From positions 1-57,264 of the forward strand of contig JAQUPG010000010.1 in assembly GCA_028716725.1 (NCBI GenBank): a DNA stretch of 57,264 nt. Reading direction: 5' to 3'. Under the pieces are notes generated by a model, which was not told the DNA's origin, ran no database searches, and saw only the letters and a program-made list of their open reading frames with translations. Of this stretch, positions 1 through 57,264 are shown in pieces; the stretch's first letter is position 1, and each line of letters begins with the position of its first letter. The position numbers and the translations under genes are program-made. The stretch is from Patescibacteria group bacterium (GTDB lineage Bacteria > Patescibacteriota > Patescibacteriia > Patescibacteriales > JAQTRU01).

Positions 1-72
1 GCTGGGAGACTTGGAATCGAACCAAGATTGACGGAGCCAGAATCCGTCGTCCTACCTTTAGACGATCTCCCA
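1..72 (-). tRNA. tRNA-Gln (anticodon CUG); 3' end at the window edge
   Basis: Reverse complement TGGGAGA...GACGGATTCTGGCTCCGTC...TTGGTTCGATTCCAAG TCTCCCA: 7-bp acceptor stem, T-arm GGTTCGATTCC, anticodon loop TTCTGGC giving CTG. Confidence 0.93.
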
Positions 73-76
73 ATTC

Positions 77-104
77 TTGCCAATTTTTTTGGATGTGCTA
101 AAAT
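77..104 (+). promoter_or_regulatory. putative sigma70-type promoter TTGCCA-N16-TAAAAT with TGC extended -10
   Basis: Direct motif match; divergent from the tRNA and followed by a hairpin/T-tract at 241-269. Confidence 0.4.
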
Positions 105-239
105 ATAATTAAATCCAGTTTTCATGTTTGCCCTTTTTTAAATTCCGCTCGCTCGCGGACTCTGCGCCTCAAAAGCTGCGTTATACTCGGCCAACACCCC
201 CGGCTCCTTCCCGTACGCTCGGTTGCCTGCAGCACCCCT

Positions 240-269
240 GAGGGCTTGATCTTCTCGCAAGCCCTTTTT
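240..269 (+). terminator. intrinsic terminator-like hairpin
   Basis: AGGGCTTG-ATCTTCTCG-CAAGCCCT followed by TTTTT on the + strand. Confidence 0.6.
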
Positions 270-1849
270 TATTTCACAATCCTCCCGCCAAAAGTTTTTA
301 GCAAGTCATTAAGCATATTGCCGTTCTCCGGCTGGCTTGGCTTCCCGTTTTCCTTTGGCTCCGGGCCGATTTCAGTTTCAATCCCCTGGCCATTCCCCCC
401 TCCGTTGCTTATCTCTAAAGTCTCATCAATTACGGCTTGGATAGACAGAGGCTGGCCGTAAACTTCGGTTAAAATGTTTTCCACCAGGCCTTTGACCTGG
501 ATATTGCTTACTCTGTCTTTATGGAACTTGTATTTAAAAGCTAAACAAAGCTCCTGGCCGGCTATGTCCCGGGGCTGGCAGACCCGCAAAATAAAAGACA
601 AGGAATGGTTATATTTTTTTACCCTGGTTAAAACTTCATGCCAGCGGTTTTTTATTTCCTCTAAACCTATGCCGGCCAAAGCTTCTCCCGGGTTTGCAGC
701 CGGCTTTGGGCTTGCTCCAACGACCGGTTTTGGCGCAATCGGAGCGCTTTTGCCAGCCCCCTCTTTTGCTAGGCAAAGTTCGGTAATGGCTAATTCTATT
801 GGCAATTGGGCAATAAAACTATCTTTTAATTCATTTTTTACCTTTATGAATCTTTCTATAAAAAAAGTAAGCTGCTCCAGGGTAAGCTCGCGGGAAACCT
901 CGTTAATTTTTATTTCCAGGGTTTCACCAAATTCCAGGGCCAGGTTGCCGGCGCTGATTTTATCCAGCATTATTTTTCTTAAAACTTCAACCAAATCAGA
1001 GGTAAAGGCGGCCAGATTAACTCCCTCATCCACCAGTTTATTAACCAGCCTGACGCCGGCGGCGGCGTCTTTTTTTATTAAATAACCTATCAGGTTGATG
1101 ATTTCGTCTAAATCGCTCCGCGGTATGACTAAATCCGCTTCCGCCTGCGTAATTTCCCGGCCGCCGATAGAAACAATCTGGCCGAGAAGCCCCTCCGCGT
1201 CCCGCATATAACCTTCAGATTTTCTGGCAATCGCCTCTAAGATATTTTTTCCGATTTTTATCTTTTCTTTGCCGACGATATAATTTAACTTTTTTACCGT
1301 ATCGCTGACGCTTATCCGCCGAAAATCAAACCTCTGGCATCGGGAAATAATCGTGGTCGGAACTTTGTGGATTTCTGTGGTGCAAAGGATAAAAATAACG
1401 TTAGCCGGCGGCTCCTCAATAATTTTCAAGAGGGCGTTAAAGGCGGAAATAGAAAGCATATGGACTTCATCAATGATAAAAACTTTATATTTGCAGCGGG
1501 ACGGAGAGGTTCGGGCCGAAGTAATAATATTTTCCCGGACATTATCCACGCCGGTATGCGAAGCCGCGTCTATTTCCATAATATCCAGGTTCCGGCCAAC
1601 CGTAATTTCTTCGCAAATTTCACACTGGTTGCAAGGTTCACTTTCCCCCTCTTTTCTTTTTAGGCAATTGACCGCTTTGGCCATCACGCGGGCCAAAGTC
1701 GTTTTTCCGACTGCCCGGGGCCCGCAGAAAAGATAAGCATGCGCAATCCGGCCTGACTGGATTTCGTTCTCTAAAGTGACCTTAATATGATTTTGCCCGA
1801 CCACTTCGGCAAAATTTTGCGGCCGGTATTTTCTGTATAATGTCGCCAT
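269..1849 (-). CDS. dnaX: DNA polymerase III subunit gamma/tau
   Basis: MATLYRKYRPQNFAEVVGQ N-terminus, Walker A GPRAVGKTTLAR, zinc-binding CNQCEIC, DEVHMLS. Confidence 0.97.
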   Translation of the reverse strand: MATLYRKYRPQNFAEVVGQNHIKVTLENEIQSGRIAHAYLFCGPRAVGKTTLARVMAKAVNCLKRKEGESEPCNQCEICEEITVGRNLDIMEIDAASHTGVDNVRENIITSARTSPSRCKYKVFIIDEVHMLSISAFNALLKIIEEPPANVIFILCTTEIHKVPTTIISRCQRFDFRRISVSDTVKKLNYIVGKEKIKIGKNILEAIARKSEGYMRDAEGLLGQIVSIGGREITQAEADLVIPRSDLDEIINLIGYLIKKDAAAGVRLVNKLVDEGVNLAAFTSDLVEVLRKIMLDKISAGNLALEFGETLEIKINEVSRELTLEQLTFFIERFIKVKNELKDSFIAQLPIELAITELCLAKEGAGKSAPIAPKPVVGASPKPAANPGEALAGIGLEEIKNRWHEVLTRVKKYNHSLSFILRVCQPRDIAGQELCLAFKYKFHKDRVSNIQVKGLVENILTEVYGQPLSIQAVIDETLEISNGGGNGQGIETEIGPEPKENGKPSQPENGNMLNDLLKTFGGRIVK

Positions 1850-1967
1850 TTATTAAATAATATAAAAATAGAATAATAAAATAAGGTTATGAAACTCCAA
1901 ATTACTAATCTCAAATTACCAATTACTTTTCTATTCTACCATTAAATTAGAATAAATCAAGGATATG

Positions 1968-1998
1968 AAAAAGCCGACTCTTTAGCAAGAAGCCGGCT
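1968..1998 (-). terminator. intrinsic terminator-like hairpin
   Basis: Minus strand AGCCGGCTTCTTGCTAAAGAGTCGGCTTTTTC. Confidence 0.55.
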
Positions 1999-2206
1999 AA
2001 TCCTTTTTCTTTTTCCTCTTTCTTTTTTCCTTCCTTTGCCCCTGCCAATGCAATCTTAATTCTAACTTGAAAATAACTTCATTCTGGTAACGTTGCCTTA
2101 AGGCAGATGGGTCAAGCAAGAATTCCCATAATAAAGCCCAGCGGCAATCCGGTTTGACAATACCCCACAATTTCCTAAACATCTTCCAATCTTCCCGCAT
2201 ATCCAT
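1997..2206 (-). CDS. small uncharacterised protein
   Basis: ORF 1997..2230; internal start MDMRED is preceded by AAAAGGA; very Lys-rich C-terminus. No family recognised. Confidence 0.4.
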   Translation of the reverse strand: MDMREDWKMFRKLWGIVKPDCRWALLWEFLLDPSALRQRYQNEVIFKLELRLHWQGQRKEKRKRKKKKD

Positions 2207-2351
2207 TCCTTTTTGTAGAGTAAAGAACATTAATTGTAATCTTTCATTATAGTAGATTTTTCAAAAATGTCAACAAAAAACACGCCTAAAGTGCGCGGAT
2301 ATATAATAAATAACTTTAAAAACTAACACCTAATATCTAACATCCAACTCA

Positions 2352-3104
2352 CTATTCCCTCTTCCTGATTATATTCTCCACGGCCGCCCATTTGCTTTCC
2401 CCGGTTTTCGGAATTAAAATAACGGTTTCGTCGCCCGGATTGCCCTTAAAATAAGTTACACTGGCGGGAAGCACATGCCATTTTTTCCCTTCCGATTCCA
2501 CGAAAAAGTCACCATCGCCGCCCTTCTTTAATTCCCCTATTATCCTCGTTCTTTCAATTGGGCCGATTTGTTTGTAAATAAAAGTCCCGCTATTAGCTAT
2601 GGTAAGTTTTAAAATATCGCCTTCCACTAATTTTGATTTTGAAGCATAATTGGCCGGTACGCTATATTCTTTTCCGTCCGGGCCGATCATGTTTTCTCCG
2701 TCAAAAACTCCCTCAATAACCTTGCCGGTTTCTTCCCCGGACCCGGGCGTAATTTCGTTGTCGTCGGCTTCCTCCCCTATCTGGCTGATGCCAATCCGGG
2801 CCTCTTCTTCGCCCGGAGCTAAAACCGACAAAATTTCTATTATTTTATCATTATTCTCTTTGACATTTTCCAGCAGCTTTTTTATTAAAACAACTTTGGT
2901 CCGGCTGATAACCACTCCTTCCTGGCTTTTCTCTTTTTTCGTTTTCTTTTTGCTTTTTCTCCCTTCTCCCTCGGATTCAGGTAAAAAATCGCCTGCTTCA
3001 AGATCAAGCTCTTTTCCTTCGTCCAAAAAGCCACTTTTTACTTCTAAATCATCGTTAAAATCGCCTGAAGAGTCGTAATTTTGGTCTTGGTGTTTGTTTT
3101 TCAT
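2352..3104 (-). CDS. uncharacterised protein, acidic/low-complexity N-terminal half, compact C-terminal domain
   Basis: 250-aa ORF; the C-terminal half (IGPDGKEYSVPANYASKSKLVEGDILKLTI...) looks globular. Confidence 0.75.
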   Translation of the reverse strand: MKNKHQDQNYDSSGDFNDDLEVKSGFLDEGKELDLEAGDFLPESEGEGRKSKKKTKKEKSQEGVVISRTKVVLIKKLLENVKENNDKIIEILSVLAPGEEEARIGISQIGEEADDNEITPGSGEETGKVIEGVFDGENMIGPDGKEYSVPANYASKSKLVEGDILKLTIANSGTFIYKQIGPIERTRIIGELKKGGDGDFFVESEGKKWHVLPASVTYFKGNPGDETVILIPKTGESKWAAVENIIRKRE

Positions 3105-3247
3105 ATTTTTATTTATTTTACCCTTATTTACCTTTACATTCTATAAAATTTCTATTTTTTTGGCAAGCTGCTAGCCGATTTGCTTGGCCTGATGTTTTGG
3201 TTTTTGTTTTAAATTTTTATTCATTTTAACTCTTTTACTATACCAAA

Positions 3248-3281
3248 AAGATGCTATATTTTTCTCCGCATATAGCATCTT
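3248..3281 (-). terminator. hairpin terminator or attenuator between two minus-strand genes
   Basis: Perfect 11-bp stem AAGATGCTATA / TATAGCATCTT. Confidence 0.5.
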
Positions 3282-3327
3282 CATTATAACATTTTTAGCC
3301 CGACAAGAACAACTCGGCTAAAATTAT

Positions 3328-5850
3328 TTAAATTGTTTTTGCCCTTTGTTTAATTTCCGCTTCAATAATATTCCGGTCCTGCCCATATTTAAGCCGCGAT
3401 AAAGCCCTTATCCGGCCGGCCATATCCTCCCGCGCTTCTCCGGGAAGTGGCCATAAGGTCTTCATGGAAAAAGGCCGGCTGGCCGCATTGTCAATTAAAA
3501 GCTTTACGTAAGCCGTATACTTATCAACATTAATTAAATCATATTGGTTAAATACCGGGGAAAATTCTTTTTCCATAACTTCCGCGTCTTCTGACCCGAC
3601 CTTAAACAAGGCCCAGGTGCCGACGTTGCCGAAAACCGCGTCTTTAATGGTTGTATCCTTATTTTTTGTCAGCTGGCCTAAATATTGATGGGCAATAATA
3701 AGGTTTAAGCCGTATTTTCTCGCTTCGGAAAGAATGGAACAAATTGAATCAGTCGTAAAATTCTGGAATTCGTCAATGTAAAGGTAAAAATCTTTCCGGT
3801 CAGCCAGCGGTGTATCCGTGCGGGACAAGGCGGACATTAAAATTTTTCCGATTAAAATCATGCCCAGAAGGAAAGCGTTCATTTCTCCGACCCGGCCTTT
3901 GGATAGGTCAATCAGGAGAATTTTTTGCTTATCCATAATGTCGCGGACGTTAAATGAGCTTTTCTGCTGCCCGATAATCGGCCGCATGGTGTCGTTGGAA
4001 ATAAACTGGGTAAGCTTTGAAGTAATATAAGGGACGACATTGGCCAAAGCCGCTTCCCCGCCGGCTTTTTCCGCTTCCTGCTTCCAAAAATCAACCACGG
4101 TCTGATCCGCGCAACGCTCCAGCTTCATTTTCCGGAAAGCGGGATCGGAAAGAACCTTCGGTATTTCCATCAAGGTTGAGCCCGAAGCCGGGTCGGACAT
4201 AATAAGAAGCAGGGCGTTTCTCATATATTGCTCAAAAATCGGGCCGCCCGTAGATTTCAGGTCATAGAGCTTGTCAAATATCTTTATCATCTCGTTTATA
4301 ACGAACGTCTTCTGCTCCGGATAACGCGGGTCATATTCCACTAAATTTAAGGCCAAAGGCCGCTCTAAATCCGCCGGGGCGAAAAGCACCACGTCTTCCA
4401 CCCGTTCAGGCGGAATGCGGCTAAGAATGTCCTGAATTAAATCCCCGTGCGGGTCTAAAACGGCGACGCCTTCCCCGTTTATTATGTCCTGAATAGCCAG
4501 GCTCGCCATAAACTGCGACTTGCCGGTGCCGGATTTACCGATAACGTAAAAATGCCGGCGCCGGTCTTCCCTTTTTATTTTTATTTCCTTAACCACTCCG
4601 CGGTAAACGTTTTCCCCCAAAATAATGCCTTCGTCCGGCGCGTTCGGCGGAGCGGGCGCGTATTTGGCCGTGAGCCAGAGGATATTCGGCGTCTCTGTAT
4701 GCTTTAAAGGAAAATGAAAAAGTGAAGCTAATTCCTCGGTATTAAGAAGAAAACCTATTTTCTCCTGAAAGCGCCTATAAATAAAATCGTTGATTATCCT
4801 GTTCTGGCTGCCTCTGGCTAATTTATTTTTAAAATTATTGCCGTATTCGTAATAATTATACTGCCTTAAAGCGCTCGCCATATTATCTAAAAATATCCCC
4901 GCCTGCCCTTTATTTTTGGCGCTTACTACGATTCGCAGATTAACATCTAAGCCGGCCTTGGCGTTTTTTTCTTCTATTTCTTTAAGCATCTCCTGCTCCA
5001 AAGCTGAAGTTTTATTCCCCATACCAAGCTGTTTTTGCCTTTCCGCTTCCGTCAACGGTTTAGCCATTTGGGCTAAATTCCCGACTGCTGAAACCGCTTT
5101 GGTCATCCGGTTTAATTTTAAGGCTTCGGCCATTGATTTCCCGGAAGCCACTTCCCTGACTATAGCTCCGGCTTTTTTATGCCAAACGCCTTTGGCGCTC
5201 CGGACAACGTATTGGATGGCGATGGATTCATCCGCTTCCAGTTTTGACATAACATTAATAATTGAATTCATCGGGTCGGTTTCCTGCTTTTTATAGGTTT
5301 TAATCGGAAAAATAAAACTGCGGTCGGTTTTTAAAGTCCCGGCTAAAATTTCTCCTCGGGGGGTAAATATATTATAATCATCCACTTCTTCGATTACCGC
5401 TTCGGGGTAATGAGCGTTAATCTGCTGTTCCACATAACGGGCCATTTTTCGGGGAGCGACCGCATAAAAACAAATTTTTTTCTCCCTGGCCACGATCTCA
5501 AAAGAAAAATGGTCGTCGCGCCCAAGGAGCATCGGCAAAATCCCCCTTTGCGCGCGCAGCCCTCCGATACTGGCAAAAACCGTTTCGCCTTTAGCAATTT
5601 CCTCATGCAGGTGCTGAACATCAAAATCTTCTTCTTTCTCTCCCGGCCTTTCCTTAGGCAAGCGGACTAAAAAAATAACATGGTCAAAAGCCCGGTTCCG
5701 GTTATATAAGAACTTAATAATCCTGGCAATCAATAAAAAAAGAAAAATTATAATGATTACCCAGATTAAGTAAATCAGCCAAGGAGGCAAATTCATATTT
5801 AGGCTGGTTGGAGGCGCATAAATATTTTGTTGTGGAAAGCCATAGTCCAT
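3328..5850 (-). CDS. VirD4/TraG-like (type IV secretion-type) membrane-anchored DNA-binding ATPase
   Basis: N-terminal TM; Walker A VIGKSGTGKSQFMASLAIQDI; AVLDPHGDLIQDIL; DFYLYIDEFQNFTTDSICSILSEARKYGLNLIIAHQYLGQL motif typical of VirD4/TraD-family ATPases. Confidence 0.88.
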   Translation of the reverse strand: MDYGFPQQNIYAPPTSLNMNLPPWLIYLIWVIIIIFLFLLIARIIKFLYNRNRAFDHVIFLVRLPKERPGEKEEDFDVQHLHEEIAKGETVFASIGGLRAQRGILPMLLGRDDHFSFEIVAREKKICFYAVAPRKMARYVEQQINAHYPEAVIEEVDDYNIFTPRGEILAGTLKTDRSFIFPIKTYKKQETDPMNSIINVMSKLEADESIAIQYVVRSAKGVWHKKAGAIVREVASGKSMAEALKLNRMTKAVSAVGNLAQMAKPLTEAERQKQLGMGNKTSALEQEMLKEIEEKNAKAGLDVNLRIVVSAKNKGQAGIFLDNMASALRQYNYYEYGNNFKNKLARGSQNRIINDFIYRRFQEKIGFLLNTEELASLFHFPLKHTETPNILWLTAKYAPAPPNAPDEGIILGENVYRGVVKEIKIKREDRRRHFYVIGKSGTGKSQFMASLAIQDIINGEGVAVLDPHGDLIQDILSRIPPERVEDVVLFAPADLERPLALNLVEYDPRYPEQKTFVINEMIKIFDKLYDLKSTGGPIFEQYMRNALLLIMSDPASGSTLMEIPKVLSDPAFRKMKLERCADQTVVDFWKQEAEKAGGEAALANVVPYITSKLTQFISNDTMRPIIGQQKSSFNVRDIMDKQKILLIDLSKGRVGEMNAFLLGMILIGKILMSALSRTDTPLADRKDFYLYIDEFQNFTTDSICSILSEARKYGLNLIIAHQYLGQLTKNKDTTIKDAVFGNVGTWALFKVGSEDAEVMEKEFSPVFNQYDLINVDKYTAYVKLLIDNAASRPFSMKTLWPLPGEAREDMAGRIRALSRLKYGQDRNIIEAEIKQRAKTI

Positions 5851-6005
5851 AGTAAAAAATTTAAAATTATTTTTTTAATTCTAATACCAAAATTAATCCA
5901 CGCACCAAATTTTATTTATATAAACTATCTGAAAAGAATTGATAATAGTATTTTTCGAATTTGATGAATTAAAATTATTAACAAATCATAAAAATAGCAA
6001 AAAAA

Positions 6006-6032
6006 TTTAGGCTTGAACTATTTAGCCCTAAA
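6006..6032 (-). terminator. putative terminator inside the 5' leader of the VirD4-like gene
   Basis: Minus strand TTTAGG(G)CT-AAATAGTTCA-AGCCTAAA followed by a T-run. Confidence 0.4.
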
Positions 6033-6147
6033 CATAACCACTATGAGTTAAATTAAAACAATTACAGTAATTATTTGCTAAAAATGCTTTTCAGCCTGTT
6101 TATCTACTGCTCAATAATAATTTTCTTAATTATTTGTTCTACGGTTT

Positions 6148-6176
6148 ATTATAGCACAAATGCCATACTCGAGTAA
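6148..6176 (-). promoter_or_regulatory. putative promoter with TGC extended -10 (TGCTATAAT) and weak -35 (TTACTC), spacing 17
   Basis: Minus-strand motif about 290 nt upstream of the VirD4-like start codon. Confidence 0.5.
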
Positions 6177-6180
6177 ACAA

Positions 6181-6208
6181 AAATCCCCGCCAGCTTTGGC
6201 GGGGATTT
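6181..6208. terminator. strong bidirectional terminator hairpin
   Basis: AAATCCCCGCC-AGCTTT-GGCGGGGATTT, 11-bp perfect stem after the stop of 6233..6745. Confidence 0.75.
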
Positions 6209-6232
6209 AGCCTTTATTATTATTGAAAAAAA

Positions 6233-6745
6233 TTACCGTTCTTTCAGTTTCATAATTTCGTCTGCCTTGATTTTCGCTTCCTGCTCGAGAAAAAACTTAT
6301 TAACACCCGGTATAACAGAAAGCCACTTTTTTATTAAACTAATTATTTTTTCAACTTTAACTTTGGCCTTGCCTAATAGGCCATTTATCTCCCTAACTGT
6401 TTCTTCGCCTTTAGCCTTGAATTCCGCTTGTTTATTTGCGGGCAGGTTTAAATAAATCTCCTCCATCCCCGCTTCCAGTATCTTCCCAACTTTTTCTTCT
6501 CTTTCCTTTACCGCCTGCGCGGCTTCGCCAATATCAACCAACCCCGCGGGCGGGGTTGTCTTTAGCTGCTCTTTCGTTCCTGTCTCTTCCTTTTCCGCCA
6601 GAGTCTCCCTTAATTCCGGAGCAGTCTCTCTTTTTTCCGGCAAAATCGGTTCTGTTTCTACCTTTTCCGCTTCCTCTTTGATTTTTTCCGGGGTTAAATT
6701 TTTGCTTTCCGGATTTTCTAATTTTAAATCTCTGTCATCAGCCAT
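6233..6745 (-). CDS. uncharacterised Lys/Glu-rich protein
   Basis: 170-aa ORF with good start; charged N-terminal half, helical C-terminal segment. Confidence 0.7.
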   Translation of the reverse strand: MADDRDLKLENPESKNLTPEKIKEEAEKVETEPILPEKRETAPELRETLAEKEETGTKEQLKTTPPAGLVDIGEAAQAVKEREEKVGKILEAGMEEIYLNLPANKQAEFKAKGEETVREINGLLGKAKVKVEKIISLIKKWLSVIPGVNKFFLEQEAKIKADEIMKLKER

Positions 6746-6756
6746 ATATAAAAAGG

Positions 6757-7302
6757 CTATTTTTCATAATTTAAAATCGCTTCCAGGACTTTTGAATCCT
6801 TTTTTAAAGGCTCCATATATAAAACCTGGGAACGGACGATATTCATAGTCCCGTCCGGGCCGTGAGTTTCTCCTCCCCTTTTTACCAGGCGCAGATTGCC
6901 GGTTTCCGAAGCGGTTTTGGCGTTTTTCTGCTGGTCGTAATTATAATAAACGTTTTCAATAATAACCGGGTCCGCGGCCGTATCTTTAATCTGGCCGTAA
7001 AAAATTTCTTCATCAACCAATTTTACCGCGTACCAGTTTCCGGCTTTTACCATATTCTCTTCGCCTCCGCCTTTTCTTAAAAATAAAAAATAAACGGCTA
7101 TCAAAACCGCTATCAGGGCAAACACAGCCGCCAATCGCCTGGCCAGGGATTCGTTGACTTTTCTTATTTTCGGCCGGTTTATCCGGCTGAATTCTTCACT
7201 AGAATCATTAAAAACATTATCAATTCCTTCAGCCCGGCTGGAGCCGGCCTTTGGTTTTGGCTTTTCCTTTAAATTTACGGTCTGTCGGAAGTCGTTAGGC
7301 AT
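6757..7302 (-). CDS. uncharacterised single-TM protein
   Basis: 181-aa ORF; TM segment RRLAAVFALIAVLIAVYFLFL; probably co-transcribed with 6233..6745. Confidence 0.75.
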   Translation of the reverse strand: MPNDFRQTVNLKEKPKPKAGSSRAEGIDNVFNDSSEEFSRINRPKIRKVNESLARRLAAVFALIAVLIAVYFLFLRKGGGEENMVKAGNWYAVKLVDEEIFYGQIKDTAADPVIIENVYYNYDQQKNAKTASETGNLRLVKRGGETHGPDGTMNIVRSQVLYMEPLKKDSKVLEAILNYEK

Positions 7303-7309
7303 AAACCTT

Positions 7310-7382
7310 AATTATCAATTATTAATTTTCAATTACCTGTAGATTGTTTGATGATTAACTAATTGAAAATTCATTGATAATT
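7310..7382. repeat. AT-rich imperfect inverted repeat
   Basis: AATTATCAATTATTAATTTTCAATTA (7310-7335) versus TAATTGAAAATTCATTGATAATT (7360-7382). Confidence 0.7.
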
Positions 7383-7419
7383 GAAACTTGAAACTTTAAA
7401 ATTTTTATTATCCTGTTTT

Positions 7420-8364
7420 TTACTCTATTGGCGCTTCTGCCGGGTTATCTACTGGCGCTGCCTCATCAGTCGGCGTGGTTCCTTCTTCCGCCGCCGGTTC
7501 ATCAACCGATTCACTTTCTTCTACCGGTAATTCAATGATCTCCACGATTTCCTCTTCGGCTGGAGTCTCTTCCTCGGTTGACGTAGCTTCTTCTACTGGT
7601 TCAGAAACCTCGCAAGCGTCTCCAACACCGTTATTATTGCTATCCGCCTGGTCCGGGTTAGAAACCGTTGGGCAATTATCGCTTGAACCAAAAACATTAT
7701 CAGTATCCGGGTCATTTTCCTCTATGTAGTTTTGGTAAACCTGGGTCAGGTTATCCGGGCCGGAAGCAGCCATATCCGCTTCTCCGGTTTGCAGCTGGCG
7801 CAATGATTCTTCCGTAACCGGCGACTCAAGATCTTCTGTTTTTATTGGCTCATAGCCGGGGAAAATCTTAGCGGCCAAGTCCAGGCTGGCGCCGATTAAA
7901 CCGCTGTACTCGGTTACCGCCACCCTTTTTTCTTCCCCGCTAACCTCCGCCTCAACCTGCGCCTGCTTTAATTCTTTAATTCTGGCATCATATTCCTCTT
8001 TTAATTCCCCGGCCAGATAAATGCCCAGGTCCCCGGCGCTTTTTTTAGAAATGCGGCGGGTATTTTCTTTCAATTGGTACTGCCAGGCGCTATTTTCATT
8101 CACCAAATCCAAATAAGTATAAGTGACATAATACATTTCCTCATCTTCCTCTATCTTTTCCACCTTAAAATCCATGTCAAAATTATCTAAATTTGCCGCC
8201 AATAATAAGGTATTATCCACCCCCTCCACAATCGTCTGCTTTTGGCCAATCGCCGCCTGCCCGGCGTCCGAAGCCAGGGCGCTTGTGCCCAAGACAAGAA
8301 CAAGGGCAATAATTAAGACGACGGCATTGTTGTACTTAATAAAATGGATGATTTTTCCAAACAT
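7420..8364 (-). CDS. exported protein with DUF5667-like N-terminal region and one thrombospondin type 3-like Ca-binding repeat
   Basis: Signal/TM N-terminus; DPDTDNVFGSSDNCPTVSNPDQADSNNNGVGDACE; Glu/Pro-rich tail. Confidence 0.75.
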   Translation of the reverse strand: MFGKIIHFIKYNNAVVLIIALVLVLGTSALASDAGQAAIGQKQTIVEGVDNTLLLAANLDNFDMDFKVEKIEEDEEMYYVTYTYLDLVNENSAWQYQLKENTRRISKKSAGDLGIYLAGELKEEYDARIKELKQAQVEAEVSGEEKRVAVTEYSGLIGASLDLAAKIFPGYEPIKTEDLESPVTEESLRQLQTGEADMAASGPDNLTQVYQNYIEENDPDTDNVFGSSDNCPTVSNPDQADSNNNGVGDACEVSEPVEEATSTEEETPAEEEIVEIIELPVEESESVDEPAAEEGTTPTDEAAPVDNPAEAPIE

Positions 8365-8554
8365 ATATTTATTTTTAATTATAAACAGTTCTCCAGGAAG
8401 CTTTCCCTAAGAACAATTCTATTATATCATAAAAAACAAAATCCAACAAAAGACATTTTATAAGCCAGTACTCCGGAAGGCGGGATAAATAGGTTTAATT
8501 TATTAATATTTTGTGTTATAATATAATTGATAATTATTTATCCACAATTTTTAT

Positions 8555-9523
8555 ATGCCAAACTATAAACAAATTTCCAGAAATATCGAACAAATAACCA
8601 TTGATAACCCCAAAACAGCGGGTAAAAAATTAATTTGGCTGAATATTTCCGATGCCGGCAAAAAAGAAGTGGAATTTCTGCGGAAAAAATATAATTTCGA
8701 TTTGAAGCATCTGCAGGCTTCCCTGGCGAAATCAACGGCGCAGAGGCCAATGGCGGAGCAGGGGGAAAATTACCTATTTCTGATTTTACATTTTCCGGTA
8801 TTTGCTGACGGAGGAATTACCGCCGGAGAAATTGATTTTTTTGTCGGCCACGGCTATCTAATTACTCTATATAACAGCAACCTTGAAGCCCTGAATTCCT
8901 TTTTTAATTTTTGCAAAAAAGAGGAAAATTCCCTCCTGGCTTACGGGCTTGAATCATCCGCCATCCTGCTCTATGAATTATTGGAAAAATTAATGCTCTC
9001 CTGCTACTCCCTTTTGGACCAAAACAGCATCGCTATCAGCGAAGCGGAAAAGACGATCTTTGCCCAAAACCAAAAAAAGGCCGTTTCGCAGATACTTTCC
9101 CTTAAACGCAATATAATCAATCTCCGGAAAATCATGCAAAACCATAAAAATATTTTAAAGGGCTTAACGGAGATGAAAAGCAGCTTAGTGCCGGAAAAAG
9201 AAATAAAAAAATATTATTACCGCCTGGTTGAGCATTCAAAAAGAATCTGGGAATTTCTGGAAAACCAAAAAGATATGATCGAAGCCCTGCACGCCACCAA
9301 TGAGTCCCTGCTCAATTACCAGATTAGCGACATCATGAAAACTTTAACTATCTTTTCCGTTATTGTTTTCCCCCTGACTTTGCTGGCGGCGATTTTCGGC
9401 ATGAATACAATGGGCGGCATGCCTTTTGCGGAAACAAAAAACGGCTTCTGGATTATTATTGCTATTATGCTCACCGGTTCCCTCGGCATGCTGGCTTTTT
9501 TTGAAAAGAAAAAATGGCTCTAA
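8555..9523 (+). CDS. corA: CorA-like magnesium/divalent cation transporter
   Basis: C-terminal TM pair with the GMN signature: LAAIFGMNTMGGMPF. Confidence 0.93.
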   Translation: MPNYKQISRNIEQITIDNPKTAGKKLIWLNISDAGKKEVEFLRKKYNFDLKHLQASLAKSTAQRPMAEQGENYLFLILHFPVFADGGITAGEIDFFVGHGYLITLYNSNLEALNSFFNFCKKEENSLLAYGLESSAILLYELLEKLMLSCYSLLDQNSIAISEAEKTIFAQNQKKAVSQILSLKRNIINLRKIMQNHKNILKGLTEMKSSLVPEKEIKKYYYRLVEHSKRIWEFLENQKDMIEALHATNESLLNYQISDIMKTLTIFSVIVFPLTLLAAIFGMNTMGGMPFAETKNGFWIIIAIMLTGSLGMLAFFEKKKWL

Positions 9524-9551
9524 TCGTATGCTAAAATAAATAATAAAATAT

Positions 9552-9573
9552 AAAGCGCTTACAAGGCGCTTTT
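9552..9573 (+). terminator. intrinsic terminator after corA-like gene
   Basis: AAAGCGC-TTACAAG-GCGCTTTT. Confidence 0.55.
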
Positions 9574-9623
9574 AAACTAGAAAAATTCTTTATTAAAAAT
9601 CATTTTTAACCTCTTTCAATTTT

Positions 9624-10409
9624 ATGCTCTGCCTTTACATATTACTTGGCTCTATAGCCGGATTGCACAGAGCTTCTTATGGCGCTTACAAAGACGCCCC
9701 TTATGAATCTTTTATCTTAAGAAGATTTTTTAGAGAACTGGCAATTGTTGTCGTAGCTGCTATTCTGTTGTTTATTTTAAATCTGGGTAAAAGCGAGCCC
9801 TTATTAATTTTAACTCTGGCATTATTCAGCTTATCTTATATAACCACAGAAGTGTGGAAGCTTTTTATAAGATATAAAGACGAAAAAATGTATAGAATCC
9901 CGGTCCGGATGCATCTTGGCGGCAAAGCGGTTGAATCCCACCTTATAAGATTAATCTTCGCCTTAGTTTTCTTGGGAATAATTTGGGGAGTTTATCAAAT
10001 AGGCATGATCTTGCCCGAAACTATAAGTATAACTAAAAAAGGAATGATCATGGGCTTTATAATAGGATTATTTGAAGGAATTGGCGGAGGTTATAAGGAT
10101 GGAACATTTGAAGGCTTTAGAACCGTTACCTTCATCAGAAGCCCGATACTGGCGGCTGTTGGCGGATTTTTAATGGCTTTATTAACAAATAACCCTCTTT
10201 TTATCCTTTTGGGCCTACTGGCCTTTGAAAGAATAATGATTGAGACAAAAAAATTCTTTAAAAAGGGGTATATGCCCGGTAAATTTATCCAAGGGGAAAT
10301 GCCATACCCTGAATGGGAAAAAAGAAGAAAAATTTTTCTAATTCCCTATACTCTCACTCTGGCCGGCTTTATTTTCTTACTGATTATTTATCTGCTTTAT
10401 GATATATAG
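9624..10409 (+). CDS. polytopic membrane protein with an internally repeated GxYKD motif
   Basis: 261-aa ORF, several TM segments; GAYKDAPYESFILRRFFRE and GGYKDGTFEGFRTVTFIRS. Confidence 0.8.
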   Translation: MLCLYILLGSIAGLHRASYGAYKDAPYESFILRRFFRELAIVVVAAILLFILNLGKSEPLLILTLALFSLSYITTEVWKLFIRYKDEKMYRIPVRMHLGGKAVESHLIRLIFALVFLGIIWGVYQIGMILPETISITKKGMIMGFIIGLFEGIGGGYKDGTFEGFRTVTFIRSPILAAVGGFLMALLTNNPLFILLGLLAFERIMIETKKFFKKGYMPGKFIQGEMPYPEWEKRRKIFLIPYTLTLAGFIFLLIIYLLYDI

Positions 10410-10413
10410 CAGT

Positions 10414-11382
10414 TTATTTTAAGATTTTGTTTATATCGTCTAAACTTTCTATCTTCACTAATTTCTCTCTTAATTTCCTTGCCCCGGACAAACCCTGGAC
10501 ATACCAGCAAAGGTGCTTGCGCATTTCTATGATTCCCTGCCTCCCCTTTAATTTACAAACCAGCTTGGTATGTTTTAAAATAATATTAAATATTTCTTCT
10601 TTTGTTTTTCCTTTTTCGCTTTTAGCTTTTAGTTCACCGAATATCCACGGCCGCCCCAGCGCCCCTTGCCCAACACCAACGCCATCAGCACCAGTTTTGT
10701 TTAACAGCCAATCACAATAATCCTTAACTCCCCTCTCCTGCCTAGGAGAGGGGTTGGGGGTGAGGTTTAAACCTACTCCCCCATTGGCCAAAATTATTCC
10801 GGAAAAATATTCTCGGGATTTTTTTATAATTTGCCAGTCTATCGATCCGGAGAAACCTTGCGAAAAACTTCGGCCATGAATCATAATCGCTTTTATGTCT
10901 AAATCGGAAACATTCTTTAAAAACTCTAAAATATCAACCGACCCGACCCTAGCCCTGGTTTTAATTGAAACCGGCAAACTAGTATTGAGAGTAACGGTTT
11001 TTAAAACTTGCCTGGACAACTTTAAATCTTTAAATAATTCCGCTCCGGCCTTCTGGCGGGAGACTTTTGGCACCGGGCAGCCAAAATTTATATCAATCCC
11101 GTCCGGCTTAATTTTTTTCTCTACCAATTTTACGGCCTTGGCAAAATGCTCCGGGTTAGAACCGAATACCTGGACCACGTAAGGACGCTCCTTAGGGCTA
11201 AATTTAAGCATTTCCAGGGTTTTTCCCGGGTTATAGGTTAAAGCTGTAACCGAGGCCATTTCCGAATAAACTACGTCGGCTCCGAAGTCTTTACAAATCT
11301 GCCGAAAAGCCGAATCCGTAATCCCAGCCATCGGCGCTAAAGCGTAAATTGGTTTTTTCAATTTTAACCAAAAATTTTTCAT
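10414..11382 (-). CDS. dus: tRNA-dihydrouridine synthase (start reassigned to MKNFWLKLK)
   Basis: APMAGITDSAFRQIC, DINFGCPVPKV, TGADGVGVGQGALGRPWIF; the longer ORF start at 11439 overlaps a terminator-like hairpin. Confidence 0.95.
   Translation of the reverse strand: MKNFWLKLKKPIYALAPMAGITDSAFRQICKDFGADVVYSEMASVTALTYNPGKTLEMLKFSPKERPYVVQVFGSNPEHFAKAVKLVEKKIKPDGIDINFGCPVPKVSRQKAGAELFKDLKLSRQVLKTVTLNTSLPVSIKTRARVGSVDILEFLKNVSDLDIKAIMIHGRSFSQGFSGSIDWQIIKKSREYFSGIILANGGVGLNLTPNPSPRQERGVKDYCDWLLNKTGADGVGVGQGALGRPWIFGELKAKSEKGKTKEEIFNIILKHTKLVCKLKGRQGIIEMRKHLCWYVQGLSGARKLREKLVKIESLDDINKILK
10728..10765. repeat. intragenic palindromic repeat in dus (encodes LTPNPSPRQERGV)
   Basis: CTCCCCTCTCCTGCCTAGGAGAGGGGTTGGGGGTGAGG; in-frame insertion between ANGGV and DWLLNKTGADG. 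Confidence 0.8.
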
Positions 11383-11402
11383 AATAACATTATAATATAA
11401 TA

Positions 11403-11432
11403 AAAAACCGGGCATCAAAGCAAGACGCCCGG
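11403..11432 (-). terminator. intrinsic terminator upstream of dus
   Basis: Minus strand GCCGGGCGTCTTGCTTTGATGCCCGGTTTTTTA. Confidence 0.65.
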
Positions 11433-11516
11433 CTAACAAGGTTTATATTGCCCTTCTATCAAATTCTGGCTAAGATTTTAGTGAGCCGGGGATGATAGGA
11501 TGGGGCAATACAAGGA

Positions 11517-11651
11517 TCACCTCCTTCCCCTGCCCCCGGCATTAGCGGTGGTGAAAACCGCTCTGTATAAAGCGCATAAAAAGGTTCTTGCCTTTATCAT
11601 CCTCGCCCTCCAAAGTAAATGGTTTGGACGCATACCGACGAATCTAGCCAA
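11517..11651 (-). CDS. possible small basic protein (44 aa, TTG start)
   Basis: AAAGGAGGAAAC-TTG then MARFVGMRPNHLLWRARMIKARTFLCALYRAVFTTANAGGRGRR*; between cysS stop and terminator. Confidence 0.35.
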   Translation of the reverse strand: MARFVGMRPNHLLWRARMIKARTFLCALYRAVFTTANAGGRGRR

Positions 11652-11678
11652 GTTTCCTCCTTTCACGAAAAGTGCAAA

Positions 11679-13163
11679 TTATTTTTTGAAAAATCGCATT
11701 CCAACCTCCGTGTCTTCCACTCTGTATCCTTTCTTTTCAATTTCTTTTCGCAGTCTGTCGGATTCTTTAAAATTCCTCTCTTTTCTCGCTTTTTCTCTCT
11801 CGTTAATTAAGGCTTCAATATTCTCTGGTTTGACAAAATTATATAACTCTTTTTCAATGTTTAACCCAAAAACTTTATCGAAATCAATGATAGTTCCTAA
11901 TTTTTCTTCATCAGCCAAACTTGATTTGAATACTTTTTGCACTACGGCTAGAGCTTGCGGTGTATTTAAATCATCGTTGACCGCTTGTAGAAACTCATCT
12001 TTAAACTTTTTATTAGGTGGAGATATAGAATGTAATGTCGTTCCGCCAACTTGTCCTCCAATCTGATAAAAATCAGTGTCAGTTAATTCTCTCGCTTGAT
12101 TATATAAATGTTTTAACCCTTTTTCTGCATTCTTTATAGCTCCTTCGCTATACTCCATCGGCTTCCTGTAATGAGTCTGTAAAACCGCAAATCTATAAAC
12201 CAAAGGGTTTATCCCCTTTTTAATTAAAGCATTTTCCAGAGTTAAAAAATTTCCTTGGCTTTTTGCCATTTTCTCTCCGCCGGAAATATTTAAAAATTCC
12301 CCGTGCAGCCAATACTTTACCCAGGGCTTTTTGCCGGTCGCGGACTCGGCCTGGGCGATTTCATTGGTGTGATGGATATTTATATGGTCAACCCCGCCGC
12401 AATGGATATCAAACTGCTCGCCTAAATATTTCATGCTCATAGCCGAGCATTCGATATGCCAGCCCGGAAAACCAACGCCCCACGGACTAGGCCACTCCAT
12501 TTGCCTCTTTTCTCCGGCAGGCGAAAATTTCCACAAAGCAAAATCAGTCGGATTTTTCTTTTCCTCATTAACTTCTACCCGCGCTCCGGCCCGCAGTTTT
12601 TCCAAGGGCTGGTGGCTTAACTTGTTATAATCTTTGACTTTTGATGTGTCGAAATAAATTCCGTCTGAAATTTTATAAGTATAGCCCCTTTTTTCTAATT
12701 TTTTTATCAATTCAATCTGCTCTTTTATATGGTCCGTGGCCTTACACCAAATATCCGGCTCTATTATATTTAAACGCTCCAAATCTTTCTTAAATTCTTT
12801 GGTGTAAAACTCCGCGATTTCCCAGGCGGTTTTCCCTTCCCTGGCCGCGCCTTTTTCCAATTTATCTTCGCCCATATCCCGGTCTCCGGTTAAATGACCG
12901 ACATCGGTAATATTCATGACATGCTTAACCTTATAGCCGTTATAAAGCAAAACCCGCTTTAAAATATCTTCGAACAAATAAGTGCGCAGATTGCCGATAT
13001 GGGCAAAATTATAAACAGTCAGCCCGCAGGTGTACAGGCCGACTTTTCCTTTTTTTATCGGTTTGAACTCTTCCTTTTTTCGGGTTAGCGTATTGTACAA
13101 AAATAATTTTTTCACCCCGTTAGAAGTCGCTTTATTTGCATTTAATATTACTTGTTGAGACAT
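11679..13163 (-). CDS. cysS: cysteinyl-tRNA synthetase
   Basis: [76 protein letters not shown]. Confidence 0.97.
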
Positions 13164-13219
13164 AGTGTTTTTTGAATATCCCCGTCTTTATCTTTCTTGC
13201 ATAAAACTTCTAACGGGGT
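13114..13219. repeat. 14-bp terminal inverted repeat element overlapping the cysS start
   Basis: ACCCCGTTAGAAGT (13114-13127) and its exact reverse complement ACTTCTAACGGGGT (13206-13219). Confidence 0.75.
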
Positions 13220-13316
13220 CCGTACCTCTATTCTTATTTTAGCTAAATTCCTGATTTTGGGCAAGAAAAAACGCGAAGGATTAAATTTTCCCCCGTGCCC
13301 TTTCTATTGCAAAACT

Positions 13317-16229
13317 CTAATTTGCCCCTACGGTTACGCTTAACTCCGCGGTGGGCAGACCGCTTACGCTCGCCGCCACCTTTGAAGTTTTTCCTGAAGC
13401 CTCAAGATCGCTTAAATAAACGCTAAAACCGCCGATGGAAACATCGGGGCCGGAATCAACATAAACATTAACAAGCAATTCCTGGCCCGGATCCAAAACA
13501 TAAGAATTCAGCTTTATCTTATTGCTGCCGGCTACCGGCTTAGAAACTTTACTGCTGATACTTTTTCCGTCAGAAGCTTTCCCGACCCTTAAATTGCTGT
13601 AGCCGGCGCTATTAGAAAATCCGTCTCCGGAAGAATTAATCGTTAAATACTCTAATTTTAAGGCTTCCCCGCCGTTATTGGTTATTTTAAAGCTGGCGGC
13701 GTTATTATCATCTTTATTTAAAATTATCTGACCGGCCGCGTCAGCTTCAACTTGCGCCATGGCTCCGACAAAAGAAACTTCCTGGCTTGATGTATTTAAA
13801 CCGGAGATTTCCGTTTCCATGCCCGAGTTATAGCCTTGCGCCACTAAACCGGTAATCTGCAAATTGGCTTTATCTATTTTTAAATCTTTGATGGTATCAA
13901 CATAAACTTTTACCTCAATCCTCTTCCCGGCCAGCAACTTATAGGAAAAACCGTTAAAATCATAAGCGCTTTTATCGGGTTTCTCTACGGTAGCGATCTT
14001 TTTGCTGCCGATATAAACTTTAAGATTGGAAAAACCGTTATCATAAGTCAGGCTATTGCCGGCGCCGCCTTTATTAATAGACAGGCCGGTTATGGCAGTA
14101 TCGTCTCCAGCTGAAGATTCTAGATAAAAACTGGCGGCTATCACCTTGCTTTGGCCTTTCGCATAAATTTTTCCGGACAGGCTGTCGTTTGGATAAATTG
14201 AAACTTGAGACAAAATAACTTTAAAAATTTCTCCTTTAATATCAATCGCGTTGGTTAAGAAGATGTTATCCGCCGTCCGGTGGTTTACTTTATTGAGAAT
14301 CAACTGGTAGGTATAACCGTCCTGCGATCTGGCCGGCATTGTAGTCAAAAAAGCCAAAGCTAAATTATTTTTAGGCAGAAGCGTCTTATCGGCAATATTT
14401 ATATTTACCTGCCCGGCGCTCAAAGCCGGGCCGCCAATCTGGCCTAAAATTTCGCCCGTGTCATAATCCACCACGTAGACTTCCTTGTCTAAATTAGCTG
14501 CGCCGGAGCTCTTAACCAGGCTTAAGTCAAGGCTGTCTATATAAATTTCCTGATTGCCGTTTCTCACTTCAAATACGCCGATAATAGTGCCGGTTTTTTG
14601 CGCAAAGACCTTTTTGCTGGCTTCCAATTTTTTAGCCACCACCCCCAAGTTCTTTCTAACTATGTCTATATTTTCCTCTGAATTGGAATAATTAACTTTA
14701 AGCCCGAAACTATTGGCCGAACCGACGATATTGGCGTTAATCATAGCCAGATTAAGGCTCCGGCCGTCGCCCTCATTAAGGCTGGCGGAAACCGTAAAAA
14801 TTTCTTCCGAGCTTTTTTTGATCTTATAACCGGCGAGGTCAAACAAAACCTGCCTTTCTTCGCCGACCGAGTTGGCTCGGGCAACGATTTTTCCCTTTTC
14901 GTTTTCCATAACCAAGTTGAAAAAACTGCTCGGCAAAGCCGAACCCTGGATTTTAACGGTTAAACTATTTATTAAAATATCCTCATTCCCGGAAATTTCG
15001 CTGATTTTGAATTTACCTATAATCTGCTCCGGCTCCCCGATAATCGCCTGCCGGTTGGCTTCGCCAACCGTAAGCTCCTCGATTTTGGCCTGGCCTAAAA
15101 CGTCCAAAGCGCTGACCAAATTGAAAGATCCGCCCATTATCGGAAAATTTCCGCTAACAACGCCGCTGGAACTAATATCGGAAGCCTGATTGATCGTTAC
15201 CTGCAAATCATGGCTGGTGCATGCCGGGCAATCAACCAAATCAACCCAAAAATAAATCTTTTTTGTCTCTCCCGCGCCAATAACCAAGGGGCTGTCCTTG
15301 AAATTGAAGCTTGCCGTTTTGTTATTTATTGCCGGAGTAATCCCTAAATCAATCTGATTCTCGCCGCTTAAATGAATATTGGTTAAAATTTGTTCGGAAA
15401 ATATCCCCTTTAAACTAAAATCCAGGCGGCTCACTTCCGCCTGCTCGGTTCCTGATTTTAAATTAAAAACAGCCAACAAGTTATTGGTAGTGGCCAAGGG
15501 CAGGTTATTGCCTCCTTTTGGGCTGCTTGAATCAAGAGCAACAGCCAAACTGGTGGTAGCCGAAGCTAGGCCGATATCCAAGCCAACGTCTTCGTAGCTG
15601 CCGGTAGTTAAATCATTCAAATCATCTTCCTCAACTATATTAATATCATCCCATTTAAAACCAAGCTTAATGAAGTCCGCGGCCGACTTAATCGGCGTTT
15701 TTAATTTGTCTTTTACGTAATAAACCGCCGAACTCACCTTACTCTTCACTAATTCATAATCGGTTAATTTATAAATGACTAATTTAACTTCTTCATAAGT
15801 CGAAGAGGCGTATTGCTCCAAATCGGCTTTATTTAGATTGGCGATATCGCTCCATTTAAAACCCAAATTAGTAAAATCCCGGGCCGATTCAATTAAAACC
15901 TTTTTTCCGTTTTTAATGTAATAAACGGCCGGGTTATCCTTTTCCTTGACTAATTGCATATCCGGCCACTTATCGAGATCGGCCTGGCTGATTATTTTTA
16001 TGTCTGACCATTTATTGCCATAGGATAAAAAAGCCTCAGCGTTAACGTAGGCCTTTTTAAAACCGCGCACATGGTCTAAATAATAAACCGCCGGGTTATC
16101 AGCCGTTTTCACCTGCTTAAAACTCGGATCAAGGCCGAAAGCGGCCCGAGCTTTGCTTTGAGTAACAAAAACCAAGACCGAGATAAAAGTAAAAACAATG
16201 GCAGTAAAAATTATTCTATTAAACCGCAT
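13317..16229 (-). CDS. large exported surface/S-layer-like protein with three N-terminal repeats
   Basis: N-terminal signal segment; tandem modules with DNPAVYYLDH.../DNPAVYYIKNGK.../SSAVYYVKDK..., each ending in (K/N)WSDI or KWDDI; beta-rich remainder. Confidence 0.82.
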   Translation of the reverse strand: MRFNRIIFTAIVFTFISVLVFVTQSKARAAFGLDPSFKQVKTADNPAVYYLDHVRGFKKAYVNAEAFLSYGNKWSDIKIISQADLDKWPDMQLVKEKDNPAVYYIKNGKKVLIESARDFTNLGFKWSDIANLNKADLEQYASSTYEEVKLVIYKLTDYELVKSKVSSAVYYVKDKLKTPIKSAADFIKLGFKWDDINIVEEDDLNDLTTGSYEDVGLDIGLASATTSLAVALDSSSPKGGNNLPLATTNNLLAVFNLKSGTEQAEVSRLDFSLKGIFSEQILTNIHLSGENQIDLGITPAINNKTASFNFKDSPLVIGAGETKKIYFWVDLVDCPACTSHDLQVTINQASDISSSGVVSGNFPIMGGSFNLVSALDVLGQAKIEELTVGEANRQAIIGEPEQIIGKFKISEISGNEDILINSLTVKIQGSALPSSFFNLVMENEKGKIVARANSVGEERQVLFDLAGYKIKKSSEEIFTVSASLNEGDGRSLNLAMINANIVGSANSFGLKVNYSNSEENIDIVRKNLGVVAKKLEASKKVFAQKTGTIIGVFEVRNGNQEIYIDSLDLSLVKSSGAANLDKEVYVVDYDTGEILGQIGGPALSAGQVNINIADKTLLPKNNLALAFLTTMPARSQDGYTYQLILNKVNHRTADNIFLTNAIDIKGEIFKVILSQVSIYPNDSLSGKIYAKGQSKVIAASFYLESSAGDDTAITGLSINKGGAGNSLTYDNGFSNLKVYIGSKKIATVEKPDKSAYDFNGFSYKLLAGKRIEVKVYVDTIKDLKIDKANLQITGLVAQGYNSGMETEISGLNTSSQEVSFVGAMAQVEADAAGQIILNKDDNNAASFKITNNGGEALKLEYLTINSSGDGFSNSAGYSNLRVGKASDGKSISSKVSKPVAGSNKIKLNSYVLDPGQELLVNVYVDSGPDVSIGGFSVYLSDLEASGKTSKVAASVSGLPTAELSVTVGAN

Positions 16230-16311
16230 AGTTGTTTAAATTTATATATTTATATTGGAAAATAATAGCATATTTTATAGAAAAAGTCAAAAAAATTTCA
16301 AAAAAAATTAA

Positions 16312-16341
16312 AGCCGTGCCTGATTTTGCTTGGGCACGGCT
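16312..16341 (-). terminator. intrinsic terminator
   Basis: Minus strand AGCCGTGCCCAAGCAAAATCAGGCACGGCT then TTTAATTTTTTTT. Confidence 0.65.
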
Positions 16342-16377
16342 GTCATGAATTTTTCACTTATTTTGCCCCTCCTCTTA

Positions 16378-16593
16378 TTAAATTTCTGGGCAAGCCAATT
16401 CGGCAAAAAATTGTTCAACCAATTCCGTACCGGGGAAAATCCACTCAACTGTTCCGCAATTGATAGCGCCATCAGGAAAAGCCAAGCTTTCGGTAAACTC
16501 CATGGTCTTTTCCCTGAGGTGGCTGAGTTCCGGATGCCGGTCAAAAAAAATTTCTACGTCTCTTTTGGTCACTGGTTTTCGGGCCACTAGCAT
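16378..16593 (-). CDS. small uncharacterised protein (71 aa)
   Basis: SD GAGGAGGGG upstream of ATG; preferred over the overlapping frame 16308..16544. Confidence 0.6.
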   Translation of the reverse strand: MLVARKPVTKRDVEIFFDRHPELSHLREKTMEFTESLAFPDGAINCGTVEWIFPGTELVEQFFAELACPEI

Positions 16594-16594
16594 T

Positions 16595-17104
16595 TTACCC
16601 CTCCTCGCTTAAGGAAATCCCTCGCTGTCGTTTTAAATTCTTATATTCCCTTTGCGCCAAAAAAATGATTAAAATATCAAAAATTGTCATCCAAATTAAC
16701 CATGGAGAATGGCTATAACTAAACCGATAGAGCTGGTAGAAAATAAAAAGAGAAAGAAAGATGATCGCCGCCGGGAACGCCCAAATTTTTTTCTGCCACA
16801 GGGAAATCACTAAAATTACCTTAATGAAACCGTGGGCGATAAGATAAAGGGATAAAAACAACTGGAGATCTAAGGAAAAATTTTGGGCAACGCCCACTAA
16901 ATAATTAGCTATAAAGTCTTTCGGATCCTCGCTAAGCTCCTCTCGAGCCAGCCAAAAGACAAACCGGTTTATTTCTCCATGATTAAATAAAAACAGCAAA
17001 AAACCGCCTACCGTTTCCAATGCCCCGTCAACGCCTTTTAAGAAAATAGACGATAAAAAGACTTTATGAAAAATAACCCTTGCCTGTTTTTTTTCTTCTG
17101 CCAT
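16595..17104 (-). CDS. DUF2127-like membrane protein
   Basis: DGALETVGGFLLFLF, LYLIAHGFIKVILVISLW, TM-rich. Confidence 0.75.
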   Translation of the reverse strand: MAEEKKQARVIFHKVFLSSIFLKGVDGALETVGGFLLFLFNHGEINRFVFWLAREELSEDPKDFIANYLVGVAQNFSLDLQLFLSLYLIAHGFIKVILVISLWQKKIWAFPAAIIFLSLFIFYQLYRFSYSHSPWLIWMTIFDILIIFLAQREYKNLKRQRGISLSEEG

Positions 17105-17150
17105 CTTTAAATTTTACCTCTTTTGCCATAAAAAGGCAAAAAAATATCCC

Positions 17151-17179
17151 TTGCCAATTCCCTGTATTTTTGCTAAAAT
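17151..17179 (+). promoter_or_regulatory. putative gyrB promoter TTGCCA-N17-TAAAAT with TGC extended -10
   Basis: TTGCCAATTCCCTGTATTTTTGCTAAAAT. Confidence 0.6.
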
Positions 17180-17237
17180 GTTAATAGAAAAAGGTTGCCC
17201 AAAATCAGGGCTTTTTAAATTAAAAAACATAAAATAA

Positions 17238-19292
<2,055 letters not shown>

Positions 19293-19303
19293 CATAAAAA
19301 TAT

Positions 19304-19735
19304 ATGTATAATATTTTACTCCTGCCGATCATCTCCGGCATTATTGCCCAATCGGCAAAATTTTTCTTTAAAGCCAACGGCGAAAAATTCAGCTTTAAAA
19401 ATATCATCTCTTATGCCGGCATGCCTTCCGGCCACAGCGCCATGGTCGTATCTTTGGCGACAATTATTCTTCTTGAATTCGGACTTTCCTCCCCGGTTTT
19501 CGCTTTAAGTTTTGTCTTAGCCTTTGTTGTCATCCGTGATGCTATCGGCATCCGCCGCTACCTTGGCCAGCACGGCCAAACTCTCAATATCCTAGTTAAG
19601 GACTTGGGTGAAGACCAATTGCTTGATAAAAGTTATCCTCATCTTTTGGAAAAAATCGGCCATACGCCGATGCAGGTTTTAGTCGGAGGTTTAATCGGGT
19701 TTTTTATCAGTATCTTGGGGTATATTTTTTTCTAA
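19304..19735 (+). CDS. DUF212 / divergent PAP2 family membrane protein
   Basis: GMPSGHSAMVVSLAT, RDAIGIRRYLGQHGQTLN, GHTPMQVLVGGLIG. Confidence 0.88.
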   Translation: MYNILLLPIISGIIAQSAKFFFKANGEKFSFKNIISYAGMPSGHSAMVVSLATIILLEFGLSSPVFALSFVLAFVVIRDAIGIRRYLGQHGQTLNILVKDLGEDQLLDKSYPHLLEKIGHTPMQVLVGGLIGFFISILGYIFF

Positions 19736-19750
19736 ATAAACATAAATAAA

Positions 19751-19777
19751 AAAACGCGCGATAAATTGCGCGTTTTA
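19751..19777 (+). terminator. intrinsic terminator
   Basis: ACGCGC-GATAAATT-GCGCGTTTTAT. Confidence 0.6.
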
Positions 19778-19785
19778 TAGTGGAA

Positions 19786-19808
19786 AACCAGCTCCGTTAA
19801 GGAGGTCT
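19786..19808 (-). terminator. terminator at the end of the 80-aa minus-strand ORF
   Basis: Minus strand CCAGACCTCCTTAACGGAGCTGGTTTTCC. Confidence 0.45.
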
Positions 19809-20039
19809 GGTGCGAACAATTCGAAGATTCTTCACTCCGAGGAGAAAGGGACGGCCTCTGGCCAGCCATTTAAAGGAACATCGGCCGGCTAAAGAAGCGA
19901 AAAATTTCCACTTCCAGACTCCAACGGAATCGAGCAGAAATCGCAGGCCGGCCCCCAAATCCCCGAAAGAGAAGAAGAAAGCGAACCAACAGACCACGAC
20001 GGAAATCACGAAAAGCAGGAGCAACCAAAACTCTGGCAT
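19797..20039 (-). CDS. small single-TM protein (80 aa)
   Basis: SD AGAAAGGAGAATCT-ATG, hydrophobic N-terminus MPEFWLLLLFVISVVVCWFAFFF, upstream TTGACA-N17-TAAGGT. Confidence 0.6.
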   Translation of the reverse strand: MPEFWLLLLFVISVVVCWFAFFFSFGDLGAGLRFLLDSVGVWKWKFFASLAGRCSFKWLARGRPFLLGVKNLRIVRTRPP

Positions 20040-20109
20040 AGATTCTCCTTTCTGCTGGTGGATTAAACTGGGTTAGAAATAGAAGGTGTGATCAACTCAT
20101 GCTGAAAAA

Positions 20110-20138
20110 ACCTTACAATGTTTGATAATTTCTGTCAA
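20110..20138 (-). promoter_or_regulatory. putative promoter TTGACA-N17-TAAGGT
   Basis: Minus strand TTGACAGAAATTATCAAACATTGTAAGGT. Confidence 0.55.
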
Positions 20139-20187
20139 TCCATTCCCGGCGGGTCAAGGCAATAACCAGAGCAGGAATCCCCTTCGG

Positions 20188-20295
20188 TTAAAAAGGAAAA
20201 ATGTTCCGATACCTTTTCTTCATCGTCATTCCCATATTTCCTGAAAATAACTTTAAAAAAAGGAAAATGGCCAAAAAAAGAGCAATAATTCCCAA
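20188..20295 (-). CDS. possible very small TM protein (35 aa, TTG start)
   Basis: SD AGGAGGGCGT-TTG; MGIIALFLAIFLFLKLFSGNMGMTMKKRYRNIFPF*. Confidence 0.4.
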   Translation of the reverse strand: MGIIALFLAIFLFLKLFSGNMGMTMKKRYRNIFPF

Positions 20296-20311
20296 AACGC
20301 CCTCCTTTCGT

Positions 20312-21052
20312 TTAAACTTCAACCTCCAATAAAATAGGTAAATGGTCAGAAACTATATCTGATAAAACCTTAAAACTTTTAATTTTTATAGACGGCGAAA
20401 CCAGAAAAAAATCAAGTTCCTTTTTTGGCTTCCAGGAAGGAAAAGTCGGCTGATGATTTTTATTGGCCGACTTAAGCCCTCCCTCTTTAATTAAATCATC
20501 AATCTCCCCCGAACCCTTAAATAAATTAAAATCACCGGCGACAATAACGGGCTGCTCCGAACCCTTCACATAACTAAGCAATTGCTTTATCTGTTTCTGC
20601 CGGCTCCGGCGGCTTAAGGCCAAATGGACTAGAAATAAGTTAAAGCTGGAGCCAAATTTTACTTCTATAACCAGCCGCTTGATGCCATAATCTAAATAAT
20701 GGAACCAGTGAGAAGCAGATAATCCCTTTTTGGCTAAAACGGCATTGCCCTGATTTTTGGAAATCGGCAATTTTCTAAGCGGCTTACTTTTATATTTGCA
20801 CTGGAAAATACCGTCAGCGAAACCGCCTTCGCGCTTTAAGAGATCAACCTGGCTGGTAAAATTAGTTCGCGCGGAACCGCTGTCAATTTCCGCCAAAGCG
20901 ACTATTTCCGGCCTTTCCCGTTTCACGAGCAAAGATATTTTTTTAAAGGGGCTGCTGCCGGGTTTTAAATAACGCCAAAAGCCAGTTACATATTGCCTCT
21001 TGCTTTTGGTAAAACCCATGCCATAGCCGGAATTTAAAAATAGAATCTTCAT
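20312..21052 (-). CDS. endonuclease/exonuclease/phosphatase (EEP) family protein
   Basis: LAEIDSGSARTNF, VIVAGDFNLFKGSGEIDDLI, LDFFLVSPSIKIKSFKVLSDIVSDHLPILLEVEV. Confidence 0.85.
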   Translation of the reverse strand: MKILFLNSGYGMGFTKSKRQYVTGFWRYLKPGSSPFKKISLLVKRERPEIVALAEIDSGSARTNFTSQVDLLKREGGFADGIFQCKYKSKPLRKLPISKNQGNAVLAKKGLSASHWFHYLDYGIKRLVIEVKFGSSFNLFLVHLALSRRSRQKQIKQLLSYVKGSEQPVIVAGDFNLFKGSGEIDDLIKEGGLKSANKNHQPTFPSWKPKKELDFFLVSPSIKIKSFKVLSDIVSDHLPILLEVEV

Positions 21053-21056
21053 AAAG

Positions 21057-21602
21057 TTATAATTTATTCGGTTTTAGACGCAGGAAATAACCGACAATAT
21101 TTGCCAGCGGATGCAATAGGCCAAACATCAGTATAGCTTCCAGCCAAATTTTTGGGCTCCACGAATAAAATAAACTGCTAAGAAGCATCGCCCCTAAAAT
21201 CCAGTCTATTTGGTCGGCAATTGGAAAATTTTTTCCCGGTGATATGTTTAAACGCCGTTTTATAAAACTTTCTATCGCATCGCCTAAAATCGCCCCCACC
21301 CCAAGCGCCAAACCAAGCCAGATAATATTTTTGTCTCCGTAATCAATTATGGCTATTCTGGAAGAAAAAGGATAAAGCCAAATTTGAATTTCTATGACTG
21401 CCAAAGAAATTAAAACTCCGGAAAATAACCCCCGCCAGGTTTTATTATCTCCGAAAATGCGTTTACCGGCCAAACTGCGGCCAAAATCCATGGGCACGGC
21501 TAAAAACGGCAGCCGCTTAAAAAAAACCGGAGCCATATTGGCAAAAGCCGCCGGCAGAAAAAGCCAGAAAACACCCGATAAAAATTTTAATTCAACCGCC
21601 AT
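21057..21602 (-). CDS. CDP-archaeol synthase-like (CarS/DUF46) membrane protein
   Basis: AAFANMAPVFFKRLPFLAVPMDFG, IFGDNKTWRGLFSGVLIS, GAILGDAIESFIKRRLNISPGKNFPIADQIDWILG. Confidence 0.85.
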   Translation of the reverse strand: MAVELKFLSGVFWLFLPAAFANMAPVFFKRLPFLAVPMDFGRSLAGKRIFGDNKTWRGLFSGVLISLAVIEIQIWLYPFSSRIAIIDYGDKNIIWLGLALGVGAILGDAIESFIKRRLNISPGKNFPIADQIDWILGAMLLSSLFYSWSPKIWLEAILMFGLLHPLANIVGYFLRLKPNKL

Positions 21603-22224
21603 AAGTTTTCCGCCATCTTATCTGAATAAAAATAAAATAATAGATACTTAAACCAGTAGCCAAAATATTGTCTAAGATAATAGCTTCGGGGAAAAAATTT
21701 TTTTGAAAAAATATAAGCAAAAAAAACGGAACCACCACAATCGCTTTTAAATAACTTAGCTGGGCATAAGGCCTGATAATCCATTCTGATTTTTTAAATT
21801 CCTGCTTCTTTATCGTCCCCAAAAGATAGGCGGTATCAATAATAAAAATATTATAAGCCAAAAGAAAAAAATCTAATCTGAATTTAAAAAGCGCCAAAAT
21901 AGTAAAAGAATAAATTATCGAATCCGTTAAAATATCAAGAAATTTCCCCCGGTCCGAAGCCTTATTTTGGAATCTTGCCAGGGCCCCGTCAAAAGTATCC
22001 ATAAGCAAGACAAAAAGAAGAAATAAGGAAGCGGAGAATTCATTGCCATAATAAAACCAAAATAAAAAAACGACCCCGAAAAAAAGCCTGATATTTGTTA
22101 GCATATCAGCCGTCAAGCCGAAATGATGGAAAATAATAAGGAGCGGCTTAAAAATAACGCCCCGATACCCCCGAAATTTTAGATTAAGATTATCGATAAA
22201 ATCTTTTTCATCATCTGTAAACAT
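21592..22224 (-). CDS. CDP-alcohol phosphatidyltransferase family protein
   Basis: Motif DGALARFQNKASDRGKFLDILTD (DGxxAR...G...D...D), TM-rich; overlaps the next gene by 11 bp. Confidence 0.88.
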   Translation of the reverse strand: MFTDDEKDFIDNLNLKFRGYRGVIFKPLLIIFHHFGLTADMLTNIRLFFGVVFLFWFYYGNEFSASLFLLFVLLMDTFDGALARFQNKASDRGKFLDILTDSIIYSFTILALFKFRLDFFLLAYNIFIIDTAYLLGTIKKQEFKKSEWIIRPYAQLSYLKAIVVVPFFLLIFFQKNFFPEAIILDNILATGLSIYYFIFIQIRWRKTYGG

Positions 22225-22257
22225 AAGGATTTTATTAAAAAATTTAAGAAGTGTCTG

Positions 22258-23862
22258 TTAGAACAAGCTCCGGCCCGTCATTTCTTTCGGCTTAGTTATC
22301 CCCATTATCTTGAGCACGGTCGGGGCTACATCAGATAAAATTCCCTGCGGCTTAACTAAACTTAAATCACTGCCCGGGATTTCCTTAAAACCGATAGTTT
22401 TACCTTCGAATTGCTTTCCAATGAGAATAAAGGGCACGGGGTTGGTTGTATGTTCTTTGTCTATCATTCCGGTCTGCATATTAAACATCATCTCGGCATT
22501 GCCGTGGTCGGCCGTTACCAAAACCGTCCCGTTTTTGTCCAAAACTCTTTTAACAATTTTGCCAAGGCAATTATCAACTGCTTCAATTGCTTTTATGGCC
22601 GCGGCCAGGTTTCCCGTGTGCCCGACCATATCGGCGTTGGCAAAATTAATCAGAATGAAATCAAAAGTCTCGTTATCTATGGCCTTTATTACTTTCTCTG
22701 TGACTTCCGGAGCCGACATTTCCGGCTTTAAGTCATAACTCGTTACAGCGGGCGATGGCACTAATTCATGCTCCTCCCCTTCGCTTTTGGCTTCCCGGCC
22801 GCCGTTAAAAAAATAAGTGACGTGGGCATATTTTTCCGTTTCCGCAATCCGCAGTTGCTTTAATTTATTCTTAGAAATCACTTCCCCTAAAGTATTGGTA
22901 ATTATTTCGGGAGGAAAGGCGACTTCAGCCGGCAACTCTTTTTCGTATTCGGTAAAGCCGGCAAAAAATAAATTATCAAAATATTTCCAGCCGGAGAATT
23001 TATTAAAACCAGGCAGGACAAAAGCCCTGGTAATCTGCCTGGCCCGGTCCGGGCGGAAATTAAAAAATATCAGGCTATCCCCGTTTTCCACTTGAGCCAC
23101 CGGCTTCCCCTTCTCCGTAATTACTGTCGGCACAAATTCTTCATCGTATATTTTTTTCTTGTAGCTCTCTTCTAAAACTTTTATGACTTCTTCGCCCTGA
23201 TTGCCCTGGCCTAGGGCAATTGCCGCATAAGCTTTAGCCGTCCTGTCCCAATGGTTATCCCGGTCCATAGCGTAAAACCGGCCGGAAACCGTGGCAATTT
23301 TACCTATCCCGCACTCCGCGATGTAATGGTTCAGGTCCTTCATAAAGCCAAGGCCGCTGTTATAAGGAGTGTCCCGGCCGTCAAGAATAACATGGATATA
23401 AGCTTCTTTAACTTTTCTTTCTTTTGCCAGGGCCAGCAGGGCGTACAGATGCTCAATTGAAGCATGGACATTGCCCGAAGAAATCAATCCTAAAAAATGC
23501 AGTTTAGAATTATTAGTCTTGGCATGGTCAATCGCTTTCAGAAAAACTTCATTTTTATAAAAACTATTATCACTTATAGCTTTGTTAATCCTGGGCAGGT
23601 CCTGATAAATAATCTTGCCCAGCCCCAGATTAAGATGCCCGACTTCGCTATTCCCGGCTTCGCCCCAGGGCAGACCCACGGCTTCGCCCGAAGCCCGCAG
23701 GGTCATAGAGGGGTAGTGAGCGACCAAATCGTTAAAATTGGGAGTGTTGGCCTGGCTGATGGCGTTCCCGCTATAGGGCTGGGTCACTCCCCAGCCGTCA
23801 AGCACAATCAAAACAACGGGTTTGGGCCTATTTGTTTGTGTTTTATTTTCCGCCATGTACAA
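22258..23862 (-). CDS. gpmI: 2,3-bisphosphoglycerate-independent phosphoglycerate mutase (copy 1)
   Basis: VVLIVLDGWG, GNSEVGHLNLG, DGRDTPYNSGLGF, FAGFTEYEKELP, ADHGNAEMM. Confidence 0.96.
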   Translation of the reverse strand: MYMAENKTQTNRPKPVVLIVLDGWGVTQPYSGNAISQANTPNFNDLVAHYPSMTLRASGEAVGLPWGEAGNSEVGHLNLGLGKIIYQDLPRINKAISDNSFYKNEVFLKAIDHAKTNNSKLHFLGLISSGNVHASIEHLYALLALAKERKVKEAYIHVILDGRDTPYNSGLGFMKDLNHYIAECGIGKIATVSGRFYAMDRDNHWDRTAKAYAAIALGQGNQGEEVIKVLEESYKKKIYDEEFVPTVITEKGKPVAQVENGDSLIFFNFRPDRARQITRAFVLPGFNKFSGWKYFDNLFFAGFTEYEKELPAEVAFPPEIITNTLGEVISKNKLKQLRIAETEKYAHVTYFFNGGREAKSEGEEHELVPSPAVTSYDLKPEMSAPEVTEKVIKAIDNETFDFILINFANADMVGHTGNLAAAIKAIEAVDNCLGKIVKRVLDKNGTVLVTADHGNAEMMFNMQTGMIDKEHTTNPVPFILIGKQFEGKTIGFKEIPGSDLSLVKPQGILSDVAPTVLKIMGITKPKEMTGRSLF

Positions 23863-23874
23863 AGATATTTTATA

Positions 23875-25440
23875 TTATTTTATTAAACTTTCTCCTGCCA
23901 TTTCTTTCGGCTTCTTTCTGCCCATTAACTCCAAAATGGTCGGGGCAATATCCCCCAAAACTCCTCCTTCTCTTAGCCCGATTTTCTTCGCCCCCCTATA
24001 TTGGTTATTGACTATAATAAAAGGCACGGGGTTAATTGAATGCTCGGTATCAATCTCCCCGGTTTCCAGGTTTATCATCTCCTCTATGTTGCCATGGTCA
24101 GCAGTTACGATAACGGTCCCGCCAATTTCCAAATAAGCTTTTACAATCTGCCCCAGGCATTTATCAACTTCATGGCAGCATTTTATGCCCGCTTCCAAAT
24201 TCCCGGTATGGCCGATCATATCCGGCGCGGCAAAATTAAGGACGGTAAAGTCATATTTTTTCTTTTTAAGGTCATAGATTATCATTTTTGCCAATTCTTT
24301 TGACTCCATGGCTGGCGTGGCATCGTAAGATTTAACGTCCGGAGAAGCAATTACCGCCTGGTCTTCGCCGTTAACCCGGCCGGAATAACCGCCGTTAAAA
24401 AAGTAAGTGACATGGGCGTATTTTTCCGTTTCCGCCAAATAAAGCTGCTTTATGTCCGATAATACCATGGGTACGGTTTGCTTTAAATCAACGCTGGGAA
24501 AAGCGGAAATAATAGAGTCTAAATCCGGGCCGAAATCAGTCATGGCCACAAAACATAAATTCTTTAAGACCTTGCTTCTCTTAAAGGAGCCCGGGTTATC
24601 ATCGTTAAAATCTTTCTGGACAAAAACCTTAGCCAGTTGCCTGGCCCGGTCAGACCGCAAATTAAAAAATATAACGCTATCCCCGTCTTCTATCCGCCCG
24701 GCCTGATTTATTATATATGGTTCAATAAATTCGTCATTATCCCCCTTATTATAACTCTCGCTTATAGCGGCGCGGGCGCTTTCCGCCTGGTGGCCCTTGC
24801 CTAAAAGCAAGGCATCGTAAGCCATCTTTGTCCTTTCCCATTTCTTTTTCCGGTCCATGGCGTAAAATCTTCCTATAATTGTGGCAATCTGCTCTCTATT
24901 TTTAAAGCTGCGTTCCATATCCTCTATCAGTTTTAAAGCGGCGTATTTCGGAGAATCCCGGCCATCTGTAAACAAATGCAAATAAATATTATTTATCTTT
25001 TCCTTTTGAAGTAAGGTTAATAAGGCCAGAATATGGTCTGGTTCGCTATGAGCACTCATACCGTTGGAAAGCATGCCCATTAAATGCATTTTTGACTTAT
25101 TGGCTCCCGCGTGCTTTATCGCTTCCAAGAAGGCCGTATTTTTGAAAAAAGTTCCGTCATTGATGCTTTTAGAAATCTTGACCGCGTCCTGTTCAACCAC
25201 CCGGCCGGCACCGATATTCATATGCCCAGCTTCGCTGTTGCCGTCCTGTTTTGGTGGCAAGCCGACGTAGCGACCATGGGCATGCAACTCCGTAAAAGGA
25301 TATTTTTTTGATATCCCATTCATTGTCGGTGTTTCTGCCAAAGTCACGGCATTGCCTTTATTTGGCTTGGCCAAACCCCAACCGTCAAGAATTATAAGTA
25401 TCATCGGCAAATTATTTTTTTTACTAAATTCTTTCTTCAT
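23875..25440 (-). CDS. gpmI: 2,3-bisphosphoglycerate-independent phosphoglycerate mutase (copy 2)
   Basis: LIILDGWGLA, GNSEAGHMNIGAGR, TDGRDSPKYAAL, ADHGNIEEMIN. Confidence 0.96.
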   Translation of the reverse strand: MKKEFSKKNNLPMILIILDGWGLAKPNKGNAVTLAETPTMNGISKKYPFTELHAHGRYVGLPPKQDGNSEAGHMNIGAGRVVEQDAVKISKSINDGTFFKNTAFLEAIKHAGANKSKMHLMGMLSNGMSAHSEPDHILALLTLLQKEKINNIYLHLFTDGRDSPKYAALKLIEDMERSFKNREQIATIIGRFYAMDRKKKWERTKMAYDALLLGKGHQAESARAAISESYNKGDNDEFIEPYIINQAGRIEDGDSVIFFNLRSDRARQLAKVFVQKDFNDDNPGSFKRSKVLKNLCFVAMTDFGPDLDSIISAFPSVDLKQTVPMVLSDIKQLYLAETEKYAHVTYFFNGGYSGRVNGEDQAVIASPDVKSYDATPAMESKELAKMIIYDLKKKKYDFTVLNFAAPDMIGHTGNLEAGIKCCHEVDKCLGQIVKAYLEIGGTVIVTADHGNIEEMINLETGEIDTEHSINPVPFIIVNNQYRGAKKIGLREGGVLGDIAPTILELMGRKKPKEMAGESLIK

Positions 25441-25566
25441 AAATTACAAAAAGGTATAAAAATGTAAAATTTAAAAATCAAAGTGAAAAATGACAGTGTA
25501 AAATTTAAAATGGATTAAATATAAATAATTTTACATTTTTAATTATCATTTTTATTTTTGATTTTT

Positions 25567-26874
25567 TCACTTTAAATTATCTTCAATTTCCATCAACCTG
25601 TTATACTTTGCCACCCGTTCGCCGCGGGACAAAGACCCAGCCTTGATATAATCGGCGCCGACCGCCACGGCTAAATCAGCAATAAAATCGTCACTGGTTT
25701 CTCCGCTCCTGTGCGAAACCATTATATTATAATTATGCTTTTGGGCGAATTTTACACATTCCATTGTTTCGGTCAAAGTTCCAACTTGATTTGGTTTTAT
25801 TAAAATCGTATTGGCCGCTTTCTCTTTAAGGCCCTGGCGCAAGCGGTTGATATTAGTAGCGAATAAATCATCCCCCACTATCAGCATTTCTTCTCCCAAT
25901 TCTTTCGTTAATTCCCGCCACCCTTCCCAGTCGTCTTCAGCCAAACCATCCTCTAGGGAAATAATCGGGTACTTCCTAAACCATTCATAATATAAACCAA
26001 CCAAAGTAGTATTGGTAAAATTTGCCTGATCCAGCTTAAAAATATATTTGGCCGCCTTTTGGTTATAAAGCTCGGAGGAACCGACATCAATCCCCAAGCC
26101 GATATCTTTACCCGGCGTATAACCAGCTTCCAAAATTGCTGCCAGAATCAGTTCAATTGCCTGGATAGAAGAAACAATATCTGGGGCATAACCGCCTTCA
26201 CTGCCCACGTCTGTATCAAACCCGGCCTTTTTTAAAACCCGGCCCAACTCATGAAAAATTTCGGCTCCCATCCTCACTTTTTCGGAAAAATCCACCTTCT
26301 TTATCGGGACTATCATAAACTCCTGAAAATCTAAATTAGTATCAGCATGTTTACCACCATTAAAAATATTAAAAAATGGGATGGGCATTCGAAAATTGCT
26401 CCCCCTTGATAAAGGGGGCCGGGGGGATTTATCAAAACCATAAGCCTTTGCTAAATATTCATACAATTCTTTTTTTAAGACGTTAGCCGATGCCCGAACG
26501 CAGGCCAAAGACACAGACAAAATCGCATTAGCGCCCAGTTTGCTCTTGTCATCCGTACCATCTAATTTTATCATTTCTCTGTCAATTTCTTCTTGCTTTA
26601 TTATCTCTTTGCCTGCCAAAGCCTTAAAAATTTTGCTATTAACATTCCCGACTGCTTTCAAAACTCCTAAGCCATCATACCTTTTTTTATCTCCATCCCG
26701 CAGTTCATAAGCTTCATGTTCGCCCGTGGAAGCTCCGGACGGCACGCTGGCTTTCGCGGATATCCCATTGTCCAGCTCTACTTTTGTTTCAATTGTCGGG
26801 TTGCCGCGGGAATCTAAAATTTCCCGCGCCATTATTTTTTTTATTTTAGGCATAATATATAATTTAATTATCAA
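25567..26874 (-). CDS. eno: enolase
   Basis: AREILDSRGNPTIETKVEL, SGASTGEHEAYELRDGD, IFNGGKHADTNLDFQEFM, VSHRSGETSDDFIADLAV. Confidence 0.97.
   Translation of the reverse strand: MIIKLYIMPKIKKIMAREILDSRGNPTIETKVELDNGISAKASVPSGASTGEHEAYELRDGDKKRYDGLGVLKAVGNVNSKIFKALAGKEIIKQEEIDREMIKLDGTDDKSKLGANAILSVSLACVRASANVLKKELYEYLAKAYGFDKSPRPPLSRGSNFRMPIPFFNIFNGGKHADTNLDFQEFMIVPIKKVDFSEKVRMGAEIFHELGRVLKKAGFDTDVGSEGGYAPDIVSSIQAIELILAAILEAGYTPGKDIGLGIDVGSSELYNQKAAKYIFKLDQANFTNTTLVGLYYEWFRKYPIISLEDGLAEDDWEGWRELTKELGEEMLIVGDDLFATNINRLRQGLKEKAANTILIKPNQVGTLTETMECVKFAQKHNYNIMVSHRSGETSDDFIADLAVAVGADYIKAGSLSRGERVAKYNRLMEIEDNLK
26397..26437. repeat. intragenic palindromic repeat in eno (encodes FDKSPRPPLSRGS)
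   Basis: CCCCCTTGATAAAGGGGGCCGGGGGGATTTATC, an in-frame extra segment between KAYG and NFRMPIPFFNIFNGGKH. Confidence 0.75.
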
Positions 26875-26909
26875 TTATCAATTTACAATTTTCAATACTA
26901 AAGATCTCC

Positions 26910-27974
26910 TTATAACGGCTGGAAATAACATCGTACAGCGCTTACATTTTGTATCCCAACAGTAGCCGATATATATTTTGCTTGAAATATCGGAATGTAA
27001 GTCCTGTCATTAGTGGTTGGCAGACTCGTTGAGATTGTTCCTTTAGACACACCGTCAAAGAAAAACTCAACGCTCACGCCGACGGTATAAATAAATTTAT
27101 AATGATGGTACTCAGTAAGATCACCGGCGTCAAATGAAGTGGTATTGGCTATCGTGCCCCCGTTTGAACTTACCCCTACCAAGTGTTTATCCGCCGAGTT
27201 GTTTGTGGTGAAACCTATACGGGCGGGAACAGCTGTCGATTTTGAATATAAATTGGACGCTGTCCAATCAGCGGCGATATCAACATTAGCTATTCCCATA
27301 AAAATACCAAAAGTATCTCCATTATTCGTATACTGATTAGCCCTGACCAGGGCCTCCCAAACAAAAACATCCTGATCGGGTGCGAATGAAGATAAATTAT
27401 TTCTTGCAAAGGTAATAGGATATATAGCGCCTACATTAGTTGACCCCGTACCAGAATAAACATAAAGACCGTATTGTTGAGCGTTCGAAATATATACATA
27501 ACAACTGCCATCACCACCCATTCTATAAGCCCATGCGGGTGCCCAGGGATAACGTGATGTCTGCTCTTTTATTTGGGTGGATGTTATTGCATTATTGGCA
27601 GCTACCGACGTATCTTGATCTAAGTAACCGGAAAAATTTTCTACAAGAGGATGAATAAATATCTTACTGGGTAGTACTTCAGTAAATTTTTGTTGAAGGT
27701 ATTCAGTTCTCTCAATAAGGCTACCATCCGCGTTAGAAGCGACATTAGAAGAGCTAAAATCATTATTAGCGTCATTATTGCCTAAAATATTCTGGGCAAA
27801 ATCCTGGTCAGAAGAATTAGGTCCGGCTAAAGGTTCAACAAAAGCGGCGTAAGCCCAAACCGTAATCACCGCGGTCAAAGTTAGGATAACCGTGGTAATC
27901 GCCCGCCAAGCGATTTTCTTTGCTTGGTGCTTTATTTGGGTTTTAAGACTTTGCTTATTCATTATTATTGTCAT
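26910..27974 (-). CDS. exported surface protein with LamG/concanavalin-like C-terminal region
   Basis: N-terminal TM (RAITTVILTLTAVITVWAYAAF); C-terminus HHYKFIYTVGVSVEFFFDGVSKGTISTSLP resembles laminin-G-like folds. Actual start may be MNKQSLKT at 27962. Confidence 0.65.
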   Translation of the reverse strand: MTIIMNKQSLKTQIKHQAKKIAWRAITTVILTLTAVITVWAYAAFVEPLAGPNSSDQDFAQNILGNNDANNDFSSSNVASNADGSLIERTEYLQQKFTEVLPSKIFIHPLVENFSGYLDQDTSVAANNAITSTQIKEQTSRYPWAPAWAYRMGGDGSCYVYISNAQQYGLYVYSGTGSTNVGAIYPITFARNNLSSFAPDQDVFVWEALVRANQYTNNGDTFGIFMGIANVDIAADWTASNLYSKSTAVPARIGFTTNNSADKHLVGVSSNGGTIANTTSFDAGDLTEYHHYKFIYTVGVSVEFFFDGVSKGTISTSLPTTNDRTYIPIFQAKYISATVGIQNVSAVRCYFQPL

Positions 27975-28001
27975 TGCGAGGAGCGAAGCGACGAAGCAAT
28001 C
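27970..28001. repeat. REP-like palindromic repeat, copy A
   Basis: TGTCATTGCGAGGAGCGAAGCGACGAAGCAATCT. Confidence 0.85.
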
Positions 28002-28105
28002 TCTGGTTTAAAGGCATGAAATCTACTCTTAATAAACATTATAATCCGCATTTACCCGGGTGAAATAGCATTATTTTTATTTTCTTGTTACTTCCAGCTA
28101 ACCTT

Positions 28106-28160
28106 AGATTGCTTCGTCAGTCGCCCCGTAATTCTGCGGGGCTCTTTCCTCGCAATGACA
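28106..28160. repeat. REP-like palindromic repeat, copy B (inverted relative to A)
   Basis: AGATTGCTTCGTCAGTCGCCCCGTAATTCTGCGGGGCTCTTTCCTCGCAATGACA. Confidence 0.85.
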
Positions 28161-28186
28161 TACTGATAATTATTAATTTACAATTG

Positions 28187-28948
28187 TTAAAGTATTTCAT
28201 ACTCAACCGTGGCGGTTATCTTTATCTCACTGCTGCCGGCTTCAATTTCCGGAGCCGCTCCGCCCATGCCTAAAGCCTCGTCAGCTACTTTATAATTAGA
28301 ACGGTAAGCAACCGGCGCAATCCCGTTAGCTGATTCAGAAAAACTAATAATCCGGCCTAGTTTAACCCCGGCCACCTTGGCTAAATCTTCAGCCTTGGTT
28401 TTAGCCGCTTCTATGGCCTTAATTCTCGCTTCCTGTTTCAAGGCTTCTTCGTTGTCAATTTCAAAAGTTAAACTTCCGATCTGATTTAATCCCAAGGTAC
28501 CGGCTTCGTCTAAGACCTGGCTCACTTTTTCCATTTCCCTTAATTTTACCTCAAGGCTTTGGTTCACCTCATATCCCCGGAAAATTTGTATTCCCTTGCT
28601 CCAGTCGTATTGCGGATAAATACTGTAGTCAGTCGTTTTTATGTCTTTATCATCAATTTTAAAATCATCTTTTAATTTTTTTATAACCGCGTTCATTTTG
28701 TCCGTGTTGTCCTTCTGCGCCGCCGCCACGGTTTTCTTTTCTACGCTGTAACCAAGCTGAATTTTAGCTATATCCGGCACGCCAATTACCTCGCCGTCTC
28801 CATTAACCGTAATTGAATGGCGCTGTTGTTCGCTAATTCCGATATAATTATGGGTTTTTACAGCATTCCAGGAAAGAATTGCCAAATAAACCGAGCCGAG
28901 AGTTAAAAATACTCCGGCAAAAATGGTCACGAATTTGTTTGGAATCAT
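28187..28948 (-). CDS. SIMPL (DUF541) domain protein
   Basis: RHSITVNGDGEVIGVPDIAKIQLGYSVEKKTVAAAQKDNTDKMNAVIKKLK; signal/TM N-terminus. Confidence 0.88.
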   Translation of the reverse strand: MIPNKFVTIFAGVFLTLGSVYLAILSWNAVKTHNYIGISEQQRHSITVNGDGEVIGVPDIAKIQLGYSVEKKTVAAAQKDNTDKMNAVIKKLKDDFKIDDKDIKTTDYSIYPQYDWSKGIQIFRGYEVNQSLEVKLREMEKVSQVLDEAGTLGLNQIGSLTFEIDNEEALKQEARIKAIEAAKTKAEDLAKVAGVKLGRIISFSESANGIAPVAYRSNYKVADEALGMGGAAPEIEAGSSEIKITATVEYEIL

Positions 28949-28988
28949 AAGATTGCGATTTTAAATTATAAATTTTATTAAAATTAAA

Positions 28989-30158
28989 TCACTTCACCAG
29001 CCCCTTAAGCCCGGGCATCGGCTCGCCGTTTAAAAAAGCCAGCGTTGCTCCCCCGCCCGTTGAAATCCAATCTACATAATTTTCCATACCGGTCATCTTT
29101 AGGGCTTCAATCGTTTCCCCGCCGCCAGCCACGCCGAACGCCCGGCCGCGGGAACGGGAGGCAATCACCCGTGCGATTGCGAGGGTGCCATGCTTAAAAT
29201 GCTCTTTTTCAAACATGCCCATCGGCCCGTTCCAAATAATCGTTTGCGCCTTTTTTAAAAACAAGGAATACAATCTTATGGTTTTCGGCCCGATATCTAA
29301 AATCTTCTCGTTTTTATTAACCTTAAAAATATTTTTCGCTTCGGCCGGGCCGCCACCATCTTTCTTATCACTCACGACAACGTCAATAGGCAAAAGAATA
29401 TTTTTCTGCTTCAGGCGCCCGGCTAATTTTATGCTTTCTTTATCAACCAAAGACTGCCCGATTTCCATTCCCCGGGACGCGAAAAAATTATTAGCCAAAG
29501 CCCCGCCGATTAAAACTTTAAAAGACTTTCGGCTTATTTTTTTAAGAAAAGAAATTTTAGTGCCGATTTTCGCCCCGCCGATTACCGCCACTAATGGCGG
29601 CCGCGGGTGGAAAATTTTATTTAAATTTTCCACTTCCTCAGGCAGCAGTAAGCCGGCATAAGACGGAAGATATTTTTTAATGGCTGACATAGAAGCGTGC
29701 CTCCGGTGGCTATTGGCGAAAGCATCATTGACGTAAACATCAGCTAAGCCGGCTAATTGCCGGGCAAACTTTTTATCATTTTTACCCTCGCCTTTGCTAA
29801 AACGTAAATTTTCTAACATTAAAATTTCCCCCGGCTTCATCTTGCCTACGGCTGTCCCGGATTTTAAACCGACACAATCATCCGCAAAATTCACTTTCTT
29901 ATCAAGTAATTTGCCCAGATGCCTGGCTACGGGCGCCAACGAATATTTTTTTTCTATTCTCCCTTCTGGCCGGCCGAGATGGGTTATAATAATAATTTTA
30001 CAATTATAACGCAAAAGAAAACGGATAGTAGGCAACCCCGCCACTATTTTATAATCATCCGCAACTCTGCCTCTTTCCATGGGAACATTAAAATCGGCTC
30101 GCAACATAACTCTTTTGCCCGCCAGTTTTTTTACCTGTCTGATTGATTTTATTTTCAT
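28989..30158 (-). CDS. pgk: phosphoglycerate kinase
   Basis: VMLRADFNVPMERGRVADDYKI, LTHLGRPEG-type ITHLGRPEGR, NGPMGMFEKEHFKHGT, VAGGGETIEAL. Confidence 0.97.
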   Translation of the reverse strand: MKIKSIRQVKKLAGKRVMLRADFNVPMERGRVADDYKIVAGLPTIRFLLRYNCKIIIITHLGRPEGRIEKKYSLAPVARHLGKLLDKKVNFADDCVGLKSGTAVGKMKPGEILMLENLRFSKGEGKNDKKFARQLAGLADVYVNDAFANSHRRHASMSAIKKYLPSYAGLLLPEEVENLNKIFHPRPPLVAVIGGAKIGTKISFLKKISRKSFKVLIGGALANNFFASRGMEIGQSLVDKESIKLAGRLKQKNILLPIDVVVSDKKDGGGPAEAKNIFKVNKNEKILDIGPKTIRLYSLFLKKAQTIIWNGPMGMFEKEHFKHGTLAIARVIASRSRGRAFGVAGGGETIEALKMTGMENYVDWISTGGGATLAFLNGEPMPGLKGLVK

Positions 30159-30199
30159 AAACTGATACTAATATTATAACACAAATTTACAGAAATCAA

Positions 30200-30233
30200 A
30201 AAGTAGGGTTAACCCGCGGGTCGTCCCTACTTT
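30200..30233. terminator. terminator-like hairpin
   Basis: AAAGTAGGG...CCCTACTTT stem enclosing AACCCGCGGGTCG. Confidence 0.6.
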
Positions 30234-30241
30234 ATATGGTT

Positions 30242-31402
30242 TTATTTTATCTCCCCTAGCTCCACCTGAGCTTCCAACTTTTCTCCCGCCCGCAAGTAAT
30301 CAACATTTATTTTATCACCGGCCGAATAACTCTGAATAATATTAGCCAAATTATTGTTTCCATTAATTTCCGTATTATCAATCTGAATTATAATATCCCC
30401 CTCTTTCAGGCCGGCTTTCTCTGCCGGGCCGTTTTTTATAAGGCTGACGCCGCTGGCGTTTTTATAAATAAGAGCGCCGTTTTTATATTTATTATTTTCT
30501 TTCGCCAAAAGAGACAAATCAAGATAATTGACACCAAAACTTGGACGTTTTATACTCCTGTCCTTAAGCAGGCTCTTGATAGCCGACTGGAAATGGCTTA
30601 TCGGGCTGGCTTCCCCCTCGCTGTCAAGAAACCCGATAATCCTGCCGGTCAGGTCAAACAACACCGCTTCTTTTAGGCCCTGGGCGGAAACATCAGCGAT
30701 GATAAGTTCATCGGAAAAATTATCACTTGATCTTACTAAACTTTTTTCCCGGCTTCCGATAACCGAAGTCAGATAGCTGTCTCCCGACCAGGAAGCGGCT
30801 ATCACCAACTGCCCATTTTCCGCCTTGCTTTCCGCGAACTGCTGAACGGGAAAATCTTTTGCTCCCTCTACGTGGATAAAAGAAAAAGGAGTCAGGGTGT
30901 CTTTTATCACCTGGTCAATTTTATATATTTGCTTATCCTTGTCAATGACCACGTAGCCCCCGGAAATACTTTCATAACTTAAATTTTTGGGCAGGGCGTC
31001 AGTTATAATCCAGCCGTCGCTGGTAATAATAAGGCCAAGGCCGGCTGCCTGGTCCAGTTTATAATAACTATCCGGATTAAAATTTAATCCGGAATCAGCC
31101 GTCTTGATCTTTTTAAAAACGCCGGCTAAATTGCCGTTTATGGAATTTATAATCTCGGCGACTTTTATGTTCTGCTCCACCACGACTTTTTTTGCTCCCT
31201 GGATAACTAAATTAGCCCCCCGGTAATTATTGTCGGAAAAACTGATATTGCCAAAAAAAGGAATATTATAAGCGTCCTCAAACATATAAACGCGTGAAAT
31301 TAAATCCCCGGCCACGCCGGCCAAAAGGCTAATAATTAAAACAAAAATCAATAATATCACCACCCTATTTTTCTCTAATATTTTTTTTATTTTACTTATC
31401 AT
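30242..31402 (-). CDS. HtrA/DegP-like PDZ protein with degenerate protease domain
   Basis: TM N-terminus; AGLGLIITSDGWIITDALP; C-terminal PDZ NGPAEKAGLKEGDIIIQIDNTEINGNNNLANIIQSYSAGDKI. Confidence 0.78.
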   Translation of the reverse strand: MISKIKKILEKNRVVILLIFVLIISLLAGVAGDLISRVYMFEDAYNIPFFGNISFSDNNYRGANLVIQGAKKVVVEQNIKVAEIINSINGNLAGVFKKIKTADSGLNFNPDSYYKLDQAAGLGLIITSDGWIITDALPKNLSYESISGGYVVIDKDKQIYKIDQVIKDTLTPFSFIHVEGAKDFPVQQFAESKAENGQLVIAASWSGDSYLTSVIGSREKSLVRSSDNFSDELIIADVSAQGLKEAVLFDLTGRIIGFLDSEGEASPISHFQSAIKSLLKDRSIKRPSFGVNYLDLSLLAKENNKYKNGALIYKNASGVSLIKNGPAEKAGLKEGDIIIQIDNTEINGNNNLANIIQSYSAGDKINVDYLRAGEKLEAQVELGEIK

Positions 31403-31433
31403 AAATTTATTTTTCCTTTTTAGTTTTTAATTT

Positions 31434-32204
31434 TTACATCCAGCGGGCAGACAAAAGAACTATTAAAATACTAACGGAACCAAAAATAAGATATTGTTTT
31501 ATAATCTTCTTGTCTAAATTATCATTTAAATAAGAAAGGGACAAGCCGGACATTATATAATAACAAATTGCCAGGACCAATCCGGCTATATTGTGGTTTA
31601 AGGGCAAAAAAGAAATAGACCAGCCTATTTCCAGCAAAATTACGCCGCTTACAAGAATATAAGGAAAAGCCATCCTCATTTCCACTTTATTCGCCCACAT
31701 AACCTGGTAAACCGCTAAAAAAGTTACAATAAGCATGAAAATCATCAACAGCCAAACCGGCAGGTTCAGAAAGGATTGCAGACCATAAACCACAGCTGCG
31801 GAAAAAAATATTATAAAAAAATTTCCAAAAGAAGAAAAAATTTTTATGGTACCCCCCGAGCAGAATTCCGGCCGGACCAAATAATAATAGAGATAACGCA
31901 GATAAAAATAAATAAAACCAGCAACGGCTAAAAATAAAAATTGGATAAAAAACCTATTCACGGCCAGAGATGAATAAATAAGAATGCTCGACAAAAATCC
32001 AAGAGGGAGAATTGCCGTCCCGAGATAATCAGCAAAATTTTTTTTAGTCTTACCGGCCTTTATAAAAACAATGATGGCCGCCAAAACCGCCAGGTTGGCA
32101 AGCAACAGGGAAGAAAAAAATAAAGAGGGATAAAATAACACCGGCTCGAAAAAAATAAGAACCAAAACCGGGGCTATTAGCACTAAAAGACGGCTGTATT
32201 TCAT
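31434..32204 (-). CDS. polytopic membrane protein, unknown function
   Basis: 256-aa ORF with multiple TM segments. Confidence 0.75.
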   Translation of the reverse strand: MKYSRLLVLIAPVLVLIFFEPVLFYPSLFFSSLLLANLAVLAAIIVFIKAGKTKKNFADYLGTAILPLGFLSSILIYSSLAVNRFFIQFLFLAVAGFIYFYLRYLYYYLVRPEFCSGGTIKIFSSFGNFFIIFFSAAVVYGLQSFLNLPVWLLMIFMLIVTFLAVYQVMWANKVEMRMAFPYILVSGVILLEIGWSISFLPLNHNIAGLVLAICYYIMSGLSLSYLNDNLDKKIIKQYLIFGSVSILIVLLSARWM

Positions 32205-32214
32205 AATGATATAA

Positions 32215-32315
32215 ATCCCGCACCTTTACTACAAAATGCTTGCCTTAAATCAAAAATATTAATTTTATGGCAATCTTACTATTGAAGACCGCAAGGGCAG
32301 GCAAAGGTGCGGGAT
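32215..32315. repeat. 13-bp inverted repeat spanning the intergenic gap
   Basis: ATCCCGCACCTTT at 32215-32227 and AAAGGTGCGGGAT at 32303-32315. Confidence 0.75.
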
Positions 32316-32318
32316 AAA

Positions 32319-32735
32319 TTATTTGCCTAACCAGTCATACTCGGATGCGCTCTGGTTAACCATCTGCTCGCTTTCTTCTTTTTCTTCCTCATCCCCATTC
32401 TCTAAATAATTATTCAATTTTGTCAGAGCCATCACCAGATTAAGATGCAGCTCTTTAAAGTCGGCCGGAACCTTTAACTCGAGAAGGCGATTCTTTAAAT
32501 ATTCGCCTTCCTCAACCGGGATATCCTTGCCTTCAGCCAGCTGCCAATAATCAGTTAAAATTCTGCTGGCGTTGTTTTTATAATCGCTGATAAGCTTCTC
32601 TTTTATTTCATTTGCCTGGTTATTCGCTTTTACCCCCGCACCTCCGTCAAGCGGCCTTGAAGTTAAAACTAGATACAAAAACAAAGCGAGAATAATAACC
32701 AATAAAACAATAAGGATTTTTAGCTTTTTTGACAT
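32319..32735 (-). CDS. uncharacterised membrane-anchored protein
   Basis: 138-aa ORF with N-terminal TM. Confidence 0.7.
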   Translation of the reverse strand: MSKKLKILIVLLVIILALFLYLVLTSRPLDGGAGVKANNQANEIKEKLISDYKNNASRILTDYWQLAEGKDIPVEEGEYLKNRLLELKVPADFKELHLNLVMALTKLNNYLENGDEEEKEESEQMVNQSASEYDWLGK

Positions 32736-32739
32736 ATTT

Positions 32740-33495
32740 TTATTCTTTCTTATTATTTTTTAACCCTTCAAAAGCGCGCAATACTTCCAGGGGGACGGCA
32801 AAAACAATAGTGTTCGACTTGTCAGAAGATATATCGTTAATAGACTGCAGGGTCCGCAAATGCAAAGCGCCGTCGGCGCTGGCCAGCATCCGGGCGGCTT
32901 TAGACATATTTTCCGCTGAAGCCACCTCGCCTTCGGCTTTGATAATAACCGCCCTTTTCTCCCTTTCCGCTTCGGCCTGCTTGGCAATTACCCGCTCCAT
33001 TTCCTCGGGCAAACTCACGTCTTTCAGCTCCACGTTATTGACTTTTAACCCCCAAACGTCCGTTTCTTTATCAACTATCTCCCTGATTCTTTCGGCGATT
33101 TTTTCCCGGTTAGCCAATAATTCGTCCAAAGTGGCTTCACCCACAATGTTGCGCATCGTTGTCTGGGCAAACTGGGAAATAGCGTACCGAAAGTCTTCCA
33201 CTTCGATTACGGCTTTTTCCGCGCCCGTCACCTTATAATAAATAACCGCGTTCACCATAACTGAAACGTTATCTCGGGTGATAGCTTTCTGGTCCGGCAC
33301 GTCAACCGCCTTAACCCGCATATCCACATTTTTGTAAGTTTGGAAAACCGGAATAATAATCCGCCAGCCCGGGTTCATTATGCCCTGATAGCGGCCCATG
33401 GTAAACCTGACTCCGCGCTCATACTGGTTAATCTGCTTTAAGCTGATTAAGAACAAAAAAACTATAATTCCTAAAATGATATAAAGTGTTGGCAT
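32740..33495 (-). CDS. SPFH/Band 7 (slipin/stomatin-like) protein
   Basis: QINQYERGVRFTMGRYQGIMNPGWRIIIPVFQTYKNVDMRVKAVDVPDQKAITRDNVSVMVNAVIYYKV; VERVIAKQAEAEREKRA. Confidence 0.93.
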   Translation of the reverse strand: MPTLYIILGIIVFLFLISLKQINQYERGVRFTMGRYQGIMNPGWRIIIPVFQTYKNVDMRVKAVDVPDQKAITRDNVSVMVNAVIYYKVTGAEKAVIEVEDFRYAISQFAQTTMRNIVGEATLDELLANREKIAERIREIVDKETDVWGLKVNNVELKDVSLPEEMERVIAKQAEAEREKRAVIIKAEGEVASAENMSKAARMLASADGALHLRTLQSINDISSDKSNTIVFAVPLEVLRAFEGLKNNKKE

Positions 33496-33518
33496 AATTT
33501 TAATGTTATTTTTATAAA

Positions 33519-33956
33519 TTATGTGTCGATAATAATCGTCACTGGCCCGTCGTTTATTAGACTAACCTCCATCATCGCTCCGAATTCGCCAGTCTCTGTT
33601 TTTATTCCGTTATTCTTTATTTTTTCAACAAACTTTTCATAATATGGGACGGCCTTTTCCGGTTTGGCTGATTCTATAAAGCTTGGCCGGTTACCCTTGC
33701 TCGTGTCCCCGTATAAAGTAAATTGCGAGACCACTAAAATTTCTCCCTTAACATCTTTTACTGACAAATTCATTTTATCAGCCTTATCTGCAAAAATTCT
33801 TAGATTAATAATTTTTGTAGCCAGTTTTTCAATTTTATCCTCCGTATCATCCTGATGAATGGCTAATAGAACCAGTAAACCCTTGCTAATTTTACCTATA
33901 ATTTTACCACCAACTTTAACCTCAGCTTCTTTTGCCCTTTGTATAACAGCGCGCAT
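33519..33956 (-). CDS. dtd: D-aminoacyl-tRNA deacylase
   Basis: MRAVIQRAKEAEVKVGGKIIGKI, LVVSQFTLYGDTSKGNRPSF, SLINDGPVTIIID. Confidence 0.95.
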   Translation of the reverse strand: MRAVIQRAKEAEVKVGGKIIGKISKGLLVLLAIHQDDTEDKIEKLATKIINLRIFADKADKMNLSVKDVKGEILVVSQFTLYGDTSKGNRPSFIESAKPEKAVPYYEKFVEKIKNNGIKTETGEFGAMMEVSLINDGPVTIIIDT

Positions 33957-33996
33957 AATCGCTTTTTTCTAAATACTAAATACTGATCCCTAAATA

Positions 33997-34326
33997 CTAA
34001 TTTTCAAACATCCCGGCTTCAATCTCCGTCCAGTCATCCCGGCTTTCCTCCCACTTATAAGCGACTAAGCGGTTAGTCTTTTCACTTTCGCTGTAAACAT
34101 AATTAACTTTCGTTTCCGAGCCGATCCGGTTTGAGTAATTGGTCTTTTTATCCAGGACGACCGGCTTAGTAATAAACTCCAGTTTCATTCGGCCCAAAGG
34201 CCCTTCAAAAATAATATACTCCGTATCTACCCCGCCCCGTTCATCCTGATGCTCTTTGCCCTCATCTTCAACTTTAAAACTATCTTTGATCTGCCCCTTT
34301 ATGTTTTCCCATTTTTCTTCCGTCAT
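33997..34326 (-). CDS. uncharacterised protein (start reassigned to MTEEKW)
   Basis: The longer ORF start at 34389 reads through a palindromic repeat (LPAGRQV) and is unlikely to be native. Confidence 0.65.
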   Translation of the reverse strand: MTEEKWENIKGQIKDSFKVEDEGKEHQDERGGVDTEYIIFEGPLGRMKLEFITKPVVLDKKTNYSNRIGSETKVNYVYSESEKTNRLVAYKWEESRDDWTEIEAGMFEN

Positions 34327-34358
34327 AACTTTACAATTTGTAAATTCGTAAATTTGTA

Positions 34359-34378
34359 CCTGCCTGCCGGCAGGCAGG
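34359..34378. repeat. 20-bp perfect palindrome CCTGCCTGCCGGCAGGCAGG
   Basis: Direct reading; related palindrome at 55502-55531. Confidence 0.9.
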
Positions 34379-34388
34379 AATTTGAACA

Positions 34389-35432
34389 TTAGTAGTACGC
34401 TGCCTGGGTTTCTAAATCCCTTTTTCTGGTCCGGGCCGTTTCTTCGCTAATCAAACCGGATTGGAGCAGCCTGTCAATGGCTTTATTCATGGTAATCATG
34501 CCTTCTTTCTGGCTGGTTTGGATAACGGTATAAATCTGGCCCATCTGATTGCGCCTTATAAGATTGCCAATAGCGCTGTTATTTATCATAACCTCCCGGG
34601 CCGCTACCCGATCGCCCTTTACCCCGGGCAATAAATGCTGGGCAACAACCGCCCGCAGGGTTGAAGATAACTGGTTTAAAATCTGCTGCTGCTGATGGGA
34701 GGGAAAGACGTCAACAATACGGGCAATAGTTTCCGCGGCCGTGGCCGTATGCAGGGTCGATAAAACCAAGTGTCCGGTTTCCGCGGCGGTTAGGACCGCG
34801 GAGATAGTTTCTAAATCCCGCATTTCCCCCACCATAATCACGTTCGGGTCCTGACGCAGGGCGTATTTTAAAGCCGAAGCAAAAGTCATAGTATCGCTGC
34901 CCAGTTCCCTTTGCTCAATAATACTCTGCTTTTCTTCAAACATATATTCTATCGGGTCTTCAATCGTGATAATATGGGAGCGCCTTTCTTTATTGATGAT
35001 ATCAAGCATCACGGCCAAAGTCGTGGATTTTCCTGACCCGGAAGGGCCGGTCACTATAATCAGGCCATCCTGCAAATGCGTTAAATTATAAATATTTTCA
35101 CTTAAGCCGATTTCCTCCGGGCTGGGTATTTTACTCGGGATTAAGCGGGCGGACAAAGCGATTTTTCCTTCCTGATAATGCAGATTGACGCGAAAACGGG
35201 CGCCAAAAAATTCCTGGGAAAAATCCAGCTCCCGCTTGCGGTTAAACCTTTCCCAGGTTTTTTCATCAACCAAAGTGCGCACGGCCTCTTCTAAGTCCTT
35301 ATCCGCGACTATGCCGTGGTTCATTTTTACTAATTCGCCTTCCAGCCGCAAAGCCGGAATGCTGCCGGCCGCCAAATGCAAATCCGACGCTTTTTGCTCA
35401 ATGGCTTGTTTAAAATAAGAAGAAATATCCAT
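34389..35432 (-). CDS. pilT: type IV pilus retraction ATPase PilT
   Basis: SDLHLAAGSIPALRLEGEL, VTGPSGSGKSTTLAVMLD, GEMRDLETISAVLTAAETGHLVLSTLHT. Confidence 0.96.
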   Translation of the reverse strand: MDISSYFKQAIEQKASDLHLAAGSIPALRLEGELVKMNHGIVADKDLEEAVRTLVDEKTWERFNRKRELDFSQEFFGARFRVNLHYQEGKIALSARLIPSKIPSPEEIGLSENIYNLTHLQDGLIIVTGPSGSGKSTTLAVMLDIINKERRSHIITIEDPIEYMFEEKQSIIEQRELGSDTMTFASALKYALRQDPNVIMVGEMRDLETISAVLTAAETGHLVLSTLHTATAAETIARIVDVFPSHQQQQILNQLSSTLRAVVAQHLLPGVKGDRVAAREVMINNSAIGNLIRRNQMGQIYTVIQTSQKEGMITMNKAIDRLLQSGLISEETARTRKRDLETQAAYY

Positions 35433-35548
35433 ATATGTTGGTTGACTAGCTGATTAGTTAATTAGAGATTTTAATTATTATTATTATAACAACTATCAAC
35501 TTAAAAATCAATTCTATTTTCCGCGGCTTTCCGTTCTTCGTCTATCCG

Positions 35549-36442
35549 TTATTTTCTCGAAAACTCGCACCCGCAATAATCCTGCCGGTAAAGCCCGAGT
35601 TTTTTACATAAACAGGATGATTTTTTAAAGCCGTCTTGTTTTTTAAAATCCCTGTCCAAAAACTTTACCTTATATTTCCTTTCCATCCCCTGGCCAAGCT
35701 GGCTGATTGTTTTGGCATCTTTATGCGGACTAATGGTTAGAGTGGTGGTAAATAAAGCAAAACTTTTCTTTTGAGCAATTTTTGCCGTTTTTTCTAATCT
35801 ATCTCGATAGCAGATCCGACAACGCTCCCCTCTTTCCAAATCTTTTTCATAACCTTTTATTTTTTTAAGCCAGGCCCCGTGGTCATATTTTTCTAAAATT
35901 AATTTAAGCCGGGAAATAGCCGCGATTTTTTTAGCTTCCCCCAACCTTTTCTTATACTCGCTTTCCGGATAAATATTGGGATTATAAAAATATAAAATCA
36001 CGTCATAATCTTTTTTTAAAACCTGGGCGACATAAGCCCCGCAGCCGGCGCAGCAAATATGAAGCAGAAGTTTCGGCTTGGTTTTGCGAAACCTATAAAA
36101 AGCATAGGCAATGGCAGCAATTATACCTAACGCCCCGGCTAATAAATCAAGAAGACTTGCTTCACGGCTTGGAATAAAAGTCTGGAGATACTCGCCGGCC
36201 AAAGCGTAGAAAAAACTAAAGAAAAAGCTGAACACGGCTAAAATTTTAAAATTCATCTTTCTGAATTCCCGCCCAAATAAAATAATTAAATAGGCCAGAA
36301 CCCCGAACAAAACAAAATGAACCCCTTTATCAAAAAAAGTAATTTTTTGGGGTTCACCGCTTATGGGCAGGGGCATAGTGAGCGAAACAAAAATAAGGAA
36401 AGCCCAGCATAAAATTAGATAAAACTTTACTAATTTAGCCAT
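35549..36442 (-). CDS. queH: VanZ-like / epoxyqueuosine reductase QueH fusion
   Basis: N-term VanZ-like FFDKGVHFVLFGVLAY...GEYLQTFIPSREASLLDLLAGALG; C-term QueH LLLHICCAGC, NPNIYPESEYKKRL, ERCRICYRDRL, FTTTLTISPHKD, FKKSSCLCKKLGLYRQDYCGCEFS. Confidence 0.9.
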   Translation of the reverse strand: MAKLVKFYLILCWAFLIFVSLTMPLPISGEPQKITFFDKGVHFVLFGVLAYLIILFGREFRKMNFKILAVFSFFFSFFYALAGEYLQTFIPSREASLLDLLAGALGIIAAIAYAFYRFRKTKPKLLLHICCAGCGAYVAQVLKKDYDVILYFYNPNIYPESEYKKRLGEAKKIAAISRLKLILEKYDHGAWLKKIKGYEKDLERGERCRICYRDRLEKTAKIAQKKSFALFTTTLTISPHKDAKTISQLGQGMERKYKVKFLDRDFKKQDGFKKSSCLCKKLGLYRQDYCGCEFSRK

Positions 36443-36452
36443 AATTTGGATC

Positions 36453-36494
36453 TGTCATTGCGAGGAGCTCAAGCGACGAAGCAATCTCTGGTTT
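36453..36494. repeat. REP-like repeat, copy C
   Basis: TGTCATTGCGAGGAGCTCAAGCGACGAAGCAATCTCTGGTTT. Confidence 0.85.
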
Positions 36495-36790
36495 TGCATC
36501 TCCAAGCTTAAATCTTTCCACTCCGGATTTAATTTAATTATAAGGTTAATTTTATCTTTTCTTGAACCGCCTTTTATCTATTTTTCTCTGGCAATGGCAT
36601 CACGGATATCAGAAAATGTTTCACAATAGACTAATTTATTTACCTTATACTTAGCGGTAAAACTTAATTCGTTTTCTTGGGTTTTATGCTGATAATTCCT
36701 TTTTAGTAAATTATTGGTTACGCCGGTATAAAAAACGTTGTGGGTTTTATTAGTATTGATATAAACAAAATAGTATCGTTCGTTTAACAT
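36495..36790 (-). pseudogene. GIY-YIG endonuclease gene interrupted by an in-frame TAG
   Basis: YYFVYINTNKTHNVFYTGVTNNLLKRNYQHK...AIAREK-TAG-IKGGSRKDKINLIIKLNPEWKDLSLE; the same frame continues after the TAG at 36578-36580. Confidence 0.8.
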
Positions 36791-36802
36791 GTTTTTCTAT
36801 TT

Positions 36803-36847
36803 AACCAGAGATTGCTTCGCCCCGAGGCTTCGGGGCTCGCAATGACA
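36803..36847. repeat. REP-like repeat, copy D (inverted relative to C)
   Basis: AACCAGAGATTGCTTCGCCCCGAGGCTTCGGGGCTCGCAATGACA. Confidence 0.85.
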
Positions 36848-37447
36848 TTATTGCAGAGCCTTAACGATTTCCTCTCCGAATTCCCGGGCCGAGGCCGGGC
36901 CCTCGGCCGTAATAATTTTCCCGTCCACGGCTACGCTTTGAGAAGAAAATGTCGCCCCGCCCTTTTCGATTGTTTCGCGCACACCCGACCAGCCGGCAGC
37001 GGTTTTACCTTCTAGAACTCCGGCCTGGGCGAGAATCGCCGAAGCGGCGCAGATAGCCGTGGTAATTTTTCCTTCCTGATAAAACTTTTTCGCCAGAATC
37101 TGTAAGCTCTCATCGTCAATAATCTCCAGCATTCCCGGGCCGCCGACAAAAACCACGGCGTCGAATTTATCCGGCTCGGCCTGCCCGACGGTTAAATCAA
37201 TATTAACCTCTAACCCCTCAGCGCCGATCGCGGTTCCGGACTGAATTGAAGCCACCTGCACTTTTACCCCGGCTTCTTCAAAAACTTTTCTTGGTTCGCT
37301 ATATTCGGCATCGCGAAAATCCCGCGGCGCCACCACCATTAAAATATTAGTTCCGTTCATATTTTCTTTGGGCTGTTTTAGTTCCGATCTTATCCAACAG
37401 CCAGTTAATAATAAAAATAATATTAAAATTAAAATCATCTTCCTCAT
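36848..37447 (-). CDS. DJ-1/PfpI family putative lipoprotein
   Basis: Lipobox MILILILFLLLTGC; FDAVVFVGGPGMLEI, TTAICAASAILAQAGVLEGKTAAGW. Confidence 0.88.
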   Translation of the reverse strand: MRKMILILILFLLLTGCWIRSELKQPKENMNGTNILMVVAPRDFRDAEYSEPRKVFEEAGVKVQVASIQSGTAIGAEGLEVNIDLTVGQAEPDKFDAVVFVGGPGMLEIIDDESLQILAKKFYQEGKITTAICAASAILAQAGVLEGKTAAGWSGVRETIEKGGATFSSQSVAVDGKIITAEGPASAREFGEEIVKALQ

Positions 37448-38520
37448 ACGTTTTTCCTGTCTAAATAGCTAAAACCTATAACCAAAATCAACATCGTCAA
37501 AAATAAAATCAACAGGGCGAAAACCTTGCCTAAACTTTGTAAAAATAACCCGCTGGCCCCAAAAACCAAAGCCAGGGAGTAAAAGACAAGAACGGTTTTT
37601 CTCTGGCCTAACCCCAAATCAAACAAACGGAAATGAAGATGCCCGCGGTCAGCGAATTTAAACGGATTTTTGCCATTAACGAGACGGCGCAAAATCGTCC
37701 AAACCACGTCTAAAATCGGGATGCCCATAACGAGGAGGGCGATAGCAATCTTGCCTCCGGAAATAATGGCTAAAACCCCCAAAATAAAACCAAGAAGAAG
37801 CGAGCCGCCCTCGCCTAAAAAAATCTTAGCCGGATGCCAGTTAAAAACCAAAAAGCCCAAACAGCAGGCGGAAAAAATCAAAGCGGCAAGGCCGATATCC
37901 GGCTGATAATATTTTGTCGTAATCGTAAAAAGAAAAATTATAAAACCGCCGATAGCGCAGATGCCGCTTACTAAGCCGTCCAAACCGTCTAAAAGTTTTG
38001 TCGTGTACATCATGCCGAGAAGCCAGAGGATTATAAGCGAGTCCGAAAGAACCACGAAATAGCGCATAGCTCCGCCCCAGCTTGTTATTGGTATTTTCCA
38101 CTGATCCAGATACAGAAAGCCGCCCAAAGGATTAGTAATTTTCCCGATTTCCACCCCGCCGACGACCACGGCGAGGCCAGCCAGGACCGGAAAAATAAAT
38201 TGCCAGCCCGGTTTTAAATTATATTTATCATCCAGAAACCCGCCGACCATCAAAAAACAGGCGCCAATAAAAAACCCGAGCCAATGATGAACTTCTAAAT
38301 TGCCGGCCAGCAAACTGCCCCGGGTAAAATAAAGCATCAGAAAAAAAGCTAAAAAAATCGCCAATCCGCCCAAAAGCGGCACATTGGTTTTATGGATTTT
38401 CCTGTCCGAAACCGGCTTATCAATAATATTAAACCTGCCGGCTAAATATTTAACCAGCAAAGTGAAAATTACCGTAAGCAGTAAAGAAACAATAAAAATT
38501 ATCGGGTAATTTGTGTTCAT
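37444..38520 (-). CDS. MraY/WecA/TagO-type glycosyl-1-phosphate transferase
   Basis: KIHKTNVPLLGGLAIF, GFLDDKYNLKPGWQF, KLLDGLDGLVSGICAIG, NWHPAKIFLGEGGSLLLGF. Confidence 0.92.
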   Translation of the reverse strand: MNTNYPIIFIVSLLLTVIFTLLVKYLAGRFNIIDKPVSDRKIHKTNVPLLGGLAIFLAFFLMLYFTRGSLLAGNLEVHHWLGFFIGACFLMVGGFLDDKYNLKPGWQFIFPVLAGLAVVVGGVEIGKITNPLGGFLYLDQWKIPITSWGGAMRYFVVLSDSLIILWLLGMMYTTKLLDGLDGLVSGICAIGGFIIFLFTITTKYYQPDIGLAALIFSACCLGFLVFNWHPAKIFLGEGGSLLLGFILGVLAIISGGKIAIALLVMGIPILDVVWTILRRLVNGKNPFKFADRGHLHFRLFDLGLGQRKTVLVFYSLALVFGASGLFLQSLGKVFALLILFLTMLILVIGFSYLDRKNV

Positions 38521-38571
38521 TTTGATTTTTTGTTAAAATAAGAGTGCATCGATAAAAACAGCAAAGATAAT

Positions 38572-38874
38572 ATGAGCAAAGGGTTTAAATATTTCCTTAT
38601 TATATCCTCAATTGTGGCAATTATACTTATTGCACTCTTTATTATTCTTCCCTTTTTAATTGATTCTAATCTTGCTATTGATTCTAGCCTTACTTCTGAA
38701 GATTGTTATGCAAAGGGAGGTAGAGTCAGTAGCGACGAAGGGATTGTCGGTGAACATAATGGTTACCCAGTCTACGGTTCGGTGTGCAAAAAAAATGAAA
38801 GAAAAATCGGTTCAGTCACGGGTTTATGGTGCAGTTGCGTATGCTGCGTACCAAAAAAATTATTATTTTTTTAA
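38572..38874 (+). CDS. small membrane-anchored Cys-containing protein
   Basis: N-terminal TM then DCYAKGG...VCKKNERKIG...LWCSCVCCVPKK; upstream TGTTAAAAT. Confidence 0.55.
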   Translation: MSKGFKYFLIISSIVAIILIALFIILPFLIDSNLAIDSSLTSEDCYAKGGRVSSDEGIVGEHNGYPVYGSVCKKNERKIGSVTGLWCSCVCCVPKKLLFF

Positions 38875-39046
38875 TATATTACCTATAACCCCTGGGGGCA
38901 CAAATAATACGTCCTCTTTTATAATTTTATCTAATCTTGACTTTTTATTAAAAATGGTTTATGCTAAAATTAATAATCAATCAAATTCTAATGCTTTCGG
39001 GCATTTTTTGCTTTTTCTAAACAAATCTAATCTACAAGGGGTAAGT

Positions 39047-39376
39047 ATGTTAAGGACAGTTTCCCGCCTCAAAACCGCTGGTAACATTCCTGGGAACGGC
39101 AAGGGCAACGGCAAAAATATTAACCGGGCGCTCTTTCTCGATGCCGTCGCAGAAACCATAGAGCAAATTTCCCTGACCCAAAAAATACTTCTGGTTTGCC
39201 TTGCTCCGGAAGAAAAAATCTTCACCGCGGTTGCAGAGGTAAAGAAACTGATAAGAAAAGGTGATGAAGGTATTACCTTAATACCAAGAGATGACCAAAA
39301 AAACCCTGTATTCCCCACCAATATCTGCAGATTTGCTGTCCAGCCGGATGGCCGGGTATCATTTTGCGGAATATAA
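39047..39376 (+). CDS. uncharacterised protein (109 aa; start reassigned from 38660)
   Basis: SD-like AAGGGGTAAGT-ATG; upstream TGCTAAAAT; terminator immediately after stop. Confidence 0.6.
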   Translation: MLRTVSRLKTAGNIPGNGKGNGKNINRALFLDAVAETIEQISLTQKILLVCLAPEEKIFTAVAEVKKLIRKGDEGITLIPRDDQKNPVFPTNICRFAVQPDGRVSFCGI

Positions 39377-39400
39377 CCCACAAAAACACCCCTGACGAAT

Positions 39401-39432
39401 AAGGGCGCTTAGTACAAGCGTCCTTTTTTTAT
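39401..39432 (+). terminator. intrinsic terminator
   Basis: GGGCGCTT-AGTAC-AAGCGTCC-TTTTTTT. Confidence 0.75.
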
Positions 39433-39480
39433 TTCCAAAATCATGAAATCGTGCATTCGTTATGTGTTATGCGTTACGCG

Positions 39481-42264
39481 TTATAACTGTCTCCCCTTTT
39501 CTATTTCAATTTTTGCTTCTTTATTTATTACCACCGTATCCCGCCTGACCAATTCGCCGGTTAAAATCTTATTGGCAATTTCATTTTCAATCTTATCCTG
39601 CAATAAACGGCGCAAGGGCCTGGCTCCGAATTTCGGGTCATACCCGGCCCCGGCCAATTTAACAACTCCTTCTTCTTCTGAGCGCAAACCGATGCCTTTG
39701 GCTAAAAGCATTTCCCCTATGCCATTCAACATTAATTTGGTAATGCTTACCACATTGTCCATAGTTAACGGCTTAAAAACAACAATGCCGTCAAACCGGT
39801 TTATCAACTCCGGCCGCATTATTTTATTAAGCTGCTTGTTGATTAAATCTTCTTTTATTTTCTCTATATCTGTGCCAGCCGCCACTTCATCCTGGATAAA
39901 AACCGAGCCGGCGTTGGACGTGGCAATAATAATAGAATTAGTAAAATCAATTGTCCGGCCCTGGCCGTCAGTTATCCGGCCGTCATCAAAACAAGACAAA
40001 AACAAATTTAGGATATCGGGATGGGCTTTTTCAAACTCATCCAGCAAAACCAGCGAAAACGGCTTTTTGCGCACGGCTTCAGTCAGATAGCCCCGGGTGC
40101 CGTCAACGTCCCCAATCATTTTTTTAACGCTGTCCGCCAATTGGTATTCGCTCATATCCAGCCGGATCATATAATCTTTGCTGCCAAAATAAATATCGGA
40201 AACGGTTTTCGCCAGTTCGGTTTTGCCGACTCCGGTCGGCCCGAGGAATAAAAAGTTGGCAATCGGACGCTTGCCCTCCCGGAGCGCCGCTCTGGCCCGG
40301 CGCAAACTGGCGGAGACGACGGAGACCGCCTCTTCCTGATTTATCATCTTCTCATGAATTTTTTCTTCCAGATTTAATAATTCCTTGCTTTCGCTAACCG
40401 TAATCTTATTGACCGGGACGCCGGTTATCTCGCTGACAGTCACGGAAACATCTTCGGCCGTGCAAAGAGAAGCGGTCGGATCGCTGGCCGCCCGACGGCC
40501 GACGCGGACGGCCGTTGCCTCTAAAATTTCTATAGCTTTAGCCGGCAGATATTTGTCGTGGATATATCTTGAAGAAAGGGAAACCGCCTGCCCGATCGCA
40601 TCATAGGAAAAATATACCCCATATTTCCCCTCCATAAGGCTAACTTTGCTTTCCGCCATAATAATCGCCTGGTTCCCGGCGGGCTCGTCAATTTTTACCT
40701 TCACTAAAATATCGCCCAGGGCTTTGCCTTCAATATATTTAGAATAATTTTCTACCGTGGCTGCGGTCAGGCAAAAGAGAGCCCTTCGGTTTAAAGCCTC
40801 GGCTAAAACTTCCGACAGCTCCAAGCTTTCTTCTCCGCCCCCGGTTATACCCACTATATTTTCTATATTTTCTATAAAAAGCACAATATTTCCGGCTTTT
40901 CTTATTTCATCAATTATGACCAAAAGTCTTTCCTGCGCCACTGCCGCGGTGGCTCCGCTTACTAACCGGGCTACATCCAGTTCCAAAAGCCTCTTATCCC
41001 TTAAAAATTTAGGCACATCTTCTTCAACCATCAGCTGGGCCAGGCCTTCCGCCATAGTCCTTTTACCGGCTCCCAAAGGGCCGACTAAAATTACGCCGGT
41101 CCGGCCGCTGGTAAAAGCCCCGAAAATATCCTCAATTTCCTTATCCCGGCCCACGCAAATGCCCAACCGGCCCCACTTAGCCGCCCGCGTCAGGTCATGG
41201 GAAAAATGGTTTAAAACCGGCGTAGCCACGGCGGTATAAGCCCGGTCCATAGTGCCGGCCGGCTTAAAACGGGCCGCTTTTTTATAGCCCCGGTAATTAT
41301 CCAGGAGACGCTCGTTCACCCTGAACCATTCGATAATATTTTTAATTTTATCCTCATCTACTTCCAAATCGTATAAAATCTCGGCTAAATTTTTATCGTG
41401 GCGCAAACAGGACAAAATCAGATTTAAAGCCTTTACTTTTTTTTGCCCGAGATTATAAGCCTGGGCGTAAGCTTCAATTAAAATCTCTTTTACTTCCTCG
41501 CTGATTTTTAAATCATTTTTTCCTTCCGAGGAAGCCGATTCTTTCAATAATTGGCTTTTAATTCTGGTTATCAATTTCCCCCCGTCTACATCCAGGCGGA
41601 CAAAAAGGGAAATTATTTCCTTGTCCCGCAATAAAGAAAAAAATAAATGGAGAGGCAAAAGCTCATTATGCCCGGACTTGGCCGCGAGCAGAAAAGCTTC
41701 TTCTACAACTTTCATCTCCTCCGGGCTGGCCGCCCGGGAAACGTCTATCTTGCCGGAAAACTTCTTCAACTCTTCCCAATTATCGGGAAGCTTTACCAGC
41801 CCCTTTTCCCCAACCGCCCGGAATTTTTTTATTTTTTCCTTCCTGGCTTCTTCTTGGCTTAAGCGGTAAATAATAAACATATCGGATAAAGCGCTAATCC
41901 AGAAAACCAAAATCAGCCAGTGCTTTACCCGCCAGAAGCTGAAAAGCTCTAAATAATCCCCGGCGCCGGCGCCCACCGGCCCTCCGGCTGACGAGGACCA
42001 GACCCAAAAAGCCAAAGCCGCCAAGCCGGCCAGGCTTATTGCGTAAGCAATTGAATTTATAACCAAATCAACGCTTTTTTTAAAATGCCTTAAATTTATT
42101 ACGGCCTTGCCCAAACTTAAGCCCCAATATAAAAATTTCCCGTCTAAAAAACTGCCGACGCCCATGCCGCCGCAGGCCGGGCATTTTAAGCCAAGCTTTT
42201 TTTCGCCCGTTCCCGAACAAACCGGGCAGACGATAAATGGCATTTTTGAATATTTATCCTCCAT
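39481..42264 (-). CDS. membrane-anchored Clp/ClpC-like double AAA+ ATPase with N-terminal CxxCxGxG zinc ribbon
   Basis: CPVCSGTGEKKLGLKCPACGGMG; TM segments; Clp-N-like repeats; NBD2 LGPTGVGKTELAK and LLDEFEKAHPDILNLFLSCFDDGRITDGQGR. Confidence 0.92.
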   Translation of the reverse strand: MEDKYSKMPFIVCPVCSGTGEKKLGLKCPACGGMGVGSFLDGKFLYWGLSLGKAVINLRHFKKSVDLVINSIAYAISLAGLAALAFWVWSSSAGGPVGAGAGDYLELFSFWRVKHWLILVFWISALSDMFIIYRLSQEEARKEKIKKFRAVGEKGLVKLPDNWEELKKFSGKIDVSRAASPEEMKVVEEAFLLAAKSGHNELLPLHLFFSLLRDKEIISLFVRLDVDGGKLITRIKSQLLKESASSEGKNDLKISEEVKEILIEAYAQAYNLGQKKVKALNLILSCLRHDKNLAEILYDLEVDEDKIKNIIEWFRVNERLLDNYRGYKKAARFKPAGTMDRAYTAVATPVLNHFSHDLTRAAKWGRLGICVGRDKEIEDIFGAFTSGRTGVILVGPLGAGKRTMAEGLAQLMVEEDVPKFLRDKRLLELDVARLVSGATAAVAQERLLVIIDEIRKAGNIVLFIENIENIVGITGGGEESLELSEVLAEALNRRALFCLTAATVENYSKYIEGKALGDILVKVKIDEPAGNQAIIMAESKVSLMEGKYGVYFSYDAIGQAVSLSSRYIHDKYLPAKAIEILEATAVRVGRRAASDPTASLCTAEDVSVTVSEITGVPVNKITVSESKELLNLEEKIHEKMINQEEAVSVVSASLRRARAALREGKRPIANFLFLGPTGVGKTELAKTVSDIYFGSKDYMIRLDMSEYQLADSVKKMIGDVDGTRGYLTEAVRKKPFSLVLLDEFEKAHPDILNLFLSCFDDGRITDGQGRTIDFTNSIIIATSNAGSVFIQDEVAAGTDIEKIKEDLINKQLNKIMRPELINRFDGIVVFKPLTMDNVVSITKLMLNGIGEMLLAKGIGLRSEEEGVVKLAGAGYDPKFGARPLRRLLQDKIENEIANKILTGELVRRDTVVINKEAKIEIEKGRQL

Positions 42265-42349
42265 AGTTGTTCAAGACGTTTCTTTATTTTTAAACCTTTT
42301 AGTGAACCAATGATACAAATATTTTAGCGATTCCTAGACGTTATCAGAG

Positions 42350-42438
42350 AAATACGAATGATACTAATAAATACGAATTTATGTTTGCGGCATTAGTATT
42401 ATTAGTATCATTCGCATTCATTCATATATTAGTATCAT
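42350..42438. repeat. direct/inverted copies of ATTAGTATCATT / AATGATACTAAT
   Basis: ATACGAATGATACTAATAAATACGAAT...ATTAGTATTATTAGTATCATTCGCATTCATTCATATATTAGTATCATT. Confidence 0.8.
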
Positions 42439-42439
42439 T

Positions 42440-42808
42440 TTACAAAGCTAACTGAAAAATTATTTCGTAAATTGCCAGTATCGGCAGAACCAGCCAAAGG
42501 CCCAGGATAAGTAGCGCCAAGGCCAGCCAAAAGAGCATAAAAATCCCGCGGACGATTATCTGAAACAATCGGACAAAAAAACTTATTAAAATCCCGGCCC
42601 AGTCATATTGGGCATACATCGGCCGAAAAATATTTTTTATCCAGACAAAAAGCGCCAAAGACCTTTCCTTGTTAACTAAAAAATTCTTTAGCCCGATCGC
42701 TACCTGTTTTAAGCCGCGGCCATACCACCAGGCCGGAAAATAGATTATATCCCTTAGCAAATCCAAAACAATCTTTCCTCCGTATAACCCGATATTATTA
42801 CTTATCAT
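42440..42808 (-). CDS. small membrane protein, unknown function
   Basis: 122-aa ORF with two hydrophobic stretches. Confidence 0.65.
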   Translation of the reverse strand: MISNNIGLYGGKIVLDLLRDIIYFPAWWYGRGLKQVAIGLKNFLVNKERSLALFVWIKNIFRPMYAQYDWAGILISFFVRLFQIIVRGIFMLFWLALALLILGLWLVLPILAIYEIIFQLAL

Positions 42809-42950
42809 AATTTTAATATAGTAGGATAATTGGGATTCTTATCATTCTTGCGATATATAATTATTTTCCCAATAATCCTAAAATTCCTAAGAATCTAAAG
42901 AATCTCATTTAATTTTATTATACCATATTTTATAAATTCATCACAACAAC

Positions 42951-42979
42951 TTGACAGTTAATCCATCCTTTGCTATATT
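42951..42979 (+). promoter_or_regulatory. rpmA promoter TTGACA-N17-TATATT with TGC extended -10
   Basis: TTGACAGTTAATCCATCCTTTGCTATATT. Confidence 0.75.
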
Positions 42980-43024
42980 AAAAACACTTTTAACTTTAAA
43001 CTTTATAACTTTTAACTAAAGCAT

Positions 43025-43306
43025 ATGGCACATAAGAAAGCCGGCGGTTCTACCGCGCTTGGCCGCGATTCAATCGGCAAAAGATTAGGCGTAAAATTAA
43101 CCGACGGGCAATTCGCCAAGGCCGGCGCGATTATAATCCGGCAAAGAGGCACAAAATACCACCCGGGCAAAAACGTAAAAAGAGGCAATGACGATACTTT
43201 ATTCGCCACCGTGGCCGGCATCGTTAAATTCACTACCAAAAAGTTAAAGAAATTCAATAATCAGCTGAAAGATTCAAGAATCGTCAGCGTTCTGGCGCAA
43301 AAATAA
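43025..43306 (+). CDS. rpmA: 50S ribosomal protein L27
   Basis: [51 protein letters not shown]. Confidence 0.97.
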
Positions 43307-43328
43307 CTTTGCCGAAATTTGAAATGAA

Positions 43329-43358
43329 AAAACATCCCGCAAATTCGCGGGATGTTTT
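43329..43358. terminator. bidirectional terminator between rpmA and pyrG
   Basis: AAAACATCCCGC-AAATT-CGCGGGATGTTTTT. Confidence 0.8.
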
Positions 43359-43368
43359 TCATTGTATT

Positions 43369-45108
43369 TTATTGTTTTGTTATTTTTTTCTCTCCCATCT
43401 TCAGACAGACTCTCACAAACTCAACAAATAACGGATGCGGGTCAAGGGGCCGGGAAATATATTCCGGATGGAACTGGGTGCCGATAAAAAACGGATGGTC
43501 GGCGATTTCAATCGCTTCCACGATTTTCCCGTCCGGCGAAGTCCCGGCGATAACAAGGCCGTTTTTTTCAAAAATTTTCCGATACTGATTATTAAACTCA
43601 TACCTGTGCCTGTGCCTTTCCGACACAACCTTTTTATTTCCTATTTTTTTCTCATAAGCGGCCGCCAAATGGGTGCCTTTAATAATTTTACAGGGCCAGC
43701 CGCCGAGGCGGATTGTGCCGCCATAGCCCTTTTTAGCGATTAGCTCGGCCTGCCCCGGCATAATATGAATTACGGGGTGGGGAGTTTTCGGGTCAACTTC
43801 GGCAGAGTTTGCCTTCTTTAAGCCGCAAGCGTTTCGGGCGAACTCAATTACCGCCATCTGCATGCCATAGCAAAGCCCGAAGTAAGGGACTTTATTTTCG
43901 CGGCAATATTTTATGGTTTTAATTTTTCCTTCCGCACCGCGGGAACCCCAGCCCTGCGGCACGATTATACCGTCCAAACCTTTTAGGATTTTTACGCCCT
44001 CTGTCTCAATTTCCTCGGCATTAATCCAATGCAAAATAGGTTTGCACCTATTAGCCCCGCCGGCATGCTTTACGGCCTCAATCACGGAAATATAAGAATC
44101 GGACAGGCAAAAATCTCCGGTAGAAAAATATTTGCCGACGATGCCGATATTGACTTCTCTTGTGGCGTTCTTTATGGTCTTGACCATCTTGCGCCAATCT
44201 ATTAAATCCTTTTTTTTATTCTCCAGCCCGAATTTTTCTAAAATCCTGTCCCCCAGCTTGTCTTTTTCAAAATTTATCGGCACTTCGTAAATTGAATCAA
44301 TGTCAGGCGCGGAAATAACGTCTTCCTGCTGGATATTGCAGAAAATCCCGATTTTTCTCCGGCGGGGCAGATCAAGCCCGACGCGCGAACGCGCGACGAT
44401 AAAATCCGGCTGGATGCCGGCTGAATTCAGGGCGCGGACGGCGTGCTGGGTCGGCTTGGTTTTCATTTCCCCGATTAAGGAAGGTATAGGCAAATATGAC
44501 ACCATAATAAACAAAACGTCCTCCGGCTCCGCCAAATGCATCATCCTGGCCGCCTCCAAAAATAATAAATTTTCATACTCCCCGACCGTGCCGCCGATTT
44601 CTATAATTATGATCCCGGCTTTGGTTTTGCGGACAGCCGCCTTAATGCGCGAAATGACTTCATTGGGTATATCGGGCACAACCTGAACGCACCGGCCGCC
44701 GTATTCAAGGTTTCTCTCGCGCGCTATTACGCTTGAATACACCCTGCCGGTTGTCATGTAACTTTCCCGGCCGATATTTTTGTTTAAAAACCTCTCGTAA
44801 TTGCCGATATCCTGGTCGGTCTCGTCCCCGTCTTCGGTCACAAAAACTTCGCCGTGCTCAATCGGGTTCATAGTGCCGGCGTCAATGTTAATATAAGGGT
44901 CAATCTTCAAGGCGCTTACTTCATAGCCTTTGGACTGCAGAATCCGTCCGATTGAAGCGCAAGTAATCCCCTTGCCCACTCCGGACATAACTCCGCCGAC
45001 AACAAAAATATATTTTGTGCTTATCTTTTTAGATTTCTTTCTCCTGCTAATTGTTTTTCTTTTAGCCATAAAGATATTAGTAATAATCAATAACCAATAA
45101 TCAAACAA
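43369..45108 (-). CDS. pyrG: CTP synthase
   Basis: KYIFVVGGVMSGVGKGITCASIGRILQSKG, KIDPYINIDAGTMNPIEHGEVFVTEDG, GLCYGMQMAVIEFARN, GTQFHPEYISRP. Confidence 0.97.
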   Translation of the reverse strand: MFDYWLLIITNIFMAKRKTISRRKKSKKISTKYIFVVGGVMSGVGKGITCASIGRILQSKGYEVSALKIDPYINIDAGTMNPIEHGEVFVTEDGDETDQDIGNYERFLNKNIGRESYMTTGRVYSSVIARERNLEYGGRCVQVVPDIPNEVISRIKAAVRKTKAGIIIIEIGGTVGEYENLLFLEAARMMHLAEPEDVLFIMVSYLPIPSLIGEMKTKPTQHAVRALNSAGIQPDFIVARSRVGLDLPRRRKIGIFCNIQQEDVISAPDIDSIYEVPINFEKDKLGDRILEKFGLENKKKDLIDWRKMVKTIKNATREVNIGIVGKYFSTGDFCLSDSYISVIEAVKHAGGANRCKPILHWINAEEIETEGVKILKGLDGIIVPQGWGSRGAEGKIKTIKYCRENKVPYFGLCYGMQMAVIEFARNACGLKKANSAEVDPKTPHPVIHIMPGQAELIAKKGYGGTIRLGGWPCKIIKGTHLAAAYEKKIGNKKVVSERHRHRYEFNNQYRKIFEKNGLVIAGTSPDGKIVEAIEIADHPFFIGTQFHPEYISRPLDPHPLFVEFVRVCLKMGEKKITKQ

Positions 45109-45256
45109 ATTCTAATATTCAATAATCAATCAAAAAGGTTTTAAATTGGAATTTGGTTATTGGTTATTATTTGTATTTTGGTTATTGGATATTGGGTATT
45201 AATATTTTAAATATAACAAAAAAAGTAACGACTAATTTCTCAAATTTTATCGTTTT

Positions 45257-45520
45257 TTAAACCCGATAAACTTCATCGCCAACCCTGACTTTCTCATTAA
45301 CCTTCAGGCCGACAGATTCGCCTTTGCCCGCTTTAGCTACCGGCTGCTTATCCATCTGCAGGGAATTGACTTCCTGCTCAAAATCAGTTTTTCCTCCCGC
45401 AAACCTGATTTTCTCTCCGACTTTCAGCTCTTTCGCCAAAACCACTACGGCCACGCCGATTTTCCCAAAATAATGGGTTACGGTTCCGATTTTTTCTCCT
45501 AAGGAGGGATCTTTCGCCAT
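45257..45520 (-). CDS. small EF-Tu domain II-like beta-barrel protein
   Basis: GTVTHYFGKIGVAVVVLAKELKVGEKIRFAGGKTDFEQEVNSLQMDKQPVAKAGKGESVGLKVNEKVRVGDEVYRV. Confidence 0.75.
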   Translation of the reverse strand: MAKDPSLGEKIGTVTHYFGKIGVAVVVLAKELKVGEKIRFAGGKTDFEQEVNSLQMDKQPVAKAGKGESVGLKVNEKVRVGDEVYRV

Positions 45521-45532
45521 ATAATTATTTTA

Positions 45533-46858
45533 TTACTTTCCCTTTAAAATTTCAATCGCTTTGTCCATTTGCGGATCTTTATCTTCCTCGTAATCCTTGT
45601 CGGTCATTTCGACCTCAATATCCGGTTTAATGCCTACATCATCAATGGAATCGCCATTGGGCGTAAACCATTTGGCCACGGTTATCTTTATCGAAGAGCC
45701 GTCCCCGAATTCCCTTAGAGTCTGCACCGAACCTTTGCCAAAGGTCTGCTCCCCGACAATAGTGGCTTTTTTATAATCCCGCAAAGCGCCGGCCAGAATT
45801 TCCGAAGCGGACGCGCTCCCCCTGTTAACCAAGACTACGGTGGGATAATCTTTTAGCCTGGCCCGCCCCCGCGACAAATATTCATTTTTGTTCTCTTCGC
45901 TGGATTTTTCCGTCACTATCGCTCCGCTTTCCACCCACTCGCTGGCCAATTCAATCGCCGTATCAAGATAACCGCCCGGGTTATTGCGCAAATCTAAAAT
46001 TATGCCCTTTGGATTTTTAGAAAGTATCTCCTGAACTGCTTTATTGAATAAATCCAGAGTATCATTGTTAAAATTACTTATTTCCAAAACAAAAATGTCG
46101 TTATCCTTTTTTTCTTCCTGGTCTCCTTGCGCCCCGGCCGAAGACAGGGTTTCAGTTTTTACGCTCTTAACGGTAATGACGCTCCGGGTGATAACAATAT
46201 CCCTTGGTGCGTCATTTCCCTCTCTGACTATAGTTAAGGTAACATTAGTGCCTTTCGGTCCGCGGATTTTAGCAACCGCCTCGTCAACCGTCATATTAGC
46301 TGTTATCTCTCCATTTATAGAATAAATCTTGTCCCCGGGCTGAAGCCCCGCCTTCTGCGCCGGCGTGCCGTCAAGGGGCGCTATAATCGTCAGGGCCTCT
46401 TTTCTGATCCCGATTTCCGCGCCAATGCCTTCAAAAGTTCCGGCTAAATCGTCTTCAAATTCCCGGGAAAATTTCGGATCCATGAAAACCGTATAAGGAT
46501 CGCCCACGGACGCGACCAAGCCGTTTAAAGCCCCATAAAACATCGCCTTATCGTTCAATTTGCCTTTATCCACATATTCTTTCTCTAAAGTATCCCAAAC
46601 TTCCCAAAATAGATTAAAATTTACGTCTTGGTTCAGAATATCATCCCGTCCCTGGCCGTATTTGCCAATCAAACTTCCCAAATAGACCGCTTCGGTTTCC
46701 GCCAATTTTTTTATAATTTCGCTTTTTTGCGAGATATACAAACCAGAGCCGAATGAAGCCGCCATCAAAATCAATACTAAAATCACCAAAGAAATTCTTT
46801 TCAGCCATTTCCCCTTCTTGCCCTCATCCACATATTTTGATTTTATAGTATAAAGCAT
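45533..46858 (-). CDS. S41 family C-terminal processing peptidase (CtpA-like)
   Basis: PDZ; LDLRNNPGGYLDTAIELASEW; VNRGSASASEILAGALRDYKKATIVGEQTFGKGSVQ. Confidence 0.94.
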   Translation of the reverse strand: MLYTIKSKYVDEGKKGKWLKRISLVILVLILMAASFGSGLYISQKSEIIKKLAETEAVYLGSLIGKYGQGRDDILNQDVNFNLFWEVWDTLEKEYVDKGKLNDKAMFYGALNGLVASVGDPYTVFMDPKFSREFEDDLAGTFEGIGAEIGIRKEALTIIAPLDGTPAQKAGLQPGDKIYSINGEITANMTVDEAVAKIRGPKGTNVTLTIVREGNDAPRDIVITRSVITVKSVKTETLSSAGAQGDQEEKKDNDIFVLEISNFNNDTLDLFNKAVQEILSKNPKGIILDLRNNPGGYLDTAIELASEWVESGAIVTEKSSEENKNEYLSRGRARLKDYPTVVLVNRGSASASEILAGALRDYKKATIVGEQTFGKGSVQTLREFGDGSSIKITVAKWFTPNGDSIDDVGIKPDIEVEMTDKDYEEDKDPQMDKAIEILKGK

Positions 46859-46899
46859 AAATATTAATTTTCGAATTTACAAATTTACGAATTTAACAA

Positions 46900-47496
46900 T
46901 TATCTTCTTAAAATTACAATATTTTTCAAATCTCTTACATCAATTAATCTCGACGGTTTCGCCTTCATTACTCCCGCGTCAATTATTAAATCCGGTTTTC
47001 TCTTTTTAAAATAATTATCTAGACGGCTGACGCTATCTAGACTTTTCTGCCCGCTTAAGTTCAGGCTGGTAGAGACTATCGGCTTGTTTGCCTCATTTAG
47101 TATTTTAATCAAAAATTTCACTTTTGGCAAACGCACGGCTATGGTTTCTCCCCCGGCGGTTAGTTCTGCGGGCAAATTGCCTTTCTTTCTTAAGATAACC
47201 GATGCCGGCCTGGCGCTTTTCCAAATCTTAGCCAGGTATTTTTCCTGCTCTTTACTGACAAAGCAATATTTTTTAAGCATTTTGAAGCCATTGACTAAAA
47301 TTAACAAAGGCTTTCTCCTCTCTCTTCCTTTTATTTTAAAAATTCTATTTATGGCTTTTCTGTTTGTGGCTAGACACCCCAAACCATAAATCGTGTCCGT
47401 TGGATAAACGATAATTTTTCCGCGTTTAAGATAACCAATAATTAAATCAATTTCGTTTTTAGTAATTTTTTTCAGATTTATTTTTATCGTTTCCAT
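46900..47496 (-). CDS. Sua5/YciO/YrdC-family L-threonylcarbamoyladenylate synthase
   Basis: GKIIVYPTDTIYGLGCLATNRKAINRIFKIKGRERRKPLLILV, IVSTSLNLSGQ. Confidence 0.92.
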   Translation of the reverse strand: METIKINLKKITKNEIDLIIGYLKRGKIIVYPTDTIYGLGCLATNRKAINRIFKIKGRERRKPLLILVNGFKMLKKYCFVSKEQEKYLAKIWKSARPASVILRKKGNLPAELTAGGETIAVRLPKVKFLIKILNEANKPIVSTSLNLSGQKSLDSVSRLDNYFKKRKPDLIIDAGVMKAKPSRLIDVRDLKNIVILRR

Positions 47497-47511
47497 ATTC
47501 TTACTTCTTAC

Positions 47512-49014
47512 TTATAATTTTTTTATTACCCCCTTGTTCGCGTCCACCTCAACCCTGTCCCTATCCTTTAAAACCTGTGTCGCGATTTTTGTGCCAACCA
47601 CGCAGGGAATACCTAATTCGCGCGAGACGATCGCGGCATGGCAGGTTAGGCCGCCTTCATCCGTTAAGATTGCCGCGGCCTGCCGAATAGCCGGCATAAG
47701 GTTGGGATTAGTGGAAAAGGAAACTAAAATATTACCCGCCTTCATTTTTTTCATATCTTCCGGCGCGTTAATAATCGCCACTTCTCCCTTGGCTTTGCCA
47801 GGTGAAGCCACTTCGCCGGATAATTTATTAACCATTTTTATTTTCTTTTCCGGCTTTATTTCCCTCTTAACAAAATCCTTGGCCGATTTCCCCACTAGGT
47901 AAAATCTTTTTGGCTTATACCCGTAAACCACTAATTGCAGGCGTTCATTTAATAAATCATGGTTAACTTTTCCAGTTCTTAAGGCTAATTCGACTTCTTC
48001 CGTCAGCATCATCCTTACCTGCTTAATAGACAAATGCAGGCGCTTGGCAATTTCTTTTAACAAAAATTCCAGATGGTAATAAGACCACGTCTGCAGTTCG
48101 CGACGGTAAGCTTTAAAAAAGACAAAATCCCGCACCACGTCAATAATATTTTTTTCATAATTATTTATTTCCAGGCGCCTGATAATTTCTTTCTGCTTAA
48201 TCTGCAAAGTTTTTTTAGCTTCCTGGTATTTCACCAGCTCTTTAGCCGGATTAATCCCCCGCCTTATATAATCTTTTAAAATATCAATAAAATAAATTTC
48301 ATCTCCGGCCGGACCTTCATAAACATAATATACCCAGGCATAGCGGCGGGTATGAGCCGATATAATCTTCCAAATTTTCTTTTCCCGCTTTTTAAAATAA
48401 ACCGCCAGTTTAGCGCTGTCTTCTTTCTTAAACAGACTAACCAGCTTTTTATTTTTTGTTATTAGCGGCAACATTTTTAAAATGGCGATTTCCTGCTGTT
48501 TATTAAAAGTGTCGCGTAAAGAAGAGGTCAAAACATTAAAATATTTATCCGCTTTGTTTTTCTTTAAAATTGCGTGCAGTTCGTCCGAAATAAAAGTCGT
48601 TTCCTGAAAATCAAGCAGGGACAAAATCAAACCGAAAGAATAAAGTTCGGTATTGCTCGCAATAAAATTCTGGTAATGGAAGTTGAGTTCCTGATTGCTG
48701 TACGAGGAAGCTTTTTTTACAAAAGGGCTGGTAGCCGCGGCCTGTTGTTTACCCAATTTTTCAATCTCTTTATAAACATTTTCCAAAAACCTGGAATTAC
48801 TTTTTATTTTTGCCACCAAGGTTTTATGGGCCTTGCCCCAGCCAGACGGCCAGACATAATAAGTAACGGCTTTATTTTCCAAAACAATAATTATGGAGCA
48901 GGCAGCGCCAACTCTTTTTTTCATCGGCCCGGCAAAAGCGTCAATCATCGTGGCTACCGGAAAAAGAGAAACCACGTACTCCCGGGCAATTTTTTCTAAT
49001 TTTTCTTTGGGCAT
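47512..49014 (-). CDS. PEP-utilising-enzyme mobile (swivelling His) domain protein, copy 1
   Basis: C-term NILVSFSTNPNLMPAIRQAAAILTDEGGLTCHAAIVSRELGIPCVVGTKIATQVLKDRDRVEVDANKGVIKKL; no ATP-grasp or PEP-binding domain recognised. Confidence 0.87.
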   Translation of the reverse strand: MPKEKLEKIAREYVVSLFPVATMIDAFAGPMKKRVGAACSIIIVLENKAVTYYVWPSGWGKAHKTLVAKIKSNSRFLENVYKEIEKLGKQQAAATSPFVKKASSYSNQELNFHYQNFIASNTELYSFGLILSLLDFQETTFISDELHAILKKNKADKYFNVLTSSLRDTFNKQQEIAILKMLPLITKNKKLVSLFKKEDSAKLAVYFKKREKKIWKIISAHTRRYAWVYYVYEGPAGDEIYFIDILKDYIRRGINPAKELVKYQEAKKTLQIKQKEIIRRLEINNYEKNIIDVVRDFVFFKAYRRELQTWSYYHLEFLLKEIAKRLHLSIKQVRMMLTEEVELALRTGKVNHDLLNERLQLVVYGYKPKRFYLVGKSAKDFVKREIKPEKKIKMVNKLSGEVASPGKAKGEVAIINAPEDMKKMKAGNILVSFSTNPNLMPAIRQAAAILTDEGGLTCHAAIVSRELGIPCVVGTKIATQVLKDRDRVEVDANKGVIKKL

Positions 49015-49060
49015 ATTTATCTAATATTAGATAAATAATTAACTTAATTTACATCCTTTC

Positions 49061-49089
49061 TTGACAAAAAAATATATCTATGCTATAAT
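49061..49089 (+). promoter_or_regulatory. consensus sigma70 promoter TTGACA-N17-TATAAT with TGC extended -10
   Basis: TTGACAAAAAAATATATCTATGCTATAAT. Confidence 0.85.
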
Positions 49090-49162
49090 TATAAATTAAA
49101 CTGCACATTTTATTTTTCGCGATTTTCACGTTTTTTTCACTCTTTCAAGAAAGGAGTACTAC

Positions 49163-49705
49163 ATGAAGGTTTTTGTTACCCATTCCTTCAAGGAAGAATT
49201 CGATACCGATGGCAAGCCCATTGGTGATCCGGGAATGACTCCAAAAGGCTGCATCGCTATCAAAGGCCTCAATGATTTCATCTCCTGCCTATTCAACGGC
49301 AAGCCCGACCATGTTGTCAGTGCCACGGGAAGACGCCACACCGATATCCCTGATACCCTGGGGCTCGAAGTCAACCGTTATACGGTTGCCTTGGGCGGAC
49401 CGGACAGTCTGGTCACCATCAACGGCGAGAAAAAGATAACCCTTGCAAGCGGCCGCGTCGTTCCCTACGGGGAAGACGTATACAGTTCAGGGGTAACGCC
49501 GGAAGGTGTGGAGAATGAAATTCGGAGAGCGCCGGACAACACGCTTTTCTGTGTCGGTCGGCCGACCATCCTGTTCGGCTTCGGTCTCACAAAAGACCAG
49601 GCCAAAAGCGGAGCCGTCTACGAGATCAAGGAGGAAGGCGGAGAAATAAGCCTCGTTCTCATCAAGGACGGTGTCAATCTCAACGATGACGGCGAAAGGG
49701 TCTGA
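49163..49705 (+). CDS. uncharacterised protein, possibly a degenerate histidine-phosphatase-fold protein
   Basis: SD AAAGGAGTACTAC-ATG, promoter and terminator flank it; MKVFVTHSFKEEF...GMTPKGCIAIKGLNDFI...DHVVSATGRRH. Confidence 0.8.
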   Translation: MKVFVTHSFKEEFDTDGKPIGDPGMTPKGCIAIKGLNDFISCLFNGKPDHVVSATGRRHTDIPDTLGLEVNRYTVALGGPDSLVTINGEKKITLASGRVVPYGEDVYSSGVTPEGVENEIRRAPDNTLFCVGRPTILFGFGLTKDQAKSGAVYEIKEEGGEISLVLIKDGVNLNDDGERV

Positions 49706-49731
49706 TCACCTCATCATCGTAGAGTGATTCA

Positions 49732-49779
49732 TAGCGGCTTCTCAGGTTCAATATGAACTCTGAGTCGCCGCTTTTTTTA
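49732..49779 (+). terminator. strong intrinsic terminator
   Basis: AGCGGCttcTCAGGTTCAATATGAACTCTGAgtcGCCGCTTTTTTT. Confidence 0.8.
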
Positions 49780-50868
49780 TTTTAAAATTTTTACCACTCC
49801 CCTCTTAGCATCAACCTCTACCCTATCCCCGTCTTTTAAGACCTGCGTGGCGATTTTTGTGCCGATAATACAGGGTTTTTTCATCTCACGGGCGACAATC
49901 GCGGCGTGGCAGGTAATTCCGCCTTCGTCCGTAATAATTGCTCTAACTTTTTTCAAAAAAGGAATGTAATCCAATTCTGTCATTGGCGTAACAATAATTT
50001 CACCTTTTTTAATCTCGTTTAACTCATCTTTTTTTATTATCACTCTCGCTTTACCCTTCACTCTCCCGGGGAAAACGGTTCGCCCTTTCAATTCCCCCAC
50101 CTTTCCTGAACAAGTGTTTATGCCTTTAAGAAAAGAATTCCATTCTAAAATTATTTTTTTTCTGGTAGTCACAATAATACTTTTATCACGAACTATAAGG
50201 AAATAGGCACGAGATCTCTTAATCGCTTCTTTCTTATTTATCTTCTCGTTTATAATCTCTTCTGGTATTGAATTTAGCAATATAGGCTGCCTTATCTTTA
50301 ATTCTTTAGCTAGGAGCCCAAGAACTTCGTCAATCAAATTTTCTAAAATAATTGTCTTATCCTGCGTCAAAGAACGAATTTTTCTAATTAAAGGCTCATA
50401 AGGCTTCAAAAAATTTTCCTGGCCGGTTTGCCTAAAACAGGCATCAAGGGTAAAAGTGAAATTTTGAATTATCCAGAACCTCTTGAATTGAATATAAAGA
50501 TTTTTAAAGATTATCAACAATTTTTCTCTGCCTGGTTTTATTTTCTTTTTCAATTCTTTGCTTATTTGAGTAATATTAGCCTCAACCCTCTCGGTCTCTT
50601 CTTTACTGATATTAAAAAACTTTCTAAGATACGCCCTTTTATTCCTCAAATTTTTAAAATAATTGGCTCCTCTTTTAAAATATTTATCTCGGCGATAAAC
50701 ATTGATTATTCCTTTTTCAGAAACTAAGCACCCGGCATTATAAGTCCAGCCCCAGATTTTTCTGCTTTTTTCTTTGTAACTTTTGGCGATCATATAAAAT
50801 CTAACCAATGGTAAATCTCGAGTCACAAGCAACCGCCAATCTTTATTTTTTATTTTTAACGATTCCAT
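49777..50868 (-). CDS. PEP-utilising-enzyme mobile domain protein, copy 2
   Basis: ITDEGGITCHAAIVAREMKKPCIIGTKIATQVLKDGDRVEVDAKRGVVKILK. Confidence 0.85.
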   Translation of the reverse strand: MESLKIKNKDWRLLVTRDLPLVRFYMIAKSYKEKSRKIWGWTYNAGCLVSEKGIINVYRRDKYFKRGANYFKNLRNKRAYLRKFFNISKEETERVEANITQISKELKKKIKPGREKLLIIFKNLYIQFKRFWIIQNFTFTLDACFRQTGQENFLKPYEPLIRKIRSLTQDKTIILENLIDEVLGLLAKELKIRQPILLNSIPEEIINEKINKKEAIKRSRAYFLIVRDKSIIVTTRKKIILEWNSFLKGINTCSGKVGELKGRTVFPGRVKGKARVIIKKDELNEIKKGEIIVTPMTELDYIPFLKKVRAIITDEGGITCHAAIVAREMKKPCIIGTKIATQVLKDGDRVEVDAKRGVVKILK

Positions 50869-50877
50869 AAATTATGA

Positions 50878-52341
50878 TCATATTTTTCTCACTACCCCCT
50901 TATTAGCGTCTATCTCCACCAAATCTCCATCCTTTAACGCTCTCGTCGCGATTTTCGTGCCGACCACGCAAGGAATGCCTAATTCGCGCGAAACAATAGC
51001 GGCATGAGAAAGCAATCCGCCCTCATCGGTTATTATGGCTACGGCTTTTTCCATAGCCGGGACGTATTTCGGGGTTGTTTTGGGAGCGACTAATATTTCC
51101 CCCTTTTTTATTTTGGCAATATCGCGGTGGCTTTCCACTACTCTTACTATTCCCCTTACTTTACCCGAGGAAGCGATTATCCCCTTTATTAAATTTATCC
51201 GCTTTATCTGCGAACCTACCTTTTGTTTTTCTTGTTGCTCTAATCTTTCCAGTTCTTTTCCGGAATAAACCTTAAATTTGCCTTTTTGGTAAACTAGACC
51301 CCAACTTTTTATTCTTTCCTTTAATCTAATTTTTTTAGCCGGCGGAATGGCACCCTTTCTGAAAAATTCATCTATTTCTTCGAAGGTCATTTCAATAAGC
51401 ATCTCGTAAGTTACCCCCATTCTCCGAGCCAATTCCAAAAGAAAATTTTTAAAATAATGGGTGATTAAGCATCCGGCTTCATCCAGATAATTAAGGCAGA
51501 ACCCCCACTCTTTTAGAGTCCCAATAATGAGTTTAGCCTGCGGGGAAAGTTTAAGCTCTTTAACTATTTTCTCCGTTAACTCCTGATTCTTTTCCTGCAG
51601 TTTCATTTTTCTTATTTCTTCTTTTAAATTTTTGGCTAAAATTTCTTTAATTCTTTTCCCCATTTCCGCCGCGGAATATGGCTCATAATAATAAAAATAA
51701 TGGTTCAGGAAGCCGTATTTCTTAATATGGTTTTTCATCATTCTCTGGACTTGACCGCTTTTAAGTGAAAATTTTCTTTTGTTAACCAAGTCAGCTATCT
51801 TTAAAAGTTGAAATTTTTCTTCTCTTACTAAAGTCGGCCTATCTAGCCCAGTTAAAATTTCGATAATCTCGTTAAATTTACTTTTATCTTTTAGCTTCCT
51901 ACCTACCTCGGACGTTAAAATTCCCGGCAGATAACGGTCTATGACGTAATAAGTCATATCAAGAGCAAGCCACTTCTTTTTAAGATCAATAAATTTTTTA
52001 TAAATTATTTCTAGCTCCCTGGCTTTCGATCTCGAAAAATCGCTTCCTCTGTATCTCCGACAAAATTCAATAATCCTTTTAATCTGTTTCTCAAACTCTT
52101 TACCCAATTCCAGGAGATAACCAGGCCTTCTTTTTTCTCTTAATTTAATCAATTCTAAACATTTATCCCATTCCTCCCTATTAAAATAAGTGGCGCCGAG
52201 AATTCGCCGGTAATAATGGAAATTAAAATCAGATTTTAAAAACTTCGGCAGTAATTCTTCTTTTAAAAAATAAGGGAAAGCGCACATCAAAAATAATGGC
52301 AATTTCCCAGATTTAGTGATCTGTGTCCAATTACTTCCCAT
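50878..52341 (-). CDS. PEP-utilising-enzyme mobile domain protein, copy 3
   Basis: EILVAPKTTPKYVPAMEKAVAIITDEGGLLSHAAIVSRELGIPCVVGTKIATRALKDGDLVEIDANKGVVRKI. Confidence 0.87.
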   Translation of the reverse strand: MGSNWTQITKSGKLPLFLMCAFPYFLKEELLPKFLKSDFNFHYYRRILGATYFNREEWDKCLELIKLREKRRPGYLLELGKEFEKQIKRIIEFCRRYRGSDFSRSKARELEIIYKKFIDLKKKWLALDMTYYVIDRYLPGILTSEVGRKLKDKSKFNEIIEILTGLDRPTLVREEKFQLLKIADLVNKRKFSLKSGQVQRMMKNHIKKYGFLNHYFYYYEPYSAAEMGKRIKEILAKNLKEEIRKMKLQEKNQELTEKIVKELKLSPQAKLIIGTLKEWGFCLNYLDEAGCLITHYFKNFLLELARRMGVTYEMLIEMTFEEIDEFFRKGAIPPAKKIRLKERIKSWGLVYQKGKFKVYSGKELERLEQQEKQKVGSQIKRINLIKGIIASSGKVRGIVRVVESHRDIAKIKKGEILVAPKTTPKYVPAMEKAVAIITDEGGLLSHAAIVSRELGIPCVVGTKIATRALKDGDLVEIDANKGVVRKI

Positions 52342-52350
52342 AAAATTAAC

Positions 52351-52911
52351 CTATATCAAACTCTGCAGTTTCTTTAAAACTTCAGGCAGGAGCGGGGTTA
52401 AAACAGCGGCGAATTTTACGAGCGGAGGCGCAACCTGCGAGTTAACCAGCCAGTCGCCAAAGAAGCTGTTAAAAATAGTATAGCGGGCGGCCACGTATAA
52501 AACTAAACCCATAATCAAACCGCCCGAAAGTAGCCCTAAAATCGCCCCGGCCAAACGGTTAATGCTTTTTAAAAAAGGAATAATGGAGATGATGTGAAAA
52601 GTCTTGTCCAAAATTACAAAAGCAAAGCAGACCAGGCGGTTTATCAGGGTAAATAAAATTATAAAAACGACAACTTTACCTAAATTATTGAAGCCGAAAG
52701 ATAAATCACCAACCCAAGAAAAAACTTCCAGATAAAAACGGCTGGCGAGCCAGGCGCCGATGATTACTCCGGCAAGCGAACCCAGAGTCCTAATCAGGCC
52801 GAAAAATAAGCCGTAAAAAACGAAGCCAGCCAAAATTATTAATAGAATAATGTCAAAGATAGACATATTTTTAATTAAAAGTAAAAAGTTATAAAGTTTA
52901 TAAACTTTCAA
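52351..52911 (-). CDS. CvpA family membrane protein
   Basis: FDIILLIILAGFVFYGLFFGLIRTLGSLAGVIIGAWLASRFY, FLKSINRLAGAILGLLSG. Confidence 0.85.
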   Translation of the reverse strand: MKVYKLYNFLLLIKNMSIFDIILLIILAGFVFYGLFFGLIRTLGSLAGVIIGAWLASRFYLEVFSWVGDLSFGFNNLGKVVVFIILFTLINRLVCFAFVILDKTFHIISIIPFLKSINRLAGAILGLLSGGLIMGLVLYVAARYTIFNSFFGDWLVNSQVAPPLVKFAAVLTPLLPEVLKKLQSLI

Positions 52912-52921
52912 CTAATACATA

Positions 52922-54364
52922 TTAACTGGCAGAAATCCTGGGAAATAATGAATCCCCCTTTTTTATCTGCTTAACAGAAAACTGTTCTATTATCTTTCCC
53001 GCGGTTTCCGGCATAAACGGTTGCAGATAATAAGCCACGTCTAAAATATTTTGAGCTACCGGCTCTAAAACTTTTTTTATATTATTTTTATCTTTCATCT
53101 TCCAGGGCGCTTTGACGCTTAAAAATTCATCACTTTGCCGCAATTTTTCCCATAAAATTTTTAAGACCTCGTCGAAGCGGTATAATTCCATTTTCTGACT
53201 GAATTCTTTTTTCAATTTTTTGTCGCTGTCCGGTTTTATTTTTACTTCTATCTCGTTCTTTTCCAATAAATTAGAAACCCGGGCCACTAAGTTCCCTAAA
53301 CCATTGGCTAAATCGGCGTTGTAGCGAATTTCAAATTTTTCATAAGAAAAATCTCCGTCTTCAAAAGGCAAAATTTCCGACAATAAATAATAGCGGGTAG
53401 CGTCCGCCCCGTATTTTTCGACTACCGTAAAAGGATTGATAACATTACCCAGGCTTTTGCTCATTTTCTGCCCGTTGGCGGTTAAAAAACCAAAAATTAG
53501 AATCTGCTTTGAGGGCGGCAATCCGGCTGACATCAGCATCCCCTGCCACATAGCGGCCTGCTGGCGCAGATTATCTTTCCCGGCCACCTGGACCACCGGC
53601 CAGAAATCCTTAAATTTTTTTTCATCTTCCGGCCAGCCCAGAGCCGAAACGTAATTTACCAAAGCGTCAAACCAGACATACATAACATGAGCCGGGTCTC
53701 CGGGCACCGGAATCCCCCAGGGCATTTTTTCAGCTAAGCGGGAAACGGAAAAATCCTGCAGGCCGGCTTTGACAAAATTATTTATTTCATTAAGCCGATG
53801 CGCCGGAATAACAAAATCCTTATTTTTCCCATAAAGTTTTAATAGTTTATCCTGATACTTTGACCAACGAAAAAAATAATTTTCCTCCTCTATTACCTCA
53901 AGTTCTAAATTAGGGTGCTCCGGACATTTGCCATCCGAGAGCTCTGATTCGGTTTTCTCCAGCTCGCAGCCAACGCAATATTTTATCTTATAATTTTTCT
54001 TGTAGATATCGCCGTTGGTTTCGCATCTTCTCCAGAACTCCTGCGCCGCCGCAATATGATGCGGGTCGGTCGTGCGGATAAAATTATTGTAGCTTAAGTT
54101 TAAAGCGCTCTTTAAATTATCAAACTTAGCCGCGTATTTGTCGCAGTATTTTTGCGGATCCTTTTTCTCTTCTTTGGCTTTGCGGTAAATCTTTAAGCCG
54201 TGCTCATCCGTACCCGTATTAAAAAACACTTCTTTACCTAAAAGCCTCTGCCATCTCGCAATTACGTCTGCTTTAATAATTTCCGCGGCAAAACCGATAT
54301 GCGGGTCAGCGTTAACATAAGGCAGGGTGGTGGTAATATAAAATTTTTTCTTTGGACCAAACAT
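52922..54364 (-). CDS. metG: methionyl-tRNA synthetase
   Basis: FYITTTLPYVNADPHIGFAAEIIKADVIARW, GTDEHGLKI, MYVWFDALVNYVSALGWP, NGQKMSKSLGNVINP. Confidence 0.97.
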   Translation of the reverse strand: MFGPKKKFYITTTLPYVNADPHIGFAAEIIKADVIARWQRLLGKEVFFNTGTDEHGLKIYRKAKEEKKDPQKYCDKYAAKFDNLKSALNLSYNNFIRTTDPHHIAAAQEFWRRCETNGDIYKKNYKIKYCVGCELEKTESELSDGKCPEHPNLELEVIEEENYFFRWSKYQDKLLKLYGKNKDFVIPAHRLNEINNFVKAGLQDFSVSRLAEKMPWGIPVPGDPAHVMYVWFDALVNYVSALGWPEDEKKFKDFWPVVQVAGKDNLRQQAAMWQGMLMSAGLPPSKQILIFGFLTANGQKMSKSLGNVINPFTVVEKYGADATRYYLLSEILPFEDGDFSYEKFEIRYNADLANGLGNLVARVSNLLEKNEIEVKIKPDSDKKLKKEFSQKMELYRFDEVLKILWEKLRQSDEFLSVKAPWKMKDKNNIKKVLEPVAQNILDVAYYLQPFMPETAGKIIEQFSVKQIKKGDSLFPRISAS

Positions 54365-54428
54365 ATTTATCTGGTATAATTAATATATAAAATTTGAAAA
54401 GCTACTCGGAAAAAGTCAGGAGGCGAAA

Positions 54429-54695
54429 ATGGGTATAATAAACGCCATAATCTTCATATTCCAAGTAATTATTATCCTTGCTCTTTTAATAGCGGGATTA
54501 CTTCTTGGTTCTAAGACAAACGCCCCTATTTGTTTTTTTGTTTTCCTAGGCTTCTTATTTTTTGCGGGCGAATTGGGTTATCTTTGCCATCGGAGCGAAG
54601 ATATCCAATTAAACAAGGATTTTATTTTTTTCATGGCCGTTAGCCTCCTAGCGGGCGAAATTATCGGCTACTGCCGTAAAATTATGAGAATATAA
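54429..54695 (+). CDS. small two-to-three-TM protein
   Basis: SD CAGGAGGCGAAA-ATG; upstream TGGTATAAT; terminator after stop. Confidence 0.6.
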   Translation: MGIINAIIFIFQVIIILALLIAGLLLGSKTNAPICFFVFLGFLFFAGELGYLCHRSEDIQLNKDFIFFMAVSLLAGEIIGYCRKIMRI

Positions 54696-54712
54696 TTCTT
54701 TAACTCCGCTTC

Positions 54713-54742
54713 GGCCGCGATTTCCGAGTCGCGGCTTTTTTA
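54713..54742 (+). terminator. intrinsic terminator
   Basis: GCCGCGA-TTTCCGAG-TCGCGGC-TTTTTT. Confidence 0.8.
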
Positions 54743-55465
54743 TTTCCCAATTATTACAACAAACTCCCCTTTCTGGTCATCTCGGCTGTCTTTTATTTTA
54801 TTTATAATATCTTCCGTTTCCCCCCGATATATAGTTTCATGCATTTTTGAAAGCTCCCTGCATACGACTACCGAAGCCAGTTCTTTGAATTTTTCTTTAT
54901 TCTCCTCGTCATCCCGCATTGCCTTTTCCATCCCTTTAAGTTCCTCCAAAAATTTTATTATCCGGTGTTTTGATTCATAAACCACTACCGGCAATTCGGA
55001 TTTTATAACTTTTTTTAAAAACGTCTGCCGGCCCTTTTTATGAGGCGGAAACCCCATAAAAATAAATTTGTCGGTCGGGATGCCGGAAATGGATAAAGCC
55101 GCGGTTACGGCCGACGGCCCGGGCACAGACTCAATTTTTACGTCTTCGCCGAATTTATCAGTCACGGCCTGGATTAATTTCCCCCCCGGATCGGATATTC
55201 CCGGCGTACCGGCATCGGAAACTAAAGCCAAATCCTTGCCTTGCCCCAATAAATCCAGAATATAATCGGTTTTGGAAAAATCAGAATGCTGGTGGTAGGA
55301 AATAACCGGCGTTTTTATTTTATAGTGCTCCAATAATTTTTTAGTCACCCGCGTATCCTCGCATAATATAAAATCAACTTCACCTAAAATGCGAAGCGCT
55401 CTTAAACTAATATCCTCTAAATTTCCGATGGGTGTGCCGACTATATACAACATACCAAAATCCAA
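54740..55465 (-). CDS. rsmI: 16S rRNA (cytidine(1402)-2'-O)-methyltransferase
   Basis: LYIVGTPIGNLEDISLRALRIL, CEDTRVTKKLLEHY, LVSDAGTPGISDPGGKLI, PGPSAVTAALSISG. Confidence 0.95.
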   Translation of the reverse strand: MDFGMLYIVGTPIGNLEDISLRALRILGEVDFILCEDTRVTKKLLEHYKIKTPVISYHQHSDFSKTDYILDLLGQGKDLALVSDAGTPGISDPGGKLIQAVTDKFGEDVKIESVPGPSAVTAALSISGIPTDKFIFMGFPPHKKGRQTFLKKVIKSELPVVVYESKHRIIKFLEELKGMEKAMRDDEENKEKFKELASVVVCRELSKMHETIYRGETEDIINKIKDSRDDQKGEFVVIIGK

Positions 55466-55501
55466 AGCTCAAATGTCAAATAAAGTTCAAAACTCAAAAT
55501 C

Positions 55502-55531
55502 CCTGCCTGCGCCGAGGCTTCGGCAGGCAGG
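55502..55531. repeat. palindromic repeat CCTGCCTGCGCCGAGGCTTCGGCAGGCAGG
   Basis: Outer arms CCTGCCTG/CAGGCAGG as in the 34359 palindrome. Confidence 0.85.
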
Positions 55532-55562
55532 CAAAACTATTTTTGACATTTAGATTTTTTAA

Positions 55563-57263
55563 TTATTTTATTTCTTCTCTCCTTTCTCTGACATACTTTG
55601 TCCAGTCTTCGGTAATTTCCACGAAAATCTTAAACGGCGCTTCAATAATAAAATCCAGGACAAAGATAAAAATGTTGATTTGGGAAAATTTTTCCGACAG
55701 CCACTGGCCGGCGGCAATAATCGGGGTATAAAAGAAATCCACCAAAAAAGTAAAAACATTCTCTTTCTCCTCAACGACAATAAACGCCTTGACCCCCCTT
55801 CTGATGCGGATGCTGAAAAAACTCACCAAAGCCAGGAAGAATAAAAAGATTATAATGCTCACCCAGGTAAAATTAATCTTATCCAGCGCCCAGACTATTA
55901 ATCCGAAAGACAGGAAAAAGGTAATAAAATAAATCAGGCCGAAAAAAGCGTTGGCTAATTTCCCTCTTTTCGCCGGCTTGCGCAAAACAAATTGCTCTTT
56001 TCTCTCCTTTTCCACGAAAGTTATCTCTTCTATTTTTTCAATTATCCTGGCCGTATTCCTTTCCGAAGGAATGCGCGTAAAGAGAACAATTAAAAATAAA
56101 AGAAGGGCCGGAAAAGAAACGTTTATGATTAAAGAAACCGGGTTGACTTTCTCGCCAAACCACTGGATAGCCGGGATTTCCAAAAGAATGACAAAGATTG
56201 ATTTTGTCAGAAAAATATAAATAATACTCCTGATAGCGGCCCGCCAAAGCCTTAGCTTTATGCTCTTGTATTCTCCGGCGCAGGCTTTTTTTATCAGGCG
56301 GGGGAAAGCTTTTATGTCGTTTTTTATTTCATCATAAACCGAGGCCGGATTCTTTTCTATAACTTCTTCCAGGACGGAAAAATATACGGAATATTGGCTG
56401 ACAATTTTATCTAATTGCTTCGCCAGCGGATGATTAAGGCCGGCGGAAATAGCCTGGCGCAAAGACCTTATGCTCTGCGAAATCTTGGCTATGTCTTCGT
56501 TGCCGGGATCTTTGACCCAGCCGGAATTAAAATATTTAAAAAGAATAAACTCAAGCATCTCCTGGTCGAATTTTAAAAAATTGCGGTGGATGCTTAAATA
56601 AATCTGGATTTCCTTGTCTTTTTCATAGGGCAAATCAGGCGGCAATTTTACTTTCTTAATTAAAATTTCATACATATTGGTTACAACCGCCTGCTTTATT
56701 TTGTCCCGGCCCAGACTTTCTTCAATTTCGCTCGCCGCCAGGGACATAAACCAATTGGTTAAATCATTAATCTCCTGAAAATCACCGGTTGCCTGCCCGA
56801 CTTTGCCGTTCTTAACATGTTCGGAAAAACCAATCCTGGCCAGACTGTAATTCCTCAGCTTCAGGTACTTTTCAATTATGCCGGCGATTTCCTTTATTTT
56901 TTCTTCGGGTATTGCGTTATTGGGCAAATAACCGGCCCTGATTAGCTCCACTAAAAGATCTTTAGCTATTTCTTCGCTGGTGGAAACCTTTATCGCCCCT
57001 TCAATGACTATCTGCCTTTTCATAATTCTTTCGACGGCGTTTTTGCGGAGCAGATTTTCTTCTTTATAATCAACCGAATTGCGGATTTTTTCATAATAAA
57101 AAGCCATCTTGGAAATCACTTCCGAGACCTTTATTTTTTGGACATTCTCACTCTCCGGCTCCGGCTCTTTTTGCTCTTTATAGATTACCTGAAATAATCT
57201 TCTTATGCTCTCGCTTAAAGTAAGGGCGCCTTCTTGCTTTTTCATTAAATATGGACTGACCAT
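55563..57263 (-). CDS. large uncharacterised membrane protein; start at window edge
   Basis: 566-aa ORF; about four TM segments in the C-terminal third. The N-terminus may extend beyond the window. Confidence 0.75.
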   Translation of the reverse strand: MVSPYLMKKQEGALTLSESIRRLFQVIYKEQKEPEPESENVQKIKVSEVISKMAFYYEKIRNSVDYKEENLLRKNAVERIMKRQIVIEGAIKVSTSEEIAKDLLVELIRAGYLPNNAIPEEKIKEIAGIIEKYLKLRNYSLARIGFSEHVKNGKVGQATGDFQEINDLTNWFMSLAASEIEESLGRDKIKQAVVTNMYEILIKKVKLPPDLPYEKDKEIQIYLSIHRNFLKFDQEMLEFILFKYFNSGWVKDPGNEDIAKISQSIRSLRQAISAGLNHPLAKQLDKIVSQYSVYFSVLEEVIEKNPASVYDEIKNDIKAFPRLIKKACAGEYKSIKLRLWRAAIRSIIYIFLTKSIFVILLEIPAIQWFGEKVNPVSLIINVSFPALLLFLIVLFTRIPSERNTARIIEKIEEITFVEKERKEQFVLRKPAKRGKLANAFFGLIYFITFFLSFGLIVWALDKINFTWVSIIIFLFFLALVSFFSIRIRRGVKAFIVVEEKENVFTFLVDFFYTPIIAAGQWLSEKFSQINIFIFVLDFIIEAPFKIFVEITEDWTKYVRERREEIK

Positions 57264-57264
57264 A

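Follow-up and report, generated by a model that had tools for sequence, protein, structure and literature searches.

A family of predicted membrane-anchored Clp/Hsp100 proteins in Patescibacteria without canonical pore-loop or ClpP-docking motifs

Motif scoring and phylogeny indicate that mClp, a Clp/Hsp100 AAA+ protein of 927 aa encoded in a 57,264-nt stretch of Patescibacterial DNA (hereafter, the window), is a member of a monophyletic, Patescibacteria-wide family of membrane-anchored Clp proteins that has a fixed membrane partner, here named WWY, and carries neither threading nor ClpP-docking features. We propose, with a probability of roughly 0.55, that mClp would be a membrane-tethered, ClpP-independent ring, probably non-threading and driven by its second ATPase domain (NBD2), that cooperates with WWY in acting on a division or envelope complex. 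In this analysis, the family is known from Patescibacteria only, and the sample for the WWY profile search consisted of 380 Patescibacteria genomes. No description of the family was found in the searchable literature, which is itself incomplete and leaves most subscription papers outside it, and Clp goes unmentioned in the main text of one study on the protein families of CPR bacteria.

Domain architecture of mClp

The mClp gene, including its start and stop codons, occupies positions 39481..42264 on the minus strand, as do all mClp features described below. The original prediction gave exactly this open reading frame, without its strand, and the CPVCSGTG...CPACGGMG ribbon, GPLGAGKRT and VLFIENIENIVG that it listed are present as written. 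The annotated ATG is immediately followed by a GGAGG (window 42243, minus strand). Since another in-frame ATG, that of Met8, comes 14 nt after this GGAGG, translation may actually begin there.

The protein begins with a zinc-ribbon-like CxxC...CxxC segment (residues 13-31; 42172..42228), identified from both CxxC pairs in the sequence, followed by two predicted transmembrane (TM) helices at residues 67-85 (42010..42066) and 115-133 (41866..41922), which appear in the AlphaFold2 (AF2) model as helices 53-93 and 116-140. These helices support the membrane anchoring that had been proposed. Since the N-terminal CxxC...CxxC segment precedes both of them, ribbon and AAA+ rings would be expected on one and the same side of the membrane, the cytoplasmic one. 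The ribbon was rejected as a family-defining feature: it is common in the window's order, where both CxxC pairs are found in 36 of 47 sequences (some of them contig fragments), and only 10 of 60 distant members have them.

Next comes a Clp_N-like region (residues 175-332; 41269..41742), which is all-helical in the model. The earlier reading of this region as Clp-N-like is supported by phmmer, which aligns residues 186-597 to the N-domain and NBD1 of ClpC, although the Pfam Clp_N match is weak (E 0.0017, narrowly missing the Pfam cut-off). The remainder consists of NBD1 (residues 350-600; 40465..41217), an AAA+ domain assigned by motif alignment and dN/dS, and NBD2 (residues 601-916; 39517..40464), assigned by Pfam and motif alignment. 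The Pfam matches are AAA_2, AAA_lid_9 and ClpB_D2-small, and the two AAA+ domains with a C-terminal ClpB_D2-small domain place mClp in Clp/Hsp100 class I. Residues 186-916 align by phmmer with ClpC, ClpB and ClpA, and the AF2 model (mean pLDDT 82) has Staphylococcus aureus and Bacillus subtilis ClpC as its nearest PDB structures in Foldseek. Against the ClpB equivalog TIGR03346 (NCBIfam), mClp scores 538 bits, far below the cut-off of 1232. Pfam finds no peptidase domain in mClp, which thus lacks the C-terminal zinc metalloprotease of FtsH. We also considered a defence-system or phage origin and rejected it, as PHROGs and PADLOC returned only generic AAA hits and one broad PHROGs ‘ATP-dependent protease’ family covering the Clp part.

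The source genome (1.08 Mb, 17 contigs) encodes ClpP. It also has one ClpC-type protein of the ordinary kind, whose NBD1 is intact and which carries both pore loops together with a ClpP loop reading YSIGF. A scan of related genomes with a neighbouring protein matched mostly Candidatus Falkowbacteria and other Patescibacteria.

Catalytic motifs, pore loops and the ClpP-docking loop

The Walker A motif of NBD1 reads GPLGAGKR (41059..41082), in which the T/S has become R and the Lys is kept, and Walker B reads VLFIENIENI (40855..40884), with EN in place of DE. The domain lacks the T/S and the catalytic Glu, as well as both arginine-finger Arg residues, and only NBD2 is complete. Orthologues are present in most relatives within the window's order, and all 42 of those compared retain the Walker A Lys, while the following T/S is found in only nine. 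None has the Walker B catalytic Glu, which is replaced by Asn in 33, and the arginine fingers (ALERRF) have given way to xLGxxx-like sequences. The dN/dS of NBD1 among same-genus orthologues is 0.05-0.08, the same as for NBD2, although dS is near 1 and the values are rough. As the altered motifs are fixed among orthologues and under purifying selection, NBD1 in this order is best described as a maintained pseudo-ATPase rather than a product of random decay, and retention of the Walker A Lys suggests that it probably still binds nucleotide. The degenerate NBD1 motifs of the original prediction are thus real and conserved, and the orthologues and dN/dS values rule out a sequencing variant or decay. 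Across the 102 full-length members of the family, the NBD1 Glu is present in 33, the Walker A T/S in 49 and the arginine pair (RR) in none; Walker A and B are both intact in 26, and by this count decay of NBD1 is not a defining trait of the family.

The catalytic residues of NBD2 are all intact in mClp, and they are almost invariant in the family: the Walker A K/T, Walker B Glu and sensor-1 Asn occur in all 102 full-length members and the Walker B Asp in 101, with the arginine finger and sensor-2 Arg found in 100 of the 101 that could be scored. The earlier description of NBD2 as canonical therefore holds for catalysis but fails for its pore loop, which is deleted in mClp and lost in nearly all members. 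At the pore-loop-1 position (IGDVDGTRGYL; 40084..40116), alignment of mClp (IGDVDGTRGYLTE) with Escherichia coli ClpB shows that GYVGY is missing, and the loop is five residues shorter in mClp (IGDVDGTRGYLTEAV) than in the E. coli ClpB sequence. The GY that remains aligns with the GGY before the helix in ClpB and not with the pore GYVG. A pore-loop aromatic is found in NBD2 of 3/102 members, compared with 11/11 canonical Clps, and in NBD1 of 0/101 scorable members, compared with 10/11.

Motif scoring of the 102 full-length members found no [LIV]G[FL] ClpP-docking loop in any of them. The same script scored 11 ordinary Clps as expected: it found the ClpP loop in E. coli ClpA and in the ClpC of the source genome, but not in ClpB. 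Although ClpP is encoded in the genome, the missing loop led us to reject mClp as its probable partner.

The WWY partner, gene neighbourhood and evolution

Directly upstream of mClp lies the gene for WWY (42440..42808, minus strand), a predicted helical membrane protein of 122 aa that went unmentioned in the original prediction and provides what we regard as the best functional clue. Its invariant residues are P25, WWY (27-29), N59, R80 and R87. Searches of Pfam, NCBIfam, PHROGs and PADLOC gave no match for WWY, and its AF2 model is a helical hairpin (pLDDT 89) with no significant match in the PDB. All 60 loci sampled across the phylum, representing many families, link WWY to mClp, either as the upstream gene (35 loci, one with a short ORF in between) or fused to the mClp N-terminus (25 loci). 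The fused proteins are about 810-910 aa long and, judging from the alignment ends, WWY stands in place of the ribbon and two-TM segment, so that it can serve as the mClp anchor. From the fusions and the adjacency, we infer that WWY and mClp are in physical contact.

Within the window's order, WWY is near mClp in 33/41 loci and is carried by 50/59 genomes, and it is missing mostly where a full mClp is also missing. Among genomes where mClp is present in full or in part, 45/48 have WWY, compared with 5/11 of those without mClp; contig edges or family f3, a variant described below, account for several of the mismatches. Of the 380 sampled genomes, an order-level profile finds WWY in 88 and a broader profile finds it in 198, the weakest hits of the broader profile having been partly checked. 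The gap between WWY and mClp contains an inverted repeat, TTAGTATCATTCGTATT (window 42351-42418), with seven near-exact copies in the genome and none of a reversed control pattern; it may be a small repeat of a mobile or regulatory nature.

Downstream of mClp is a gene for a WecA/MraY-like polyprenyl-phosphate sugar-1-phosphate transferase (GT4; 37444..38520, minus strand), identified by Pfam and neighbourhood comparison. Such a gene is no more than a few genes away from mClp in 32/41 same-order loci, and a second GT4 elsewhere in the source genome may be MraY. Other families of the class have the gene order mraZ-rsmH-ftsL-WWY-mClp-GT4, two same-order loci have the module after mraZ-rsmH-ftsL-PBP-murF, and elsewhere it is found near PBP2, ftsEX or ddl. 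Division or peptidoglycan genes occur within eight genes in 8/13 class loci and 20/60 distant loci, compared with 6/40 fixed control stretches from related genomes (Fisher p 0.002 and p 0.03, respectively, both uncorrected for relatedness). Leaving aside the WecA/MraY-like gene, the link is nearly absent from the window's own order (2/41 loci). The division-gene neighbourhood is therefore lineage-specific and weak over all distant loci.

Two families show variant arrangements. The short paralogues of f3, seen at five loci, are 607-646 aa long, keep the ribbon, TM helices, N-domain and NBD1, and end exactly before NBD2; this truncated Clp adjoins a WecA-like GT4 gene. At five further f3 loci, WWY stands without a Clp next to it; its neighbours there are YbeY, FtsA, FtsZ and two uncharacterised proteins. 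Because the short copies have no adjacent WWY, we suspected that WWY and NBD2 had been lost together in f3, but WWY is found by ftsA-ftsZ on other contigs of several f3 genomes, which rules this out. A further genome has WWY beside FtsE-FtsX at a contig edge. In f8, at four loci, the membrane Clp has no zinc ribbon and adjoins a divergently oriented canonical clp gene. The neighbourhoods with division and cell-wall genes, including WWY by FtsA-FtsZ and FtsE-FtsX, favour a putative envelope or division role for WWY-mClp.

The window has three further features of note, all on the minus strand. A single ORF at 35549-36442 combines a VanZ-like membrane domain with the epoxyqueuosine reductase QueH, which are separate ORFs in related loci. 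A tandem pair of complete cofactor-independent phosphoglycerate mutase (iPGM) genes is found at 22258-25440, and a 970-aa protein encoded at 13317-16229 has no match in Pfam or NCBIfam.

We built a quick tree (LG+G4) with the trait columns left out and rooted it on an outgroup of Patescibacterial ClpC types, the extra Clp of one relative, and E. coli ClpA and ClpB. The 99 full-length mClp members included form one side of a branch with SH-aLRT 100. When E. coli was left out of the tree, at least eight changes were counted at the NBD1 Glu. A branch of three fused members near the base keeps the NBD1 Walker motifs, and one of them, the early-branching L168, has a near-canonical NBD2 loop, PPGYPGYEEGG. 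From these positions, it seems that the threading features were lost early in the clade and that NBD1 catalysis was lost later and repeatedly.

Proposed mechanism, alternatives and precedents

Clp/Hsp100 proteins are textbook threading machines. As mClp keeps one engine, has lost the parts for grip and for handover to a protease, and has WWY nearly always adjacent or fused, its mechanism is probably unlike that of known Clp machines. We envisage a homo-hexamer at the membrane, on its cytoplasmic side, in which NBD2 would hydrolyse ATP and NBD1, in the window's order a conserved and probably nucleotide-binding or structural ring, would pass on the motion of NBD2 or hold the ring together. WWY and the N-domain would transmit the force to a membrane complex. 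The outcome would be that an envelope-synthesis or division complex is assembled, dissociated or switched, rather than that substrates are pulled through the pore for degradation.

The original prediction was of a membrane unfoldase with one engine and a structural first ring. Its one-engine reading fits the sequences of the window's order, where a degenerate but conserved first ring accompanies a catalytically intact second one; a threading unfoldase fits poorly with the loss of pore aromatics from both rings and of the ClpP loop. One could still imagine a threading chaperone anchored in the membrane, which would use non-aromatic or shifted pore residues to unfold or extract proteins that are exported or reside in the membrane, with NBD1 in a structural role. 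The double-ring Clp fold with ClpC as its best structural match and the intact NBD2 motor are consistent with this. Against a non-threading ring, gripping by other residues would be compatible with the loss of the aromatics, and L168 has its near-canonical loop. Nearly all same-order members also keep a Tyr directly before the helix that follows the shortened loop, but this Tyr aligns with that of GGYLTE in ClpB rather than with the pore Tyr of GYVG, and members outside the order do not retain it. With the pore aromatics lost family-wide in both rings, we consider threading unlikely.

Still less probable is that mClp is a membrane adaptor or pseudo-subunit, recruiting canonical ClpC-ClpP to the membrane through mixed rings or ClpC docking. 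Such a role would suit a genome that has ClpP and a ClpC type bearing the YSIGF loop, the clp gene beside the f8 members and an NBD1 without arginine fingers of its own. A passive adaptor, however, would have no need of the NBD2 arginine finger and full catalytic set retained in about 100/102 members, and adjacency to clpC is confined to a few lineages whereas linkage to WWY is general. That mClp is an ordinary ClpB/ClpC paralogue of a reduced genome with a randomly decaying first ring is very improbable: the NBD1 Walker motifs do vary much between lineages, but NBD1 has a dN/dS as low as that of NBD2, the replacement residues are conserved (Asn at the Glu position, as above) and the clade is phylum-wide with a fixed partner.

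Our preferred reading, a non-threading ring driven by NBD2, can be set against several known systems. Like the class I ClpP unfoldases ClpC and ClpA, mClp has a Clp_N-like region, two AAA+ rings and a D2 small domain, and ClpC structures are its top matches in both Foldseek and phmmer. It differs from them in having no ClpP loop, no pore-loop aromatics, a degenerate NBD1, a membrane anchor and the WWY partner. A ClpP-independent double-ring architecture is shared with the disaggregases ClpB, Hsp104, ClpG and ClpK, to which NBD2 is about as similar as it is to ClpC; mClp, however, is membrane-anchored and without any canonical pore loop. FtsH and Bcs1, which are not Clp-type, likewise have an AAA+ ring tethered by N-terminal TM helices, but FtsH carries its own protease, absent from mClp, and mClp has no Bcs1-specific domain. 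The membrane-anchored AAA ring of Bcs1 moves its substrate without threading (PMC11143374).

By analogy, the nearest precedent is provided by the Torsins, Clp/HSP100-related AAA+ proteins that act at the membrane without pore loops, are thought not to thread and have a dedicated membrane partner, LAP1 or LULL1 (PMC4999309, PMC5425593). From the TorsinA structure, its authors conclude that threading is unlikely (PMC4999309). The absence of pore loops is found in mClp as well. Torsins, however, have one AAA+ domain and are supplied with an arginine finger by LAP1 or LULL1, whereas mClp is double-ringed, with an arginine finger of its own in NBD2; LAP1 and LULL1 are AAA-like, whereas WWY is a small helical protein, modelled as a hairpin, without an AAA fold. 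As Torsins have no arginine finger of their own, mClp may work like a Torsin but is not one. A bolder and more doubtful version, which we offer tentatively, is that mClp and WWY would be a phylum-wide bacterial counterpart in kind to Torsins, in which the second ring alone would mechanically remodel a membrane complex of division or envelope synthesis and both threading and partnership with a protease would have been given up.

A large clade of membrane-tethered proteins that retain the motor although neither ring has kept its grip, and that are linked to WWY, would be a natural test of what a non-threading ring can do. The series that runs from the near-canonical L168 to the full pseudo-NBD1 of the window's mClp would allow loss of the first engine to be tested stepwise. 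Together, mClp and WWY would also give two conserved genes as a handle on the envelope biology of Patescibacteria, a major group of bacteria about whose machinery for division and the cell surface little is known.
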